From: Leucobacter chromiireducens subsp. solipictus
GTDB lineage: Bacteria > Actinomycetota > Actinomycetes > Actinomycetales > Microbacteriaceae
Assembly: GCF_016758195.1 (NCBI RefSeq)
Contig: NZ_QYAC01000001.1
Span: 1 to 64,000 of the forward strand
Direction of reading: 5' to 3'
DNA: 64,000 nt
Shown here: positions 1 to 64,000 of the stretch, in pieces
How the letters are laid out: each line of letters starts with the position of its first letter
Position numbering within the stretch: the first letter of the stretch is position 1
Notes under the pieces: model-generated
The model's input: the letters and a program-made list of their open reading frames with translations, nothing else
What the model was told of the DNA's origin: nothing
Database searches by the model: none
Position numbers and translations under genes: made by a program

Positions 1-70
1 GAAGCTAAGACTGACTGCGCCGATGGTACTGCACTCGGGAGGGTGTGGGAGAGTAGGACACCGCCGGACA
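1..70 (+). rRNA. rrf: 5S ribosomal RNA, 3' part
   Basis: The first 70 bases match the 3' half of an actinobacterial 5S rRNA: the GCCGATGGTACTGC block followed by GTGGGAGAGTAGGACACCGC. The 5' half lies outside the window. It marks the end of a ribosomal RNA operon, and a strong hairpin follows directly. The exact 3' end is uncertain by a few bases. Confidence 0.93.
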
Positions 71-81
71 CCTTTTAGAAG

Positions 82-127
82 GGCCTCAGATTGTGCACCA
101 GTGATGGTGTCACGATCTGGGGCCTTT
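82..127 (+). terminator. rRNA operon terminator hairpin
   Basis: A long hairpin: GGCCTCAGATTGTG pairs with CACGATCTGGGGCC (two G-U pairs) and continues into the inner stem CACCA/TGGTG. It is followed by CTTTCGC. It starts about 12 bases after the 5S end, which is the expected place for the operon's intrinsic terminator. Confidence 0.85.
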
Positions 128-283
128 CGCATACCCGGAATCAATCCGTTTCTCATAGTGGACGTGGGCCCAGCGGCCCAGGTGACGCGCCGTGGCCGGG
201 CGGATTTCCAGCCTCACCCGAGCCCGTCCGCTAAGCTTATTTCCAGGAACAGACGACGGAACACAGATGGAAGCGGGCCGCCT

Positions 284-3172
284 ATGGGAGCGATGATGAG
301 CGTGCTCCTTGGCCTCGCACTCGTCGCTCTCCTTGCGCATCCCCTCGTCCGGCGCTTCAGCCGAGACGCATTCTTCGGCTTCGCCGCCGTGCTCGCCGCG
401 GCCTTTGTCGCGCTGCTCGTGATCTCGCTCCCGGTATTCCAGGGCGCAGTCATCGTGGAGTCGCTGCCGTGGGTCCCGCAGCTCGACCTCACGCTCACGC
501 TCCGACTCGACGTCCTCTCGGCGTTGTTTGCGCTCCTCGTGACCGGCGCCGGCGCGCTGGTGCTCCTGTACTGCTCCCGCTACTTTGACGAGGGGGAGGC
601 CGGCCTGCCGCGCTTCGCCGCGGTCTTCATGGGCTTCGCGACCTCCATGCTCGGGCTGGTGCTCGCCGACGACGTCTACCTGCTCTTCATCTTCTGGGAA
701 GCGACGACGATCTTCTCCTTCCTGCTCATCGGTCACGTGACACGACTGCGCACCTCCAACGCTGCGGCGCTGCAGGCGCTGATCGTCACGACGCTGGGCG
801 GCCTGGCCATGCTCGTCGGATTCGTGCTCCTCAGCCACAACGCGGGCTCCTCGCTGCTGTCCGACATCGTCGCGACGCCGATCAGCGGTCCGGTCGCCAC
901 GACGGCGGTGTACCTGGTGCTCGCCGGCGCGCTCTCGAAGTCCGCGATCTTCCCGTTCCACTTCTGGCTGCCCGGCGCGATGGCGGCACCCACGCCCGTG
1001 AGCGCGTACCTGCACGCCGCGGCCATGGTGAAGGCCGGCGTCTACCTGATCGCGCGGATCATGCCCGGCTTCGGGGACGTCGTCGGCGTGCGCGAGACGC
1101 TCGTGATCCTGGGCGCGGTGACGATGCTCAACGGCGGCATCCGCGCGCTCAAGCAGTTCGACATCAAGCTGATCGTTGCACACGGGACGGTGAGCCAGTT
1201 GGGGCTGCTCGTCATGGTCTTCGGGGTGGGGGACCCGCGGGCCTCGTTCGCTGGACTGGTGCTGTTGTTTGCGCACGCCCTCGCGAAGGCCCCGCTGTTC
1301 CTCGCCGTTGGCGTGATCGACCACGCGACCGGCACGCGTGACTTGCGACGGTTGAGCGGTGTCGGGCGAGAGTTCCCGCTGTTGACGGTCATCACGGCGG
1401 TGGCCGCCGCGTCGATGTCCGGGCTGCCGCCATTCCTCGGCTTCGTGGCCAAGGAGGCCGCGTTCACCGAGCTCCTCGAGATTCGCGAAACGTTGCCGAT
1501 CGCCGGCCTCGCCTTCTGGGTCGCCGCGATCGGCAGTGCCTTGACCGTGGCCTACATGGTCCGCTTCCTGTGGGGCGCATTCGCCCGAAAGCCCGGGGTC
1601 GCTGACTGCGGGATCGGCCACCGCCCGCGGTTCGTGTCGCTCGCGGTCCCCGGCGTGTTCGTGGCGCTCACGCTCCTGGGCGGCCTGTTCGCGCCGGCGC
1701 TCGATCCGCTGTTCCAGGCGACGATCACGGGCACCGCGACGCCCGAGCATCTCGCGCTGTGGCACGGCGTCACGGTGGCGCTCGGCGCCTCGATCGCCGT
1801 GATCGTCTCCGGGGTCATCCTCGGTGCGCTGATTTCGCGCCCGAGCTTCACCTTCGCGACGGTTCCAGACCGCTTCTCCGCGTCTCACGCCTACTGGGTG
1901 GTGACGCACCGCGTCGACACGCTCGCGGTGCGCGTGACCTCGCTCACGCAGCGCGGTTCGCTGCCGTTCTATCTTGCGGTGATCCTCATCGTGCTGGTGC
2001 TCGCCGTGGGCGGGACGCTGCTCGCCACGTCGGAGTGGCCCGGCCAGTGGGAGATCGTGAGCTCGCCGGTCCAGATCCCGATCGCGATTGTCATGATCGT
2101 GGCGGCGATCGCCTCGCTGCGGGCGCGGACCCGGTTCCAGTCGGTGGTGCTCGTCGGCCTGACTGGGTACGGCATGGCCGCCATCTTCGCGATGCACGGT
2201 GCGCCGGATCTCGCGCTCACGCAGGCGCTCGTGGAGACGGTCACCATGATCGCGTTCGTGCTCGTGATCCGCCGCCTGCCGCAGCGGATCGGCTCCCCGC
2301 CCTCGAAGCGCGTGCGCTGGGTGCGCGTCCTCATCGGCGTCTCCGTGGGTCTCGTGCTGGGCGCGGTGGCAGTGATCGCGCTCGGATCCCGGATCGCGGA
2401 GCCGATCTCCCTGCAGATTCCCGAGATGGCCTACCTGGGCGGCCACGGCTCGAACGCGGTGAACGTGATGCTCGTGGACATTCGCGGGTGGGACACGATG
2501 GGCGAGCTCTCGGTGATCCTCGCCGCGGCTACCGGCGTCGCCTCGTTGGTGTTCCTGAACACGCGTGCGGACCTCCGCCCGAAGCTGAGCCGTCGCGACG
2601 CGCGCTCGCAAGCTCAGCAGCACCTGCAGCAGGTTGCGGATCCGAATCACCCCGCGAGCCGTGTGTCCTGGCTTCTCGCCGGACGGCAGCTGAACCCGGC
2701 CCGACGCTCGATCATCCTCGAGGTTGTCGTGCGGCTGATCTTCCACGCGCTGATCATCCTCTCCGTGTACTTGCTGCTCACCGGGCACAACACCCCGGGC
2801 GGCGGCTTCGCGGCGGGACTTGTCGCGGGCCTGGCGCTCGTGGCCCGGTACCTCGCCGGCGGTCGGCACGAGCTCGGCGCCACGGTTCCGCTCGATGCGG
2901 GTCGGATCCTCGGGACCGGGCTGGGCCTCGCCGTGACGATGGCGCTGCTGCCGATGTTCTTTGGCCAGGCGGCGCTCGCCTCGGCCTGGGTCGACGTCGA
3001 CCTGGGTCCCTTCGGCACGCTCCCGCTGGTCACGTCCACGCTGTTCGACATCGGCGTGTACCTGGTGGTCTTCGGCCTGATCCTCGACGTGCTGCGCAGC
3101 CTGGGCGCCGAGATCGACGAACACGAGGAGGCCGAGGCAACCGCGTTTGAGGAAGAGGTGAACCGCTCATGA
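284..3172 (+). CDS. mnhA: Na+/H+ antiporter subunit A, fused to subunit B (MrpA-MrpB)
   Basis: Large membrane subunit of an Mrp/Mnh cation/proton antiporter; 962 aa from ATG 284. The open frame continues upstream into the rRNA region, so the start was chosen by the GGAAGCGGG element 7 nt upstream and by the first hydrophobic segment. ATG 293 and 296 are alternatives. The N-terminal ~500 residues form the NuoL-like proton-channel domain. Residues ~620-770 match the MbhD/MbhE-like C-terminal part of MrpA (APDLALTQALVE motif). From ~residue 800 there is a subunit-B domain (TGHNTPGGGFAAGL). The next genes run C-D-E-F-G with no separate mnhB, which fits the fusion. Stop overlaps the mnhC start (ATGA). 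Confidence 0.93.
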   Translation: MGAMMSVLLGLALVALLAHPLVRRFSRDAFFGFAAVLAAAFVALLVISLPVFQGAVIVESLPWVPQLDLTLTLRLDVLSALFALLVTGAGALVLLYCSRYFDEGEAGLPRFAAVFMGFATSMLGLVLADDVYLLFIFWEATTIFSFLLIGHVTRLRTSNAAALQALIVTTLGGLAMLVGFVLLSHNAGSSLLSDIVATPISGPVATTAVYLVLAGALSKSAIFPFHFWLPGAMAAPTPVSAYLHAAAMVKAGVYLIARIMPGFGDVVGVRETLVILGAVTMLNGGIRALKQFDIKLIVAHGTVSQLGLLVMVFGVGDPRASFAGLVLLFAHALAKAPLFLAVGVIDHATGTRDLRRLSGVGREFPLLTVITAVAAASMSGLPPFLGFVAKEAAFTELLEIRETLPIAGLAFWVAAIGSALTVAYMVRFLWGAFARKPGVADCGIGHRPRFVSLAVPGVFVALTLLGGLFAPALDPLFQATITGTATPEHLALWHGVTVALGASIAVIVSGVILGALISRPSFTFATVPDRFSASHAYWVVTHRVDTLAVRVTSLTQRGSLPFYLAVILIVLVLAVGGTLLATSEWPGQWEIVSSPVQIPIAIVMIVAAIASLRARTRFQSVVLVGLTGYGMAAIFAMHGAPDLALTQALVETVTMIAFVLVIRRLPQRIGSPPSKRVRWVRVLIGVSVGLVLGAVAVIALGSRIAEPISLQIPEMAYLGGHGSNAVNVMLVDIRGWDTMGELSVILAAATGVASLVFLNTRADLRPKLSRRDARSQAQQHLQQVADPNHPASRVSWLLAGRQLNPARRSIILEVVVRLIFHALIILSVYLLLTGHNTPGGGFAAGLVAGLALVARYLAGGRHELGATVPLDAGRILGTGLGLAVTMALLPMFFGQAALASAWVDVDLGPFGTLPLVTSTLFDIGVYLVVFGLILDVLRSLGAEIDEHEEAEATAFEEEVNRS

Positions 3173-3744
3173 CGATGCCCCTGGTTCTGGTCGCCGTCAT
3201 GGTGGTGCTGTACGCCTGCGGGGTGTACCTGATGCTCGACCGCACGCTGACCCGGCTCTTGCTCGGCTTCCTCCTCGTGGGGAATGCGACAAACCTGCTG
3301 ATTTTCCTCATGTCGGGCTCATTCGGCAACGCCCCGCTGTACGGGGAGAGCTCGGCCGAAGACATGAGCGACCCGTTGCCGCAGGCGTTTGTGCTGACCG
3401 CAATCGTGATCACCTTCGGGGTGAGCGCGTTCCTGCTCGCGCTGATCTATCGCTCGTGGCGCCTGGCCGCGGGCCGCGACGACACGGTCAAGGACGGCGA
3501 TCCGGATCTCGACTTCGCGGATGCCGACGAGCTGAGCTCGGACGAGGTCACGGAGGAAGGCCTCGCCGGGACTCCCGACTACACGGACGACGACGACATC
3601 CCGGACGGGCCCGACGGCACCGAGGTGCCGCTCGGCCCCACCGGCGCGGGGCACGCCGTCGGTGCCGCCGAGGCGAACCCCTCCGGACACTACCGCGTCG
3701 CCGACTTCACCGAGTTGCCCAGCGCAGGGGAGGACCGCCGATGA
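3169..3744 (+). CDS. mnhC: Na+/H+ antiporter subunit C (NuoK-like)
   Basis: Small NuoK-like membrane subunit of the Mrp antiporter, 191 aa. About the first 105 residues carry three hydrophobic segments with the family motif DPLPQAFVLTAIVI. The remaining ~85 residues are an acidic, Asp/Glu-rich cytoplasmic tail, which makes the protein longer than the usual 110-130 aa. ATG overlaps the mnhA stop and the stop overlaps the mnhD ATG, so the three are translationally coupled. Confidence 0.93.
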   Translation: MTMPLVLVAVMVVLYACGVYLMLDRTLTRLLLGFLLVGNATNLLIFLMSGSFGNAPLYGESSAEDMSDPLPQAFVLTAIVITFGVSAFLLALIYRSWRLAAGRDDTVKDGDPDLDFADADELSSDEVTEEGLAGTPDYTDDDDIPDGPDGTEVPLGPTGAGHAVGAAEANPSGHYRVADFTELPSAGEDRR

Positions 3745-5411
3745 TTGCGCTGGTCCCCCTGGTTGTGCTCATCCCGCTCGCGGGCGCCGCGTTGGCGCTC
3801 GCCGTGCCCGGGCACCGGCGGTTGCAGCAGGGAATCACCCTGTGCGCGCTGATCGCGGTGCTGGTGATCAGCGGCGTGCTCATGTGGGCGGTCGATTCCC
3901 AGGGCTTCCTCGTCATGGAGGTGGGCGGGTGGGCCGCGCCGTTCGGGATCGCGCTCGTCGTGGACCGCGTGTCGGCGTTGATGCTCACGGTGTCTTCGAT
4001 CGTGCTCCTCGGCGTGTTCCTGTTCTCGAGCGGGCAGGGCATCGCTGACGGCGACCGCGATACTCCCGTTTCGATTTACTACCCGACCTACCTCGTCCTC
4101 GGAGCGGGCGTCTTCAACGCCTTCATCGCGGGCGACCTGTTCAACCTGTACGTCGGCTTCGAGATTCTCCTCGTGGCGAGCTACGTGCTGATCACCCTCG
4201 GCGGGACCGCGCAGCGGATCCGTGCCGGGGTGACGTATGTGATCGTTTCGCTCGTGTCCTCCGTGTTGTTCCTGGCGGCGATCGGCATGATCTACGGGGC
4301 GACGGGCACCGTGAACATGGCGCAGCTCACGGTCCGGATCGCGGAGTTGCCGAGCGAGGTGCAGCTCATCCTGAACCTGCTGCTCCTGATCGCGTTCGGG
4401 ATCAAGGCGGCCGTGTTCCCATTGTCGTTCTGGCTGCCCGATTCATACCCCACGGCCCCGGCCCCCGTGACCGCGGTGTTCGCGGGCCTGCTGACGAAGG
4501 TCGGCGTGTACGCGATTATCCGCAGCCAGACGATGCTGTTCCCCACCTCCAGCGTCGACACGGTGTTGATGGTGGTCGCGGGCCTCACGCTGATCGTCGG
4601 CATCCTGGGCGCGGTGTCGCAGCTCGACATCAAGCGCTTGCTCTCGTTCACGCTGATCAGCCATATCGGCTACATGATCTTCGGCATCGGCATGGCCAAC
4701 GCCGCCGGATTCGGCGCGACGATCTTCTACATCGCGCACCACATTATTGTGCAGACGACGCTGTTCCTCGCGGTGGGGCTCATGGAGCGCCACGCGGGGA
4801 CGACCTCGCTTTCGGGCCTCGGCGGCATGCTGCGCACCGCTCCGGTGATCGCGGTACTGTTCTTTATCCCGATGCTGAACCTCGGCGGGATCCCGCCGTT
4901 CTCGGGATTCATCGGCAAGCTGGGCCTGTTTACGGTAGCGGCGGACCTCGCGACCCCCGCCGCATACTGGCTCATGGGCATCGGCGCGCTGGTCTCGCTG
5001 CTCACGCTCTACGCGCTCGCCCGCGCGTGGGTGTTTGCGTTCTGGCGGCCCAAGAAGCGCGCCGACGCCGCCGCCGAAACGCGGAGCACGCGGAAGCCGA
5101 GCACCGAAGCCCTGGTCCTGCGCCAGCGGGAGGAAGCGCTGTTCGAACAGCTGCACGACGCCCCCGACGCGGTCCCGCAGCAGGAACAGAAGGAGATCCC
5201 GCGCCTCATGATCGCGGCGACCGCCGGCATGGTGGTCGTGAGCGTCGCACTGACCGTGTTCGCCGGGCCGCTCTACGCGTACGCTGATCGTGCGGGCGAA
5301 AACATGGCCGAGCCCGGACGCCTCGTGAACACGATCCTGGGGGAGACCCCGGGGCAGCTCGGCGGCGGCAGCGGCACGACACGACCGGACGGGGAGGGAA
5401 CTCATGACTGA
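3741..5411 (+). CDS. mnhD: Na+/H+ antiporter subunit D (NuoN/L-like)
   Basis: Second large proton-translocating subunit of the Mrp complex, 556 aa from ATG 3741, which overlaps the mnhC stop; the frame is open further upstream inside mnhC but that part is not protein-like. Typical features: membrane segments throughout, the FKIKAAVFPLSFWLP-like helix (GIKAAVFPLSFWLPDSYPTA region) and LSFTLISHIGYM. A ~60-residue charged cytoplasmic insert lies near residues 435-490 before the last membrane helix. Overlaps mnhE by 8 nt. Confidence 0.93.
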   Translation: MIALVPLVVLIPLAGAALALAVPGHRRLQQGITLCALIAVLVISGVLMWAVDSQGFLVMEVGGWAAPFGIALVVDRVSALMLTVSSIVLLGVFLFSSGQGIADGDRDTPVSIYYPTYLVLGAGVFNAFIAGDLFNLYVGFEILLVASYVLITLGGTAQRIRAGVTYVIVSLVSSVLFLAAIGMIYGATGTVNMAQLTVRIAELPSEVQLILNLLLLIAFGIKAAVFPLSFWLPDSYPTAPAPVTAVFAGLLTKVGVYAIIRSQTMLFPTSSVDTVLMVVAGLTLIVGILGAVSQLDIKRLLSFTLISHIGYMIFGIGMANAAGFGATIFYIAHHIIVQTTLFLAVGLMERHAGTTSLSGLGGMLRTAPVIAVLFFIPMLNLGGIPPFSGFIGKLGLFTVAADLATPAAYWLMGIGALVSLLTLYALARAWVFAFWRPKKRADAAAETRSTRKPSTEALVLRQREEALFEQLHDAPDAVPQQEQKEIPRLMIAATAGMVVVSVALTVFAGPLYAYADRAGENMAEPGRLVNTILGETPGQLGGGSGTTRPDGEGTHD

Positions 5412-5988
5412 ACCCGGGTCTGAGCCGACGGCCACGCCCCCCGCGCCGCGTGCGGGACGCCGGCTCGAGTGGGGCGTGCGACTCCACGAGTTGCCGTTGC
5501 TCGTGGGACTTGTGCTGCTCTGGATGATGCTGTGGCACGAGGTCTCCCTGCTGTCGCTCGTCAGCGGCGTGGTGCTCGCGATCGTCGTGATGCGCGTCTT
5601 CTACCTGCCGCCCGTGGAGCTCGCCGGACGCTTCAACCCCTGGTACGCCCTGCGGTACTTCGCCTACTTCCTGTGGCACCTCGCCCTCGCCTCCTGGCAG
5701 GTCGCGTGGCTCGCGGTCCGGCCGGGGCCGAGCCCACCGACGTCAATCATCGCCGTGCGCCTGGTGACCCGCAACGACTTCATTCTCACGGCGGTGGGAC
5801 TCACGATCTCGCTGATCCCGGGCTCCCTCGTGGCCGAGGTGGACCGTTTCGAATCCACGCTGTACCTCCACGTGCTGAACACGCCCACGCAACGCTCGAT
5901 CACGCAGATGCGCCGCGACGTGCGGCACATCGAGCGCCTGCTGCTGCTTGCGCTCGGATCACGGCAAGAGATTGAGGCACTGGCATGA
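5404..5988 (+). CDS. mnhE: Na+/H+ antiporter subunit E
   Basis: MnhE-family subunit of the Mrp antiporter, 194 aa. It has a basic N-terminal stretch, two or three membrane helices (LPLLVGLVLLWMMLW and following) and the family segment LTISLIPGSLVAEVD around residues 137-151, ahead of a conserved soluble domain. The start overlaps the end of mnhD by 8 nt and the stop overlaps the mnhF ATG, so it belongs to the same operon. Its role is in complex assembly and activity rather than ion conduction (family knowledge). Confidence 0.92.
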   Translation: MTEPGSEPTATPPAPRAGRRLEWGVRLHELPLLVGLVLLWMMLWHEVSLLSLVSGVVLAIVVMRVFYLPPVELAGRFNPWYALRYFAYFLWHLALASWQVAWLAVRPGPSPPTSIIAVRLVTRNDFILTAVGLTISLIPGSLVAEVDRFESTLYLHVLNTPTQRSITQMRRDVRHIERLLLLALGSRQEIEALA

Positions 5989-6299
5989 GCGCGGTGATGG
6001 TGTGGCTGCTGATCGCGGCGGGCGTGGGCCTGACGCTCACGGCGCTCGCGGCGATCGTCCGGATCGTGCGCGGACCCACGATTCTCGACCGGATGATCGC
6101 GTCGGATGTGCTGCTCACGACGCTGATGCTTGCCGTCGGCACCGACATGGTGGTGCGCGGACACACCGATTCCATTCCCCTGATGACCGTGATCGCGGCG
6201 ACCGCGACGTTTGCCACGATCGTGGTGGCGCGGTTCGTGAAGCGCCGCACCGAGCAACCGGTGCGCGAGGCGCCCCCCGAGGAGGCCGGCTATGTCTGA
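5985..6299 (+). CDS. mnhF: Na+/H+ antiporter subunit F
   Basis: MnhF/MrpF-family subunit, 104 aa, with three membrane helices. The family hallmark RIVRGPTILDRMIASD is visible at about residues 25-40. ATG overlaps the mnhE stop (ATGA) and the 3' end overlaps mnhG by 8 nt. The C-terminus is charged and short. Confidence 0.92.
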   Translation: MSAVMVWLLIAAGVGLTLTALAAIVRIVRGPTILDRMIASDVLLTTLMLAVGTDMVVRGHTDSIPLMTVIAATATFATIVVARFVKRRTEQPVREAPPEEAGYV

Positions 6300-6666
6300 T
6301 GTGACACTGTGGGAACAGATCCTCGATCTCGCGGCCGTGATCTGCGTGTTCCTCGCCGCGGTCCTCTCGGTCGCGGCCGGGATCGGGCTGCTGCGGTTCT
6401 CCGACGCGCTGAGCCGCCTCCACGCGGCGACCAAACCGCAGATCTTCGGGCTGTTGCTCATCATCGCTGCCATCGCGCTGGATCAGCGATCGTTCGCCAC
6501 GCTGCTCGCGCTCGTGCCGGTGTTCGTGTTCCAGTCCCTGACGGCGCCGGTCGCGGCGCACATGGTGGGCCGCGCCGCGTATCGTACGCGGCAGCTCGAC
6601 GAGAACTCCCTGGTCGTCGATGAGCTCGGTCCCGCCATCGAGCGCAGCGATACCCTCTACGGGTAA
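6292..6666 (+). CDS. mnhG: Na+/H+ antiporter subunit G
   Basis: MnhG/PhaG-family subunit, 124 aa, last gene of the antiporter operon. Three predicted membrane helices; the motif GLLRFSDALSRLHAATKPQ (about residues 29-47) is diagnostic for subunit G. After it come 71 bases of GC-rich dyads and then a gene on the opposite strand, so the operon ends here. Confidence 0.92.
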   Translation: MSDVTLWEQILDLAAVICVFLAAVLSVAAGIGLLRFSDALSRLHAATKPQIFGLLLIIAAIALDQRSFATLLALVPVFVFQSLTAPVAAHMVGRAAYRTRQLDENSLVVDELGPAIERSDTLYG

Positions 6667-6672
6667 CGCCGC

Positions 6673-6725
6673 GCTCGGGCGGCCGGGCGGCCCGGGAGCC
6701 AGGGCGGCCCGGCTACCCGGGCGGC
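6673..6725. terminator. GC-rich dyads between convergent operons
   Basis: The short gap between mnhG (+) and the helical-repeat gene (-) is full of GGGCGGCC/GGCCGCCC dyads, for example GCCGGGC pairing with GCCCGGC across about 18 bases. There is no T-tract. It probably terminates both converging transcripts; exact pairing is ambiguous because the units repeat. Confidence 0.45.
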
Positions 6726-6737
6726 ACCCCCACCGGA

Positions 6738-8687
6738 CTACAACTCGGCGACGATTTCCGCGGCGCGGTCGTTCTGGCCGGTGGCCCGCAGCACGTCGAT
6801 GAGCTCGCCAGCCGCGAGTGCGCGATCTGCGCGGTTGCGGGCCAGGGTGAAACCCTCGAACGCGGATTCCAGCGCCCACACCGCGTCCGCGGCGGCGCCG
6901 AGCCCGCGGTGCACGCGACCCGCAAGCCAGAACGCGTGTGCGGCATCGCTCACCCGCCCGAGCTGCGCGTACGCCGCCCCGGCGCTCAGCGCCTCCGCGA
7001 CGGCTTCGCGCTGGCGCGCCGCGGACGCCTCGGCGTCGACGCTGGCCTCCGCCGCGAGCGCCCGCGCGAGCGTGTCGCGGAGATGCGCCTGCCGGAGCCG
7101 CCACTCGGCGAGGCGGCGCTCGGCGAGGTCCGCGCTGAGCCCGCCGGTGTCGGGCTCCGGGTCCTCCGCGAGCGCCTGCCGGATCGCCGCGATGAGCCCG
7201 GCAGCGTCGGCCATCCGCACCGCGATCGGGGCCCAGGCCGTCAGCACGGCAACCAGAAGTTCGGACTCGGCGTGGTCGAGCTGGAGGCGCGCGACCGCGG
7301 CCGCGAAGTGGCCGTGCGCGCTGGCGTCTTCCTGATCGAGCACGGCGCACTGCGCGGCCTCCGCGTAGGCGGCCCCGGCGCGCGCGATCCAGCCCTCGGC
7401 TTCCAGCCGCTCGGCGGCGGTCACATACGCCCGGCTCGCGCCGTCGTAGGCGCGATAGGCGGCCAGCTGCTCGGCAGCCGCCCACAGCGCGTCCCCGCTC
7501 GAGGCACCTGCGGCCGAGGCTGATCCCTCGGCGGCCTCGCGGCCCTCGGCCGACTCGACCGGAGGCGTCGGGGTGGCGGGGGTCCCGCTCGGTGCCGCGC
7601 CGGCGGTCTCGGCCTCGCCGGGCAGGGCGACTGAGGTGCGGCTCGCGGCGGCCGCCCGCGCGAGCTTCCTCGCGTACATGTCCGTCCCGTTTCGCGCGTC
7701 GAGCGGGGCCGCGAGCACGCGTGCGCGATCCTGCACCCACCGGTGGAGCTCGCCGACCGTGTGCCACTCGGGCTCGGCGAAGCCCGTCGGCTCCGCGGCC
7801 CGGTCGAGGTTCGCGGACAGCCCGGCGAGCACGCCGAGCAGGAACCGGAGCTGCATGGCGGGGCTCCCGCTGGCCCGCAATGCGCCGGGATAGTCGCTGC
7901 GGAGCACGCGCAGGGCCTGGTCGAGGCGACCGCCGCGGGCGAGCATCTCGAAGCCCTGCCCACGCGCCGCCGGGAAGTCGGTCGTGCCACCGTCATCGCC
8001 GGCGAGGGCGCGTTTGTGGCTGCGCAGCGCGAGCTCGGGGTCCCCGGCCATGAGCGCGGCGAGGCCGAGGCCGTAGTGCGTCCGGGCCGGCTCGAGATTG
8101 CACCGGTCGTCCTGTGTGCGCCCCAGCGCGACCGCCTCGTCGTAGCGTTCGGTGTCCACGAAGAAGTCCACCTGTTGGCCGATCGTGCACGCGCGGCAGT
8201 CCTCATACTCGTCGCGCAGCCCCGTCACCCAGGCGAGGCGTCGCGCTTCGGCGTCGGCCTGACCCGCGTGCCACGCCCAGCGGAAACGGCTCATGCGGAC
8301 TGAGGACAGCCCGTGCCCGGCGAGCTCGAAGCGGCGCTCCATATCGGCGAGGAACGCCTCCGCCTGGGCGGCGCTGATCTGCGGGAACTCGGGGAGGTCG
8401 CCGGCGACCCACTTGAACTCCCAGAACAGGTTCCGTTCGTCTCCCGCATCGAAGAGCTCGGGGCTCTCGTCCCAGAGCCGGAGGGCGCGGGCGAAGACGA
8501 CAAAGGACTTCGCGCCCTCATCCGCGAAGGAGTAGGCCTCCACGAGGTCGAGCAGCGCCTCGGCGAGGAGTTCGCGGGGGCCGTCGCTGTCGATCCGTCG
8601 GGTGACGGCCTCGCTCGCGGCGATCCGGGCGGTGCCGTACGGCATGCGCCGGATCGCGATCAGTTCGCTGCGGTCAGCTGCGCTCAT
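6738..8687 (-). CDS. Large helical-repeat (TPR-like) protein, partner of HSP90 gene
   Basis: 649 aa soluble protein with no signal peptide or membrane segment. It is rich in Ala, Leu, Glu and Arg and reads as successive helix pairs of about 34-40 residues (for example YAQLGRVSDAAHAFWLAGRV near the C-terminus), consistent with tetratricopeptide-like repeats, though the repeats are too diverged to count by eye. A Pro/Ser/Ala/Gly-rich linker near residues 355-390 splits it into two halves. The N-terminal half has a CRAC segment (about residues 158-161). The start overlaps the HSP90 stop (ATGA), so the two are translated together. TPR proteins are classic HSP90 co-factors in eukaryotes; a similar role here is inference. 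Confidence 0.72.
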   Translation of the reverse strand: MSAADRSELIAIRRMPYGTARIAASEAVTRRIDSDGPRELLAEALLDLVEAYSFADEGAKSFVVFARALRLWDESPELFDAGDERNLFWEFKWVAGDLPEFPQISAAQAEAFLADMERRFELAGHGLSSVRMSRFRWAWHAGQADAEARRLAWVTGLRDEYEDCRACTIGQQVDFFVDTERYDEAVALGRTQDDRCNLEPARTHYGLGLAALMAGDPELALRSHKRALAGDDGGTTDFPAARGQGFEMLARGGRLDQALRVLRSDYPGALRASGSPAMQLRFLLGVLAGLSANLDRAAEPTGFAEPEWHTVGELHRWVQDRARVLAAPLDARNGTDMYARKLARAAAASRTSVALPGEAETAGAAPSGTPATPTPPVESAEGREAAEGSASAAGASSGDALWAAAEQLAAYRAYDGASRAYVTAAERLEAEGWIARAGAAYAEAAQCAVLDQEDASAHGHFAAAVARLQLDHAESELLVAVLTAWAPIAVRMADAAGLIAAIRQALAEDPEPDTGGLSADLAERRLAEWRLRQAHLRDTLARALAAEASVDAEASAARQREAVAEALSAGAAYAQLGRVSDAAHAFWLAGRVHRGLGAAADAVWALESAFEGFTLARNRADRALAAGELIDVLRATGQNDRAAEIVAEL

Positions 8688-10528
8688 GCGGGGTTCTCCT
8701 GTGCGGGATGGTCGGGGGCGGTGCGGCCGAGCGCGGTGTCGAGGAGGACGCCGAGCGCGTCCGTGAGGGCGGCGGATTCGTTCGCACGGAGGCCGTCGCC
8801 GGCCAGCATGACGGCGGAGAGATAGAGCGAGCGCAGGCCCGCGTCGAAGACGTCGCCCGCGGGGGCACTGAGCAGTCGTCGCGCCACGGAGGAGTCGTCG
8901 TTGAGGACCAGGGTGCGGCTGCGATGCTCACGATCCTCGGCAAATGCATCGAGCAGGCCGCCCCAGAGATCCGGGCTGGCCGCACGCTCGCGGTCGCGCT
9001 CGCGCCGATGCTCGCCTTCCGCGTCACGGAGCAGGATCGCGGGGACCGTGCTGGGGGAGAAGGTGCGCACGATCACCTCGCAGTCCTCGGCGTCCAGGAG
9101 GGCGCGGGCGCGCTGCACGGCGTCGGCGAGCTGCCATTCGCGGTCCATGCTGAGGATCCCCAACGCGTGGACCAGATCGGCGCTCTGCAGCTCCCGCACG
9201 CGCCAGTCGGGCCGTGCCTCGAGCTGCGACAGCAGGTCCGCGTCATAGACGTACCCCGCATTGAGCACCACGATATCTTGCGCGCGGGCGACCGCGGCGA
9301 CCCGGCGGTACGCCTCCGTGGTGGTGGTGTAGACGACCTCGCCGCGCTCGCGCAGCTCGGCAAGCGTGCGGGGGCCGTCGGTGGTCTCAAACGGCAGGAT
9401 CGCTGCCGCGAGGTCGAGCATCTCGGGGTCGGTGAGCGCGAGGCCGCGGAGGGCCAGGTGATGCGTTGCGATGACCTGGTGCGCGAGCCGGGACCCGCTC
9501 GCGAGCTCCGCGTGTGCCCAGCCGCGCAGCTGCGCCCCGATCGCCTCGCGGACGCCGAGCAGCACCTCGTCGTCGTGGAGCTGCTCTCGCGACGCGGTGG
9601 GGGAGAGCGCCTCGGTGTCGAGCACCGCGCGGACAAAAAACGCCCATTCGGGGAGCACCCGGTCCACGCGCGGCCCGAGCAGCATGCGCTTCGTGTAGAC
9701 GCGGTGCCCGCCACCGCCCGGGGCGACGGCCAGCGGGAGGATGAAGGCCACCCCGCTCACCCCCGCGACCGGCAGCTCCAGGTCGATGTGCCCGAGCGGC
9801 GTGAAGCCGAAGGTCAGCTCGCAGTACTCCGCGAGGGCGCGCGCCCGCGCCTTCGGGGACGCGTGTGCGATCCGCCAGGGCAGCTCGGGCTCGGAGATCC
9901 GCTGCCAGAGCTCCTCCCCGCCCAGTTCCGTGCGCACCGCGATGTCGAAGGGGAGCAGCGAGCCGTAGTCACGGGTCAGCGTCAGAACCGTGTCGTGGGC
10001 AAGCCAGTGGCCGGTGTCGCGCCGCGCGGCGAGCCGCACCGTCGTGCCGATCGGGATCTCGGGAGACTCGGGAAGCTCCGTGACGCGGAATGTGCCGTTC
10101 GCGTGCCCCTCCCACAGAATGGGACGTGCCCCGGGTGTGGCGGATCGCGACGTCACGGCGATCCGATCCGCCACCATGAAGGCGGCGAGCATTCCGATGC
10201 CGAACTGCCCGATGAACTCCGCGCGTCCCGCGCCAAAGTCGGCGTCTCGCTTCGAGGACCGGCCGATGGTGGCGAGCAGCTCCCGCGCCTCCGCGGCGGT
10301 GAGCCCCACACCCGTGTCGGTGACCTCGAGCGTCGGGGTGCCGTCCGCGTCGTGTCCCGGGGTGAGCCGGATCTGATCGGGTGCCTCCGGGTCACGTTCG
10401 CGGCGGGCGGTCACCGCGTCGATGGCGTTTTGGATGAGCTCGCGGATATACACCTGCGGGCCCGAGTAGAGATGGCGGGAGAGCAGGTCGACCATCCCGG
10501 TGAGGTCGACCTGGAAACGTTCAGTCAC
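8684..10528 (-). CDS. HSP90-family ATPase (HtpG-like)
   Basis: Cytoplasmic HSP90-type chaperone, 614 aa, GTG start. All GHKL nucleotide-site motifs are present: E30 and N34 in RELIQNAIDA, D71-T-G-V-G75, G107-QFGIG-112 and G161-T162. The middle-domain SRE motif (R314 in PTASREQL) corresponds to the catalytic arginine loop of HtpG. The C-terminal dimerisation part is shorter and diverged, and there is no MEEVD-type tail. It resembles the actinobacterial 'HSP90 family protein' group rather than canonical HtpG. It lies between ybjN-like (10 nt upstream) and the helical-repeat gene (4-nt overlap) in one minus-strand operon. Confidence 0.88.
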   Translation of the reverse strand: MTERFQVDLTGMVDLLSRHLYSGPQVYIRELIQNAIDAVTARRERDPEAPDQIRLTPGHDADGTPTLEVTDTGVGLTAAEARELLATIGRSSKRDADFGAGRAEFIGQFGIGMLAAFMVADRIAVTSRSATPGARPILWEGHANGTFRVTELPESPEIPIGTTVRLAARRDTGHWLAHDTVLTLTRDYGSLLPFDIAVRTELGGEELWQRISEPELPWRIAHASPKARARALAEYCELTFGFTPLGHIDLELPVAGVSGVAFILPLAVAPGGGGHRVYTKRMLLGPRVDRVLPEWAFFVRAVLDTEALSPTASREQLHDDEVLLGVREAIGAQLRGWAHAELASGSRLAHQVIATHHLALRGLALTDPEMLDLAAAILPFETTDGPRTLAELRERGEVVYTTTTEAYRRVAAVARAQDIVVLNAGYVYDADLLSQLEARPDWRVRELQSADLVHALGILSMDREWQLADAVQRARALLDAEDCEVIVRTFSPSTVPAILLRDAEGEHRRERDRERAASPDLWGGLLDAFAEDREHRSRTLVLNDDSSVARRLLSAPAGDVFDAGLRSLYLSAVMLAGDGLRANESAALTDALGVLLDTALGRTAPDHPAQENPA

Positions 10529-10538
10529 AGTGTCCAGA

Positions 10539-11027
10539 TTATTCGGCGGGCTTTGCCTGTGCCCACGCTTCGGGGAATGCCTCGTTCAGCTGCTCGTAGA
10601 AGGACATGCCGGTGTTGATCGCGCAGATCAGCTGCTGCGAGAGCTGGCCGTCCGTGATGCCCTGCTCGTAGTCCACATTGTGTTCCGTGTGAATGCGGAC
10701 CATGCCCTCGTCGTCGCGGCGGGCGTACGTCTTGGGCCACAGCTTTTCGGCATTCCAGGTGTTGCAGAACTCCACGGCCTGCAGGAAATCCGTGCCCGGG
10801 AGCTGTCCGCGCCAGCTCCCGCGAATGCAGAGCAGCTCGTTCTCTTCACCGTTGGTGAAGAAGAAGAACGAGCCGTACTCCCATCCACCGCCGATGTCCC
10901 CGTCGGAGTCGACGCTGTACGACCAGCCCTCGCGCTCCAGTCCAGCCTTGATGCGCTCCTTCGAGAGCGGCGCGAGTCCGTCCGCACCGCCGGCCGTCGG
11001 CGCGCTGTCTTTCGTGAAGAATCCCAT
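10539..11027 (-). CDS. YbjN-domain protein
   Basis: 162 aa soluble protein, first gene of the HSP90 operon. The segment after residue 30 (LEREGWSYSVDSDGDIGG, then an LLCIRGSWRG strand and a FCNTWNAEKLWPKTYAR helix) fits the YbjN/sensory-transduction-regulator family, whose fold resembles type III secretion chaperones. ATG 11027 is preceded by a GAGAGGA element about 10 nt upstream. Biochemical function is unknown. Its place beside an HSP90 ATPase suggests a role in protein quality control (inference). Confidence 0.78.
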   Translation of the reverse strand: MGFFTKDSAPTAGGADGLAPLSKERIKAGLEREGWSYSVDSDGDIGGGWEYGSFFFFTNGEENELLCIRGSWRGQLPGTDFLQAVEFCNTWNAEKLWPKTYARRDDEGMVRIHTEHNVDYEQGITDGQLSQQLICAINTGMSFYEQLNEAFPEAWAQAKPAE

Positions 11028-11153
11028 GTGACCCGTGTCCTCTCAATTGGCAAGTCTCCACAGCAGAATGCCACACGGAGGCCGCGTGCGCCCACCGCTC
11101 CGCGCGCTTCCGCAGGAAACTCCGCGACACTCCGGGGAGAACCGCGGGAACGC

Positions 11154-11196
11154 GTGTGTGCGGTGGCGGCCCGGAGCGGGCGGCCACCGCACACAC
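11154..11196 (-). terminator. Hairpin after malate synthase gene
   Basis: A perfect 14-bp stem: GTGTGTGCGGTGGC pairs with GCCACCGCACACAC around a GC-rich loop. It begins 8 nt beyond the aceB stop and lies between aceB and the start of the YbjN-HSP90 operon, so it separates the two minus-strand units. No clear T-tract follows. Confidence 0.75.
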
Positions 11197-11203
11197 GGGG
11201 GAC

Positions 11204-12859
11204 TCAGGCGTCGACGAGGTAGCGGCTGTAGGCGGGCACCGTGAGGAAGGTGGGGAAGTCGTCCCCGAGCGCGACGTCGGTGAAGAGCTCCGCGGCATCG
11301 TCGTAGCGATCCCCGTCGAAGCGCTCGAAGCCGGCCACGGCCTCGCGGAGCAGCTCCGCGACCCACTGGCGCGTGATGCGCGTGCCCTCGGCGGTGGACT
11401 GATCCTGGTGGATCCACTGCCAGATCTGCGAGCGGCTGATCTCCGCGGTCGCGGCATCCTCCATCAGGTTGTCGATGGCGACCGCGCCGTTGCCGCGCAG
11501 CCACGCCTCGATGTACCGCAGCCCGATCGAGACGTTGTCGCGCACGCCAGCCTCGGTGATGTCGCGGCCGATGTGGACGTCGAGCAGCTGAGCGGCGGTG
11601 ACCTCCACGTCATCGCGCTGACGCGCCACCTGGTTCGGTCGCTCCCCGAGTACGGCGTCGAACTCGGCCTGCGCCACCGGGATCAAATCCGGGTGCGCCA
11701 CCCAGGTGCCGTCGAAGCCGTCGCCGGCCTCGCGCTGCTTGTCGGCGCGCACCTTCTCCTCGGCCCGCGCGGTGACCTCGGCATCGCGACGATTCGGGAT
11801 GAACGCGCTCATGCCGCCGATGGCGTGCGCCCCGCGCTTGTGGCAGGTCTTAACGAGCAGCTCGGTGTAGGCGCGCATGAACGGAACCGTCATCGTGACC
11901 TCGCTGCGATCCGGCAGCACGAAGCGGGCGCCGCGACCGCGGTAGTTCTTGATGATCGAGAAGATGTAGTCCCAGCGGCCCGCGTTGAGCCCCGCGATGT
12001 GGTCCCGCATCACATACAGGATCTCTTCCATCTCGAACGCGGCCGGCAGCGTCTCGATGAGCACCGTTGCGCGGATCGTGCCGTGGGGGAGCCCCAGCTC
12101 CTGCTCGGTGAACGTGAAAATGTCGTCCCAGAGCTTCGCCTCTTCGCTCGATTCGAGCTTCGCGATGTAGAAGTAGGGGCCGCGGCCGCGGGCGACGAGC
12201 TCGCGCGCGTTGTGGAAGGCGTAGAGACCGAAATCGACGAGGCTGCCCGAGGCGGCCCCGGCCTGACCCTGTGCGTCGACGAAACGCATGTGCTTCTCCA
12301 CGAGGTGCCAGCCCCGGGGCCGCATCACGATCGTCGGAGTCTGCGCCGCGGTGACGCGGTATTCCTTGCCCTCCGGGCTCGTGTACTCGAGCTGTTCCCG
12401 GATCGCATCGAACAGCGACAGCTGTCCGCCGATCACGTTGTGCCAGGTCGGGCTCGTGGCGTCCTCCTGATCGGCGAGCCACACGCGCGCCCCCGAGTTC
12501 ATGGCGTTGATCGTCATCTTCGGGTCGGTGGGTCCGGTGATTTCCACGCGGCGGTCCTCCAGTCCGGGACCGGCACCCGCGACCTGCCAGCTCGCGTCCT
12601 CGCGAATCTGGCGGGTGTCCTCGCGGAACTTCGGATCGCGGCCGTTTCCGATCTCGTAGCGGCGACGCTGCCGGTCCGCGAGGCGCTCGTGGCGCGTGCT
12701 CGCGAAACGGTGGTGCAGCTCGGTGAGGAAGGCGAGCGCCTCGGCGGTGAGGATCTCCTCGCTCCGGGAGAACGGGCGGCCGGTGACCTCGATGCGGGGG
12801 CCGAAGAACTGGGGGGTGGCGGTCTGCGACTGCTGCGGGGCCGCCTGCGTGGTGGTCAT
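11204..12859 (-). CDS. aceB: Malate synthase A
   Basis: Glyoxylate-shunt enzyme that condenses glyoxylate with acetyl-CoA to malate; 551 aa, usual length for malate synthase A. The signature GLNAGRWDYIFSIIK lies near residues 279-293, and further typical blocks are DQEDATSPTW and ATVLIETLPAAFEMEEIL. ATG 12859 has a strong AAAGGA site 6-7 nt upstream; the open frame upstream of it is not protein-like. It is divergent from the ramB-type gene, whose Corynebacterium homologue controls aceA/aceB. No isocitrate lyase gene is in the window. Confidence 0.95.
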   Translation of the reverse strand: MTTTQAAPQQSQTATPQFFGPRIEVTGRPFSRSEEILTAEALAFLTELHHRFASTRHERLADRQRRRYEIGNGRDPKFREDTRQIREDASWQVAGAGPGLEDRRVEITGPTDPKMTINAMNSGARVWLADQEDATSPTWHNVIGGQLSLFDAIREQLEYTSPEGKEYRVTAAQTPTIVMRPRGWHLVEKHMRFVDAQGQAGAASGSLVDFGLYAFHNARELVARGRGPYFYIAKLESSEEAKLWDDIFTFTEQELGLPHGTIRATVLIETLPAAFEMEEILYVMRDHIAGLNAGRWDYIFSIIKNYRGRGARFVLPDRSEVTMTVPFMRAYTELLVKTCHKRGAHAIGGMSAFIPNRRDAEVTARAEEKVRADKQREAGDGFDGTWVAHPDLIPVAQAEFDAVLGERPNQVARQRDDVEVTAAQLLDVHIGRDITEAGVRDNVSIGLRYIEAWLRGNGAVAIDNLMEDAATAEISRSQIWQWIHQDQSTAEGTRITRQWVAELLREAVAGFERFDGDRYDDAAELFTDVALGDDFPTFLTVPAYSRYLVDA

Positions 12860-12979
12860 GGTGTGTCCTTTGTGTGAGGTTGAGGAAGCCGGGTGACGGT
12901 GCGGTCGGCCACGACTTCGGGGTGTAGTTCCATTTTGGGGGCCGTTGCGGGCCGGGTTTCGGGGTTTCCGGGGGTGAAG

Positions 12980-12998
12980 TTCTGCATTTTTTCTGCTT
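12980..12998 (+). promoter_or_regulatory. Direct repeat, candidate RamB site
   Basis: Two 8-mers, TTCTGCAT (12980-12987) and TTCTGCTT (12991-12998), lie 11 bp apart on a T-rich stretch of the 172-bp aceB/ramB intergenic region. The second overlaps the ramB -35 element. The core loosely resembles the TTTGCA core of Corynebacterium RamB sites. Autoregulation and aceB control are inference. Confidence 0.35.
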
Positions 12999-13025
12999 GA
13001 GGGAAGAATCGCGGTCTGGCATGAT
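12997..13025 (+). promoter_or_regulatory. ramB promoter (leaderless)
   Basis: TTGAGG (12997-13002), a 17-bp spacer and CATGAT (13020-13025), followed after exactly 6 nt by the ATG of the ramB-type gene. Transcription would start at or next to the A of ATG, giving a leaderless mRNA. Confidence 0.5.
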
Positions 13026-13031
13026 GAGTGC

Positions 13032-14534
13032 ATGACACTCCTCGCCCCCGGCACCGCATCCGGAACCGGCTCGTCCCGCCCCGCCGATGCCGAACCCGAA
13101 GACGGCGGCGACGCGCTCACCCTCGGGCGTCGCGTGCGCGAGCAGCGGATGCACCGCGGCCTCACGCTCGAACAGCTCGCCGCCGCGGTTGACCGCGCGC
13201 CCTCGCAGCTCTCCGCCATCGAAAACGGCAAGCGCGAACCCCGCCTGCCACTGCTGCGCGCGCTTGCCGCCGCGCTCCAGGTCAGTGTCGATGACCTGCT
13301 GCTCGACGAGGCACCGAGCGAGCGTGCCGCGCTCGAGATCGCGGTGGAGCGCGCGCAGCGCGGCACCGTGTTCGGCTCGCTCGGGATCCAGCCGATCCGG
13401 GTCTCGAAGGCGACGAGCGATGACACGCTGAAGGCGATCCTCGGGCTACATCAGGAGGTCGAGCGCCTGCATCGGGAGCGGGCAGCGACCCCGGAGGAGG
13501 CCCGGCGGGCCAACACGGAGCTGCGTGGCGAGATGCGCGTGGCGGGGAACTACTATCCGGAGCTCGAGCGCTCCGCCGCCCAGCTCCTCGATAGCGTGGG
13601 CTACACGGGCGGCCCGGTCTCGCAGCAGACGATCGCGAGCGTCGCGGAGAAGCTGGGATTCAGCCTGCACTATGTCTCGAACATGCCGCACTCGACGCGT
13701 TCGGTGATCGACCGCCGCAACGGCCGCATCTATCTCGGGACGAACCTCCCCTCGCGCGACGCCCGGGCCCCGATCCTGCGGGCCCTTGCGAGCCTCGTGT
13801 GCGGCCACGAAGAGCCGCGCAACTACGCCGACTTCCTCCGCCAGCGGGTCGAGGCGAACTACCTTGCCGGTGCGGTGCTGCTGCCCGAGGCCGCCGCCGT
13901 GGAGCACCTCGCGGAGGCCAAGAAGCAACGCCAGATCTCGATGGAGGATCTGCGCGACGCGTTCGGGGTGTCATACGAGATGGCGGCGCACCGATTCACG
14001 AACCTCGCGACGGAGCGGCTCGGGCTCCAGGTGCACTTCATGAAGGCGCACGAGTCGGGCACGCTGATTAAGGCCTATGAGAACGACGGGGTGCGCTTCC
14101 CCTCCGACGCCCTGGGGAACTTCGAAGGGGCGATGGTGTGCCGCAACTGGACCGCGCGCACGATCTTCGCGCAGTCCGACCGCTTCAACCCCTGGTACCA
14201 GTACACCGATATGTCCGCCGGGGGCACGTACTGGTGCACTTCGCGCGTGGAGAAGGCGAAGGAGGGCCTGTACTCCGTGAGCGTTGGCGTGCGCTTTGAC
14301 GACGTGAAGTGGTTCCGCGGTCGCGAAACCACTCACCGCTCGCGGTCGTTCTGCCCGGACGACCGGTGCTGCCGCCAGGCGTCGAGCGAGCTCACCACGA
14401 AGTGGGCGGCGGCTGCCTGGCCGGAGGCGGCGACCCCCACGAGCCTGCTCGCTGCGCTTCCCACGGGAACCTTCCCCGGGGTCGACAACAACGAGGTCTA
14501 CGCCTTCCTCGAGCAGAACGAGCGACGCGCCTGA
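13032..14534 (+). CDS. ramB: RamB-type XRE/IrrE-like transcriptional regulator
   Basis: 500 aa regulator of acetate/short-chain fatty-acyl metabolism. An XRE-type helix-turn-helix occupies about residues 34-90 (GRRVREQRMHRGLTLEQLAA, then PSQLSAIENGKREP). The middle has an IrrE/ImmA-like region (LRALASLVCGHEEPRNYADF, EANYLAGAVLLP) that lacks the metalloprotease HExxH. The C-terminal ~130 residues are Cys- and Trp-containing (FCPDDRCCRQASS). This architecture matches Corynebacterium and Mycobacterium RamB. It is divergent from aceB, the classic RamB target. No Shine-Dalgarno sequence is visible, in line with a leaderless transcript. Confidence 0.87.
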   Translation: MTLLAPGTASGTGSSRPADAEPEDGGDALTLGRRVREQRMHRGLTLEQLAAAVDRAPSQLSAIENGKREPRLPLLRALAAALQVSVDDLLLDEAPSERAALEIAVERAQRGTVFGSLGIQPIRVSKATSDDTLKAILGLHQEVERLHRERAATPEEARRANTELRGEMRVAGNYYPELERSAAQLLDSVGYTGGPVSQQTIASVAEKLGFSLHYVSNMPHSTRSVIDRRNGRIYLGTNLPSRDARAPILRALASLVCGHEEPRNYADFLRQRVEANYLAGAVLLPEAAAVEHLAEAKKQRQISMEDLRDAFGVSYEMAAHRFTNLATERLGLQVHFMKAHESGTLIKAYENDGVRFPSDALGNFEGAMVCRNWTARTIFAQSDRFNPWYQYTDMSAGGTYWCTSRVEKAKEGLYSVSVGVRFDDVKWFRGRETTHRSRSFCPDDRCCRQASSELTTKWAAAAWPEAATPTSLLAALPTGTFPGVDNNEVYAFLEQNERRA

Positions 14535-14640
14535 TTCAGGGAAGCCTCAGCTCCCCGTCGCGCGGCGTGATCGCACCGGTTCCGGCGGTCGCGAACGCTC
14601 CGGTCGGGGCGGTGAGGTGCGCGCCGACCCCTGGCTGCGG

Positions 14641-14646
14641 TAGCGT
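14641..14646 (+). promoter_or_regulatory. -10 element upstream of garA
   Basis: TAGCGT, one of several -10-like hexamers of this form in the window, lies 56 nt before the chosen garA start. The -35 position (GTGCGC region) is poor. A small dyad, TGAGCC/GGCTCA (14655-14669), lies in the predicted leader. Confidence 0.35.
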
Positions 14647-14702
14647 AGAGGGACTGAGCCGTCTGGCTCACCGAAGCCCCGAGATCAGGAGTGGGTGAGC
14701 AC

Positions 14703-15167
14703 GTGAACACCGAGAATCACGCCCGTAGTTCCGAGCACACTGAGGTGCGTGCCACGCAGCAATTCCGCGAGGACCTCGGTGCGATGATCCGCAGCCGCGC
14801 GACGGATCTGACGATCGACGAACGCGACGCCGTCGAAGCACTGCCCTCGGGGGCCGCGCTGCTCGTGGTGCGTCGCGGACCAGACCAGGGCGCGCGGTTC
14901 CTGCTTGACCAGGACGTCACCGTCGCCGGCCGGCACCCCGCCGTCGATATCTTCCTGGACGACGTGACGGTCTCGCGGCGGCACGCCGAGTTCCACCGTT
15001 CCGGGACCGCGTTCAGCGTGGTCGACCTCGGCTCGCTGAACGGGACGTTCTGCGACGGCACCCGGATCTCCGGGGAGGTGCCCCTCGAGGACGGTGCCGA
15101 GGTGCAGGTCGGGAAGTTCCGCTTCACCTTCTTCGCCTCACGATTCGACCTCGCTGAAGGCGCCTAG
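14703..15167 (+). CDS. garA: FHA-domain regulator, GarA/OdhI-like
   Basis: 154 aa. The C-terminal two thirds is a forkhead-associated domain with all key residues: AGRHP (phosphothreonine pocket), SRRHAEF and DLGSLNGTF. In Mycobacterium GarA and Corynebacterium OdhI this protein binds and inhibits 2-oxoglutarate dehydrogenase unless phosphorylated by Ser/Thr kinases on an N-terminal ETTSVFR motif. Here the aligned stretch is RATQQFR, keeping only the second threonine (T18). GTG 14703 was chosen over GTG 14691 because AGGAG ends 11 nt before it. The next gene, an FtsR-like MerR, begins 1 nt after the stop, an arrangement also known from mycobacteria and corynebacteria. Confidence 0.85.
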   Translation: MNTENHARSSEHTEVRATQQFREDLGAMIRSRATDLTIDERDAVEALPSGAALLVVRRGPDQGARFLLDQDVTVAGRHPAVDIFLDDVTVSRRHAEFHRSGTAFSVVDLGSLNGTFCDGTRISGEVPLEDGAEVQVGKFRFTFFASRFDLAEGA

Positions 15168-15168
15168 T

Positions 15169-15846
15169 ATGGCGGGGTCGGCGGCCCGCCAGCTTCCGAG
15201 CGGTCTCCTGAGCATCGGGCAGGTCCTGGCGCGGTTGCAGGACGACTTCACGGACCTGTCGCCGTCGAAGCTCCGCTTCCTCGAGGAACAGGGGCTCGTG
15301 ACGCCGGAGCGCACCAAGTCCGGCTATCGGAAATTCTCCCAGACGCACATCGAGCGCCTGCGGCTCATCCTGACGCTGCAGCGCGATCACTATCTCCCGT
15401 TGAAGGTCATCGCGGAGGTGCTCGAGGAGCTCGACGCGGGCCGCGACCCGGTGATCCCCGGGGCGGCATCGCGCAGCGCCTCCAGCATCCTCGCGCCGAA
15501 GCGTGTGCTGAGCAGCGACGAGCTGTGCCGCTCGACGGGCGCGAGCACGCGGTTCCTGGGCGAGGCGATCGCCGCGGGGCTGCTCCCCGCGGCCGAGGTA
15601 TTTCCGCACGACGCGATCGCGCAGCTCACCGCGCTGCTCCGCCTCGCCGAACGCGGCGTCACGCCCCGCCACCTGCGCTCGTTGCGGGTCGCGGCGGAGC
15701 GTGAGGCTGAGCTGATCACCCGCGCGGTGAGCACGCGCGGGGTGAAGCACGGGACGCCCGCCGGGGCCGAAGAGGCGCTCGAGTTCGCCGGGTACCTCGA
15801 CACGGTCCGCTCCGGCGTGTTGCGCCGGCGTGTTTCCGGGAGCTGA
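15169..15846 (+). CDS. ftsR: MerR-family regulator, FtsR/Rv1828-like
   Basis: 225 aa. An N-terminal MerR-type winged helix (SIGQVLARLQ, then SPSKLRFLEEQGLVTPERT) is followed by an Ala/Leu-rich helical region with no metal-binding cysteine cluster. Position directly after garA and the QGLVTPERTKSGYRKF motif match mycobacterial Rv1828 and Corynebacterium FtsR, an activator of ftsZ. The frame is open upstream inside garA, but ATG 15169 next to the garA stop fits the family. Translation is likely coupled to garA, as there is no separate ribosome site. Confidence 0.82.
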   Translation: MAGSAARQLPSGLLSIGQVLARLQDDFTDLSPSKLRFLEEQGLVTPERTKSGYRKFSQTHIERLRLILTLQRDHYLPLKVIAEVLEELDAGRDPVIPGAASRSASSILAPKRVLSSDELCRSTGASTRFLGEAIAAGLLPAAEVFPHDAIAQLTALLRLAERGVTPRHLRSLRVAAEREAELITRAVSTRGVKHGTPAGAEEALEFAGYLDTVRSGVLRRRVSGS

Positions 15847-15879
15847 TTTCGGCCCGCGGGACGGGTGACTTCCGCATCA

Positions 15880-15901
15880 AATCAACCTTCAAGTTTTGAT
15901 T
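15880..15901 (+). promoter_or_regulatory. Inverted repeat, candidate MerR operator
   Basis: AATCAA (15880-15885) and TTGATT (15896-15901) flank CCTTCAAGTT. It is the only AT-rich patch in the 161-bp gap between the two merR-type genes. It contains the half-site TCAACCT, which recurs inverted upstream of ftsZ. Dyads of this kind are typical of MerR-family operators; which of the two regulators binds is unknown. Confidence 0.5.
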
Positions 15902-15936
15902 GAGGGCGACACGCGCAAAATGGCCCTCGCGGGTCG

Positions 15937-15965
15937 TTGCATGGGGCGCCTCGGGTCGGTAGCGT
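15937..15965 (+). promoter_or_regulatory. Promoter of second merR gene
   Basis: TTGCAT (15937-15942), 17-bp spacer, TAGCGT (15960-15965), giving a leader of about 36 nt before ATG 16008. This is one of the best -35/-10 pairs in the window. Confidence 0.55.
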
Positions 15966-16007
15966 TGTCGGGAGTTGGGCGCGTCGCGCCCCCGAGAAAG
16001 GAACACG

Positions 16008-16592
16008 ATGAAGGACACGCAGCACCCGTCTGGGGACGAGGGTTCTTCATCGACCTGGGGGCACGGGCTCGACGCGGAGCTGCTGTTCGATGACGGCCTC
16101 CCGCGCCCCAATCAGGACGGCGGGTTCAAGGGCGCGACCGCGGCCCGTGCGGCCGGGATCAGCTACCGCCAGCTTGACTACTGGGCCCGGACCGGGCTCG
16201 TCGAACCTACGGTGCGCGGCGCGGCCGGCTCCGGCTCGCAGCGGCTCTACGGCTTCCGCGACATTCTCGTACTGAAGCTCGTGAAGCGCCTGCTCGACAC
16301 GGGGATCTCGCTGCAGCAGATCCGCACCGCCGTCGCGCAGCTTCACGAGGCGGGGGTGCACGACCTCTCCCAGACGACCCTGATGAGCGACGGCGCGAGC
16401 GTCTACCTCTGCACCTCGAACGACGAGGTCATCGACCTCGTCAGCCGGGGACAGGGCGTGTTCGGCATCGCGGTGGGCAAGGTGCTGCGCGAGGTCGAAT
16501 CCTCGCTCGTGGACATGGACGAGCACCGCGAGCAGAGCGCCGATTCCGTCGACGAGCTTGCCGCGCGCCGCTCCTCCCGCAAGATCTCCTAG
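16008..16592 (+). CDS. MerR-family regulator, Rv1830-like
   Basis: 194 aa. The N-terminal ~45 residues are acidic and disordered, followed by a MerR helix-turn-helix (AARAAGISYRQLDYWARTGL) and a C-terminal helical domain (LMSDGASVYLCTSNDEVIDL). It resembles the second MerR of the garA locus in mycobacteria (Rv1830). In that genus a DUF151 nuclease gene lies between the two MerR genes; here it is absent. ATG 16008 has a GAGAAAGGA site. The gene ends at a perfect 27-bp hairpin. Confidence 0.82.
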   Translation: MKDTQHPSGDEGSSSTWGHGLDAELLFDDGLPRPNQDGGFKGATAARAAGISYRQLDYWARTGLVEPTVRGAAGSGSQRLYGFRDILVLKLVKRLLDTGISLQQIRTAVAQLHEAGVHDLSQTTLMSDGASVYLCTSNDEVIDLVSRGQGVFGIAVGKVLREVESSLVDMDEHREQSADSVDELAARRSSRKIS

Positions 16593-16613
16593 CCCGCCCG
16601 GCTGCGCGCGCTG

Positions 16614-16676
16614 CGCAGATACGCGTCTGGCCCGTACCGATCGTGATGTTCGGTACGGGCCAGACGCGTATCTGCG
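16614..16676. terminator. Perfect 27-bp bidirectional hairpin
   Basis: Bases 16614-16640 are the exact reverse complement of 16650-16676, with a 9-nt loop (TCGTGATGT). It lies between the convergent merR and parA genes, 22 nt from one stop and 8 nt from the other. There is no T-tract on either side, as is common for high-GC actinobacterial terminators. Confidence 0.85.
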
Positions 16677-16683
16677 TGGGCCG

Positions 16684-17523
16684 CTAGTCGGCGACAGTGG
16701 TCGCCGCGGTGGGCGTGGTCGCCGAGCGTGAGGCGTCCATGCCCGCGGAGCGGAGCACCCGATCGAGGATCGTGTCGAAGTTGCCCGCCATCTCCTGCGA
16801 CGGCTCGCCGGGCCACATGTGCACGGGCTTCGCCGCGCCCTGGGCCTGCTGCAGGGAGGGGCGCTCGGGCAGCTGCGGCGTGAGCACGAGCGGGCCGAAC
16901 ATCTCGCGGAGCTCGCGGATCCGGAACTGGTGCTCGATGGACTGCGGCTGCGTGCGGTTGATCAGGATGCCGAGGGGCTGGAGTCGAGGGCTCACGCCAC
17001 GGCGGATCTCCTCGATCGCGCGCAGCGCACGGTCGGTCGCGGCAACGGCAAACAGGCTGGGCTCGGCGACGACGAGGACGCGGTCACTCGCGGCCCAGGC
17101 CGTACGCGTCAGTGCGTTGAGCGAGGGGGCGCAGTCGATGAGGACGAGATCGTACTCGGATTCGACAATGGCGAGCGCTTCTTCGAGCTTCCAGATGTCG
17201 CGTGCGGACGGGTGCGGCCCGTCGAAGTTGATGGAGGAGGGGCTGCCGACCATGAGGTCGATCGTGCCGCCCTCGTGATAATCGTTCCAGCCACTGTGCG
17301 CGATCGCGGCGCGCACCGTTTTCTCCTTGGGGCTCTCCAAAACGTCCGCGACGTTCAGGTAGCCCTCAGGGTTTACCGCGAGGCCGGTCGACACATCGGA
17401 CTGGGGGTCGAAGTCCACCACCAGGGTGCGCAGGCCACGGGAAAACGCAGCCGACGCAAGGCCGAGGGTCACTGTGGTCTTGCCAACGCCGCCTTTGAGG
17501 GAACTCACACTCAATACATGCAC
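16684..17523 (-). CDS. Orphan ParA-family ATPase
   Basis: 279 aa MinD/ParA-type ATPase. Deviant Walker A KGGVGKTT at residues 10-17 (K10 and K15), Walker A' DFDPQSD and Walker B VLIDCAPS are intact. No parB gene or parS site is nearby, so it is unlikely to be the chromosome-partition ParA. Orphan ParA-like proteins such as Corynebacterium PldP affect division-site placement, and its position beside the garA/ftsR group fits that idea (inference). It starts with GTG, 6 nt downstream of a TAAACT hexamer. Confidence 0.85.
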   Translation of the reverse strand: MHVLSVSSLKGGVGKTTVTLGLASAAFSRGLRTLVVDFDPQSDVSTGLAVNPEGYLNVADVLESPKEKTVRAAIAHSGWNDYHEGGTIDLMVGSPSSINFDGPHPSARDIWKLEEALAIVESEYDLVLIDCAPSLNALTRTAWAASDRVLVVAEPSLFAVAATDRALRAIEEIRRGVSPRLQPLGILINRTQPQSIEHQFRIRELREMFGPLVLTPQLPERPSLQQAQGAAKPVHMWPGEPSQEMAGNFDTILDRVLRSAGMDASRSATTPTAATTVAD

Positions 17524-17529
17524 GCCTTG

Positions 17530-17535
17530 AGTTTA
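17530..17535 (-). promoter_or_regulatory. -10 element of parA-like gene (leaderless)
   Basis: On the minus strand TAAACT is followed after exactly 6 nt by the GTG start codon, so the transcript should begin at the codon itself. The -35 region is not convincing. Confidence 0.45.
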
Positions 17536-17633
17536 GTCGATCTGGCTGTCGGAACGGCAGTTCCTGAGCGAACTGTTCGCGAAAAACGAAAGCGCGGCCC
17601 TCGTTCGGGGAAGAACGGCGCGGGCGGACACGC

Positions 17634-17709
17634 CGGAGGCCGGGAGGCCGCCCGCGGGGGACACGTCGATCGGGCCGACGTGTCCCCGGGCGCGTCCTCC
17701 CGGCCTCCG
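17634..17709. terminator. Nested double hairpin after the M1 peptidase gene
   Basis: An outer perfect 14-bp arm (17634-17647 with 17696-17709) encloses an inner perfect 12-bp arm GGGGACACGTCG/CGACGTGTCCCC (17657-17668 with 17676-17687). It begins 6 nt past the M1 peptidase stop on the minus strand and lies upstream of the parA-like gene, so it most likely ends the peptidase transcript. Confidence 0.8.
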
Positions 17710-17715
17710 TGGCGG

Positions 17716-20403
17716 CTACCGCGCGGTGCGCCGGGTTCGGCGCGCAGCGATCAGCGCGGCACCGCCCAGGAGCAGGACGGCACCGAGGACGCCCGCGAGC
17801 AGTGGCGAGGTGCCGCCGGTCTCCGCGAGGCCGCCGGCGCCCGGCGTGCCCGTTCCTGGCGTGCCCGTGCCCGGCGTCGCGACGGCGACGGTGAGCGGCC
17901 CCCACCCGATGACCGTGCCATCGGGGTGCGCGACGGCCAGTCGATGCGCCCCGAGCTCCGCGTCGTGCGGGATCGTGAGCTCGATGTTGCCGCGCGCGTC
18001 GACGGTCGCGCTGCCGAGGTCGCGGGGCGCGGAGAACAGCCAGCCCGCAACCGTGGCGCCCGCGTATTCTTCGCCCAGGCCGACACTGATGCGCTGGCCC
18101 GGGGCGACCGTGCCCGGGAACGAGATCGCGCCGCGGAGGGCGTCGGTGAGCGCGTCCTCGGAGGGCGCGATCGGCCCCCCGGGTTCCGGCTTCGGATCCA
18201 CGCGTGCGGCGCGCACCGTCTCCGTCGCCGAACTGGTGGCCGCGGTCGGGAGGTACCCCGGAGCGGTGCCCGTTGCCGTCACGGTGACGGTCTTCCCGAG
18301 CGCGGACTCGGGGATGACGAAGGTGGCGTCGTTCGCGCCCGGCACCGGCGCGCCGCCAACGTTCCACTGGTGCGCGAACACCGTGGACTCGGGCCAGCCC
18401 GCGGTGGCGGCCGTGAGCGTTGCACCGACACGCGCCTCACCCGCGATGGTGGGGGCGGGTGCGGGAGCGATCTCGTACTCGGACACGGCGAGCGACGTGC
18501 TGCACTCGGTGCACGTTCCGCCGAGCGTCGCGACGGTCGCCGCGGTGTCGATCGTGCCGCCCGATGCGGAATCGGTCACGGTCGCCGCAAAGCTGGCCGT
18601 GGCGGTTGCCCCGGCCGCCGTCTCGGGGACGGTCCAGCTGAGCGTGGTGCCCTCCAGGGTGAACCCGGCGGGCAGCGGGGTGTCGAGCGTGGCGGATCCG
18701 AGCAGCGACGTGACGTCGACGGTGATCACTGACGTCGCGAGCGGGGCCAGGCCGGTGTTCGCCGCGGTGAGCGTGAACTCGATGCGATCGCCGCGCTCAA
18801 GCGCCGCGCTGCGTGCAGGGGTCGTCAGGCTCGCGGTGAGCTTCTCCGGCCACGCGGGCTTCGCCGGGGTCAGGATCCAGGCCTCCCAGAACGCGCCGAG
18901 ATCGCGCCCGGACACCTCTTCCGCGAGCGCTCGCAGATCCGCGCTCGCGACGCTGGTGCCCGCGTGGCGGCTCTGCCACTCTGAGATCACGGTGCGGAAC
19001 GCCTCGTCGCCAATGGCGATCTTCAGCGCCTCCCAGAACTGGCCGCCGCGCGAATAGGTCTGGTAATCGTAGAGCGTTGCCGAGTCCGTCTGCGCGCCGG
19101 GCGCGATCTGCCACGCTTCGCTGTCCGCGGGGGTGCGCTGCCAGTCTTCGTAGAAGGAGAGCTCGGTGCGCTTCCCCTCGCCGAACCCGTCGGTGCTGTT
19201 CACGTGCCGGGGCGCCCAGGTGGCCATGCCCTCGGCGATCCAGATGTCGGTCCAGGTCGTGGGGGAGACGTTGTTGCCGTACCACTGGTGGGCGACCTCG
19301 TGGATGAGCGTGTTGCCGGCCACCGATCCCGCGGACGGGAAGAACGATCGATCCTGCGTCTCGAGCGCGTAGTTGATGGCGGAGGGCACCGTATCGACGA
19401 CCACACCGGTGCTGTTCCCGGGGTACGGGCCGTAGAGCGACTCAAGCTGCTGCGTGACGGTCTGCAACCGGGCCACGGCGCCGCGCACGCGCTCCTTGTC
19501 CCGCTCGGACAGCTGCGAATCCATGAACGACCAGCTCGGGATCGTCCGCCCGTCGGTGAGCGTGATGTCGCCCTCGATGATGTCGTAGCGACCGATCGCG
19601 ACGAGCGCCAACTCCGAGGCGAGCTGCTCGCGCTGCTGCCACACCCAGGTGGTGCGTGAGCCGTCCTCCGACGGGGTGCGCGAGAGCAGCTCGCCCGTGC
19701 TCACCGCTGCCGCGGGGCCCGGGTTCGAGCCGTCGGCGGCGCTCAGGGTGGTGGGAATGTCGAGCGTGAAGGTCGCGGTGGCCTTGTCGCCCGGCGTGTT
19801 GTTGTGCGGGTAGCCGGCCATCATCCCGACCGGCTGACCGAGCAGGATCGCCCCGTCGTTCGTGCGGCTCCAGCCCTCGGCCGAACCGTCCGCGTCGATA
19901 TGGGTCACGGGGACGCCGTGATAGGCGATGGTCGTGGTGAACTCGCCGGACACCGCGGTCGCGGGCGTGATGATGAGCTTAAAGCTGATCGCGTCCGCAT
20001 CCTGCACGCGGGTGAAGGTCGCGGGCGCGCCGTTGACGGTCACCGAATCAACCTCCATCCCCTCGAAATCGAGGGCGAAGGAACTGAGCGGCTGCGCGGC
20101 GCGCGCCGTCATCGTGGTCGTCGCGGCACCGATCGTGCCGTTCAGCAGGGGGCCGGACTGCGGCATGGCGTCCGGGCTCCACTCGATCGCGACCTGATAG
20201 TCGAGGGCGTCATAGCCTCCGTTCCCGACGTTCGGAAACACGGGATCGCCCGAGGTGAGGGGGCCGGGAACCGGCGCGGCGGGATCGTCGGCGAAGGCCG
20301 CCGGGGCGGGAATGAGGAGGAGGCTCGCGGCGAGGGTCGCCGCAGTGATGAGCCCTCCAGCCCGGCGCAGCTTCGCGCCGGGGTGCATGGTTGGGTCGGT
20401 CAT
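17716..20403 (-). CDS. Secreted, wall-anchored M1-family metallopeptidase
   Basis: 895 aa zinc aminopeptidase-like protein exported to the cell surface. A signal peptide covers residues 1-38 (basic, hydrophobic, AFA cleavage site). The catalytic motif is H368-E-V-A-H372 with the third ligand E391 in WIAEGMATW, the M1 spacing of 18 residues. After the peptidase domain come Ig/DUF11-like repeats (about residues 540-780) and a sortase signal: LAETG at residues 859-863, a hydrophobic stretch and a basic tail. ATG 20403 has a GAAGGA site. No sortase gene lies in the window. Likely role is surface peptide processing; the natural substrate is unknown. Confidence 0.88.
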   Translation of the reverse strand: MTDPTMHPGAKLRRAGGLITAATLAASLLLIPAPAAFADDPAAPVPGPLTSGDPVFPNVGNGGYDALDYQVAIEWSPDAMPQSGPLLNGTIGAATTTMTARAAQPLSSFALDFEGMEVDSVTVNGAPATFTRVQDADAISFKLIITPATAVSGEFTTTIAYHGVPVTHIDADGSAEGWSRTNDGAILLGQPVGMMAGYPHNNTPGDKATATFTLDIPTTLSAADGSNPGPAAAVSTGELLSRTPSEDGSRTTWVWQQREQLASELALVAIGRYDIIEGDITLTDGRTIPSWSFMDSQLSERDKERVRGAVARLQTVTQQLESLYGPYPGNSTGVVVDTVPSAINYALETQDRSFFPSAGSVAGNTLIHEVAHQWYGNNVSPTTWTDIWIAEGMATWAPRHVNSTDGFGEGKRTELSFYEDWQRTPADSEAWQIAPGAQTDSATLYDYQTYSRGGQFWEALKIAIGDEAFRTVISEWQSRHAGTSVASADLRALAEEVSGRDLGAFWEAWILTPAKPAWPEKLTASLTTPARSAALERGDRIEFTLTAANTGLAPLATSVITVDVTSLLGSATLDTPLPAGFTLEGTTLSWTVPETAAGATATASFAATVTDSASGGTIDTAATVATLGGTCTECSTSLAVSEYEIAPAPAPTIAGEARVGATLTAATAGWPESTVFAHQWNVGGAPVPGANDATFVIPESALGKTVTVTATGTAPGYLPTAATSSATETVRAARVDPKPEPGGPIAPSEDALTDALRGAISFPGTVAPGQRISVGLGEEYAGATVAGWLFSAPRDLGSATVDARGNIELTIPHDAELGAHRLAVAHPDGTVIGWGPLTVAVATPGTGTPGTGTPGAGGLAETGGTSPLLAGVLGAVLLLGGAALIAARRTRRTAR

Positions 20404-20560
20404 ATCGTCCTTCAGTAGGAGGAACAGGAGGGTGCGTGCGCGCGGTCACCGGTGACACGGGCGCAGGCTGTTTCACGATACCGCCGGACTCGGGGCGGGG
20501 GAAGGGGCCGCAAGATCTTCGGTGCGGGCAGATTCCGGGTGGTGCCGCGAACACTTCCAT

Positions 20561-20580
20561 GTATCTTGATATCGAACGAT
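20561..20580 (+). promoter_or_regulatory. Possible operator upstream of pyc
   Basis: TTGATATCGA, a near-palindrome centred on GATATC, sits about 60 nt before the pyc start in the only AT-rich patch of the 228-bp gap. It resembles MarR/PadR-type operators in general form only. No clear -10/-35 pair could be fixed for pyc. Confidence 0.25.
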
Positions 20581-20631
20581 TCGTGCGGTCTGGGCAACCG
20601 ACGTTGACTGAATACAGAGAGGTGTTTCTGC

Positions 20632-23600
20632 ATGTTTGAGAAGGTATTGGTTGCCAATCGCGGTGAGATCGCGATTCGCGCGTTTCGCGCGGCGCACGAG
20701 CTGGGTGCGCTCACGGTCGCGGTGTTCCCGTATGAGGACCGGAACTCCCTGCACCGCCTGAAGGCGGACGAGGCCTACCTGATTGGGGAGGTCGGGCACC
20801 CCGTGCGCGCGTACCTCGACATCGACGAGATCGTGCGCGTCGCGGTCGAATCGGGTGCCGACGCGATCTACCCGGGCTACGGCTTCCTCTCCGAGAACCC
20901 GGGACTCGCGGAGGCCGCAGAGGCCGCGGGGATCCGGTTCATCGGGCCGGGCAAGCTCGCGCTCGAGATGGCGGGAAACAAGGTGGCGGCGAAGGAGCAC
21001 GCCATCGCGGCCGGGGTCCCGGTGCTGCGCTCGACGCCGCCGACCACGAACGTTGAGGAACTCGTCACGGGCGCGGCCGAGATCGGCTTTCCCGTGTTTG
21101 CGAAGGCGGTGGCCGGCGGTGGCGGCCGCGGGATGCGCCGCGTGGAACGACCCGAGGACCTGCGCGACGCGCTCGAAGCGGCGATGCGCGAGGCCGACTC
21201 GGCGTTCGGTGATCCGACGATGTTCATCGAGCAGGCCGTGCTGCGGCCGCGCCACATCGAGGTGCAGGTGCTCGCGGACGCCACGGGCGCCGCGGTGCAC
21301 CTGTTCGAGCGCGACTGCTCCGTGCAGCGGCGGCATCAGAAGGTCGTCGAGATCGCCCCGGCACCGAATCTTCCCGCCGGAAAACGCGACGAACTCACCC
21401 GTGACGCGATCGCGTTCGCCCAGTCGATCGGCTACGAGAACGCGGGAACCGTGGAGTTCCTCCTCGACACCGAGGGCGAGCGCGCCGGCGAGCACGTGTT
21501 TATCGAGATGAACCCGCGGATCCAGGTCGAACACACCGTCACCGAGGAGGTGACCGACATCGACCTCGTCCGCGCACAGATGCAGATCGCGGCCGGCGCG
21601 ACGCTCGCCGAGCTGGGCCTCACGCAGGATCAGATCCAGTTGCGCGGTGCCGCGCTGCAGTGCCGAATCACCACCGAGGATCCCGCCAACGGATTCCGGC
21701 CCGACCTCGGCCGGATCACCGCCTACCGCTCGCCGGGTGGCGGCGGTGTCCGCCTCGACGGCGGCACCATCAACGCGGGTGCCCAGATCAGCCCGCACTT
21801 CGATTCGATGCTCGCGAAGCTCACCTGCCGTGGCCGCTCCTTCGAGGACGCCGTCGTGCGGGCACGGCGCGCACTCGCGGAGTTCCGGATCCGTGGCGTC
21901 GCCACGAACATTCCCTTCCTGCAAGCGGTGCTCGCCGATCCGGCATTCCAGGCCGGGGACGTGGCTACCTCGTTCATCGAGGAGCGCCCCGAACTGCTCA
22001 GCATGAACAAGCCGAAGGACCGGGCCACGCGTCTGCTGCAGCACGTCGCGAACGTCACGGTGAACCAGCCGAACGGGCCGCGACCCGCGGGGATCGATCC
22101 CGCCGCGAAGCTGCCGGCCCTGGACCTGTCACAGCCCGCGCCCGCCGGCCAGCGCTCGCGCCTGCGCGAGCTGGGCCCCGAGGGCTTCGCCCGGGCGCTG
22201 CGGGCGCAGACCGCGCTCGCCGTCACGGACACCACCTTCCGGGACGCGCACCAGTCGCTCCTCGCCACCCGCGTCCGCACCAAGGATCTCGACCGGGTCG
22301 CGCCCTATGTGGCGCGCATGACCCCGGAGCTGTGGTCGGTGGAGGCGTGGGGTGGGGCGACCTACGACGTCGCGCTCCGCTTCCTGGGTGAGGACCCGTG
22401 GGAGCGGCTCGCCACGCTGCGCGAGTCGCTCGGGGACGTGCCGATCCAGATGTTGCTGCGGGGGCAGAACACGGTCGGGTACACGCCGTACCCGGCGAAC
22501 GTGGCGCGCGCCTTCGTCGCTGAGGCCGCCGCGACCGGCGTGGACGTGTTCCGTATCTTCGACGCACTCAACGATGTGAACCAGATGCGCGTCGCGATCG
22601 ACGCGGTCCGGGAGACGGGCACCGCGGTCGCGGAGGTCGCGATGGCCTATACCGGCAATCTGCTCTCTCCGAACGAGGACAAGTACACCCTCGATTACTA
22701 CCTGCGCCTCGCGGACGAGATCGTCGGGGCGGGTGCGCACGTGCTCGCGATCAAGGACATGGCGGGGCTGCTCCGGCCCGCGGCCGCAGCGAAGCTCGTC
22801 ACCGCGCTGCGCGAGCGCTTCGATCTCCCGGTGCACCTGCACACCCACGACACGCCGGGCGGACAACTCGCGACGCTGCTCGCGGCGGCGCAGGCCGGCG
22901 TCGATGCCGTGGACGTGGCGTCGGCGCCGATGTCCGGGACCACCAGCCAGCCGTCCCTGTCTGGCCTCGTTGCCGCGCTCGCGGATACGGAGCGGGACAC
23001 CGGGCTCAGCCAGGACGCCGTGTTTGCGCTGGAGCCCTACTGGGACGCCGTGCGCGCGGTGTACCGGCCCTTCGAATCCGGGCTCCCTGCCCCCACCGGG
23101 CGGGTGTACACGCACGAGATCCCCGGCGGGCAGCTCTCGAACCTCCGGCAGCAGGCGATCGCGCTGGGACTCGCGAACGAGTTCGAGAAGATCGAAGACA
23201 TGTACGCGGCGGCGGATCGGCTGCTGGGCCGGATCCCGAAGGTGACGCCCTCGTCGAAGGTCGTGGGCGACCTCGCGCTGCACCTGGCCGCCGTGGATGC
23301 CGATCCCGCGGACTTCGCCGCGCACCCCGAGAACTACGACATCCCGGACTCCGTGGTCGGCTTCCTCGCGGGCGAGCTGGGTGAGATCCCGGGCGGGTGG
23401 CCCGAGCCGTTCCGCAGCCGGGTGCTCGCCGGGCGGAGCGTGAACGTGGGCGTGACGCCGCTCGGTGCGGAGGATGAGGCGCTGCTCGCGACGGCCGGCG
23501 CGGCGCGGCAGCAGGCGCTGAACCGACTCCTGTTCCCGGCCCCCACGCAGCAGTTCGAGCGGGATCGCGAACAGTTTGGCGACCTCTCGGTCCTGGACAC

Positions 23601-24030
23601 CCCCGACTATCTGTACGGCCTGGAAGCGGGCACCGAGTACGCCATCGACCTCGCCAAGGGCGTGCGCCTGTACGTGGGGCTCGAGGCGATCGGCGAGGCC
23701 GACGACAAGGGCGTGCGGACCGTGATGGTGCGCGTGAACGGGCAGCTGCGTCAGGTGTTCGTGAAGGACGAGCGCGTCGCGGTGTCGGCGCCGGTCGCCG
23801 AGAAGGCCGACCGCACGGCCCCCGGGCAGATCGCGGCCCCGTTCTCCGGCACGGTCACCGTCAAGGTCGCGGCCGGCGACACGGTCGAGGCCGGGCAGCC
23901 GATCGCCACGATCGAAGCCATGAAGATGGAGGCCGCCATCACCGCGCCGGTCGCGGGCGTGGTCGAGCGGATCGTGTTCAGCGGGACGCGCGGGCTTGAG
24001 GCGGGCGACCTCATCGTCGTCATCGCCTAA
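20632..24030 (+). CDS. pyc: Pyruvate carboxylase
   Basis: Anaplerotic biotin enzyme converting pyruvate, bicarbonate and ATP to oxaloacetate; 1132 aa, usual length. Order of domains: biotin carboxylase (ANRGEIAIRAFRAAHELG at the N-terminus, AGGGGRGMRR ATP loop, IEMNPRIQVEHTVTEE), carboxyltransferase (DTTFRDAHQSLLATRVRT, PVHLHTHDTPGG metal site) and biotin carrier with biotinyl lysine K1098 in EAMKM. ATG 20632 follows an AGAGAGG site. Together with malate synthase it shows replenishment of C4 acids from both pyruvate and acetate. Confidence 0.97.
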   Translation: MFEKVLVANRGEIAIRAFRAAHELGALTVAVFPYEDRNSLHRLKADEAYLIGEVGHPVRAYLDIDEIVRVAVESGADAIYPGYGFLSENPGLAEAAEAAGIRFIGPGKLALEMAGNKVAAKEHAIAAGVPVLRSTPPTTNVEELVTGAAEIGFPVFAKAVAGGGGRGMRRVERPEDLRDALEAAMREADSAFGDPTMFIEQAVLRPRHIEVQVLADATGAAVHLFERDCSVQRRHQKVVEIAPAPNLPAGKRDELTRDAIAFAQSIGYENAGTVEFLLDTEGERAGEHVFIEMNPRIQVEHTVTEEVTDIDLVRAQMQIAAGATLAELGLTQDQIQLRGAALQCRITTEDPANGFRPDLGRITAYRSPGGGGVRLDGGTINAGAQISPHFDSMLAKLTCRGRSFEDAVVRARRALAEFRIRGVATNIPFLQAVLADPAFQAGDVATSFIEERPELLSMNKPKDRATRLLQHVANVTVNQPNGPRPAGIDPAAKLPALDLSQPAPAGQRSRLRELGPEGFARALRAQTALAVTDTTFRDAHQSLLATRVRTKDLDRVAPYVARMTPELWSVEAWGGATYDVALRFLGEDPWERLATLRESLGDVPIQMLLRGQNTVGYTPYPANVARAFVAEAAATGVDVFRIFDALNDVNQMRVAIDAVRETGTAVAEVAMAYTGNLLSPNEDKYTLDYYLRLADEIVGAGAHVLAIKDMAGLLRPAAAAKLVTALRERFDLPVHLHTHDTPGGQLATLLAAAQAGVDAVDVASAPMSGTTSQPSLSGLVAALADTERDTGLSQDAVFALEPYWDAVRAVYRPFESGLPAPTGRVYTHEIPGGQLSNLRQQAIALGLANEFEKIEDMYAAADRLLGRIPKVTPSSKVVGDLALHLAAVDADPADFAAHPENYDIPDSVVGFLAGELGEIPGGWPEPFRSRVLAGRSVNVGVTPLGAEDEALLATAGAARQQALNRLLFPAPTQQFERDREQFGDLSVLDTPDYLYGLEAGTEYAIDLAKGVRLYVGLEAIGEADDKGVRTVMVRVNGQLRQVFVKDERVAVSAPVAEKADRTAPGQIAAPFSGTVTVKVAAGDTVEAGQPIATIEAMKMEAAITAPVAGVVERIVFSGTRGLEAGDLIVVIA

Positions 24031-24033
24031 GCT
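24028..24033 (+). promoter_or_regulatory. -10 element of def (leaderless)
   Basis: TAAGCT overlaps the pyc stop codon and is followed after 6 nt by the GTG of def. This would let def be transcribed on its own as a leaderless mRNA as well as by read-through from pyc. Confidence 0.45.
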
Positions 24034-24039
24034 GGGTGG

Positions 24040-24531
24040 GTGGCAGTACGAGACATCCGCCTGTTCGGCGACCCGGCCCTCCGCACCGTTTGTGATCCGG
24101 TCGGGGAGGTGGACGAGGGCGTGCGCGCCCTCGTCACCGACCTCCTCGACACGGTCGCCTTCGACGGGCGGGCCGGGCTCGCGTCGACACAGATCGGGCA
24201 CCACCTGCGTGCCTTCTCATTGAACATCGACGGGAAGGTCAGCTACGTGCTGAACCCCGAGATCGTGGCGCTCGAGGGGGAGCCGGTCCCGACGGGCGAG
24301 GGCTGCCTCTCCGTCCCGGACCTCTGGTTCGAGGTGCTGCGCTACCCGCGCGCGACCGTTCGCGGCATGGACCTCGACGGTGCCGACGTGGTGATCTCGG
24401 GGGAGGGCCTGCTCGCGCAGGCGCTCCAGCACGAGTGCGATCACCTCGACGGCAAGCTCTACATCAGCCGCCTCGACCGCGAGGCGCGCGGCGAGGCGAT
24501 GCGGCAGATCCGCACCTCGAGCTGGTTCTAG
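24040..24531 (+). CDS. def: Peptide deformylase
   Basis: 163 aa metallo-hydrolase that removes the N-formyl group from new proteins. Motif 1 reads AGLASTQIG, motif 2 EGCLS with metal ligand C89, and motif 3 H131-ECDH135. Motif 1 departs slightly from the usual GxGLAAxQ. The GTG start has no Shine-Dalgarno site. The last four bases, CTAG, are shared with the stop codon of the convergent SRPBCC gene. A second def gene elsewhere in the genome is likely in actinobacteria. Confidence 0.93.
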   Translation: MAVRDIRLFGDPALRTVCDPVGEVDEGVRALVTDLLDTVAFDGRAGLASTQIGHHLRAFSLNIDGKVSYVLNPEIVALEGEPVPTGEGCLSVPDLWFEVLRYPRATVRGMDLDGADVVISGEGLLAQALQHECDHLDGKLYISRLDREARGEAMRQIRTSSWF

Positions 24532-24986
24532 CGCGCCTCGGCGAGCTTCAGGATCTCGTCGAAGAAGAGCTGCCAGCCCTCCAGCGTCGCCGCCTTCTGC
24601 TCCTCGGGGAAACCCGGGGTCTCCTGCGTCATGTGCAGGGCCGCCCCGCCGTCCGCGGGAACGATCGTGACCGTGACCGGCACGGCGTCGGCGAGCGCAT
24701 CCGCGCCGGGCTGATCCGTGAGCGTGAAGCTGAACGCGTGCGGTGGTTCGACGCGCACGAAGCGGCCGGCCCAGTCGATGGTGTTTCCGTCCGGCAACAC
24801 CATCGTGGCGGACCAGGGCGCGCCCGGTTCCGCCGTGAACACGAGGCGATCGGCCGGCACCTCGACGTCGGGGCCGCCGAACCAGTGGGCGAACGCATCT
24901 GCCTCACTGAGGGCGGCGAACACCGCGTCGGGAGACGCGGCGGTGGTGCGGTCGATCGCAATGCCTGTTGCGGTGACACCGGTCAT
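24528..24986 (-). CDS. SRPBCC / AHSA1-like domain protein
   Basis: 152 aa, the START/Bet v1-like fold of the activator-of-HSP90-ATPase-1 family: IDRTTAASPDAVFAALSEAD at the N-terminus, AFAHWFGG, and a C-terminal ETPGFPEEQKAATLEGWQLF helix. These proteins bind hydrophobic ligands, and the AHSA1 name does not prove an HSP90 role in bacteria. The start overlaps the upstream membrane-protein gene (ATGA), with a GAAGGAGG site. Third gene of the fadD operon. A comparable SRPBCC gene sits near fadD15 in mycobacteria. Confidence 0.8.
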   Translation of the reverse strand: MTGVTATGIAIDRTTAASPDAVFAALSEADAFAHWFGGPDVEVPADRLVFTAEPGAPWSATMVLPDGNTIDWAGRFVRVEPPHAFSFTLTDQPGADALADAVPVTVTIVPADGGAALHMTQETPGFPEEQKAATLEGWQLFFDEILKLAEAR

Positions 24987-25585
24987 GGTGTGCCCTCCTT
25001 CGGAGTGATCGTGCGGTATTTCCCGTCCGACTCGAAGACGGAACCGTCCTCACGGGTGATCGTGACCTCGACGTCGAGGTCCTCGCCGTGCAGGAAGCGC
25101 TGCTCGAGCTCCGCGACCTCTTCCGCGTACTCGCGCAGTTGCCCCGCGTTGTCGGGCGTGGCGGGGGTGAATCTCACCGCGCTGCGGAGATCGGTGAGGA
25201 CGTACAGGAACGCCCTGATGTAGTCGGGGTCGACCGTGTCGCCGCCTGGGACGAGCGCGGTGATCGTGCCGTCCGTGCGTGCCGCCCGGTACCGGTCGGC
25301 GGTATCGATGATGTACTGGGAGTCCTCGGCCGCCTGGGCTGCGAGCCCGGCGTCCTCCCCGGAGTGATCCGGGGCGGGCACGAGTGGTGCCTCCGGGGTC
25401 GCGAGCGGCCGTGCGGGCCCCGCCTCGCTGATCGCGCGGCCCAGGGCCGTGAGCCCCCAGATCCCGGCCGCCAGCATCAGGATCAGCAGGGCGGCGAGGG
25501 TGACGATGAGGCCGATCGCCCAGCCCGGGAGTCCCCGCTGCGGCGGCACCGGTTGCCCGGCCTGCGGGTGTGGCTCGTACGTCAC
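24983..25585 (-). CDS. Hypothetical single-pass membrane protein
   Basis: 200 aa, not recognised. A Pro/Gln-rich cytoplasmic N-terminus (~20 residues) is followed by one membrane helix at about residues 22-47 (WAIGLIVTLAALLILMLAAG). The outside part is acidic and contains a helical stretch (QLREYAEEVAELEQRFLHGE) and a C-terminal strand-rich end. GTG 25585 has a GAGGGAG site. It lies 37 nt after fadD and overlaps the SRPBCC gene. Function unknown. Confidence 0.75.
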   Translation of the reverse strand: MTYEPHPQAGQPVPPQRGLPGWAIGLIVTLAALLILMLAAGIWGLTALGRAISEAGPARPLATPEAPLVPAPDHSGEDAGLAAQAAEDSQYIIDTADRYRAARTDGTITALVPGGDTVDPDYIRAFLYVLTDLRSAVRFTPATPDNAGQLREYAEEVAELEQRFLHGEDLDVEVTITREDGSVFESDGKYRTITPKEGTP

Positions 25586-25622
25586 GGGGACTCCCTCGGG
25601 TGGTGCGGCGACCGCCGCGCGG

Positions 25623-27449
25623 TTACTTCTGCGTGTCGACCGCTTCGGTCTGCGGGTTCTCCCCGTAGAGCTTCGAGATCTCGCCAGCGAAGTCGCGGAG
25701 AATCGCCTCGCGGCGGATGCTCATCTTCGGGGTGAGGTGTCCGTTGGCCTCGATGAACTCCGTGGGGAGCGCGACGAACTTCCGAATCGACTCGGCGCGG
25801 GAGACGTACTTGTTGCCCTCGTCGATCGCGCTCTGGACCTCCGCGAGCACCTTCGGGTGTCGCACGGCCTCCGCGAGCGTCATGTTCGGATCCTCGCCCT
25901 GGTTCTTCAGCCACGCCGGCAGCATCTCGGGGTCGAGGGTGACCAGCGCGGAGATGAACGGCTTCTGATCGCCCACCACCACGACCTGCCCGATGATCGT
26001 GTTCGCGCGGATCGGGTCCTCGAGCGCGGCGGGGGCCACGTTCTTGCCGCCCGCCGTGACGATGATCTCCTTCTTGCGGCCCGTGATCGTCAGGTACCCG
26101 TCCTCGTCGAGCGAACCCAGATCGCCCGTGCGGAAGAAGCCGTCCTCGGTGAACGCGTCGCGGGTCGCCGCCGGGTTGTTCCAGTACTCCTTGAAGACGT
26201 CGATGCCCTTGATCTCGACCTCGCCGTCGTCGGCGATGCGGATCGTGTGGCCGGGCAGCGCAGGGCCGACCGTCCCGATCTTGAACTTGTCCGGCAGATT
26301 CACCGAGACCGGGGCCGTGGTCTCCGTGAGCCCGTAGCCCTCGAGGATCTTCACGCCGAGGCTGCGGTAGAAGTGCCCGAGGTAGTGGCTCAGCGGCGCG
26401 GAGCCCGACACGGCGTACTTCACGTTGCCGCCCAGCTTCTCGCGGAGCTTTGCGAAGACGAGCTTGTCGAACACCTTGAACTTAAGCCCGAGCATGAACG
26501 GGACACGGCCGGCGTCGAGCGCCTCCGAGTGCTGCACGGCGACCTTGGCCGCGGTGCGGAAGATCTTGCCCTTGCCGTCGGCCTCGGTGCTCTGCTCCGC
26601 CGAGTTGTAGACCTTCTCGAAGACGCGGGGGACCGCGAGGAGGAACGTCGGCTTGAACGAGCCGAGCGCGGGCAGCAACTGCGTGGTGTCCGGCTCATGG
26701 CCCACCCGGACCCCCGCGTGCACGGCCAGCACCGAGATAAAGCGGGCGAACACGTGCGCCAGCGTGACAAACAGCAGGGTCGAAGCGCCCGGCTGGACCA
26801 CCTGATCCAGCGCCGCCCCGGCGTTGCGGGCCAGGTCCACGAAGTTCGCGTGTGTCAGCACGCAGCCGCGCGGGCGTCCGGTGGAGCCCGAGGTGTAGAT
26901 CAGCGTTGCCATGTCGCTGCCGACCGCGATGCTGCGACGGCGCTCGATCTCGGCATCGGGCACCTCGGCCCCGGCCTCCGTGAGGTGCGCGATCGCGTCC
27001 TCGTCGAGCCGCCACGTGAGTTCGAGGTCCGGGAGATCGCTGCGGATCTCGGCGACGCGATCCGCGTAATCGGCGGTCTGCATGACGATCCCGCGCGCGC
27101 CAGAATCCTCGAGGATCCAGTGGATCTGCAGCGGCGACGAGGTCTCGTAGACGGGGACCATCACGGCGCCCGCGTAGTGCAACGCGAAGTCCACGAGCGT
27201 CCACGGGTAGCTCGTCTTGCACATGAATGCGATCCGGTCACCCGGCTCCACCCCGGCGGCAACGAAGCCCTTCGCGAGGCCGACAACCTGGGCACGGAAC
27301 TCGGTGGCGCTGATGTCGCGCCAGCCGCCCGCCTCGGGGACCGAGAAGAGCACACGATCCGGGCTCGCCGCGACACGCTGCTCCAGCAGATCGGAAATGT
27401 TGTCCTCGGGGACGGGTGGGATCAGGATGGGCATTTCAGACTGTTTCAC
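25623..27449 (-). CDS. fadD: Long-chain fatty-acid CoA ligase (AMP-forming)
   Basis: 608 aa acyl-adenylate-forming enzyme that activates fatty acids to acyl-CoA. Motifs: P-loop YTSGSTGRPRGCVLTHANF (about residues 191-210), GYGLTETTAP, and DGFFRTGDLGSLDEDGYLTITGRKKEII. The length and sequence match the FadD15-type ligases of actinobacteria. GTG 27449 has GGGAG 5 nt upstream; ATG 27434 is an alternative. First gene of a minus-strand operon, divergent from the plsC-type acyltransferase, so activation and use of acyl chains are controlled from one intergenic region. Confidence 0.92.
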   Translation of the reverse strand: MKQSEMPILIPPVPEDNISDLLEQRVAASPDRVLFSVPEAGGWRDISATEFRAQVVGLAKGFVAAGVEPGDRIAFMCKTSYPWTLVDFALHYAGAVMVPVYETSSPLQIHWILEDSGARGIVMQTADYADRVAEIRSDLPDLELTWRLDEDAIAHLTEAGAEVPDAEIERRRSIAVGSDMATLIYTSGSTGRPRGCVLTHANFVDLARNAGAALDQVVQPGASTLLFVTLAHVFARFISVLAVHAGVRVGHEPDTTQLLPALGSFKPTFLLAVPRVFEKVYNSAEQSTEADGKGKIFRTAAKVAVQHSEALDAGRVPFMLGLKFKVFDKLVFAKLREKLGGNVKYAVSGSAPLSHYLGHFYRSLGVKILEGYGLTETTAPVSVNLPDKFKIGTVGPALPGHTIRIADDGEVEIKGIDVFKEYWNNPAATRDAFTEDGFFRTGDLGSLDEDGYLTITGRKKEIIVTAGGKNVAPAALEDPIRANTIIGQVVVVGDQKPFISALVTLDPEMLPAWLKNQGEDPNMTLAEAVRHPKVLAEVQSAIDEGNKYVSRAESIRKFVALPTEFIEANGHLTPKMSIRREAILRDFAGEISKLYGENPQTEAVDTQK

Positions 27450-27464
27450 GGCAGCTCCCTTGAT

Positions 27465-27477
27465 ACCTGGTACAGGT
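27465..27477. promoter_or_regulatory. Palindrome in fadD/plsC intergenic region
   Basis: ACCTGGTACAGGT: arms ACCTG and CAGGT around GTA. It lies 16 nt upstream of the fadD start, close enough to overlap the fadD transcription start. A lipid-responsive repressor is a plausible reader (inference). Confidence 0.35.
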
Positions 27478-27558
27478 CTTCACGGTGTGCGGCTCTCGCA
27501 GCCGCAACGTCACATGATTGAGCCTATACGCATACCCGTGTGTGTCCGCTCTGTCGGG

Positions 27559-27564
27559 TAGTCT
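27559..27564 (+). promoter_or_regulatory. -10 element of plsC-type gene
   Basis: TAGTCT lies 28 nt before GTG 27593, leaving room for the GAGAGG ribosome-binding site at 27575-27580. No good -35 is visible. Confidence 0.4.
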
Positions 27565-27592
27565 GGTCGCACTCGAGAGGAAACCACCCACT

Positions 27593-28270
27593 GTGCTCTA
27601 TTGGATCTTTAAACACCTGATCATCGGGCCGTTGTTGAAAATGTTCTATCGCCCCTGGGTAGAGGGTGCAGAGAACATTCCGGCGACGGGGCCCGTAATT
27701 ATTGTGGGAAATCACCTGTCGGTGGTGGACTCATTTTTCCTCCCGGTGATGATCGATCGCCGGATCTACTTCCTCGCGAAGAGCGACTACTTCACGGGGA
27801 AGGGCCTCAAAGGCTGGGCCGTGAAGACGTTCATGACCGCGGTGGGGCAGCTCCCGATCGATCGTTCGGGCGGCAAAGCCTCGGAGGCCTCGCTGAATAC
27901 CGCGCTCGGCGTGTTGGATCGCGGGGACGTGCTCGGAATCTATCCCGAGGGCACCCGGAGCCCCGATGCGCGGCTCTACCGTGGGCGTACGGGCGTGGCG
28001 CGCATGGTGCTCGAGTCCGGCGCGACCGTCGTCCCCGCCGTGATGATCGACACCGAGAAGGCGATGCCCATCGGCGCGAAGATCCCCAAGATCCGTCGCA
28101 TCGGCACGGTGATCGGCAAGCCGCTCGACTTCTCGCGCTTCGCTGGCATGAGCGCCGACCGCTTCGTGCTCCGGAGCGTGACCGACGAGATCATGCTCGA
28201 GATCCAGCGCCTGAGCGGCCAAGAGTACGTCGACGTGTACGCCTCGAGCGTGCGCGCCCGCACCGCGTAG
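27593..28270 (+). CDS. plsC: 1-acyl-glycerol-3-phosphate acyltransferase (PlsC family)
   Basis: 225 aa membrane-associated acyltransferase of phospholipid synthesis. Catalytic motif NHLSVVD (H and D) follows the N-terminal amphipathic/hydrophobic region; the substrate motif YPEGTRSPD lies about residues 117-125. GTG 27593 was chosen because of GAGAGG 12 nt upstream; the frame continues upstream without a ribosome site. The orthologous position in mycobacteria is Rv2182c, near aroG, as here. Confidence 0.88.
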   Translation: MLYWIFKHLIIGPLLKMFYRPWVEGAENIPATGPVIIVGNHLSVVDSFFLPVMIDRRIYFLAKSDYFTGKGLKGWAVKTFMTAVGQLPIDRSGGKASEASLNTALGVLDRGDVLGIYPEGTRSPDARLYRGRTGVARMVLESGATVVPAVMIDTEKAMPIGAKIPKIRRIGTVIGKPLDFSRFAGMSADRFVLRSVTDEIMLEIQRLSGQEYVDVYASSVRARTA

Positions 28271-28311
28271 CGCTCTGAGCGGAACGCCCGGCTCTGCTCC
28301 CGGAAGGGGAG

Positions 28312-28317
28312 TAAGCT
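28312..28317 (+). promoter_or_regulatory. -10 element of DAHP synthase unit
   Basis: TAAGCT is followed after 8 nt by GTG 28326, the start of an 17-codon upstream ORF, and then by the hairpin TGTGGCA/TGCCACA (28325-28341, 7-bp perfect stem, CCC loop) in the leader. Confidence 0.4.
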
Positions 28318-28325
28318 GGGTGCTT

Positions 28326-28379
28326 GTGGCACCCTGCCACACGTGTACGCGAATTCACCCCAACGCAAGGGAATACTGA
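28326..28379 (+). CDS. Putative upstream ORF / leader peptide of DAHP synthase gene
   Basis: GTG followed by 16 sense codons (VAPCHTCTRIHPNAREY) and TGA. The stop overlaps the aroG start as TGATG, and the AAGGGA ribosome site of aroG is inside this ORF, so its translation could open or block aroG initiation. Its own start lies 8 nt after a -10-like hexamer, and a 7-bp hairpin covers its first codons. The last sense codon is Tyr, an end product of the pathway; there is no run of aromatic codons. It may be chance, but the geometry is suggestive. Confidence 0.35.
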   Translation: MAPCHTCTRIHPNAREY

Positions 28380-29749
28380 TGACGAGCAACACCACTCTGA
28401 CTGCGCAAACCGGAGCGTTCGCGGGGCTTGACGCCTATCGCGCGCTCGAGGCGAAGCAGCAGCCCGAGTGGCCCGATGCTGAGGCGGCCCGGCGGGCGTC
28501 GGCCGAGCTCGCCAGCCAGCCGCCGCTCGTGTTCGCCGGCGAAGCCGACCAGCTGCGGACCCGCCTCGCGGCGGCCGCACGGGGAGAGGCGTTCCTGCTC
28601 CAGGGCGGCGACTGCGCGGAGACCTTCGAGGCCGCCACCGCGGACAAGATCCGCGACCGCGTAAAGACGCTGCTCCAGATGGCGGTGGTGCTCACCTACG
28701 GCGCATCGATGCCGGTGATCAAGGTCGGGCGCATGGCCGGCCAGTTCGCGAAGCCGCGATCCAGCACCACCGAAACGCGCGACGGGGTCACCCTGCCCGC
28801 GTACCGCGGCGATATCGTCAACGGCTTCGACTTCACCCCGGAGTCGCGCACCGCGGACCCGCAGCGCCTCGTGCGCGGGTACCACGTCTCCGCGTCGACC
28901 CTGAACCTCATCCGCGCCTTCACGCAGGGTGGCTTCGCCGATCTGCGGCAGGTCCACGAGTGGAACAAGGGCTTCGTGTCGAACCCGGCGAATCAGCGGT
29001 ACGAATCGCTGGCGGCGGAGATCGACCGTGCGCTGAAGTTCATGGACGCCTGCGGCGTGGATCACACGGCCCTCACGCAGACCGAGTTCTACGTGAGCCA
29101 CGAGGCGCTGCTGCTCGACTACGAGCGGCCGCTGACCCGGATCGACTCGCGCACGGGCGATATCTACGACACCTCGAGCCACATGCTCTGGATCGGGGAG
29201 CGCACCCGGGATCTCGACGGTGCCCACGTCGAATTCCTCTCGCACGTGCGCAACCCGATCGGGGTGAAGCTGGGCCCCACGGCCACCGTCGACGACGCGC
29301 TGCGCCTGATCGACAAGCTCGACCCCGAGCGCGAGCCCGGCCGCCTCACGTTCATCACGCGGATGGGCGCCGGCAAGATCCGCGACGTCCTGCCCGGGCT
29401 GCTCGCCGGGGTGCGCGACGCGGGCGCGACGCCGCTCTGGGTCACCGATCCGATGCACGGCAACGGGATCACGACCTCCACCGGGTTCAAGACGCGGCGC
29501 TTTGACGACGTCATGGACGAGCTTCGCGGCTTCTTCGAGGCGCACCGCGAGGTCGGGACGTTCCCGGGCGGCATCCACGTCGAACTCACCGGCGACGACG
29601 TCACCGAGTGCCTCGGCGGTTCCGAGAACATCGATGAGGCGACGCTCGGGCAGCGCTACGAGTCGCTCTGCGATCCGCGTCTGAACCACATGCAGTCCCT
29701 CGAACTCGCCTTCCTGGTGGCCGAGGAGCTGAAGCAGACGGTTCGCTAG
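28379..29749 (+). CDS. aroG: 3-deoxy-7-phosphoheptulonate synthase, class II
   Basis: First enzyme of the shikimate pathway, joining phosphoenolpyruvate and erythrose-4-phosphate; 456 aa, the plant/mycobacterial class II type. Visible blocks: FLLQGGDCAETF, VGRMAGQFAKPRS, DYERPLTR, GPTATVDDALRLIDKLDP and TDPMHGNGI. ATG 28379 follows AAGGGA by 6 nt. It converges with the pknL-like gene across a hairpin. In mycobacteria aroG (Rv2178c) is also next to pknL. Confidence 0.95.
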   Translation: MTSNTTLTAQTGAFAGLDAYRALEAKQQPEWPDAEAARRASAELASQPPLVFAGEADQLRTRLAAAARGEAFLLQGGDCAETFEAATADKIRDRVKTLLQMAVVLTYGASMPVIKVGRMAGQFAKPRSSTTETRDGVTLPAYRGDIVNGFDFTPESRTADPQRLVRGYHVSASTLNLIRAFTQGGFADLRQVHEWNKGFVSNPANQRYESLAAEIDRALKFMDACGVDHTALTQTEFYVSHEALLLDYERPLTRIDSRTGDIYDTSSHMLWIGERTRDLDGAHVEFLSHVRNPIGVKLGPTATVDDALRLIDKLDPEREPGRLTFITRMGAGKIRDVLPGLLAGVRDAGATPLWVTDPMHGNGITTSTGFKTRRFDDVMDELRGFFEAHREVGTFPGGIHVELTGDDVTECLGGSENIDEATLGQRYESLCDPRLNHMQSLELAFLVAEELKQTVR

Positions 29750-29761
29750 CGCGAACACGGG

Positions 29762-29797
29762 TGAGGGGGTCGGGGCCAGCGGGCACCGGCCCCCTCA
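29762..29797. terminator. Bidirectional terminator between aroG and pknL
   Basis: TGAGGGGG and CCCCCTCA face each other around a GGGGCC/GGCC-containing interior, 12 nt after the aroG stop and 4 nt after the kinase stop on the other strand. Confidence 0.65.
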
Positions 29798-29801
29798 GTC
29801 G

Positions 29802-31784
29802 TTAGAGCGAGATCGTGCTCTTCACGCGGATTTCCGTTCCCGCCTCCACGCGCTCGCCCGCAACCGGGTCTGTGGCGGTGGCCTTCGCGAGGCTGCGCAG
29901 CGGTTCGGGAACGAGCGTGCTCGGGGCGAAACCGGCCGCCGACAGCGTATCCATCGCCTCCTGAAGCCCCATCCCGGCGACATCCGGGATCTCAAAGAGC
30001 TCCGGGCCGAGCGAGACCTGGAGGCCCACGGCGTCGCCCGGGCGGACCGGGTCGGTCGAGAGGATCAGATCCAGCACGGTGCCCTTCGGGGCGTCGCTGC
30101 TGTGCGCCTCGGAACCGAGTCCGGCGTCGACAACGAGCCCCAGGTCGGTGAGCGCGGTGCTCGCCTGTGCCGCGTCGAGGCCGATCACGTCGGGAAGGGT
30201 CCCGGCGGAGACGACGAGGTCGATCCGAGCCTGCTCGGGGTAGTGCTCGCCGAGCGCCTCACCCTCGGGGGTGAGCGCTGCGAGCACCACGCCGGCAGCT
30301 GAGTCTGCGAAGCGCGTGTCGGAAACGGAGCCGAACGTGAACCCCGCGGCGGCGATCTCCGCCTCGGCGTCCTCGCGCGACAGGCCAACCAGCGTGGGCA
30401 CGGCCTTCAGCTCGGGGCCCGTTGACTGGCACAGTTGCACGGTGCTGCCGCGATCCAGGCGCACACCGGCCTCCGGATCGGTGCCGATCGCGTCCCCGAC
30501 GGGGATGGTGAGGTGCGAGCACTCGATGACGGTGACGTTGAGATCCTGCGCCTCAATGGCGGCCTGCGCGGACGCCAGGTCCGAACCCGCAACGTCGGGC
30601 ACCGCCACCTGCGAACCGGGGCCCTGGCCGAACCACCATCCGACGCCGCCCGCGAGGATCACGAGCACGCCGAGCCCGAGCGCGAGGAGGCGGCCTCGCC
30701 GGGTCCGCCGCCGCGCTGCATCCGCGATACGATCGATCGGGGCCATCGGCCCGCCCGCGTCGCCGCCGCCGCTCTCGAACGGGTCCACGGATCCGACGGC
30801 GGCGTCGAGCACCGTGGTGCCGCCCGTCGCGCCGAGGGCGGAATCGTCCGACCCCAAGCCCTGAGCGTTGTCGAGGACGGTCGTCGCGGAGGTCGGGACC
30901 CCCACCGCGGTGGGCATGACGCGCGTGGCGTCCAGCGGCGGTGCCTGCCCCGCGCGAATCGCGGCGAGGTGCTCAAGCGCCTCGTCGGCGTTCGCCGGGC
31001 GGGCCTCCGGCTCCCGCTGCGTGGTCCAGCGGACGAATGCGTCGAGCTCGGGGCTCGCCTCGGCGCTCACCAGCGACGGCGCGGGCACCTCGGAGTGCGC
31101 GTGCTGATACGCGATCTGCATCGGCTGCTCGCCCGTGAACGGTTGGGTGCCGGTCAGCATTTCGTAGAACATGATGCCGAAGGCGTACAAGTCGCTGCGC
31201 GCGTCCGCGACGCCGCGGGTCACGAGCTCGGGCGAGAGGTAGGCGATGGTGCCGAGGAGCGCCTGCCCGGTGGTCGTATTCGCACTCACGGCGCGGGCGA
31301 GGCCGAAATCGCCGAGCTTGATCCGGCCGTCATCCGCGAGCATCACGTTCTCGGGCTTGATGTCCCGGTGCACAATGTCGGCGCGGTGCGCGGCGGCGAG
31401 GCCCGAGAGCACCGCCTCCCCGATCTCCATGGTCTGCTCGGCGGTGAGATGCGTCTGCTGCTTGAGGAGATCGCGGAGCGTGATGCTCGGCAGATATTCC
31501 ATGACGAGATACGTGCGCCCGGCGTCCTGCCCCTGGTCGTAGACGTTGACCAGGTTCGGGTGCGAGAGCCGGGCCGCGCTGCGGGCCTCCTGCTCGAATC
31601 GGCGGGTGAAGTTCTCGTCCTCCGCGAGGTGCTGATGCATCACCTTCACGGCGACGCGACGCTCAAGCCGGAGATCGTTGGCGAGGTAGACCATCGCCAT
31701 GCCCCCGCGGGCAATGCGTGAGCGAATCACGTACCGCTCATCGAGAGTCTGCCCGATCAACGGGTCTGGGGGCGCAGTTGTCAC
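29802..31784 (-). CDS. pknL: Ser/Thr protein kinase with PASTA repeats, PknL-like
   Basis: 660 aa receptor-type kinase. Kinase domain residues ~18-275: ARGGMAMVY loop, K47, E67, catalytic HRD with D141, DFG 159-161 and activation loop TTTGQALLGT. A juxtamembrane linker (280-360) precedes the single membrane helix (~365-386). About 270 extracytoplasmic residues follow, with four PASTA repeats (each starting like VPDVAG, VPTLVG, LPDVIG, IPDVAG). PASTA kinases sense cell-wall fragments. Neighbours aroG, Rv2175c-like and idsA match the mycobacterial and corynebacterial pknL locus; mycobacterial PknL lacks PASTA repeats. GTG start lies 6 nt after TAGACT. Confidence 0.9.
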   Translation of the reverse strand: MTTAPPDPLIGQTLDERYVIRSRIARGGMAMVYLANDLRLERRVAVKVMHQHLAEDENFTRRFEQEARSAARLSHPNLVNVYDQGQDAGRTYLVMEYLPSITLRDLLKQQTHLTAEQTMEIGEAVLSGLAAAHRADIVHRDIKPENVMLADDGRIKLGDFGLARAVSANTTTGQALLGTIAYLSPELVTRGVADARSDLYAFGIMFYEMLTGTQPFTGEQPMQIAYQHAHSEVPAPSLVSAEASPELDAFVRWTTQREPEARPANADEALEHLAAIRAGQAPPLDATRVMPTAVGVPTSATTVLDNAQGLGSDDSALGATGGTTVLDAAVGSVDPFESGGGDAGGPMAPIDRIADAARRRTRRGRLLALGLGVLVILAGGVGWWFGQGPGSQVAVPDVAGSDLASAQAAIEAQDLNVTVIECSHLTIPVGDAIGTDPEAGVRLDRGSTVQLCQSTGPELKAVPTLVGLSREDAEAEIAAAGFTFGSVSDTRFADSAAGVVLAALTPEGEALGEHYPEQARIDLVVSAGTLPDVIGLDAAQASTALTDLGLVVDAGLGSEAHSSDAPKGTVLDLILSTDPVRPGDAVGLQVSLGPELFEIPDVAGMGLQEAMDTLSAAGFAPSTLVPEPLRSLAKATATDPVAGERVEAGTEIRVKSTISL

Positions 31785-31790
31785 GAAGAG

Positions 31791-31796
31791 AGTCTA
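31791..31796 (-). promoter_or_regulatory. -10 element of pknL (leaderless)
   Basis: Minus-strand TAGACT, then 6 nt, then the GTG start of the kinase gene. No ribosome-binding site lies in between. Confidence 0.5.
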
Positions 31797-31843
31797 CGGA
31801 AGAATCTTGGGGCAGCGCCCGGCGCGCGCCGGGGCCGGGCAGA

Positions 31844-31872
31844 TTGCGCTCCGCCCCGAGCGGTGGCACAGT
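31844..31872 (+). promoter_or_regulatory. Promoter of Rv2175c-like gene (leaderless)
   Basis: TTGCGC (31844-31849), 17-bp spacer, CACAGT (31867-31872), then 6 nt to GTG 31879. It is back to back with the pknL promoter in a 94-bp gap. Confidence 0.42.
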
Positions 31873-31878
31873 GGAACT

Positions 31879-32226
31879 GTGGCCGAGAACTTCGCACCCG
31901 AACCGTCCTATTTCACGATCCCCGAGCTGGTCGAGCGCTTTTCCCTGACACCGGGGAAGGTGCACCGCCTGATCGAGGACAACTACCTCGCCGCCGTGCG
32001 CGTCGACGGCGTCCTCAAAGTCCCAGCAGAGTTTGTGCAGGGCAATCAGCCGCTGCCGCCGCTGCGTGGCACGCTGCTCGTGCTGCTCGACGCGGGCTTC
32101 AGCCGCGACGAATCGATTGACTGGCTGTTCGCGGTCAACGAGGAGCTGGGGGAGCGGCCGATCGATTCCCTGATGGCCGGGCGTAAGAGCGCGGTCAGAC
32201 GCGCCACGCAGGCACTCGCCTTCTAA
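31879..32226 (+). CDS. Rv2175c-family DNA-binding protein
   Basis: 115 aa. An N-terminal winged-helix-like region (FTIPELVERFSLTPGKVHRL) is followed by VRVDGVLKVPAEFVQG and a helical C-terminus. This matches the Rv2175c family, a DNA-binding protein phosphorylated by PknL in M. tuberculosis, and here it is likewise divergent from the pknL-like gene. The frame is open upstream into the kinase gene region; GTG 31879 was taken because the family similarity begins there and no ribosome site is found. The DNA target is unknown. Confidence 0.82.
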   Translation: MAENFAPEPSYFTIPELVERFSLTPGKVHRLIEDNYLAAVRVDGVLKVPAEFVQGNQPLPPLRGTLLVLLDAGFSRDESIDWLFAVNEELGERPIDSLMAGRKSAVRRATQALAF

Positions 32227-32235
32227 CGCAGAACG

Positions 32236-32274
32236 ACGTCGGCCCACCCGCGCTGTGCGCGGGTGGGCCGACGT
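32236..32274. terminator. Perfect 18-bp hairpin between convergent genes
   Basis: ACGTCGGCCCACCCGCGC (32236-32253) pairs fully with 32257-32274 around the loop TGT. It lies 10 nt after the stop of the Rv2175c-like gene and 9 nt after the stop of idsA on the other strand, so it can serve both. Confidence 0.85.
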
Positions 32275-32283
32275 GTGCGTGGA

Positions 32284-33384
32284 CTAGGCGTCCCGCCGCG
32301 CCGCGCGCTCGGACAGCTGCGTCAGCTGAGCGGCGGCATCGGGGTGGATCGGCGCCCCCGCGAGCGCGTGGATGGCGCGGTCGACGTTGCGCGAGATCAT
32401 GTCCTCGACGCGCTCCACCGCACCGCTCTCGCGGATCGTGCGCTGCAGGATCGTGACCTGCTCCGGGTCCAGATCGGTGCCGAGCAGGTCGTCGAAGATC
32501 CGGCGCTGCGTCGCAGGCAGGTTCTCGCGGGCGAGCGTCACGAGGACGGTGCGTTTGCCCTCGATCAGGTCGTCGCCGATGGGCTTCCCCGTGATGTCGG
32601 GGTCGCCGAAGACGCCGAGCTGGTCGTCCCGGAGCTGGAAGGCGACGCCCACCGGCAGGCCAAAGTCCGCGAGCGCCTCCTCCGTTTCGGGGCTCGCCCC
32701 GGCCAGCGCCGCGCCGATGAGGAGTGGCGCCTCCACGCTGTACTTCGCCGACTTGTACACGAGGACTCGCGTAGAACGCTCGAGCTGTTCCTCGTGATCC
32801 GCGAAGGTGGGCTGCTGCTCTTCGAGCACGTCGAGATACTGGCCCACGGCCACCTCGCTGCGCATCCGGTTGAAGTGCTCCCGCGCCCGGCGGGCCGCGG
32901 CCCGGTCCTCGGTTGCATCGCACGCCGACTGCATGAGCTCGTCCGACCAGGACTGCAGCAGGTCGCCGAGCAGGATCGCCCCCGCCAGCCCGAAGTGATC
33001 CGCCGAGCCGCGCCACGCCGCGTTCCGGTGCAGGGCACCGAACAGGCGGTGCACGGAGGGGCGGCCCCGCCGGGTATCGGAGCGGTCGATGACGTCGTCG
33101 TGGATGAGGGCCGCGGCGTGGAACAGCTCAAGCGCGCAGGCCGCGTCGAGGATCCGTGCATACTCGGGCGTGACGTCGCCGTCGATGTCGAGTTCGCGTA
33201 CGGCGCGGTAGCCCAGCACCGCGAACTGGGCGCGGAATCGCTTGCCGCCGGTCAGAAAGCCGAGGGCTTCGTCGAGCAGGGGCAGGGCGTCCGGCCCCAG
33301 CGGAGTCAGAGCCTCGCGGTGCCGCGTCAGCGTGGCACCGATTCGCTCCTGTATAAGGCCTGCGAGTCGCATCGTTTCTTGCAC
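32284..33384 (-). CDS. idsA: Polyprenyl diphosphate synthase (GGPP synthase-like)
   Basis: 366 aa trans-isoprenyl diphosphate synthase making C15-C20 allylic diphosphates for quinones, carotenoids or polyprenyl carriers. The first aspartate-rich motif is HDDVIDRSDTRRG and the second is FQLRDDQLGVFGD; GKRFRAQF binds isopentenyl diphosphate. The locus position equals mycobacterial idsA2 (Rv2173). Start GTG 33384 was preferred because TAGGCT lies exactly 6 nt upstream; ATG 33372 is an alternative. Product chain length cannot be fixed from sequence alone. Confidence 0.9.
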   Translation of the reverse strand: MQETMRLAGLIQERIGATLTRHREALTPLGPDALPLLDEALGFLTGGKRFRAQFAVLGYRAVRELDIDGDVTPEYARILDAACALELFHAAALIHDDVIDRSDTRRGRPSVHRLFGALHRNAAWRGSADHFGLAGAILLGDLLQSWSDELMQSACDATEDRAAARRAREHFNRMRSEVAVGQYLDVLEEQQPTFADHEEQLERSTRVLVYKSAKYSVEAPLLIGAALAGASPETEEALADFGLPVGVAFQLRDDQLGVFGDPDITGKPIGDDLIEGKRTVLVTLARENLPATQRRIFDDLLGTDLDPEQVTILQRTIRESGAVERVEDMISRNVDRAIHALAGAPIHPDAAAQLTQLSERAARRDA

Positions 33385-33390
33385 ACAACT

Positions 33391-33419
33391 AGCCTACTCA
33401 CGGGTGCGCAACGTAGACT
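33391..33419. promoter_or_regulatory. Symmetric divergent promoter, idsA / DUF3040 gene
   Basis: Minus-strand TAGGCT (33391-33396) is the -10 of leaderless idsA. Plus-strand TAGACT (33414-33419) is a -10 for the DUF3040 gene, giving a leader of about 30 nt. They are 17 bp apart, so each -10 sits at the other's -35 position. Confidence 0.45.
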
Positions 33420-33456
33420 GTAATGTACAGATCGTTAGAGTGTCGGGAGGATCGTC

Positions 33457-33846
33457 ATGGCGCTGTCAGAACACGAGCAGCGGCTGCTTGACGAGATGGA
33501 ACGCGGTTTCTATCAGAGTGAAGCTGACGTGATGCAGACGGGGTCGGTGCGTCGTCGCCGGGTGAGCTACCGGTCGCTGGTGCTGGGCATCATTGTGGTG
33601 CTGGTCGGCATCGGTGTGCTGATCGGGGGAGTCGCCGCACAGCAGCTGTGGTTGGGGTTGATCGGTTTCGCCCTCATGGTGGGCGGCGTCACCCTCATGA
33701 TGTCGCGCGGCTCGGACTCCGTCACCGTCGAAGACGTGCTGAACGGTGCGTCGTCAGCTGGGTCGTCGTCACGCAATTCCACACGTGAGACCCTGAGCGA
33801 GCGCGCCGAGCGCCGCTGGGATGAGCGCATGGAGGGCGAGCGCTAG
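33457..33846 (+). CDS. DUF3040 membrane protein
   Basis: 129 aa. The N-terminal SEHEQRLLDEMERGFYQSEAD is the DUF3040 hallmark. Two membrane helices follow (about residues 39-60 and 65-82), then a Ser-rich, charged cytoplasmic tail. Genes of this family sit just upstream of mraZ in many actinobacteria (Rv2169c in mycobacteria), as here, which suggests a cell-envelope role. Molecular function is unknown. Confidence 0.88.
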   Translation: MALSEHEQRLLDEMERGFYQSEADVMQTGSVRRRRVSYRSLVLGIIVVLVGIGVLIGGVAAQQLWLGLIGFALMVGGVTLMMSRGSDSVTVEDVLNGASSAGSSSRNSTRETLSERAERRWDERMEGER

Positions 33847-33881
33847 CAGCCAGTCCTGTGCGGGAGTCGCCCGCACCCACG

Positions 33882-33922
33882 CCCGCGGGGCCGTGAACCA
33901 CTGAGGTTCGCGGCCCCGCGGG
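33882..33922 (+). terminator. Terminator hairpin after DUF3040 gene
   Basis: An 18-bp stem with one G-U pair: CCCGCGGGGCCGTGAACC against GGTTCGCGGCCCCGCGGG, loop ACTGA, starting 35 nt after the stop. It is followed by GCGTTTCGC. Confidence 0.75.
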
Positions 33923-33978
33923 CGTTTCGCGTCCCCGCTGGCGTTTCGCGTCCCCGCTGGCGTTTCGCGTCCCCGCCT
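33922..33978 (+). repeat. Tandem repeat, three 19-bp units
   Basis: The unit GCGTTTCGCGTCCCCGCTG occurs at 33922-33940, 33941-33959 and, with two changed end bases, 33960-33978. It follows directly on the hairpin and is not in a credible gene. It could be slipped-strand duplication of the terminator tail. Confidence 0.85.
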
Positions 33979-34007
33979 CGCCCCACCCGAGCTATTTTCG
34001 CCAGCGC

Positions 34008-34052
34008 GAGGCATTTTCTCCCGGATTTGGCTCGTGTTAGCGAAAATGCCTC
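34008..34052. repeat. Interrupted inverted repeat in non-coding gap
   Basis: GAGGCATTTTC (34008-34018) is the exact complement of GAAAATGCCTC (34042-34052). A second complementary pair, ATTTTCGC (33994-34001) and GCGAAAAT (34040-34047), overlaps it, so alternative foldings exist. Function unknown; the surrounding 513 bp (33847-34359) contain no credible gene. Confidence 0.6.
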
Positions 34053-34110
34053 GGGGAGGGCAGCGGGGAGAGCGGCGGGGCATGCGCCGGAGGCCCCACC
34101 CGCCCCCGCG

Positions 34111-34145
34111 CTCCACTTGCCTCCATCGACTCCACTTTCCTCCAC
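34111..34145 (-). promoter_or_regulatory. Inverted array of MraZ-type boxes
   Basis: Read on the minus strand there are four boxes: GTGGAG (34145-34140), GTGGAG (34135-34130), ATGGAG (34126-34121) and GTGGAG (34116-34111), at 9-10 bp spacing, the first pair joined by GAAA. MraZ binds clusters of GTGG-type hexamers at about 10-bp spacing. This array points away from mraZ. Confidence 0.6.
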
Positions 34146-34273
34146 AATTTGGCGAAATCTGTGCCAGATCATCCCCTGCGCGAGAATCCGGGCTTCGGTG
34201 GTCACAGGTTGCGGCCCCGCGAGCCGCGGTACTCCTCTCCAACTTCGGTGTCATTATGCGGAATTTCGGCGCA

Positions 34274-34330
34274 GTGGAAGAAAGTGGAGTGAAAACCCGA
34301 TTCTGTGGAGGAAAGTGGAGTAAGGTGGAC
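34274..34330 (+). promoter_or_regulatory. MraZ boxes upstream of mraZ
   Basis: Two clusters: GTGGAA (34274) and GTGGAG (34284); then GTGGAG (34305), GTGGAG (34315) and GTGGAC (34325). Within clusters the period is 10 bp and the spacers are mostly GAAA. They end 29 nt before the mraZ start, the expected place for autoregulation of the dcw operon by MraZ. Confidence 0.8.
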
Positions 34331-34359
34331 CCAAGTCGATCCGGCGGAGGGAGGAACCC

Positions 34360-34791
34360 ATGTTCCTGGGAACCTTCACGCCCAAGCTGGACGACAAAGG
34401 GCGGTTGATTCTTCCGGCCAAATTTCGCGACGAGCTCGCTGACGGGTGCGTGATCACCCGCGGACAGGAGCACTGCCTCTACGTCTTCAGCGAGCAGGAG
34501 TTCACCGCAATGCACGAGCGCATCAGCCAAGCGCCGATGACCTCAAAGCATGCGCGTGACTACCTCCGAGTGTTCCTCTCCGGAGCGCACCCGGAGACGC
34601 CGGACAAGCAGCACCGGGTCACGATTCCCCAGGGCCTGCGCGAGTACGCGGGTCTGGACCGGGACCTGGCCGTGATTGGGACCGGCTCGCGCGCCGAGAT
34701 TTGGGACGCGACCGCCTGGGAGACCTACCTGCGCGAGCAGGAAGCCGTATTTTCTGACACTGACGGGGAGGTGATTCCGGGCATGTTCTAG
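34360..34791 (+). CDS. mraZ: Transcriptional regulator MraZ
   Basis: 143 aa, AbrB/SpoVT-like double-repeat DNA-binding protein that controls its own dcw operon. The two repeats are visible as [20 protein letters not shown] (residues ~6-25) and [19 protein letters not shown] (~86-104). ATG 34360 has a GGAGGGAGGA site. It heads the division and cell-wall cluster, with matching boxes upstream. Confidence 0.96.
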
Positions 34792-34804
34792 CCCGGACCC
34801 CCAT

Positions 34805-35773
34805 ATGACCACTGATACCCGCGACCCCAGCGAACTGCACGTGCCCGTGCTGCTCGACCGCTGCCTCGAACTGCTCGCCCCCGCGGCGAGCCGCGAGGGT
34901 GCGGTCGTGGTGGACGCGACCCTCGGCATGGGCGGCCACAGCGAGGCGCTGCTCGACGCGCACCCCGGGCTGACCCTGATCGGGCTGGACCGCGACACCG
35001 AGGCGCTCCGCCTCGCCGGCACGCGGCTGGCCCGGTTCGGTGACCGCGCGATCCGCGTGCACGCGGTGTACGACGAGATCGCCGAGGCCGTGCGCGGTGC
35101 CGGCTTCGACCGAATCGACGGCGTGCTCTTCGACCTGGGAGTGTCCTCGCTGCAGCTCGACGAGGCCGACCGCGGCTTCGCGTACGCGCAGGATGCGCCG
35201 CTCGACATGCGGATGGACCAGAGCCGCGGCGAAACCGCGGCCGATGTGCTGCGGGAGGCCCCCGAGGGGCGACTGCGGGCGATCTTCGAGCGCTACGGCG
35301 AGGAGCCGCTCGCTGGCCGCTACGCTCGCGCGATCATCGCCGCCCGGAAGGACGCGCCGATCGAGCGCAGCGGGCAGCTCGTCGAGGTGCTGCAGGAGGC
35401 GACCCCGGCGGCGGTGCGGGATCAGCGGCACCCCGCGAAGCGCGTCTTCCAGGCGCTGCGAATTGAGGTGAACGGCGAACTGTCGGTGCTCGAGCGCGCG
35501 ATTCCCGCCGCCCTCGATCTGATCGCCCTCGGCGGCCGCGCGGTCATCATGTCGTATCAGTCGCTCGAGGACCGCCTGGTGAAGCGCGAGCTGACGCGGC
35601 GCAGCCGCTCGACGGCACCGGCTGGACTTCCGGTGGAACTGCCGGAGCATCGCCCCGAGTTCAAGCTGCTGACGCGCGGCGCGGAGCTCGCGGGCGACGA
35701 AGAACGTGCCCGGAACCCGCGGGCAATCCCGGTGCGTCTGCGCGCCGCCGAACGGACGAGGGATGGGCGATGA
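34805..35773 (+). CDS. rsmH: 16S rRNA (cytosine-1402-N4)-methyltransferase
   Basis: 322 aa SAM-dependent methyltransferase (formerly MraW), modifying C1402 in the ribosomal P site. Motifs: [15 protein letters not shown] (SAM loop), [21 protein letters not shown] and [15 protein letters not shown]. It begins 13 nt after mraZ and its stop overlaps the ftsL-like start (ATGA). Confidence 0.96.
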
Positions 35774-36384
35774 ACAACACAGTTCCGGTCGATTTCGATC
35801 TCGCGGACCTGACCGCGCCCGCGCCGGTTCGCCCGGGCACGCCGCTCACGCCGGCGGCCCCGGGGGAGCGCCACCTGCGCATCGCCCCACAGCCGGCGGG
35901 CACTCCGCGGCGCGCGCTGCAGAGCCCGCTCATCGGCTCGCTGGTCGCCGTCGGCGTGATCCTCGTGATCCTGGCCGTGCAGCTCGGCCTGAGTATCGCG
36001 ATCTCGCAGGGTGCCTACGAGACGCGCGCGCTCGAGATCGAGCAGCGAGACCTGAGCCGGGTGGAGCGGGTGCTGTCCCAGAACGTGGACAAGCTGTCCT
36101 CGCCCCAGAACCTCGCTGAGAACGCGACGGCGCTCGGGATGGTGCAGAACGCGCGCCCCGCAACCCTGCGCTTGAGCGACGGCGCGGTGCTCGGCACGCT
36201 CACCTCCGAGACCGCGGAGGCCCGAGGCAATCTCATTCCGAATGCAACGCTCGAAACGATGCCTGTCGTCGACGCCGCGGGACTGCTGGTGCCGCGGACG
36301 GCACCGGCAGCCACCACTCAGCCAGAGGCCACCACGCCGCCGGTACGGTTGAAGGGCAAACTGCCGGCTCCGGAGACCCACTAG
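35770..36384 (+). CDS. ftsL: FtsL-like division protein
   Basis: 204 aa bitopic protein. A ~50-residue Pro-rich cytoplasmic region is followed by a membrane helix at residues ~53-79 and a short coiled-coil-like segment ([20 protein letters not shown]), then [12 protein letters not shown], the typical end of the FtsL periplasmic domain. A Thr/Pro-rich tail extends it. Sequence conservation in this family is low; identity rests on architecture and on position between rsmH and ftsI. Confidence 0.82.
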
Positions 36385-36411
36385 CCGGCGCACCCCGGCG
36401 AGAGGAACAGC

Positions 36412-38208
36412 ATGCGGACGTTGCGCACAGCACGGCGACGGCGCACGGTCGCACTCGCGATCGTCGTGATCGCCGCGATCGTGTTCCTCGTGCGGCTCGT
36501 GGATCTGCAGGTCGTGTCGGCGGCGGCGCTCAGCGAGGACGCGAAGGGCAAGCGCGCCGTGGAGGTCACGGTGCCGAGCCTTCGCGGCGACATCGTGGAC
36601 CGGAACGGCGAGGTGCTCGCGACCACCGACGAGCGGTACGACGTGAACCTGTCGCCGAAGAACACCCGGATCAAGGGCGGCAAGTTCTGGCGGCCGGATC
36701 CGGATCGCGGCGGGGTGGCGACGGTCGAGGTGACTGCGAAGCAGGCATTCGCCGAGATCGGTGAGATCACCGGCCAGAGCGCCGCGGAGATCCAGAAGAT
36801 CGTGGACGACGCGCTGGAGGAGAATCCGAAGTCCGATTTCGCCTACGTGAAACGCGCGGTGGATCTCACGCAGCTCAACGAGCTCAAGGCGCTCGGCATC
36901 CCCTGGCTGACCTTCGAGAGTCACCACACGCGGACGTACCCGAACGGCGCGGTCGCGGGCAACATCATCGGGTTCTCGGGCTTCGAGGACGTGCCGCAGT
37001 CCGGCGTTGAGGTGTCCCAGGACGAGTGCCTCACCGGGGTCAACGGCAAGGAAACCTACGAGCGTGGTGCCGACGGCGTGCCGCTGCCGGGGAGCGTCGT
37101 GGTCGAGCGGAAGGCCGAGAACGGCGGGACCGTGGAGCTGACGATCGACCGGGACCTGCAGTGGGAGGCCCAGCAGACGATCAACGCGAAGGTGCAGGAG
37201 ACCGCGGCCGAGTACGGCTACATCGTCGTGATGGATATCAAGACGGGCGAGCTCGTTGCGGTTGCCGAGGACGGCTCGGTGGACCCGAACGATGTGGACG
37301 CCTCGGACCCCCTGAAGCGCGAGGCGCGATCGTTTGTGTCACCCTACGAGCCCGGCTCCACGTTCAAGGCGATCACGGCCGCCGCGCTGATCGAGGAGGG
37401 GGCGGCCACGCCCGCCACCCAGAACCTCACGCCCGATCACCTGGTGCCGGAACCGAACGTGAGTTTTGGTGACTCGTTCCCGCACGAGCCGATCCCGTGG
37501 ACGCTCGCGGGCATCCTGACGCAGTCCTCGAACGTGGGCACCGCGACGCTCGGCAACGTGCTCAGCCCCGAGGTGCGCTACGACTATCTGCGCAAGTTCG
37601 GGATCGGCGAGGCGACGCAGGCGGGCATGCCCGTGGAGGATTCCGGCATGCTGATCCCCGTCGAGGATTGGGACCGCCAGACCTCATACAACACGATGTT
37701 CGGACAGGGGCTTTCCTCGACGATCGTGCAGACCGCGGCGGTCTACCAGACCTTCGCGAACGGCGGCGTGCGCGTGCCCCCGAGCATCGTCCGCGGCTGC
37801 GCGGAGCAGAACGGATCGACGGTGAAGCCGGAGCACGGCGAACCGGTGACGGTAATCAGCCCGGAGACCGCCGCGACGATGATGCAGATGCTCGAGACGG
37901 TCACGACCGAGGGCTGGTTCGCGGACATGCTCGCCATCCCCGGCTACCGGATCGCCGGAAAAACGGGCACCGCGGAGCAGTCGGATGGTCAGGGGAGCTA
38001 CCGCCAGGACTACGTGCACTCGTTCGCGGGGATCTTCCCGGCCGACGACCCGCAGTTCGTCGCGGTAACATCGATTGGGTTCCCGGCGGCAGGGGATGGG
38101 AGTAATGCCGCGCTGAACAGCTTCCGCGAGGTGGCCGAGGCCACGATCCGCACCTTCCACATCCCGCCGTCGAGCGGGGAGTTCACCCCGCTCCCCACCG
38201 AGTATTGA
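36412..38208 (+). CDS. ftsI: Septal penicillin-binding protein 2B/3 (FtsI)
   Basis: 598 aa class B transpeptidase that cross-links septal peptidoglycan. N-terminal membrane anchor ~residues 14-32; the pedestal domain has RGDIVDRNGEVLAT. Catalytic motifs: S316-TFK319, S372-S-N374 and K517-TGT. ATG 36412 follows GAGAGGA. In division it works with the SEDS glycosyltransferase FtsW, encoded further on in the same cluster. Confidence 0.95.
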   Translation: MRTLRTARRRRTVALAIVVIAAIVFLVRLVDLQVVSAAALSEDAKGKRAVEVTVPSLRGDIVDRNGEVLATTDERYDVNLSPKNTRIKGGKFWRPDPDRGGVATVEVTAKQAFAEIGEITGQSAAEIQKIVDDALEENPKSDFAYVKRAVDLTQLNELKALGIPWLTFESHHTRTYPNGAVAGNIIGFSGFEDVPQSGVEVSQDECLTGVNGKETYERGADGVPLPGSVVVERKAENGGTVELTIDRDLQWEAQQTINAKVQETAAEYGYIVVMDIKTGELVAVAEDGSVDPNDVDASDPLKREARSFVSPYEPGSTFKAITAAALIEEGAATPATQNLTPDHLVPEPNVSFGDSFPHEPIPWTLAGILTQSSNVGTATLGNVLSPEVRYDYLRKFGIGEATQAGMPVEDSGMLIPVEDWDRQTSYNTMFGQGLSSTIVQTAAVYQTFANGGVRVPPSIVRGCAEQNGSTVKPEHGEPVTVISPETAATMMQMLETVTTEGWFADMLAIPGYRIAGKTGTAEQSDGQGSYRQDYVHSFAGIFPADDPQFVAVTSIGFPAAGDGSNAALNSFREVAEATIRTFHIPPSSGEFTPLPTEY

Positions 38209-38234
38209 GACACGCCCGCAGGAGGCACAGCCAC

Positions 38235-39791
38235 GTGAGTACCGGAGATGCGTTGAGCATTCGCCCGCAGACCCCCACCCCGACCCCGCTCCGTGAGCTG
38301 GTGACGCAGTTTGGGCTCGAGGCGCGAGGCCTGAGTGAGGACGCCGCCGTGACCGGCGTGTCGCTCGATTCGCGCGATGTGCGGCCGGGAGACCTCTACA
38401 TCGGCATGCCCGGCGCGAAGCGTCACGGCGCGGATTTCGCGGCGCAAGCGGCGGCGTCCGGGGCGAGCGCCATGCTGACCGACGCGGCCGGTGCCGAGCT
38501 CGCGACCGCGGCGGGCGTGGAGCTCCCGGTGCTCGTTTCCGCGCGGCACCCACGCGAGCTGCTCGGCGACGTTGCGGCCGCGGTCTACGGCACGGCGGAC
38601 TTCGACGCGAAGCTGTTCGGGGTCACCGGCACGAACGGGAAGACCAGCGTGGTGTACATCCTCGCTGAGCTGATCCGGGCCGCGGGCCTGACGCCCGGCC
38701 TGAGCTCCACCGCGGAGCGACGCGTGGGCGAGGAAGTGATCCCCGCGAACCTGACCAGCCCGGAGGCCTCCGAACTGCACGGCCTGCTGGCCCGCATGCG
38801 CGAACGCGAGGTGGAGGGCGTCGCGATCGAGGTCTCCGCGCAGGCCGTGGTGCGTCACCGGCTCGACGGGGTCCACTTCGACGTGGTCGCCTTCAACAAC
38901 TTCTCGCAGGACCACCTCGACGAGTTCGGGGACCTCGAATCGTATTTCGCGGCGAAGCTCGCGCTGTTCACCCCGGAGCGCGCGAGCCGCGGCGTCGTGG
39001 TCGTCGACTCGCCGTACGGCCAGCGGATCGCGAAGGAGTCGCAGATCCCCGTCACGCGTCTCGCGACGGAGTACGGCCAGTCCGCGGACTGGCACCTGGC
39101 CATCACCCGCCAGTCCCTCGACGGGGTGTCGTTTGTGCTGCAGGGACCCGAGGGGGCCCATTTCCGCGGCAGCGTCCCGGTGTTCGGCGGCTTCATGGCG
39201 GAAAACGCTGCGCTCGCACTGATCATGCTCCACGAGGCCGGAATCCCGCTCGCGCAGGTTGCGGCCGGGCTCGAGCGGGGCCGGATCCCCGTCTACATCC
39301 CGGGCCGGCTCGAGGAGATGACGGAGCCCGGATCCGCGGGGCCACGCTTCTTTGTCGACTACGGGCACACCCCTGGCGCCTTCGCGGCGATGCTCGACGC
39401 GCTCGGCGAGGTCGCGCCCGGCAAGATCATCTTCATGTTCGGGGCCGACGGCGATCGCGACACGACCAAGCGGGAAGAGATGGGCCGGATCGCCGCCGCC
39501 GGATCCGACACGCTCATCATCTGCGACTACCATCCGCGTTCCGAGCCACCGGAGGCGATCCGGGCACAGCTGCTCACCGGCGCCCGCGCCGCGAACCACG
39601 CGGAGGTGATCGAGGAGGGTGATCCCCGACGGGCCGTGCGCCTCGCCATTTCGCTGGCCGCCCCGGGGGACGTTATTCTGTATGCCGGTCCCGGACACGA
39701 GGACCACCAAGAAGTCGCCGGGCAATTCATTCCCTACTCGGCGCGTGATGAGGTCCGCGGTGCGCTCCGCGAGGCAGGATTGCTTTCGTGA
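38235..39791 (+). CDS. murE: UDP-MurNAc-tripeptide synthetase MurE
   Basis: 518 aa ATP-dependent ligase adding the third (diamino) amino acid to UDP-MurNAc-L-Ala/Gly-D-Glu. P-loop GTNGKTS with K136; SPEASELHGLL and NFSQDHLDEFG are typical. The specificity loop that reads DNPR in meso-diaminopimelate enzymes reads D431-Y-H-P-R435 here, so the substrate is probably not meso-DAP. GTG 38235 was chosen for AGGAGG 10 nt upstream; TTG 38253 is possible. Stop overlaps the murF GTG. Confidence 0.93.
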   Translation: MSTGDALSIRPQTPTPTPLRELVTQFGLEARGLSEDAAVTGVSLDSRDVRPGDLYIGMPGAKRHGADFAAQAAASGASAMLTDAAGAELATAAGVELPVLVSARHPRELLGDVAAAVYGTADFDAKLFGVTGTNGKTSVVYILAELIRAAGLTPGLSSTAERRVGEEVIPANLTSPEASELHGLLARMREREVEGVAIEVSAQAVVRHRLDGVHFDVVAFNNFSQDHLDEFGDLESYFAAKLALFTPERASRGVVVVDSPYGQRIAKESQIPVTRLATEYGQSADWHLAITRQSLDGVSFVLQGPEGAHFRGSVPVFGGFMAENAALALIMLHEAGIPLAQVAAGLERGRIPVYIPGRLEEMTEPGSAGPRFFVDYGHTPGAFAAMLDALGEVAPGKIIFMFGADGDRDTTKREEMGRIAAAGSDTLIICDYHPRSEPPEAIRAQLLTGARAANHAEVIEEGDPRRAVRLAISLAAPGDVILYAGPGHEDHQEVAGQFIPYSARDEVRGALREAGLLS

Positions 39792-41197
39792 TTGATTTGA
39801 CGCTCGCAGAAATTGCGGCAGCCATGGACGGCACCTTCGTGGTGGGTGCCAGCGGCGCGACGCCGGAGGACCGCATCGCCGGCGAGTCCCAGACGGACTC
39901 GCGAGAGGTGCAGCCCGGCCAGATTTTCTTCGCCCGCCGCGGCGAGGAGACCGACGGGCACCGGTTCGTGCCCCAGGCGGTCGCGGCCGGTGCGGCCCTG
40001 ATCGTCGGAGAGCGGGAGACGGACGATTCCGTTCCGCAGATTCTCGTTGCCGACACGACCGACGCGCTCGGCGCCCTCGCCACGGAGGTCGTCCGTCGTG
40101 TGCGCGCCGCCGGGCAGCTCCGGATCGTCGGGATTACCGGGTCGAACGGAAAGACCACCACGAAGAACCTGGTCGCCGCGATGGCGGATCGCGTGGGCCC
40201 CTCCGTGGCCTCCGCGAAATCGTTCAACAATGAGGTCGGCGGCCCGCTCACGATGCTGCGCGTGGAGCACGACACGCGCACGCTCGTCGCCGAAATGGGC
40301 GCGAGCGCCGAGGGCGAGATTGCCCGGCTCACCGCGATGGCCCCGCCGCACATCGGCGTGGTGCTCACGGTCGGCCTCGCCCACGCGGGCGAGTTCGGCG
40401 GGATCGAGACCACGTTCCGCACGAAGAGCGAGATGGTGCGCGATCTCCCCGCGGACGCCGTCGCGGTGCTGAACCGCGACGACGCCTATGTGTCTCGCAT
40501 GGGCGAACTCACGAACGCGCGCGTGCGCTGGTTCGGCCGCCACCCGGAGGCGGACGTGCGCGCGAGTGACATCGACTCTGACGCGAGCGGTACCCGCTTC
40601 ACGCTCCACATCGACGGTGCCTCGCTGCCCGTGACGTTCCGCGTGCTCGGCGAGCACCACGTCACGAACGCGCTCGCGGCGGCCGCGGTGGGCAGCGAGC
40701 TCGGCCTGGCCCCCGCGGACATCGTGGCGGCCCTCGAGGGCGCGACCCGCGCGGCGCGTTGGCGCATGGAGGTGATGGGCGGCCGCGACGGCATCACGAT
40801 CATCAACGACGCCTACAACGCGAGCCCGGATTCGATGAGCGCCGGGCTGCGCACGCTCGCGCAGATCGGGAAGCCGGAGGGCCGCACGGTCGCGGTCCTC
40901 GGTGCCATGAGCGAGCTCGGCGAGTACGCGATCGAGGAGCACCTGCGCATCGGGCTGCAGGCGGTGCGGCTGCGCATCTCGGAGCTCGTCGTGGTGGGCG
41001 CTGAGGCGCGCAACCTGCATATCAGCGCGATCAACGAGGGCTCCTGGGACGGCGAGAGCGTGTTTTTCGCCGAGCAGGACGAGGCGTTCGCGTACCTGGA
41101 GCGCACGCTCCGGCCGAACGACACGGTGCTCGTGAAATCGTCAAACGCCGCGGGGCTGCGCTTCCTCGGTGATCGCCTGGGGGAGGCCTTCGCATGA
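39788..41197 (+). CDS. murF: UDP-MurNAc-pentapeptide synthetase MurF
   Basis: 469 aa Mur ligase adding D-Ala-D-Ala to the muramyl tripeptide. ATP site [15 protein letters not shown] (about residues 116-130), [14 protein letters not shown], and [12 protein letters not shown] near residue 340 are diagnostic. GTG start overlaps the murE stop and the stop overlaps the mraY ATG. Confidence 0.95.
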
Positions 41198-42279
41198 TCG
41201 CGCTGTTGATTGCCGGCGGGTTCTCGCTCCTGTACTCGTTGCTGCTCACGCCCCTGTTTGTGCGGATCTTCAACCGCCTCAAGTGGGGTCAGCCGATCCG
41301 CGTGGACGGCCCGAAGGAGCACGAGGTCAAGCGGGGCACGCCCACCATGGGTGGCCTGATCTTCCTCACCGGCTCCGTGCTGGCCTACTTCGTGGGCAAG
41401 CTCGTCATGGGCGAGCAGCCGACCCCCTCGGCGCTGCTCGTGATCCTGATGGCGGTGGGTGCCGGCCTCGTCGGGTTCATCGACGACTTCATGAAGACGC
41501 GACAGCAGCAGTCCGCGGGCCTCGGCGGCTGGGCGAAGATCGCCGGCCAGGTCGTGATCGCGGTGTCGTTCGCGCTGCTCGGCCTGCAGTTCGCCAATGA
41601 TGCCGGGCTGACCCCGGTCTCCACCCACATCTCGCTGTTCCGCGATCTGCCCTTCGACTTCATGGTGCTCGGCCCGATCGCCGGCATCATCCTGTTCATC
41701 ATCTGGGTGATGGTGATCGTGACCGCCACGACCAACGCCGTCAACGTGACGGACGGCCTGGACGGTCTGGCGGCCGGGGCGTCGATCTTCGCGTTTGGCG
41801 CGTACCTCATCATCGGCTTCTGGCAGGCGGCGCAGAACTGCGCCACGACCGCCGGCGAGGCCGGCTGCTACGAGGTGCGGGATCCGATGGACCTCGCGGT
41901 GATCGCCGCGGCCTTCCTCGGCGGCCTCGCCGGCTTCCTGTGGTGGAACACCAACCCGGCGCACGTGTTCATGGGCGACACGGGATCCATGGGCATCGGT
42001 GGCGCGATCGCGGCTCTCGCGATCCTTACGCACACCGAGATCCTGTTGATCCTGATCGGCGGCCTGTTCATCATCGAGACCGGCTCCGTGATCGTGCAGC
42101 GCATCTACTTCAAGCTGACCAAGGGCAAGCGCATCTTCCTGATGAGCCCGATCCACCACCACTTCGAGCTGAAGGGCTGGGCCGAGGTGACGGTCGTCGT
42201 CAGGTTCTGGATCATCGCCGGGCTGTTCGTGATCGCGGGCGTCGGTTCCTTCTACGGCGAATGGTTGTTGCAGCAGTGA
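41194..42279 (+). CDS. mraY: Phospho-MurNAc-pentapeptide transferase MraY
   Basis: 361 aa polytopic membrane enzyme that moves phospho-MurNAc-pentapeptide to undecaprenyl phosphate, making lipid I. Ten membrane helices can be followed; catalytic-site motifs [20 protein letters not shown] and [14 protein letters not shown] are present, plus [10 protein letters not shown] near the end. Part of the tightly overlapping mur/fts run. Confidence 0.97.
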
Positions 42280-43766
42280 CCGCCGCGCAGCGGCTCGCCG
42301 CCCTCACCAGCTGGCACCACGACTGGAGCGACCTCCGGGTCGCCGTGCTGGGCCTCGGCCCGGTCGGCTTCTCGGTCGCGGACACGCTTGTCGAACTCGG
42401 CGCGCGCGTGCGCGTCATCGCCGACGCGGCGGACGCGGACCGCGATCGCCTGCTCGACGTGATCGGGGCGGAGCGCTTCGCGGATCCGGATCCCGCCGCG
42501 CGGCTCGCGGATCTTGCCGCATATGCGCCCGAACTCGTGGTGCCGGGAGCGGAGGTCCGCCTCGACGACCCGCTCAGCCTGTGGGCCGCGGAGCACGGCG
42601 TCACCGTGTGGGGTGACATTGAGCTGGGCTGGCGGTTGCGGGACAAGACGTCGCGCATCGCCGACTGGCTCTGCGTCACCGGGACAAACGGCAAGACGAC
42701 CACGGTGGAGCTCACGGCGCACATGCTCGCGGCCGGTGGCCTGCGCGTGACCCCCGCGGGGGCGAACGAGACCCCGATCCTGGACGCGCTGCGCGATCCG
42801 CAGGGCTACGACGCACTCGTCGTGGAGCTCTCCGGCTTCCAGCTGGCTCGCCTCGGCGAGATTTCCCCCTACGCGAGCGCCTGCCTGAACTTCGCCGAGG
42901 ACCACCTCGACTGGCACGGCAGCGCCGACGCCGCGTGGGCGGCGAAGGCGAAGGTCTATGAGAACACGCAGGTCGCCTGCGTCTACAACCGCGACGACCT
43001 CTCGACCGAGCGCATGGTGGAGCAGGCGGACGTGGTCGAGGGCGCGCGCGCGATCAGCTTTGGCATCGATACACCGCCGCCCAGTGGGTTCGGCATCGTG
43101 GAGGGCATCCTCGTGGATCGCGGCTTCCATGAGGACCGCCGCGGCGAGGCCTTCGAGCTGGTGACGGTGGACGAACTCGGGCAGCACGGCTTCGCCGCCC
43201 CCCACACCGCGCAGAACGTGCTCGCCGCGGCGGCGCTCGCGCGGTCCCGCGGGGTGAGCCCCGGTGAGGTGGCGCAGGCGGTGCTGAGCTTCGCGCAGCA
43301 GCCGCACCGTACCGAGCGGCTCGCGGATCGTGCGGGACTGCGCTGGATCGATGACGCGGCCGCGACGAACGCGCACGCCGCCGATGCCGCGCTCCGCACG
43401 CTGAAAAACGTCGTGTGGATCCTGGGCGGGGTGCAGACGACCTCGGATCTGTCCGGGCTGATCGCCGCACACGAGCATCGCCTCCGCGGGGCGGTCGTCA
43501 TCGGCGCGCAGCGCGCCGAAGTGGTCGCCGCGCTCCGCGAGCACCTGGGGGAGCGGCCCGTGATCGAGATCGCAGCGGACGAGCGCGACGCAGCCGGCGA
43601 GCGCGATGCGGCTGGCGTGCTCGCGGCCGCGGTCGCGGAGGCCGCCGCACTCGCGCAGCCCGGCGACACCGTGCTGTTTTCCCCGGCGGCCGCGCCGGGC
43701 GCGCAGTTCTCGGGCACTGCCGAGCGCGGGCGGCTGTTCCAGGCCGCCGTGTCCGAACTGGAGTAG
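42276..43766 (+). CDS. murD: UDP-MurNAc-L-alanine:D-glutamate ligase MurD
   Basis: 496 aa Mur ligase adding D-Glu. N-terminal Rossmann region [23 protein letters not shown] site [13 protein letters not shown] and [12 protein letters not shown] are visible. The frame is open far upstream inside mraY; GTG 42276 overlaps the mraY stop (GTGA), the linkage used elsewhere in this cluster. ATG 42261 is an alternative start. Stop is followed 5 nt later by ftsW. Confidence 0.94.
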
Positions 43767-43771
43767 CACGG

Positions 43772-45004
43772 ATGGCTCAGGGACAGTCGAACGCCGCGGG
43801 CCGCGCCACGGGCCAGGCGCGTATCAGCCTCGGCGCGGTGCTGCGCCCCGGCAACGACCGCACGGTGATCGCCCTGTACGCGATCACGCTGCTGCTCGTT
43901 GGCTTCGGGTTGATCATGGTGCTGTCCTCATCGTCGATCACGTCGTACCTCGATGACCAGGGCTTCTTCGGCGGGTTCTGGAAGCAGGCGACGTTTGCGC
44001 TGATCGGCCTGCCGCTGATGCTCATCGCGGCGGCACTTCCCATCGCCTTCTGGAAACGCTGGGCGTGGTACCTGCTCGGGCTCGGCATTCTGCTGCAGTT
44101 GCTCGTGTTCACCCCGCTCGGCATCGAGGTCTACGGCAACCGGAACTGGATCCAGATCGGCAGCTTCGGCGCGCAACCGTCGGAGGCGTTGAAGCTCGCG
44201 CTGGTCGTGTGGATCGGCGCGGTGCTGCAGCGGAAGGAGCCGCTCCTCGGCCAGATGAAGCACGAGTTCATTCCCGTGATCTTCCCCGGCGCGATCCTCG
44301 CGCTCGGCGTGGTCCTCGCCGGGCGCGATCTCGGCACGGTGCTGATCATGGCGGCGATGGTGTTCGGCGCGATGTACTTCGGCGGGGTGAGCGGGAAGAC
44401 GCTGGGTGTGACCGCCGCGGGCGGCCTGCTCGCGGTCGCGTTCTTCGTGCTCACGAGCCAGAACCGCATGGACCGGTTGTTCGGCCATGCCGCGGGGAAC
44501 GACGACTACAGCGGCCTCGGCTGGCAGCCGCTCCACGGCCTGTGGGCGCTCGCCGGGGGCGGCCTGTTCGGCGTGGGCCTCGGCGGTTCGAAGGCCAAGT
44601 GGTCGTGGCTGCCCGCCGCCGACAACGACTACATCTTCGCGATCATCGGGGAGGAGCTCGGCCTCATTGGCGCGCTGCTCGTGATCGCCCTGTTTGTCGC
44701 GCTGACCGTGGTGATGCTGCGGATCATCTCCCGGGCGCGGGATCGCTTCGGGAAGGCCGTGGTGGGCGGGATCCTCGTCTGGATCGTGGGCCAGGCCTTC
44801 GTGAACATCGGCGTGGTGATCGGGGTGCTGCCCGTGCTCGGCGTGCCCCTGCCGCTCATCAGCGCGGGCGGCACGGCCCTGATTGCCTGTCTCGCTGCGA
44901 TCGGCGTCGTGGTGTCGATCGCGCGCGACGGGGCCCAATACCAAGAGGAGCTGGCCGCAGCTGGCACCGAATCGACTGACCAGAGGAGACCGCGAACGCG
45001 ATGA
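43772..45004 (+). CDS. ftsW: SEDS glycosyltransferase FtsW
   Basis: 410 aa polytopic peptidoglycan polymerase of the divisome, partner of FtsI. About ten membrane helices; SEDS motifs GNRNWIQIGSFGAQPSEALK, AGRDLGTVLI and the C-terminal PLPLISAGGTALI are present. ATG 43772 lies 5 nt after murD. Stop overlaps the murG start (ATGA). Confidence 0.94.
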   Translation: MAQGQSNAAGRATGQARISLGAVLRPGNDRTVIALYAITLLLVGFGLIMVLSSSSITSYLDDQGFFGGFWKQATFALIGLPLMLIAAALPIAFWKRWAWYLLGLGILLQLLVFTPLGIEVYGNRNWIQIGSFGAQPSEALKLALVVWIGAVLQRKEPLLGQMKHEFIPVIFPGAILALGVVLAGRDLGTVLIMAAMVFGAMYFGGVSGKTLGVTAAGGLLAVAFFVLTSQNRMDRLFGHAAGNDDYSGLGWQPLHGLWALAGGGLFGVGLGGSKAKWSWLPAADNDYIFAIIGEELGLIGALLVIALFVALTVVMLRIISRARDRFGKAVVGGILVWIVGQAFVNIGVVIGVLPVLGVPLPLISAGGTALIACLAAIGVVVSIARDGAQYQEELAAAGTESTDQRRPRTR

Positions 45005-46077
45005 CCAGCTACCTGCTCGCCGGCGGAGGCACGGCCGGACACGTCAACCCCCTGCTCGCGCTCGCGGACCTCATCCGCGCCACCGAACCCGATGCACAGA
45101 TCCTCGTGCTCGGGACGCGTGAGGGGCTGGAGGCGCGGCTCGTACCCGAGCGGGGCTATGAGCTCGCGTTCATCGAGCGCCTGCCGTTCCCGCGCCGGCC
45201 GAACGCGGCAGCGCTGAAGTTTCCCGCGCGCTACGCGCGGGCCGTGAAGACGGTCCGCGAGCTGATCCGCACGCACCGCGTCGACGTGGTGGTGGGCTTC
45301 GGCGGGTACGCGTCGGCACCCGCCTACCGGGCGGGCGCCAAGGAGGGCGTCCCGGTGGTGGTGCACGAGGCGAACGCCCGGCCGGGCATGGCGAACAAGC
45401 TGGGTGCCCGCAGCACCACCCACGTGGGGGTCACCTTCCCCGGGACCCCGATCCGGCACGCCCACGTCACGGGCATGCCGCTGCGGCCCGAGATCACGGG
45501 CCTCGACCGCGCGGCGATGCGCGAGCCCGCACGCGAGCACTTCGGCCTCGATCCCGAGCGCCGCACGCTGCTGGTGACCGGCGGTTCGCTGGGTGCCCGC
45601 GCGATCAACAGGGGCATTTCCGGTTCCGCCGCGGAGATCGTCGCCGCGGGCGTGCAGGTGCTGCATGTCTGGGGTGGACTCACCGAGATCGAGGATCCGG
45701 GCGTGCCGGGCTACCACGTGATTCCGTACTGTGACCGCATGGATCTCGCGTTCGCGGCCTGCGATCTCGCGGTGTCTCGCGCCGGATCGACAACGGTGAG
45801 CGAACTGTCCGGGCTCGGTATTCCTGCCGTGTTCGTCCCGTACGCGGTGGGCAACGGCGAACAGCGCTTCAACGCGGCGAGCGTGGTTGAGGCCGGGGGA
45901 GCGCTGCTCGTCGAGGACGCCGAACTCACGCACGCCTGGGTCACCGGGACGCTCCTGCCGCTGCTGGCCGACGACGAGCGGCTGGCCGCGATGTCGGTGC
46001 GCGCGCGGAGCGCCGGCCGCCTCGACGGCACGGAACGCCTGTTCGATCTCGTGCGCGAGGCGCTCGCGAGCGCCTGA
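45001..46077 (+). CDS. murG: Lipid II synthase MurG
   Basis: 358 aa peripheral membrane GT28 glycosyltransferase adding GlcNAc to lipid I. N-terminal acceptor loop GGGTAGHVNPLLALAD, VVGFGGYASAPAY, and donor-site GGSLGARAINRG and SRAGSTTVSELSGLGIPAVFVP. After it, the usual murG-murC continuity is broken by an MFS gene. Confidence 0.96.
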   Translation: MTSYLLAGGGTAGHVNPLLALADLIRATEPDAQILVLGTREGLEARLVPERGYELAFIERLPFPRRPNAAALKFPARYARAVKTVRELIRTHRVDVVVGFGGYASAPAYRAGAKEGVPVVVHEANARPGMANKLGARSTTHVGVTFPGTPIRHAHVTGMPLRPEITGLDRAAMREPAREHFGLDPERRTLLVTGGSLGARAINRGISGSAAEIVAAGVQVLHVWGGLTEIEDPGVPGYHVIPYCDRMDLAFAACDLAVSRAGSTTVSELSGLGIPAVFVPYAVGNGEQRFNAASVVEAGGALLVEDAELTHAWVTGTLLPLLADDERLAAMSVRARSAGRLDGTERLFDLVREALASA

Positions 46078-46104
46078 GCGCGTGGGCCCCGCGACGCAGG
46101 GGGA

Positions 46105-46110
46105 TAGACT
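46105..46110 (+). promoter_or_regulatory. -10 element after murG
   Basis: TAGACT, 7 nt before ATG 46118 of a 13-codon ORF. It gives the MFS-murC-ftsQ part of the cluster a possible promoter of its own. No good -35. Confidence 0.4.
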
Positions 46111-46117
46111 CTGAACC

Positions 46118-46159
46118 ATGTCGGGCACGCTTCTCCTTCACCGCCGCGACGGGGTCTAA
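46118..46159 (+). CDS. Putative 13-aa leaderless upstream ORF
   Basis: ATG, 12 further sense codons (SGTLLLHRRDGV) and TAA, beginning 7 nt after a TAGACT hexamer and ending 67 nt before the MFS start. It sits where a transcription-attenuation leader peptide would, but no terminator/antiterminator pair is obvious. It may be chance. Confidence 0.3.
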   Translation: MSGTLLLHRRDGV

Positions 46160-46226
46160 GCTGACCGGCACCCCGTCCGCGGAGGTGCTGGTGCGCCGGT
46201 TTCCCGTTTCGGCACTCGGAGACCCC

Positions 46227-47510
46227 ATGAAGATTCCCTCTCGCCTGTGGGCGATGCTCGCCACGATGGTGTGTGCCCAGGCGGCGACCACGGTCGTCAC
46301 CGCGGCACCCGCGTTCCTGATCCCGTTTCTGCACGAGCGGGCGGGGCTCAGTTTCGCGGAGGCCGGCCTCCTCGCCGGCGCGCCGAATCTCGGACTCGTC
46401 GCCTCGCTCGTGCTGTGGGGCGCGGCCACGGACCGCTGGGGCGAGCGCCGGGTGCTGCTCATCGGGCTCGGCCTCACAACGCTCGCGGTGGGCGGCAGCG
46501 TCGTCCTCGCCACGGGCGGGCAGGACGGCTCGGATCGGCTGTGGCCGCTGGCGATCGTACTCGGGGTGAGCGGCGCGCTCGCCGGCTGCACCAATAGCGC
46601 GAGCGGTCGCCTGATCGCGGGCTGGTTCCCGGCCGAACGCCGCGGCCTCGCCATGGGGATCCGGCAGACCTGTCAACCGCTCGGTATGGCGGTTGCCGCG
46701 CTCGCTGTGCCCCCGCTCGCCGCTGCCGGAGGCGTCCCGCTCGCGCTCGCGCTGGGCGGTGCGTTGACCCTCGCAAGCCTCATTGCGTGCGCGATCGTGG
46801 TGCGGGATCCGGCACGCACGGCGCGTTCCGGCGCGGGAGCCGGCACGGCGGCCGTCGAGAACCCCTACCGCGGGAGTGCCGACCTCGTGCGGATCCACGC
46901 CGTCTCCATGTTGCTCGTGATTCCGCAGTTCGCGCTGTCCACCTTCGGCCTCGTGTGGTTCACGGTGGGCTTTGGCTGGGACCCGCTCACCGCGGGCGCG
47001 CTGGTCGCCGGTGCACAGTTTGCGGGTGCGGGCGGGCGGATCCTGGTGGGGGTCTGGAGCGACCGGGTCCACTCGCGGCTCCGCCCGCTGCGCCAGATCG
47101 CCGTCGCGGGCGTCGTGGTGCTGCTCGCCGCCGCCGCGTGCGGCTGGGCCGAATGGGGGATCGCCGCGGCGGCGGTGTACGTGCTCGCGAGCTGCGTCAG
47201 CGTCGCCGACAACGGGCTCGCCTTCACCGCGGTCGCGGAGATTGCGGGTCCCGCGTGGGCGGGGCGCGCGCTCGGCCTGCAGAACACCGGCCAGTTCCTG
47301 GCCGCCGCGGCGGTGGGGCCCGGCGTGGGGCTGCTGATCGGGACGCTCGGTATCCCGACGGCCCTCGCGCTCACCGCCCTCGCGCCGGTGCTCGCGGTCC
47401 CGCTGATCCCGCGCGAGCGCGTCGCACACCCGGCTTCGGGGGAGCGCGCGATACGCTTGAGTGCTGACGCGCCGAGCGTCCCCGACCGTCTTCCCAAGGA
47501 GCACCGATGA
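46227..47510 (+). CDS. MFS transporter inside the dcw cluster
   Basis: 427 aa major facilitator with about 12 membrane helices. The loop 2-3 motif is seen as [16 protein letters not shown] and its second-half counterpart as [33 protein letters not shown] belongs to helix 5 region. Substrate is not predictable. ATG 46227 has GGAG 5 nt upstream; GTG 46191 with GGAGG is an alternative that adds 12 residues. Its stop overlaps the murC ATG (ATGA), so it is translated with murC. This gene is not part of the standard cluster. Confidence 0.85.
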
Positions 47511-48934
47511 TCTATCCCGACCTCGAACTGGAGATCCCCGCCGAGCTGGGCCGCGTGCACTTCGTGGGCATCGGTGGCTCTGGGATGAGCGGGATCGCGC
47601 GCATGATGCACCAGGCCGGCGTGCGCGTGACGGGATCCGACCGCAGCGCGAACTACTCCACCGCGGCGCTTGAGGAACTCGGGATCTCCGTCGCGATCGG
47701 TCACGATGCCGAGAACGTGGGCGACGCGGACACGCTCGTGGTCACGGGTGCGCTGTGGCAGGACAACCCCGAGTACCAGCGGGCGCTCGCGACGGGCATG
47801 CCCGTGTTGCACCGCTCGCAGGCCCTCGCGTGGCTGGCCCGCGGGAAGCGGGTCGTCTCGATCGCAGGGGCGCACGGGAAGACCACCTCCACGGGCATGG
47901 TCGTGACGGGCCTGCTCGGTGTCGGTGCCGATCCCTCGTTTGTGAACGGTGGCATCATCGAGTCGCTCGGCGTGAGCTCCGGGCCGGGCACGGACGAGCT
48001 GTTTGTGATCGAGGCGGACGAGTCGGACAAATCCTTCCTGCTGTACGACACGGCCGTCGCGTTGATCACCAACGTCGACCCCGAGCACCTCGATTTCTAC
48101 GGCTCGCGTGAGGCCTTCATGCAGGCGTTTGTCGATTTCGCGCGCGGCGCGCGCGAGCTGGTGGTCATCTCCGCCGACGATCCGGGGGCCCTCGAGGTGC
48201 TCGCGGCGCTGCGCGCGGAAACCGGCGACGCCGGCCCCGCGATCCGGACATTCGGCGAGGCCGCCGACGCGGACGTACGGATTCTCTCGATCGATGATTC
48301 CGGTCCGGTCCGGTTCACCGTGGAGATCGACGGTGCCCGATTCGACGCCCAGCTGTCCGTGTACGGCCGGCATAATGCGGTCAACGCGGTGGGCTCGCTC
48401 GCCGTCCTCACCGGGCTCGGCTTCGCGCCGGGGGAGGCGTTGGCCGCGATCGCCGAGTTCGGTGGAACCAAGCGCCGCTTCGAGTTCCACGCCGAGGTCG
48501 GCGGGGTCCGCGTCTACGACGACTACGCGCACCACCCGACGGAGGTCGCGGCGCTCCTCGAGTCCGCACGCGCCGTCGTGGGAGAGGGCCGCTTGATCGC
48601 GATCCACCAGCCTCACCTCTACAGCCGCACGAGCATGTTCCACCGCGAGTTCGCGGAGGCGCTCGAGTCCGGTGCCGACCACACGGTCGTGCTCGCCGTC
48701 GACGGCGCTCGCGAGGACCCGGTGCCCGAGGTCACGGGGGCGCTCGTCTCGAACGACTTTGTGGACGCCAGCCGGGTGGCGTACCGTCCGGAGTGGCAGG
48801 ACGCCGCCGAGTACCTTGCTGAGTTTGCGCAGCCCGGCGATGTGATGGTGACGATGAGCTGCGGGACCGTGTATCGCATCATTCCGCAGGTGGTTGAGGC
48901 TCTGCGCGGTCGGTTCGAGGCCGCGGCACAGTGA
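47507..48934 (+). CDS. murC: UDP-MurNAc:L-alanine ligase MurC
   Basis: 475 aa Mur ligase starting the peptide stem. N-terminal [18 protein letters not shown] (UDP-MurNAc binding), ATP site [23 protein letters not shown] and [14 protein letters not shown]. Translation is coupled to the MFS gene before it and to ftsQ after it (GTGA). Confidence 0.96.
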
Positions 48935-50130
48935 AGCGGCCGAGCGGGTTCGATCGGGGGCCGGAACGCCCCGAATCGAGCGCGCCCGGAACCGACGCGG
49001 AGCGTGACACCGGGGATGTGACGCCGCCGCTGACCGGCGTCGATGCCCCAGGGCCGGGCGCCGGGGCACGGCTCATGGACCGCCTGCGCTCGCGCACCGC
49101 ACGCGAGGCGGTCGCGCAGCCGGCGGAAGACGCGAGTGACGGCCCCGCTCCGGCGCAGGATCCCGCTCCGGCGCAGGGTCCCGCTCCGGCCCAGGATTTC
49201 GCTCCGGCGCAGGATCTCGCGCCGACGATTGATCTTTCGGCGGTGCGTGAGACGCGCGACGCCGAGGACCGCTCCGGAGGGTCCGAGCTCGCGCTCGATG
49301 AGCCCGAGCGGCCTGCAGGATCCGCGGTGTCCCGGTGGCGCGCCGCCCGCGAGGCGGACCCGGTCCGGGCGGCGGAGCGGCGGGTGCGTCAGGCAGGGAA
49401 GCAGCGCAAGGCGCGTATTCGGCGTGAGCGTCAGCGCTTTACGCTGCACGCGCGCCGCCGCCGGCGCGTCTGGTGGATCGCGCTCGGCGCCGTGGCCACG
49501 CTCGCGCTGTTCGTCGTCGTCGGAGCGTTCACCCCACTGATGGCGGTGCGCGAGGTGCAGCTCGTCGGGGCGTCGAGCGTCGACGAGGCCGCCGTGGCGG
49601 AGGCGCTCTCCCGCTTCGAGGGGGTGCCGCTCGCGCTCGTGGACGACGCCGATGTGCATCGGGCGCTCGAACCGTTCCCGCTGATCCAGCGCTACGCCGT
49701 GGAGCGGACGCCGCCGCACACGATGACCGTGCGGATCGAGGAGCGCGTCCCCGTCATTTCGCTGCCCGCCGAGGGTGGCATCGGCCAGTACGACGCCGCG
49801 GGGGTGCTGCTCGGCGTGCAGGAGGCCGCACCGGCTGGCGTGCCGCTCGGCGCGGAAGCGGTGACGGATCTGTCGTCCGCGGCGTTCCAGTCCGCCGCGC
49901 GTGCCTTGCGCGACATGCCCGCGGAGCTGCGCGCGCTCATCGTGAGCGTGAGCGCCACGAGCGGCCAGGACGTGACGTTTGTGCTCACGAACGGCATCGA
50001 GGTGCTCTGGGGCGATGCGGAGCAGACCAAGCGCAAGGCGCTGGTGCTGAGTTCGATGCTGGGTTCCCTCGGCGACCACCCGGTCGAACACGTGGACGTC
50101 TCCTCCTCGGAAGCTCCTGTTTTCCGCTAG
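48931..50130 (+). CDS. ftsQ: Division protein FtsQ
   Basis: 399 aa bitopic divisome protein. A long (~175 residue) Pro/Ala-rich cytoplasmic part contains four copies of a six-residue unit (APAQDP-like). Membrane helix about residues 178-203 ([18 protein letters not shown]), then a POTRA domain ([21 protein letters not shown]) and the FtsQ/DivIB beta domain ([19 protein letters not shown]). It links FtsL/FtsI-FtsW assembly to the ring. Confidence 0.93.
49144..49215 (+). repeat. Four in-frame 18-bp repeats in ftsQ
   Basis: Units CCCGCTCCGGCGCAGGAT and variants at 49144, 49162, 49180 and 49198, encoding the cytoplasmic linker [18 protein letters not shown]. In frame, so copy number can vary without breaking the gene. 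Confidence 0.85.
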
Positions 50131-50168
50131 TTCCCGCGTGTCTGCCGCGGCGAGCCCGGCTCGGGCCG

Positions 50169-50174
50169 TAGCGT
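50169..50174 (+). promoter_or_regulatory. -10-like element upstream of ftsZ
   Basis: TAGCGT in the 120-bp ftsQ-ftsZ gap, predicting a leader of about 70 nt. The -35 is weak. Downstream in the leader lies the GTATT/AATAC dyad (50189-50202). Confidence 0.35.
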
Positions 50175-50207
50175 GGGGTGCAGAAACGTATTCGGCAATA
50201 CTAACTT

Positions 50208-50228
50208 TGAACTTCAGCTAGAGGTTGA
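50208..50228 (+). promoter_or_regulatory. Dyad upstream of ftsZ, candidate FtsR site
   Basis: TGAACTTC (50208-50215) and GAGGTTGA (50221-50228) form an imperfect inverted repeat (6 of 8). The second arm reads TCAACCT on the minus strand, the same half-site as in the candidate operator behind the ftsR-like gene. FtsR activates ftsZ in Corynebacterium, so this is a reasonable but unproven target. Confidence 0.4.
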
Positions 50229-50250
50229 GGGTTACGGGCGGAGGATCCAG

Positions 50251-51492
50251 GTGTCAGGGAACCAGAACTACCTCGCGGTAATCAAGGTCGTCGGAGTGGG
50301 CGGCGGCGGCGTGAACGCCGTCAACCGAATGATCGAACTCGGCCTCCGCGGTGTCGAATTCATCTCCGTCAACACGGACGCGCAGGCGCTGCTGCTCAGC
50401 GACGCCGACGTGAAGCTCGACATCGGCCGTGAACTGACCCGCGGGCTCGGCGCCGGTGCCGACCCCGAGGTGGGCCGACGCGCCGCCGAGGACCACGCCG
50501 AGGAGATCGAAGAGGCGCTGACCGGCGCCGACATGGTCTTCGTGACCGCGGGCGAGGGTGGCGGCACCGGCACCGGTGCGGCCCCGGTTGTCGCGCGCAT
50601 CGCGAAGTCGATCGGCGCCCTGACCATCGGCGTCGTGACGCGCCCGTTCAGCTTCGAGGGGAAGCGCCGTGCCGCGCAGGCCGACTCGGGCATCAACACC
50701 CTGCGCGAGGCCGTGGACACCCTCATCGTGGTCCCGAACGACCGCCTCCTCGACATCAGCGAGCCGGGGATCAGCATGATCGAGGCCTTCGCCGCCGCCG
50801 ACCAGGTGCTGCTCGCCGGCGTCTCCGGGATCACGGACCTCATCACGACCCCCGGCCTCATCAACCTCGACTTCGCCGACGTGAAATCCGTGATGCAGGG
50901 CGCGGGTGCCGCGCTCATGGGCATCGGTTCCGCGCGCGGCGCGGACCGCGCGATCAAGGCCGCGGAGCTCGCGGTCGCCTCGCCGCTGCTCGAGGCCTCG
51001 GTCGAGGGTGCCCACGGGGTGCTGCTGTCGATCCAGGGCTCCTCGAACCTCGCGCTGAGCGAGATCTACGAGGCGTCCACGCTCGTGCAGGACGTGGTTC
51101 ACCCGGAGGCCAACATCATCTTCGGTACCGTTATCGACGACACCCTCGGCGACGAGGTGCGCGTGACGGTGATCGCCGCCGGCTTCGACGCCGATCAGGC
51201 CGCTGCGGCCCCGAGCCCCGAGCGCGGTCGCCGCGGCAGCCATGTCGAAAGCCTCGACGAGGTGCCGAACGGCCGCACGGTGGGCGCGACGGCGGAGGCC
51301 ACCGGCCTCGGCTTCCCCGGGTTCAACGCGGTCACCGCGGAGAAGCCGGCGGGCGCGACGGAGCCGGCACCCGCCACCGGGCAGTTCGGTGAGGTCATTG
51401 CGCACCCGCCGGTGGAAGCGCAGCTCAAGGATCCGGCGTTCGATGGCGATGATGACGGCGACGATCTCGACATTCCCGAGTTCCTGAAGTAA
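50251..51492 (+). CDS. ftsZ: Cell division GTPase FtsZ
   Basis: 413 aa tubulin-like GTPase forming the Z ring. N-terminal [15 protein letters not shown], tubulin signature G103-GGTGTG-109, and [12 protein letters not shown] variable Ala/Gly/Pro linker from ~residue 312 leads to the conserved C-terminal peptide [10 protein letters not shown] that binds SepF, whose gene is two genes on. GTG 50251 follows CGGAGGA; the open frame upstream covers the promoter region and is not coding. Confidence 0.97.
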
Positions 51493-51497
51493 TCATC

Positions 51498-52190
51498 GTG
51501 GCGCAGCAGGAATGGAGCGATCCCGGCCTGAGTGACCGCCTCGACGCGGTGCAGGCAGGGGTCGCCGACGCGTGCCGCGCGGCTGGCCGGCCGCGCGAGG
51601 ACGTGACGCTGATCGTCGTCACGAAGTTCCACCCGCCCGAGCTCGTTCGCGCGCTCGCCGGGCTGGGCGTGCGCGACGTCGGGGAAAATCGACACCAGGA
51701 GGCGCAGGCCAAGGCGGAAGCCCTCAGCGACCTCGATCTGCACTGGCACTTCATCGGCCAGCTCCAGACGAAGAAGGCGCGTCAGGCCGCGCGCTACGCG
51801 CGATCGATTCACTCGATCGACCGACCGCGGCTTGTCGACGCGCTGACAGATCTTGAGCGGCCGATCGATGTGTTTCTCCAGGTCAATATGACCGACGATC
51901 CCGGCCGCGGGGGAGTCGCGCCCGCAGAGCTTGAGGCGCTGGCCGAACACGCCCTCGAGAATCCGTCGCTCACGCTTCGCGGAATCATGGCGGTGGCCCC
52001 GCTGGACGAGGCACCCGCACAGGCCTTCGCCCGCCTCTCGGACTACTCGGCGCGCGTCCGCGCCGTCGCGCCTGACGCCACCGCGATCTCTGCGGGAATG
52101 ACGCACGACTACGTCGAGGCCATCGCCGCGGGTGCGACACACCTGCGAATCGGCAGCGCAATCACCGGCAATCGGCCCGACCCCCGATAG
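51498..52190 (+). CDS. YggS-family PLP homeostasis protein
   Basis: 230 aa fold-type III pyridoxal-phosphate protein. PLP lysine in LIVVTKFHPPELVR (about residue 39), ENRHQEAQAK, WHFIGQLQTKKAR, and C-terminal SAGMTHDYVEAIAAGATHLRIG. It keeps free PLP in balance and is usually encoded between ftsZ and sepF in Gram-positives, as here. It starts 5 nt after the ftsZ stop. Confidence 0.93.
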   Translation: MAQQEWSDPGLSDRLDAVQAGVADACRAAGRPREDVTLIVVTKFHPPELVRALAGLGVRDVGENRHQEAQAKAEALSDLDLHWHFIGQLQTKKARQAARYARSIHSIDRPRLVDALTDLERPIDVFLQVNMTDDPGRGGVAPAELEALAEHALENPSLTLRGIMAVAPLDEAPAQAFARLSDYSARVRAVAPDATAISAGMTHDYVEAIAAGATHLRIGSAITGNRPDPR

Positions 52191-52220
52191 TCTCGAACCA
52201 CCGCACCGTTGGGAGAGAAA

Positions 52221-52733
52221 ATGAGCAACCCGCTGAAGAAGACCATGGTGTTCCTCGGCCTCGCCGAAGAAGAGCTCGAGGAGCAGGCCGCCGCGACGCA
52301 GCCGGCCCCCGCCCCTCGCGCGACCCCCGCAGCCGCCGCCTCGGCTCCGGCCGCCGCGAAGCCGGAGCCTGCGCGGCCCGCCGCGCAGCGTGCTGCCGTG
52401 ACGCCGCTGCGACGAGTCACGCCCACGAAGCCGGCCGCTGCGCAGCCGCTCAACGAGATCCTGACGGTGCATCCGACGGAGTACCGGGACGCCAAGATTG
52501 TCGCCGAGAGCTTCCGTGACGGAGTTCCCGTGATCATTAACCTCTCGCGCATGGACGAGGCCGATGCGAAGCGGCTCATCGACTTTGCGAGCGGCCTGTC
52601 GATGGGCCTGCACGGCCGGATCGAACGGGTGACGAGCAAGGTGTTCCTGTTGTCGCCGGAGCACATTGAGGTCGCCGGGGACGACTCGCGGGCGAACGAC
52701 AGCGGTTCATTCTTCGTCTCTCCCACGGCGTAA
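52221..52733 (+). CDS. sepF: Cell division protein SepF
   Basis: 170 aa membrane-tethering partner of FtsZ. An N-terminal amphipathic helix ([17 protein letters not shown]) precedes an Ala/Pro-rich linker and the SepF core ([40 protein letters not shown]). In actinobacteria it replaces FtsA/ZipA as the ring's membrane anchor. ATG 52221 has GGGAGAG 7 nt upstream. Confidence 0.95.
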
Positions 52734-52736
52734 CCG

Positions 52737-53030
52737 GTGGAGTTTGTACTGATCATTGGGACCATTCTGAAGGTGGTCCTCCGGATCTACACCCTGGTCC
52801 TCTGGGTGCGATTCGTGCTCGACTGGATCACGGTGCTGAACCGAAACTTCCGCCCTCGGGGCGGACTCGCGCTGGCCATTGAACTGGTCTATACCGTGAC
52901 GGATCCGCCGATTCGGATGTTCCGGAAGCTCCTGCCTCCGATCCGTCTCGGGCAGGTCTCCCTGGACCTCGGCTGGATGCTCGCAATGCTCTCCTGCTGG
53001 ATCCTGATTGCAATTATTCCCGGGTGGTAA
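52737..53030 (+). CDS. YggT/YlmG-family membrane protein
   Basis: 97 aa with two membrane helices at the ends and the family block RFVLDWITVLNRNF, then TDPPIRMFRKLLPPIRLG. Usually encoded between sepF and divIVA; role linked to division and membrane organisation but not defined. GTG 52737 begins 3 nt after the sepF stop. Confidence 0.9.
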   Translation: MEFVLIIGTILKVVLRIYTLVLWVRFVLDWITVLNRNFRPRGGLALAIELVYTVTDPPIRMFRKLLPPIRLGQVSLDLGWMLAMLSCWILIAIIPGW

Positions 53031-53041
53031 CGCGTCAGTTC

Positions 53042-53070
53042 TGCAAGAACACGGCATTATTTGCTAGCGT
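53042..53070 (+). promoter_or_regulatory. divIVA promoter
   Basis: TGCAAG (53042-53047), 17-bp spacer, TAGCGT (53065-53070), leader about 66 nt. The leader holds a direct repeat AGACCACGT (53077-53085 and 53104-53112) and the dyad GACCAC/GTGGTC (53105-53120) just before the ribosome-binding region. Confidence 0.5.
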
Positions 53071-53142
53071 GGAACTAGACCACGTGCTTGTGAGCGTTGT
53101 CACAGACCACGTCAGTGGTCCCGAAGCGAAAGAGACGTAACG

Positions 53143-53817
53143 ATGGCCCTGACTCCCGAAGACGTCGTGAACCAGAAGTTCACGATCACCAAGTTCCGCG
53201 ACGGCTACGATCTGGACCAGGTCGACGACTTTCTCGACACCATCGTCGAGGTGCTCCGCGAGCACGAAGAAGAGAAGTCCGGCCTGCAGGCGCAGATCGA
53301 CGAGCTGACCGCGAAGCTTGCGGCCTGTGAGGCAGGGAAGGGCGAGGACACGGCGGGCGCCGCGTCCGAACAGACCATCGTGGTTGAGGCACCCGCCCCC
53401 GCACCGGTGGAGACGCCGGCACCGGCGGCCCCGGTTGCCGCTCCGGCCGGCGCGACGCAGCCCGACGCCGTGAAGTCGAGCGCCATGCTGCAGCTCGCAC
53501 TCGAGCTGCACGACAAGCACGTCCACGAGGGTGAGACCACCCGTGACCAGCTGATCTCCGACGCCGAGGCGAAGCGCGACCAGATGATCCAGGACGCCGA
53601 GCGCACCGCGAAGCAGCTCGTTGAGGAAGCCCAGCAGCAGCGCGCGGACGAACTGCGCGAGCTCGGCGAAGAGCGCGGCGATCTCCAGTTCAAGATCAAG
53701 GACCTGCGCCAGTTCGAGAGCGAGTACCGCTCCACGCTTCGCTCCTACATCCAGTCGCAGCTGCGCGGCCTCGACGGCTCGCCCGAGCCCGCCGGTGCCC
53801 CTGACGGCCTGCAGTAG
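53143..53817 (+). CDS. divIVA: Polar growth protein DivIVA/Wag31
   Basis: 224 aa coiled-coil protein marking cell poles and septa in actinobacteria. The N-terminal membrane-binding domain reads LTPEDVVNQKFTITKFRDGYD and DQVDDFLDTIVEVLREHEEE; a Pro/Ala/Val linker (~75-110) leads to a long coiled coil (~115-205). It has its own promoter. In mycobacteria Wag31 is phosphorylated by PknA/B; whether the PknL-like kinase here acts on it is unknown. Confidence 0.95.
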   Translation: MALTPEDVVNQKFTITKFRDGYDLDQVDDFLDTIVEVLREHEEEKSGLQAQIDELTAKLAACEAGKGEDTAGAASEQTIVVEAPAPAPVETPAPAAPVAAPAGATQPDAVKSSAMLQLALELHDKHVHEGETTRDQLISDAEAKRDQMIQDAERTAKQLVEEAQQQRADELRELGEERGDLQFKIKDLRQFESEYRSTLRSYIQSQLRGLDGSPEPAGAPDGLQ

Positions 53818-53825
53818 CGCGGAGC

Positions 53826-54521
53826 GTGTCCACCGCTTCTGAGGTTTCCAGCGACGCCACGGCCAATCGGCCGTGGCGTCGCTGGGTCCCGATCATTCTG
53901 TTCTGTGTCGCCCTCCTCGTGTGGGCGACGGATCAGCTCGTCAAGAACTGGGTCGTCACGAGCTTGCCCGAGGGCGTCACCGTGCCCGTGCTCGGCGATG
54001 TGCTGCGTTGGCACTTCGTGAGGAACCCGGGTGCCGCGTTCTCGCTCGCGAGCGGCTCCACCTGGATTTTCACGATCCTCGCGGTGGTTGTGGTGTGCGT
54101 GATCCTCTGGCAGATCCGACGACTGCGTTCGATCGCGTGGTCGCTGTTTCTCGGTCTGCTCCTCGGCGGGGTGCTCGGCAACCTCACGGACCGGCTCGCG
54201 CGTGAGCCAGGGTTCCCCGAGGGCCACGTCATCGACTTCATCTCCACGCCGTGGATGTGGCTCGGCTTCAACGAAGCGATCTACAACATCGCCGACATCG
54301 GGATCGTTTCAGGCATGCTCCTGTTCATCCTGATCACCCTGCTCGGACTGCCGATCGACGGGCGCACCCGGGCGCAGGCCCGCGCGGACGAGGCGGCGCT
54401 CGCCGAGGCGAAGCTCGCGGCGGCAGGGCCCGCTGCGGCACATCCCGCCGCGGAAGCGCCCAACCCGGGGGATCCCGACGTTCCGCGCCCCGACTCTGAG
54501 GATGGTCATGCAGCACCGTAG
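53826..54521 (+). CDS. lspA: Lipoprotein signal peptidase (signal peptidase II)
   Basis: 231 aa four-helix membrane protease cleaving prolipoproteins. [12 protein letters not shown] after helix 1, RNPGAAFS, catalytic Asp D122 in GNLTDRLAR and D157 in YNIADIGI. A ~60-residue Ala/Pro/Asp-rich cytoplasmic tail follows. GTG 53826 has GGAG close upstream. Codons 8-20 are part of a perfect 17-bp hairpin (53848-53885). Confidence 0.93.
53848..53885 (+). terminator. Hairpin inside the 5' end of lspA
   Basis: CCAGCGACGCCACGGCC (53848-53864) pairs perfectly with 53869-53885 around the loop AATC and is followed by a T-richer stretch. It is as strong as the intergenic terminators in this window, but lies within the lspA reading frame, 31 nt after divIVA ends. 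It may be an attenuator or the divIVA terminator. Confidence 0.55.
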
Positions 54522-55443
54522 TCTCCCGGTCCCCGACGGTCTCGCGGGAGAACGCGTGGATGCCGCGCTCGCGAAGCTCCTGGGATTCTCGCGAAGCTTC
54601 GCGGCGGAGATCGCGCAGGGCGGGGGCGTCAGCCTGGACGGGCAGGTCCTCGGCAAGTCCGATCGGCTCGCCGCGGGCGGCTGGCTCGAGGTGTCCTGGA
54701 CGGAGAAGCGCGGCCCGGAGATTATCCCGGTGGATCTCCCCGAACTGGGGATCGTGCACGACGACGACGACATCGTCGTGATCGATAAGCCCGCCGGCGT
54801 TGCCGCGCACCCCTCGCTCGGCTGGGACGGTCCCACGGTGCTCGGCGCGCTCGCCGGGGCCGGGTTCCGGATCGCCACCTCCGGTCCTCCCGAGCGGCAG
54901 GGCATCGTGCACCGCCTTGACGCGGGAACGAGCGGCCTGATGGTGGTGGCGAAGAGCGAGCGGGCATACAGCGAGCTCAAGCGCGCGTTCAAGGAGCGCG
55001 AAGTCTCGAAGATCTACCACGCCGTGGTGCAGGGGCACCCGGACCCCTTCTCCGGCACGATCGAGGGGCCGATCGGTCGGCACCCCGGCCACGAGTGGAA
55101 GTTCGCGGTGACGCGCGATGGGAAGCCGTCGGTGACGCACTACGAGACCCTCGAAGCGTTCCCGTACGCGACGCTGCTGGAGATCGAGCTCGAGACGGGG
55201 CGCACGCACCAGATTCGCGTGCACATGTCGGCGCAGCGGCACCCGTGCGTGGGCGACGGCATGTACGGCGCGGACCCGACGCTGTCGGAACGGCTGGGGT
55301 TGTCGCGGCAGTGGTTGCACGCGATGCGGCTCGGCTTCCGGCACCCGGGGACGGGCGAGGCCGTTGAGTACTCATCGGTCTATCCCGCGGATCTGCACCA
55401 CGCGCTCGACGTGCTGTCGGGGTCGGAACCCCGCGACCTCTGA
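54508..55443 (+). CDS. RluA/RluD-family pseudouridine synthase
   Basis: 311 aa RNA pseudouridine synthase. N-terminal S4 domain ([36 protein letters not shown]), catalytic aspartate D138 in [15 protein letters not shown], and [10 protein letters not shown]. Position after lspA is where rluD-type genes lie in many Gram-positives; the target rRNA site is not certain. ATG 54508 was chosen over 54502 because GAGGA ends 6 nt upstream; it overlaps lspA by 14 nt. Confidence 0.92.
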
Positions 55444-55466
55444 CCGTCGCCGTCTCCTGAACCGCT

Positions 55467-55527
55467 CGCGCGCGGATCGGGTCTGTCCGCGCGGAGTGCG
55501 CCAGGGACCCGGGGGACGTCCCCGGGG
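55467..55527 (+). terminator. Two GC-rich hairpins ending the dcw cluster
   Basis: CGCGCGGA/TCCGCGCG (55469-55493) and CCCGGGG/CCCCGGG around GACGT (55508-55526) lie 25-85 nt after the last gene of the cluster. The rest of the 377-bp gap up to 55820 holds no gene I trust; it has lower GC and the palindrome TTTCCGGAAA (55699-55708) flanked by GGAC and GTCC, perhaps a regulatory site. Confidence 0.5.
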
Positions 55528-55820
55528 CGGTTCGGCGCGACCAAGTTTCACCCCCGCGGAGGCACGCGCGGCGGCAGCTGCGACGGCCAGCGGTCAGCGT
55601 ACGTATGACGAGCCCCTGCTCCCCTCACAGGCTGTTCATGGCCTTCTCCGAGGAGGCTCCTCGCCTCGCGGGTATTCGTTTGGATTGGCTGTTCGGACTT
55701 TCCGGAAACGTCCGGTTCGGCCCGGAACGACGCGGTTTTCTCCGCCCGGATGCTTCACTCATCACAGGGCGCTCCCGACTTCTGTGGGCCGCCCGGGGAG
55801 CGAGAGGAACGAGGCACCAC

Positions 55821-56006
55821 GTGCATACACAGGCAAGCGAGCGGCACAGTGAGGCGCCGCTGACGGTCACGACCCGCGCGGCGAAAGTCAGCAGCGACGA
55901 TTGGCACTTCCGTGCCATCTGCACACGGTGGCACACCGTCTTCAAGCGGACCGCGCAGCCGCAGGCGGCGTACAGCTGCCCGTGGTGCGACGCCGACGTG
56001 CGGTAA
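55821..56006 (+). CDS. Small hypothetical protein with CPWC motif
   Basis: 61 aa from GTG 55821, with GAGG 6 nt upstream. The first half is polar. The second half has ICTRWH and, 18 residues on, SCPWCDADVR, so one Cys-x3-His pair and one CxxC pair could bind zinc. Third-position GC is high only from this GTG on; the longer frame from 55605 uses AGG, AGA and GGA codons unlike its neighbours and was not accepted. Not recognised as a known family. Confidence 0.5.
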   Translation: MHTQASERHSEAPLTVTTRAAKVSSDDWHFRAICTRWHTVFKRTAQPQAAYSCPWCDADVR

Positions 56007-56117
56007 CCCCCCGAAGACGCCGTCGCTCGCGCCCGACACGCGCCACCGTTCCCGTCCTCGGGGCGCTCCAGCCCGGCACGGGGTACCCTGGAGGGGTCGG
56101 TGAAAGGGGCCCATTCG

Positions 56118-59681
<3,564 letters not shown>

Positions 59682-59708
59682 CGCCTGCACGCCGTGGGGA
59701 AGCCGGAG

Positions 59709-59714
59709 TAGAGT
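59709..59714 (+). promoter_or_regulatory. -10 element of nadE (leaderless)
   Basis: TAGAGT with CTGCAC (59685-59690) 18 bp upstream, followed after 7 nt by GTG 59722. No ribosome-binding site. Confidence 0.45.
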
Positions 59715-59721
59715 GGGGACC

Positions 59722-60573
59722 GTGAACGAGATGCAGCAGGAAATCATCCGGGCGCTCGGCCCGGTCCCCGCGATCGAGCCGGCCGCGGAGGTGGAGCGCC
59801 GGGTAGGCTTCCTCGTCGAGTACGCGCGGGCAATTCCCGGCGTGCGCGGTTTCGTGCTCGGCATCTCCGGCGGCCAGGATTCCTCGCTCGCGGGGCGACT
59901 TGCGCAGCTCGCGGTCGAGCGGCTCCGCGCGGAGGGTCGCGAGGCGGAGTTCATCGCGGTGCGGTTGCCCTATGCCGTGCAGCAGGACGAAGACGACGCG
60001 CAGCTCGCGCTCAGCTTCATTCGGCCTGATCGTGCGGTGACCGTGAACATTGCGGCGGGCACGGACGGGCTCGTGGAGGAAGTGTCGGCCGCGACCGGCA
60101 CCCCGCTCACCGACTTTACCCGCGGCAACGTGAAGGCGCGGATGCGCATGGTCGCTCAGTACGCGATCGCCGGGGACCGCGGGTTGCTCGTGATCGGGAC
60201 GGACCACGCCGCCGAGGCGATCACCGGCTTCTACACGAAGTTTGGGGATGGTGCGGCTGACGTGATCCCGCTCGCGGGCCTGACCAAGGGTCAGGGGGCG
60301 GAGATGCTGCGCGCGTTGGACGCCCCGGAACGCCTCTGGCAGAAGATCCCCACGGCGGACCTGCTCGACGACCAGCCGGGCCAGACCGACGAATCGAGCC
60401 TCGGCGTCACCTACCCGGAGATCGACGGGTACCTGCGCGGCGAAACGGTATCCGCCGCAGCGACCGAGAACCTCGAGCGCCGCTACCGGGCGACCGAGCA
60501 CAAGCGCCGCACCCCGGTGACGCCGGACGATACCTGGTGGCGCGGCGACGCGGAGCGGAGGGAACAGGCATGA
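59722..60573 (+). CDS. nadE: NAD+ synthetase, ammonia-dependent type
   Basis: 283 aa from GTG 59722. It amidates nicotinic acid adenine dinucleotide to NAD+. PP-loop [21 protein letters not shown], then [15 protein letters not shown] and [21 protein letters not shown]. No glutaminase domain is present, so ammonia (not glutamine) is the expected donor, unlike the long mycobacterial enzyme. Starts at 59713 and 59731 are possible. Stop overlaps msrA (ATGA). Confidence 0.94.
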
Positions 60574-61094
60574 GCACGACATTTGTGGTGGCGGGCGGCT
60601 GCTTCTGGTGCCTTGACGCGGCATATCGACAGCTGCGAGGCGTGACCGAGGTGCTCTCCTGCTACACGGGCGGCACCACCCCGTCGCCCACGTATGAGCA
60701 GGTCTGCACCGGTCACACCGGCCACGCGGAAGCCGTAGCCGTGACCTTCGACGAGGACGTGATCCCCGCCGAGGTGATCCTCGACGCCTTCTTCACGATG
60801 CACGACCCGACCCAGCTCAATCGCCAGGGTCACGACGTCGGCACGCAGTACCGCTCCGCCATGTTCCCCGCGGACGACGCGCAGACGGCACTGTTCGAGG
60901 CCGCTCGCCTGCGCGCCGCCGAGTGGTGGCCCGGGGAGATCGTCACGACGATGGAGCCCCTCGGCGAGGTGTTCCCGGCGGAGGACGCGCACCAGGACTT
61001 CTTCGCGAAGAACCCCACCCAGGGCTACTGCCTCGCGGTTGCCGTCCCGAAGGTGAACAAGGTCCGCGCGGCGTTCGCCGAGTATCTGCGGTAG
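60570..61094 (+). CDS. msrA: Peptide methionine (S)-S-oxide reductase MsrA
   Basis: 174 aa repair enzyme reducing methionine-S-sulfoxide in proteins. Catalytic C11 in GGCFWC, followed by [25 protein letters not shown] and [21 protein letters not shown]-terminal resolving Cys lies in [14 protein letters not shown] overlaps the nadE stop and has GGAGGGA upstream, so the two form an operon. Confidence 0.95.
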
Positions 61095-61736
61095 TCACGC
61101 CGCCCCGCGTTCGGTGGTGGCGGCGTCCTCGCCGGACCCCGCCGCGTCGTTCAATCCGACGTCCGCGACGTCGCGCAGCACGCCGGCGGCGTAGCCGTGC
61201 TCAGTGCTCGGGCCGGAAATGCTCGGGACCCGAGGGGTGCCGCCCTGTGCCAGGGGCTCCGGGCTTCCCAGGAGCTCTGGGCTTCCCAGGGGCTCCGGGC
61301 CCTCCAGGTTCTCTGAGCCTGGACTTGTCGGGCTCTCCGTTCGCTCCGAGGCTTCCCGCGTCCCCGCGAGCTCCTCCGCCCGCGGGGACGCGGCGAACCG
61401 TGTGGTGCCCCAGCGGAGGTCGTGCCCCAGACCGTCCGCCTCGATCTCGACGTTCGTGCCGGAGCGATCGTCGCCCTTCCAATCCCGGACGCGGAGCCTG
61501 CCGGAGACCACGACCCGGTCGCCCAGCGACAGCGAGGCCTTGGCGTGTTCGGCGAGCCCCCGGAAGGCGTTCACCGTGTACCAGCTGGTCTCGCCGTCGA
61601 CCCAGGAACTGGTGTCGCGATCGTAGCGGCGCGGCGTGTTCGCGACCCGGAAGGAACAGAAAGCGACGTTCGCGGCTGAGCGTACCAACCTGGGGGTGGT
61701 GCCGATGGTGCCGACGATGCCGACGGTAGTGGACAT
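61095..61736 (-). CDS. ssb: Single-stranded DNA-binding protein paralogue
   Basis: 213 aa. OB-fold in the first ~115 residues (VGIVGTIGTTPRLVRSAANV, FRVANTPRRYDRDTSSWVDG, TSWYTVNAFRGLAEHAKASL, GDRVVVSGRLRVRDW). The C-terminal part is a Gly/Ser/Pro/Glu repeat region (LGSPELLGSPEPL). The acidic DDDLPF-type tip that recruits partner proteins is absent; it ends TTERGAA. This suggests a secondary SSB rather than the essential one. ATG 61736 follows AAAGGAG. Confidence 0.85.
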   Translation of the reverse strand: MSTTVGIVGTIGTTPRLVRSAANVAFCSFRVANTPRRYDRDTSSWVDGETSWYTVNAFRGLAEHAKASLSLGDRVVVSGRLRVRDWKGDDRSGTNVEIEADGLGHDLRWGTTRFAASPRAEELAGTREASERTESPTSPGSENLEGPEPLGSPELLGSPEPLAQGGTPRVPSISGPSTEHGYAAGVLRDVADVGLNDAAGSGEDAATTERGAA

Positions 61737-61833
61737 GATGGTGCTCCTTTGCCTGAATGGTAAGAACTGAGCCGACGTCGCTCGACGGGGGAGTGACGGC
61801 TTCCGCTCGTGACGAGCCTCCCTCCGTGGGCCG

Positions 61834-61893
61834 CCGGATATCCGGATCGGTGCGCTTCTGTGGAGGGATTTCGCTCGAACGCGGATATCCGCG
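61834..61893. promoter_or_regulatory. Two GGATATCC palindromes between ssb and lipoprotein genes
   Basis: CCGGATATCCGG (61834-61845) and CGCGGATATCCGCG (61880-61893) are perfect palindromes sharing the core CGGATATCCG, centres 47 bp apart. They are 98-157 bp upstream of ssb and 109-168 bp upstream of the lipoprotein gene. A dimeric repressor or activator is a likely reader (inference). Confidence 0.5.
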
Positions 61894-61989
61894 GGCTGTG
61901 AGCGACGGAGACGCGGCTCACCGGCCGGGGCGCTCGCGAGCTCGCGCACGTCTCAGCCCGCCATCAGCCCGCGCCGCGCTGGGGGTGCG

Positions 61990-61995
61990 TAGACT
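61990..61995 (+). promoter_or_regulatory. -10 element of lipoprotein gene (leaderless)
   Basis: TAGACT followed after exactly 6 nt by GTG 62002. No ribosome-binding site and no clear -35. Confidence 0.48.
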
Positions 61996-62001
61996 GAGCG
62001 G

Positions 62002-62499
62002 GTGCCCAGAGGAATGAACCGCCCCCGTCGCGCCGTCGCCGCGCTGCTCGCTGTGACCGCGTCCGCCGCGCTGCTGGCGGGCTGCGCACTGCTTGAGGGA
62101 CCCACTCCACAGACGCCCCCGCGCGAGACGCCGGCGGCCCCTGAGGTGGCACCCGAGCTCATCCCCGGCGGGACCGCGGAAGAGAACCTCCCGTACTTTA
62201 CCGAGGTGCTGCGCGCCTACGGGGCGGGAACGAGCCCGATCCAGGGGCAGCCCGTCGTCGATGCGGTGGTTGCCGCGGGGTTCGATCCCGCGCTCATGCA
62301 GGTGAGCTTTGACCAGAGCAAGACGAACCTCGTCGCCGACAATATCTTCGTGTCGGTGCGCGTCGAAGCGAGCTGCCTGATCGGGCAGCTCGTGACGGAA
62401 GACCGCAGCACCTTCGCGGTGGTGGAACCGGCGATCGGACCGAACGGCGACATCTGCCTGATCGGAAAGACCGCGCCGATCGCGCAGAACGGCGGGTAG
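62002..62499 (+). CDS. Putative lipoprotein
   Basis: 165 aa. A basic N-terminus and hydrophobic segment end in the lipobox LLAGC with lipidated Cys28, so it should be processed by signal peptidase II (gene at 53826). A Pro/Thr-rich linker (~32-55) leads to a small globular domain with two cysteines (C117 region and near residue 151) that could form a disulfide. Similar small lipoproteins occur in Microbacteriaceae; function unknown. Confidence 0.82.
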   Translation: MPRGMNRPRRAVAALLAVTASAALLAGCALLEGPTPQTPPRETPAAPEVAPELIPGGTAEENLPYFTEVLRAYGAGTSPIQGQPVVDAVVAAGFDPALMQVSFDQSKTNLVADNIFVSVRVEASCLIGQLVTEDRSTFAVVEPAIGPNGDICLIGKTAPIAQNGG

Positions 62500-63324
62500 T
62501 CAGCTCACATCCCAGAGCAGCCGGTAGTACGCAATTCGCCCCGGATCGGGGTCGATGCCGTATCTGGCATATACGGTGTCGCTGTAGCCGGGACCATAGT
62601 TCCACTCGGTGCTCCACGCCGCGATGGCCAGGTCGGCCCAGCGATCCGCCACGCCGAGTTCCTGGAGATCCACGTGAGCGGCGAAGCGTCCGCGCTCGTC
62701 GAGGAGCGTGTTGGGGGCGCAGGCGTCACCGTGGCACACGACGGGATCCTCCAGCGGCGGCGCGTCGCGAAGGCGATCCCGCACCTGGGCGACGGTGAGG
62801 TGCTGGTACTCGGAAGACCAGCTCGCCGGGCCAGCGCCCGCGCGGACGCGGTCCTCGAACTGCTCGATTCGGCGCTCCACTGACCACGCGGCGGGGGCCT
62901 CGGCGACGGGCAGCTGATCGTGCAGGATCCGCAGCCCCACGCCGATCGCCCGGGCCGCGGTCTCGGGATCCGCGATCCAGCGCGGCGCAACGGCCGACTC
63001 CCCATCGAGCGCGGCGGTGATGAGCCACGATCCGGCGGCGTCGGACCCGTGATCCAGCACCCGAGGGACCGCAGCGCCGTGCGCCGCCGCCCAGGCCAGC
63101 CGATCGGCTTCCCGTGCGAGATCGATCTCCGGCGTGCCCGCCGCGGTCCACTTGATGAAGCGCGCGTCCGTGCCCGTGGCGCCCGGATCGTGGAAGGTCA
63201 CGCCGCCGAGTCCGTTGACCCACACCGGGGTGAGTTCGCGCCCTCCGGTGAGCGCGGCGACCCGCGGCGGAACGGGGACGGGTCCGTCGGGAATTGCGGC
63301 GAGCGGTGCGGGACGGCTGTGCAT
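62500..63324 (-). CDS. Aminoglycoside phosphotransferase-like kinase
   Basis: 274 aa APH-fold kinase. FIKWTAAGTPEIDLAREADRL contains the ATP lysine and the following Glu; the catalytic loop is VCHGDACAPNTLLDERG and the metal Asp is in HVDLQELGVADRWADLAIA. The closest type is APH(3')-like, where HGD, N and D are all conserved. In soil actinobacteria such genes can be resistance or housekeeping kinases; resistance is not shown. ATG 63324 has no good ribosome site; GAGACT lies 7 nt upstream. The open frame upstream was not accepted. Confidence 0.82.
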   Translation of the reverse strand: MHSRPAPLAAIPDGPVPVPPRVAALTGGRELTPVWVNGLGGVTFHDPGATGTDARFIKWTAAGTPEIDLAREADRLAWAAAHGAAVPRVLDHGSDAAGSWLITAALDGESAVAPRWIADPETAARAIGVGLRILHDQLPVAEAPAAWSVERRIEQFEDRVRAGAGPASWSSEYQHLTVAQVRDRLRDAPPLEDPVVCHGDACAPNTLLDERGRFAAHVDLQELGVADRWADLAIAAWSTEWNYGPGYSDTVYARYGIDPDPGRIAYYRLLWDVS

Positions 63325-63440
63325 GGGAGCAAGTCTCGCAGGTCCGCGGGCCGCTGCGCTCGCCCACACGGTAGAGTGGCCATATCCAATATTGACTTGC
63401 ACACAGGGAGTTCGGGGCGCCACGGGCGCACGGAAAACAT

Positions 63441-64000
63441 ATGGCTGAGTACATTTACCAGATGGTTCGCGCGCGCAAGGCGCACGGCGACAAGGTGATC
63501 CTCGACGACGTGACCATGGCGTTCCTGCCGGGCGCGAAGATCGGCGTGGTCGGGCCTAACGGTGCCGGTAAGTCCACGATTCTGAAGATCATGGCGGGGC
63601 TCGACACCCCGTCGAACGGCGAGGCGATCCTCACGCCGGGCTACACCGTCGGCATCCTGATGCAGGAGCCGGAGCTGGACGAGGAACTCACCGTGCTCGC
63701 GAACGTGCAGCAGGGCGTCTCGGGGATCAAGGGGAAGCTTGATCGCTTCAACGAGATCTCCGCCGAGATGGCCAACCCGGACGCGGACTACGACAAGCTG
63801 CTGCCCGAAATGGGCGAGCTGCAAGAAGCGATCGACGCGGTCGACGGTTGGGACCTCGACAACCAGCTCGAGCAGGCGATGGACGCGCTGCGCTGCCCGC
63901 CGCCCGAGGCGATCGTGAAGAACCTGTCCGGTGGCGAGAAGCGCCGCGTGGCGCTCTGCAAGCTGCTGCTCGAGAAGCCGGACCTGCTGCTGCTCGATGA
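63441..64000 (+). CDS. ettA: ABC-F translation factor EttA, 5' part
   Basis: First 186 codons of an ABC-F ATPase; the gene runs off the window end. MAEYIYQMVRARKAHGDKVI is the typical EttA N-terminus, followed by Walker A GPNGAGKST, the arm region (ISAEMANPDADYDKLLPEMG), signature LSGGEKRRVALC and Walker B LLLLDE at the edge. EttA binds the ribosomal E site and gates translation with cellular energy state. A TAGAGT hexamer at 63372-63377 is a possible -10, giving a ~60-nt leader. Confidence 0.94.
   Translation, partial: MAEYIYQMVRARKAHGDKVILDDVTMAFLPGAKIGVVGPNGAGKSTILKIMAGLDTPSNGEAILTPGYTVGILMQEPELDEELTVLANVQQGVSGIKGKLDRFNEISAEMANPDADYDKLLPEMGELQEAIDAVDGWDLDNQLEQAMDALRCPPPEAIVKNLSGGEKRRVALCKLLLEKPDLLLLD

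What the first reader, a model, noticed from the sequence alone, without database searches (positions are those of the whole stretch)
6738..11027. HSP90 / helical-repeat / YbjN three-gene operon
Seen: one minus-strand operon with a 10-nt gap and a 4-nt overlap, encoding a YbjN-domain protein, an HSP90 ATPase with complete GHKL site and SRE arginine, and a 649-aa helical-repeat protein. Known: eukaryotic HSP90 works with TPR co-chaperones, and YbjN resembles type III secretion chaperones. Inferred: a bacterial chaperone machine with a dedicated helical-repeat co-factor. I know of no defined function for this trio. The HSP90 lacks a MEEVD tail, so any TPR contact would use another surface.
Basis: partly seen in the sequence, partly recalled or inferred. 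Interest (0 to 1): 0.7.

Follow-up and report, generated by a model that had tools for sequence, protein, structure and literature searches.

The report
Bacterial Hsp90 with a dedicated partner
This is a small operon in which a bacterial Hsp90 chaperone is encoded together with a helical-repeat protein that sits beside it in nearly every genome sampled, plus a third chaperone-like protein, which suggests that some bacterial Hsp90s work with a fixed partner.

Summary
The operon is as described: YbjN 10539-11027, HSP90 8684-10528, helical protein 6738-8687, minus strand, 10-nt gap and ATGA overlap. It is no chance neighbourhood. In 393 Actinomycetes genomes, 59 of 60 copies of this HSP90 family (NF010683) are directly followed by the helical protein's N-terminal domain. 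The pair recurs in Bacillota (Paenibacillus; Listeria with two tandem partners). Linked YbjN was detected in one HSP90 clade (34 of 38 rows; 0 of 36 other rows of the partner-bearing clade): upstream, downstream, or fused to the partner. Two congeners lack all three genes, and in one the flanking genes lie 79 nt apart. The partner domain has no family model of its own in Pfam or NCBIfam; the protein is predicted to be a double alpha-solenoid (pLDDT 91), mostly with a CxxC...C...P signature. YbjN has the YbjN/type III secretion chaperone fold. Best reading: a dedicated bacterial Hsp90 machine with an obligate solenoid partner and YbjN as client-handling module. No interaction was shown; the solenoid could instead be the HSP90's client.

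The parts
10539..11027 (-). YbjN-domain protein, 162 aa, N-terminus MGFFTK
   Evidence: PF10722 85.5 bits; model pLDDT 92.7, best PDB matches E. coli YbjN 6vu7 and AmyR 5fr7; alignment A6
8684..10528 (-). HSP90 family protein, 614 aa, GTG start, aligns with HtpG over its three regions
   Evidence: NF010683 673.6 bits; profile aligns to HtpG 2iop over positions 7-589 of 617; catalytic residues invariant in 26 rows
6738..8687 (-). Helical-repeat partner protein, 649 aa, two predicted alpha-solenoids
   Evidence: AlphaFold2 pLDDT 91.3, pTM 0.85; TPR-like in PDB; homologue follows HSP90 in 59 of 60 copies
7638..8687 (-). Partner N-terminal domain (about residues 1-350), the part shared with the other HSP90 partners
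   Evidence: it is the whole partner in Paenibacillus and Listeria
8187..8198 (-). CxxC motif of the partner (C164, C167)
   Evidence: C164 in 67 of 67 and C167 in 98.5% of 67 homologues (from which L083-L085, L099, L103 and L117 were left out); CxxC-C-P pattern in 114 of 121 domain copies, absent in the divergent L083-L085
8100..8102 (-). Third conserved cysteine of the partner (C196); P200 follows
   Evidence: 67 of 67 homologues (same rows left out)
7509..7610 (-). Predicted disordered linker, residues 360-393
   Evidence: pLDDT under 50
6744..7496 (-). C-terminal solenoid (residues 398-648), variable part; a YbjN domain stands in its place in L081
8684..8687 (-). ATGA stop/start overlap of HSP90 and partner genes
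   Evidence: sequence AGGAGAACCCCGCATGAGC
11154..11196 (-). Inverted repeat between malate synthase and YbjN, likely the aceB terminator, which would make the trio its own transcription unit
   Evidence: located; function inferred

Best explanation
The operon encodes a dedicated Hsp90 machine. The HSP90 (all three HSP90 regions, intact ATP site) works with one obligate protein partner, an alpha-solenoid whose N-terminal domain is shared by the partners of this HSP90 family and whose gene overlaps the HSP90 gene. The solenoid most likely docks on the HSP90 dimer as an adaptor or co-chaperone that brings or positions clients. In this clade YbjN, with the fold of type III secretion chaperones, adds a second peptide-holding module that acts through the solenoid, to which it is sometimes fused. 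SHOWN: gene order, family membership, genetic coupling of HSP90 and solenoid, clade-restricted coupling of YbjN, predicted folds of solenoid and YbjN, joint absence of all three genes in two congeners. INFERRED: physical complex, client delivery, any role of the cysteines, translational coupling. UNKNOWN: the clients.
For: 59 of 60 HSP90 copies in 52 of 393 genomes have the partner directly downstream on the same strand; 51 of these 52 genomes have it (Fisher p 4e-56, not corrected for relatedness). A draw of 296 genomes gives 11 of 12, but its 12 HSP90 genomes are all in the larger draw, so it is no independent test. The pair holds in Bacillota and in 6 of 7 plasmid-collection records with HSP90 over at least 80% of its length. 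Order can swap while adjacency stays (partner upstream in L083 and L084). HSP90 and partner distance matrices correlate at r 0.90 over 67 loci (largest of 1000 permutations 0.21; species relatedness not removed). YbjN: 34 of 38 rows of one starred clade, 29 upstream, 4 downstream, 1 fused. The partner-YbjN link also exists with no HSP90 beside it: fusion plus a separate YbjN in L183, L209 and L210, and two YbjN genes in L188. The window's genome has one match each to HSP90 family, partner domain and YbjN, while two congeners have none of the three (NF010683: none in G390 and only a 24.5-bit ATPase-domain hit in G309; partner; YbjN). Flanking genes differ between genera while the trio stays together. 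Solenoid fold; YbjN/T3S-chaperone fold.
Against: No interaction data. Partner without HSP90 occurs in 6 of 57 partner-bearing genomes, HSP90 without partner in 1 of 52; a pure co-chaperone would be expected to show the opposite bias. HSP90 has no MEEVD or other conserved tail. The cysteine signature is missing in the divergent partners L083-L085 and altered in L116, L182 and L211, so it is not needed for pairing. The family is patchy even within a family or genus (17 of 150 genomes), so it is no general housekeeping chaperone. No heat-shock operator found: CIRCE 0 matches, HAIR only one chance-level match elsewhere in the window.
Confidence: 0.58

Rival explanations
1. The solenoid (with or without YbjN) is the effector or scaffold and the HSP90 is its private foldase: the solenoid is the HSP90's client, not its co-chaperone.
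For: Asymmetry of occurrence: solenoid-only in 6 of 57 genomes, HSP90-only in 1 of 52. Solenoids with no HSP90 beside them keep YbjN partners or sit with genes that look like another pathway (L207, L208), so they have a function of their own. The solenoid's C-terminal part varies freely, as in an effector.
Against: The N-terminal domain common to the partners is the most conserved part, as an HSP90-contact surface would be. In Listeria two tandem copies and in Paenibacillus a bare N-terminal domain go with one HSP90. HSP90 and partner evolve in parallel, though clients can do so too.
Confidence: 0.28
2. A stress or conflict (defence) cassette: patchy, gained or lost as a block, with a GHKL ATPase and a TPR-like protein.
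For: Patchy distribution and two congeners without any of the three genes. A divergent HSP90-like gene sits next to a TIR gene in one plasmid (L186).
Against: PADLOC gives only GHKL-domain hits for HSP90 (best 25.7 bits) and none for the other two. No nuclease or toxin domain was found in the trio. The six viral-contig loci carry neither partner nor YbjN. Neighbouring genes were not scanned for defence families.
Confidence: 0.07
3. Ordinary co-location: three unrelated genes that share a promoter.
For: Only the gene order itself.
Against: Untenable for HSP90 and solenoid given 59 of 60, two phyla and order swap; for YbjN, three arrangements including fusion.
Confidence: 0.03

Closest known systems
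NF010683 'HSP90 family protein' (PRK14083)
   Same: The window HSP90 is a full-length member, 673.6 bits against 455.
   Different: The model names the HSP90 only. 0 of 5 partner proteins scanned match an NCBIfam model; of 16 scanned in Pfam, 2 pass generic TPR-repeat cut-offs (L075, first Listeria partner) and 2 carry YbjN (L081, L183), and no model describes the partner domain itself.
HtpG (NF003555), bacterial Hsp90
   Same: Same three-region HSP90 protein; aligns to E. coli HtpG 2iop over positions 7-589.
   Different: Fails the HtpG equivalog cut-off (151.4 against 371) and lies across a starred branch from seven canonical actinobacterial HtpG rows. HtpG is described as having no identified obligate co-chaperone (Press 2013, PMC3708813, passages read).
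Eukaryotic Hsp90 with TPR co-chaperones (Hop, FKBP51/52, recalled)
   Same: HSP90 paired with a helical-repeat protein.
   Different: No MEEVD tail; the window partner reaches no Pfam TPR cut-off; genes overlap in an operon.
YbjN / AmyR / DR1245
   Same: Fold and Pfam family. DR1245 binds another protein, DdrB (PMC3575483, passages read).
   Different: The passages that I read in those papers report no HSP90 partner.
Class I type III secretion chaperones (ExsC, CesT, SycT)
   Same: Same alpha-beta3-alpha-beta2-alpha topology and Foldseek matches.
   Different: Weaker match than to YbjN proteins; no claim of a secretion role.

Membership tests
NF010683 HSP90 family protein | Score above curated cut-off 455 bits over the full model | tested here: met
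   673.6 bits, positions 5-599 of 604
NF010683 HSP90 family protein | Intact GHKL ATP site and middle-domain arginine | tested here: met
   E30, N34, D71, G73, G75, G107, G110, G112, R314 invariant in 26 rows; ATPase activity itself not tested; roles of the residues recalled
HtpG equivalog NF003555 | Score above 371 bits | tested here: not met
   151.4 bits
Eukaryotic-type Hsp90/TPR pair | C-terminal MEEVD on HSP90 | tested here: not met
   C-terminus HPAQENPA; no conserved tail in A1
Eukaryotic-type Hsp90/TPR pair | Partner is a TPR-like helical solenoid | tested here: met
   (predicted fold); by sequence the window partner is under all TPR cut-offs
Hsp90 co-chaperone | Physical binding or change of HSP90 ATPase | not testable with these tools
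   needs purified proteins
YbjN (PF10722) | Score above 22 bits and YbjN fold | tested here: met
   85.5 bits; 6vu7_A TM 0.82 and 5fr7_B 0.80 by target length
Type III secretion chaperone | Class I T3S-chaperone fold | tested here: met
   ExsC, SycN-YscB, CesT among matches
Type III secretion chaperone | Linked secretion system or effector | not tested
   none in the operon; not searched genome-wide; membership not claimed
Known defence system | Specific PADLOC model hit | tested here: not met
   only GHKL-domain hits, best 25.7 bits

The most novel reading that the evidence does not exclude
A whole lineage of bacterial Hsp90s (found here in Actinomycetota and Bacillota; its family model also scores over cut-off in a Deinobacterium control genome) is an obligate two-component machine with its own solenoid co-chaperone, against the view that bacterial Hsp90 has no obligate co-chaperone; YbjN proteins are the third, client-holding component in one branch, and a CxxC...C site makes most of the partners possible metal or redox switches.
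Probability: 0.4. Interest if true: 0.86.

Novelty: new variant of a known kind. Interest (0 to 1): 0.72.

Why it matters
Bacterial Hsp90 has been described as having no identified obligate co-chaperones (PMC3708813). A partner gene that sits beside an Hsp90 family in nearly every genome sampled, in two phyla, gives a direct and cheap test of that view. It would also give function to a conserved protein domain that has no family model of its own in Pfam or NCBIfam, and a biochemical context for YbjN, a family whose mechanism is unsettled. In Listeria the same pair is annotated as an 'HSP90 family protein' followed by two 'hypothetical proteins'.

Tried and rejected
Heat-shock regulation: CIRCE and HAIR operator patterns (recalled consensus) searched over the window; 0 matches and 1 chance-level match far away. 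Sigma-70-like promoter scan of 6600-11400 gave one site, at the YbjN/HSP90 junction, and none upstream of YbjN. Defence: PADLOC negative beyond the GHKL domain. Viral origin: six IMG/VR loci with HATPase-like proteins, no partner or YbjN in them; a record labelled Bacteriophage sp. (MT837560) carries HSP90 plus partner but is unverified and looks bacterial to me. A conserved fourth neighbour: one search compared ORFs of 100 aa or more in a subset of the loci (the window, L066-L121 and a few more); the recurring families were either broad ones at varying positions (an ABC-transporter ATPase in 18 loci, a LacI-like regulator in 10, named by eye) or confined to one group of genera; they were not annotated further. 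Solved relative of the partner domain by sequence: none significant (one hit at E 0.075). Salmonella HSP90-like gene with a 769-aa helical neighbour holding a CxxC: profile comparison not significant (E 0.018, probability 2.6%), so not counted. HSP90 structure prediction was not run; the two prediction jobs went to the partner and YbjN. The cysteine cluster could not be measured because coordinates are not given. A count in other phyla was not possible beyond plasmid and phage records.

Mended on checking: the cysteine signature is not universal, which took the novel reading from 0.42 to 0.40; the 296-genome draw is not independent of the 393-genome draw; the claim that no Pfam model passes for the partner family is limited to the window protein.

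Literature: searches gave no listed paper that by title or abstract start describes the pair or trio; one search returned none. Seen as passages only: PMC11687934, PMC3708813, PMC1525184, PMC5398634, PMC3575483, PMC6901971, PMC3534079. The library holds open-licence papers only.

Full report
1. Observation. The gap is 10 nt, then an ATGA overlap preceded by AGGAG. Upstream lies malate synthase, separated by an inverted repeat at 11154-11196, probably its terminator; downstream is a convergent Na+/H+ antiporter gene G. The HSP90 scores 673.6 bits against the NF010683 cut-off of 455 and fails the HtpG model (151.4 against 371). Its family profile aligns with HtpG along all three regions and keeps the ATP-site residues and R314 in 26 rows. 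In its genome NF010683, the partner domain and PF10722 have one match each at E 0.001, all three in this operon.

2. The pair is real and nearly invariable. With profiles built from these hits, 105 of 110 loci including the window have the partner's N-terminal domain starting -60 to +250 nt after the HSP90 stop on the same strand. Of the other five, L083 and L084 have it directly upstream, L117 holds broken genes, L111 ends at the contig end, and L069 lacks it and instead has a different TPR protein next door. A less biased count: of 393 Actinomycetes genomes, 52 have the HSP90 family over its cut-off, 57 have the partner domain, 51 have both; 59 of 60 HSP90 copies have the partner directly downstream, with 56 of the 59 match ends under 80 nt apart and the widest 389. 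Of 296 genomes across the phylum, 12 have HSP90, 13 the partner, 11 both; those 12 are also in the larger draw. In the window's family 17 of 150 genomes carry the HSP90, 18 copies, all 18 with the partner next to it, two of them upstream.

3. Beyond Actinomycetota. In Paenibacillus cellulosilyticus the HSP90 overlaps by 4 nt a 353-aa gene that is the partner domain alone (195 bits). In Listeria the annotated HSP90 family protein is followed by two tandem partner genes of 324 and 320 aa (196 and 185 bits). In the plasmid collection 7 records hold HSP90 over at least 80% of its length and 7 hold the partner; 6 are shared and adjacent. The exceptions are Pseudanabaena (HSP90-like, then a 232-aa gene and a TPR gene) and Actinomyces oris (partner with two YbjN genes, one of them under the Pfam cut-off, no HSP90 in the stretch). 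The family model also scores over cut-off in Deinobacterium and Corynebacterium glutamicum control genomes; their neighbourhoods were not available.

4. YbjN. In a tree of 83 HSP90 rows (quick method, long branches flagged; L117 and most Streptomyces loci left out), one starred clade of 38 rows holds all rows with same-strand YbjN: 34 of 38; none of the other 36 rows of the partner-bearing clade has it within the stretch fetched. Positions: 29 upstream, 4 downstream of the partner (Propionibacteriaceae), 1 fused to it (L081, PF10722 49.4 bits). Missing: L082, L113, L116, and L111 whose contig ends. The partner-YbjN link also exists with no HSP90 beside it: L183, L209 and L210 carry a YbjN gene and a partner-YbjN fusion. 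Trio YbjN proteins mostly begin M(G/S)(F/Y)F, but in the YbjN tree they are not one clade against the YbjN pairs that lie near miaA-like genes in Cellulomonas and kin (3 changes; the label rests on that N-terminus), so a single origin of the trio YbjN is not shown.

5. Structure. The partner model (32 aligned rows) has mean pLDDT 91.3 and pTM 0.85: helices throughout, two solenoids joined by a disordered linker at 360-393. PDB matches are generic TPR solenoids (LGN, Ctr9, APC/C; TM 0.46 or less). Across 67 homologues C164, C196, P200, R332 and W93 are invariant and C167 is 98.5%; left out of that count were L083-L085, L099, L103 and L117. A looser pattern search over 121 domain copies finds CxxC...C...P in 114; it is missing in L083-L085, altered in L116, L182 and L211, and L099 is cut short. 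C164 and C167 start one helix and C196 precedes the next-but-one, so a shared metal or disulphide site is plausible but not measured. YbjN models at pLDDT 92.7 with topology alpha-beta3-alpha-beta2-alpha, the topology given for DR1245, YbjN and T3S chaperones (PMC3575483); best PDB matches are E. coli YbjN, AmyR and DR1245, then T3S chaperones.

6. The block behind it. Two congeners were checked. Neither has the partner domain or YbjN; G390 has no NF010683 match and G309 only a 24.5-bit ATPase-domain hit. The partner search carries no positive control of its own; the same query rings in the window's genome. In G390 antiporter G and malate synthase genes are convergent with 79 nt between them; both flanks align with the window's flanks, where 4537 nt holding the trio lie between the same genes. 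In G309 the two flanking genes are far apart. Whether this is gain or loss is not decided. Flanking genes differ between genera.

7. Mechanism. The best reading is a dedicated HSP90 machine with an obligate solenoid partner, and YbjN as a second client-holding part that acts through the solenoid. Against the co-chaperone role stands an asymmetry: partner without HSP90 in 6 of 57 genomes, HSP90 without partner in 1 of 52. That is what one expects if the solenoid is the client and the HSP90 its private foldase. I put these at 0.58 and 0.28. Distance matrices of HSP90 and partner correlate at r 0.90, but shared species history was not removed. Fisher values are not corrected for relatedness.

8. 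Known and new. The HSP90 family, YbjN and TPR-like solenoids are each known. The partner domain has no model of its own: 0 of 5 partner proteins match NCBIfam, and of 16 scanned in Pfam only generic TPR repeats pass in two (L075, first Listeria partner) and YbjN in two fusions. My searches found no description of the pair. Press et al. 2013 state that no obligate Hsp90 co-chaperones are identified in bacteria (PMC3708813, passages). Chen et al. 2006 record two HtpG copies of different groups in S. coelicolor, one of 615 aa (PMC1525184, passages); that this is the present family is my guess. Hence: new variant of a known kind.

Noticed in passing
L183:7532-9609, L209:2853-5066, L210:2939-5019: A YbjN gene followed by a partner-domain/YbjN fusion gene, with no HSP90 beside it, in three genomes of one genus (code g12); one of them (G581) also has an HSP90-partner pair elsewhere.
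   Followed up: partly
L207:3873-8130, L208:1722-5976: Partner-domain proteins without HSP90 in a row with a protein that looks like a cyclic-nucleotide-binding domain and another gene (by eye, not searched); possibly a signalling scaffold.
   Followed up: no
L190:4977-9124: A Salmonella Infantis record holds an HSP90-like gene (below the NF010683 cut-off) followed 2 nt later by a 769-aa helical protein with a CxxC; relation to the partner family not significant.
   Followed up: partly
L069:8878-11654: The one HSP90 without the partner domain is directly followed by a different TPR protein, so HSP90-TPR coupling may have arisen more than once.
   Followed up: partly
L186:3213-8795: A Pseudanabaena plasmid has an HSP90-like ATPase gene beside a TIR-domain gene on one side and, after one gene, a TPR gene on the other.
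   Followed up: no
L117:6463-10755: Leucobacter coleopterorum carries the operon in a broken state (short HSP90 frame, split partner frame), suggesting loss under way.
   Followed up: no
L097:5219-6138, L114:11823-12763 and kin: Tandem YbjN pairs near genes that look like miaA and dapF lie close to the trio in several Cellulomonas, Cellulosimicrobium and Sanguibacter genomes; their relation to the trio YbjN is unresolved.
   Followed up: partly
L072:3012-8867: One Microbacteriaceae locus has two partner genes in tandem after the HSP90 (5976-8867 and 3012-5843, minus strand), as in Listeria.
   Followed up: no
window 13032-14534: A divergently placed HTH plus IrrE-like regulator next to malate synthase, weakly like RamB (50.9 bits against 700).
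   Followed up: no
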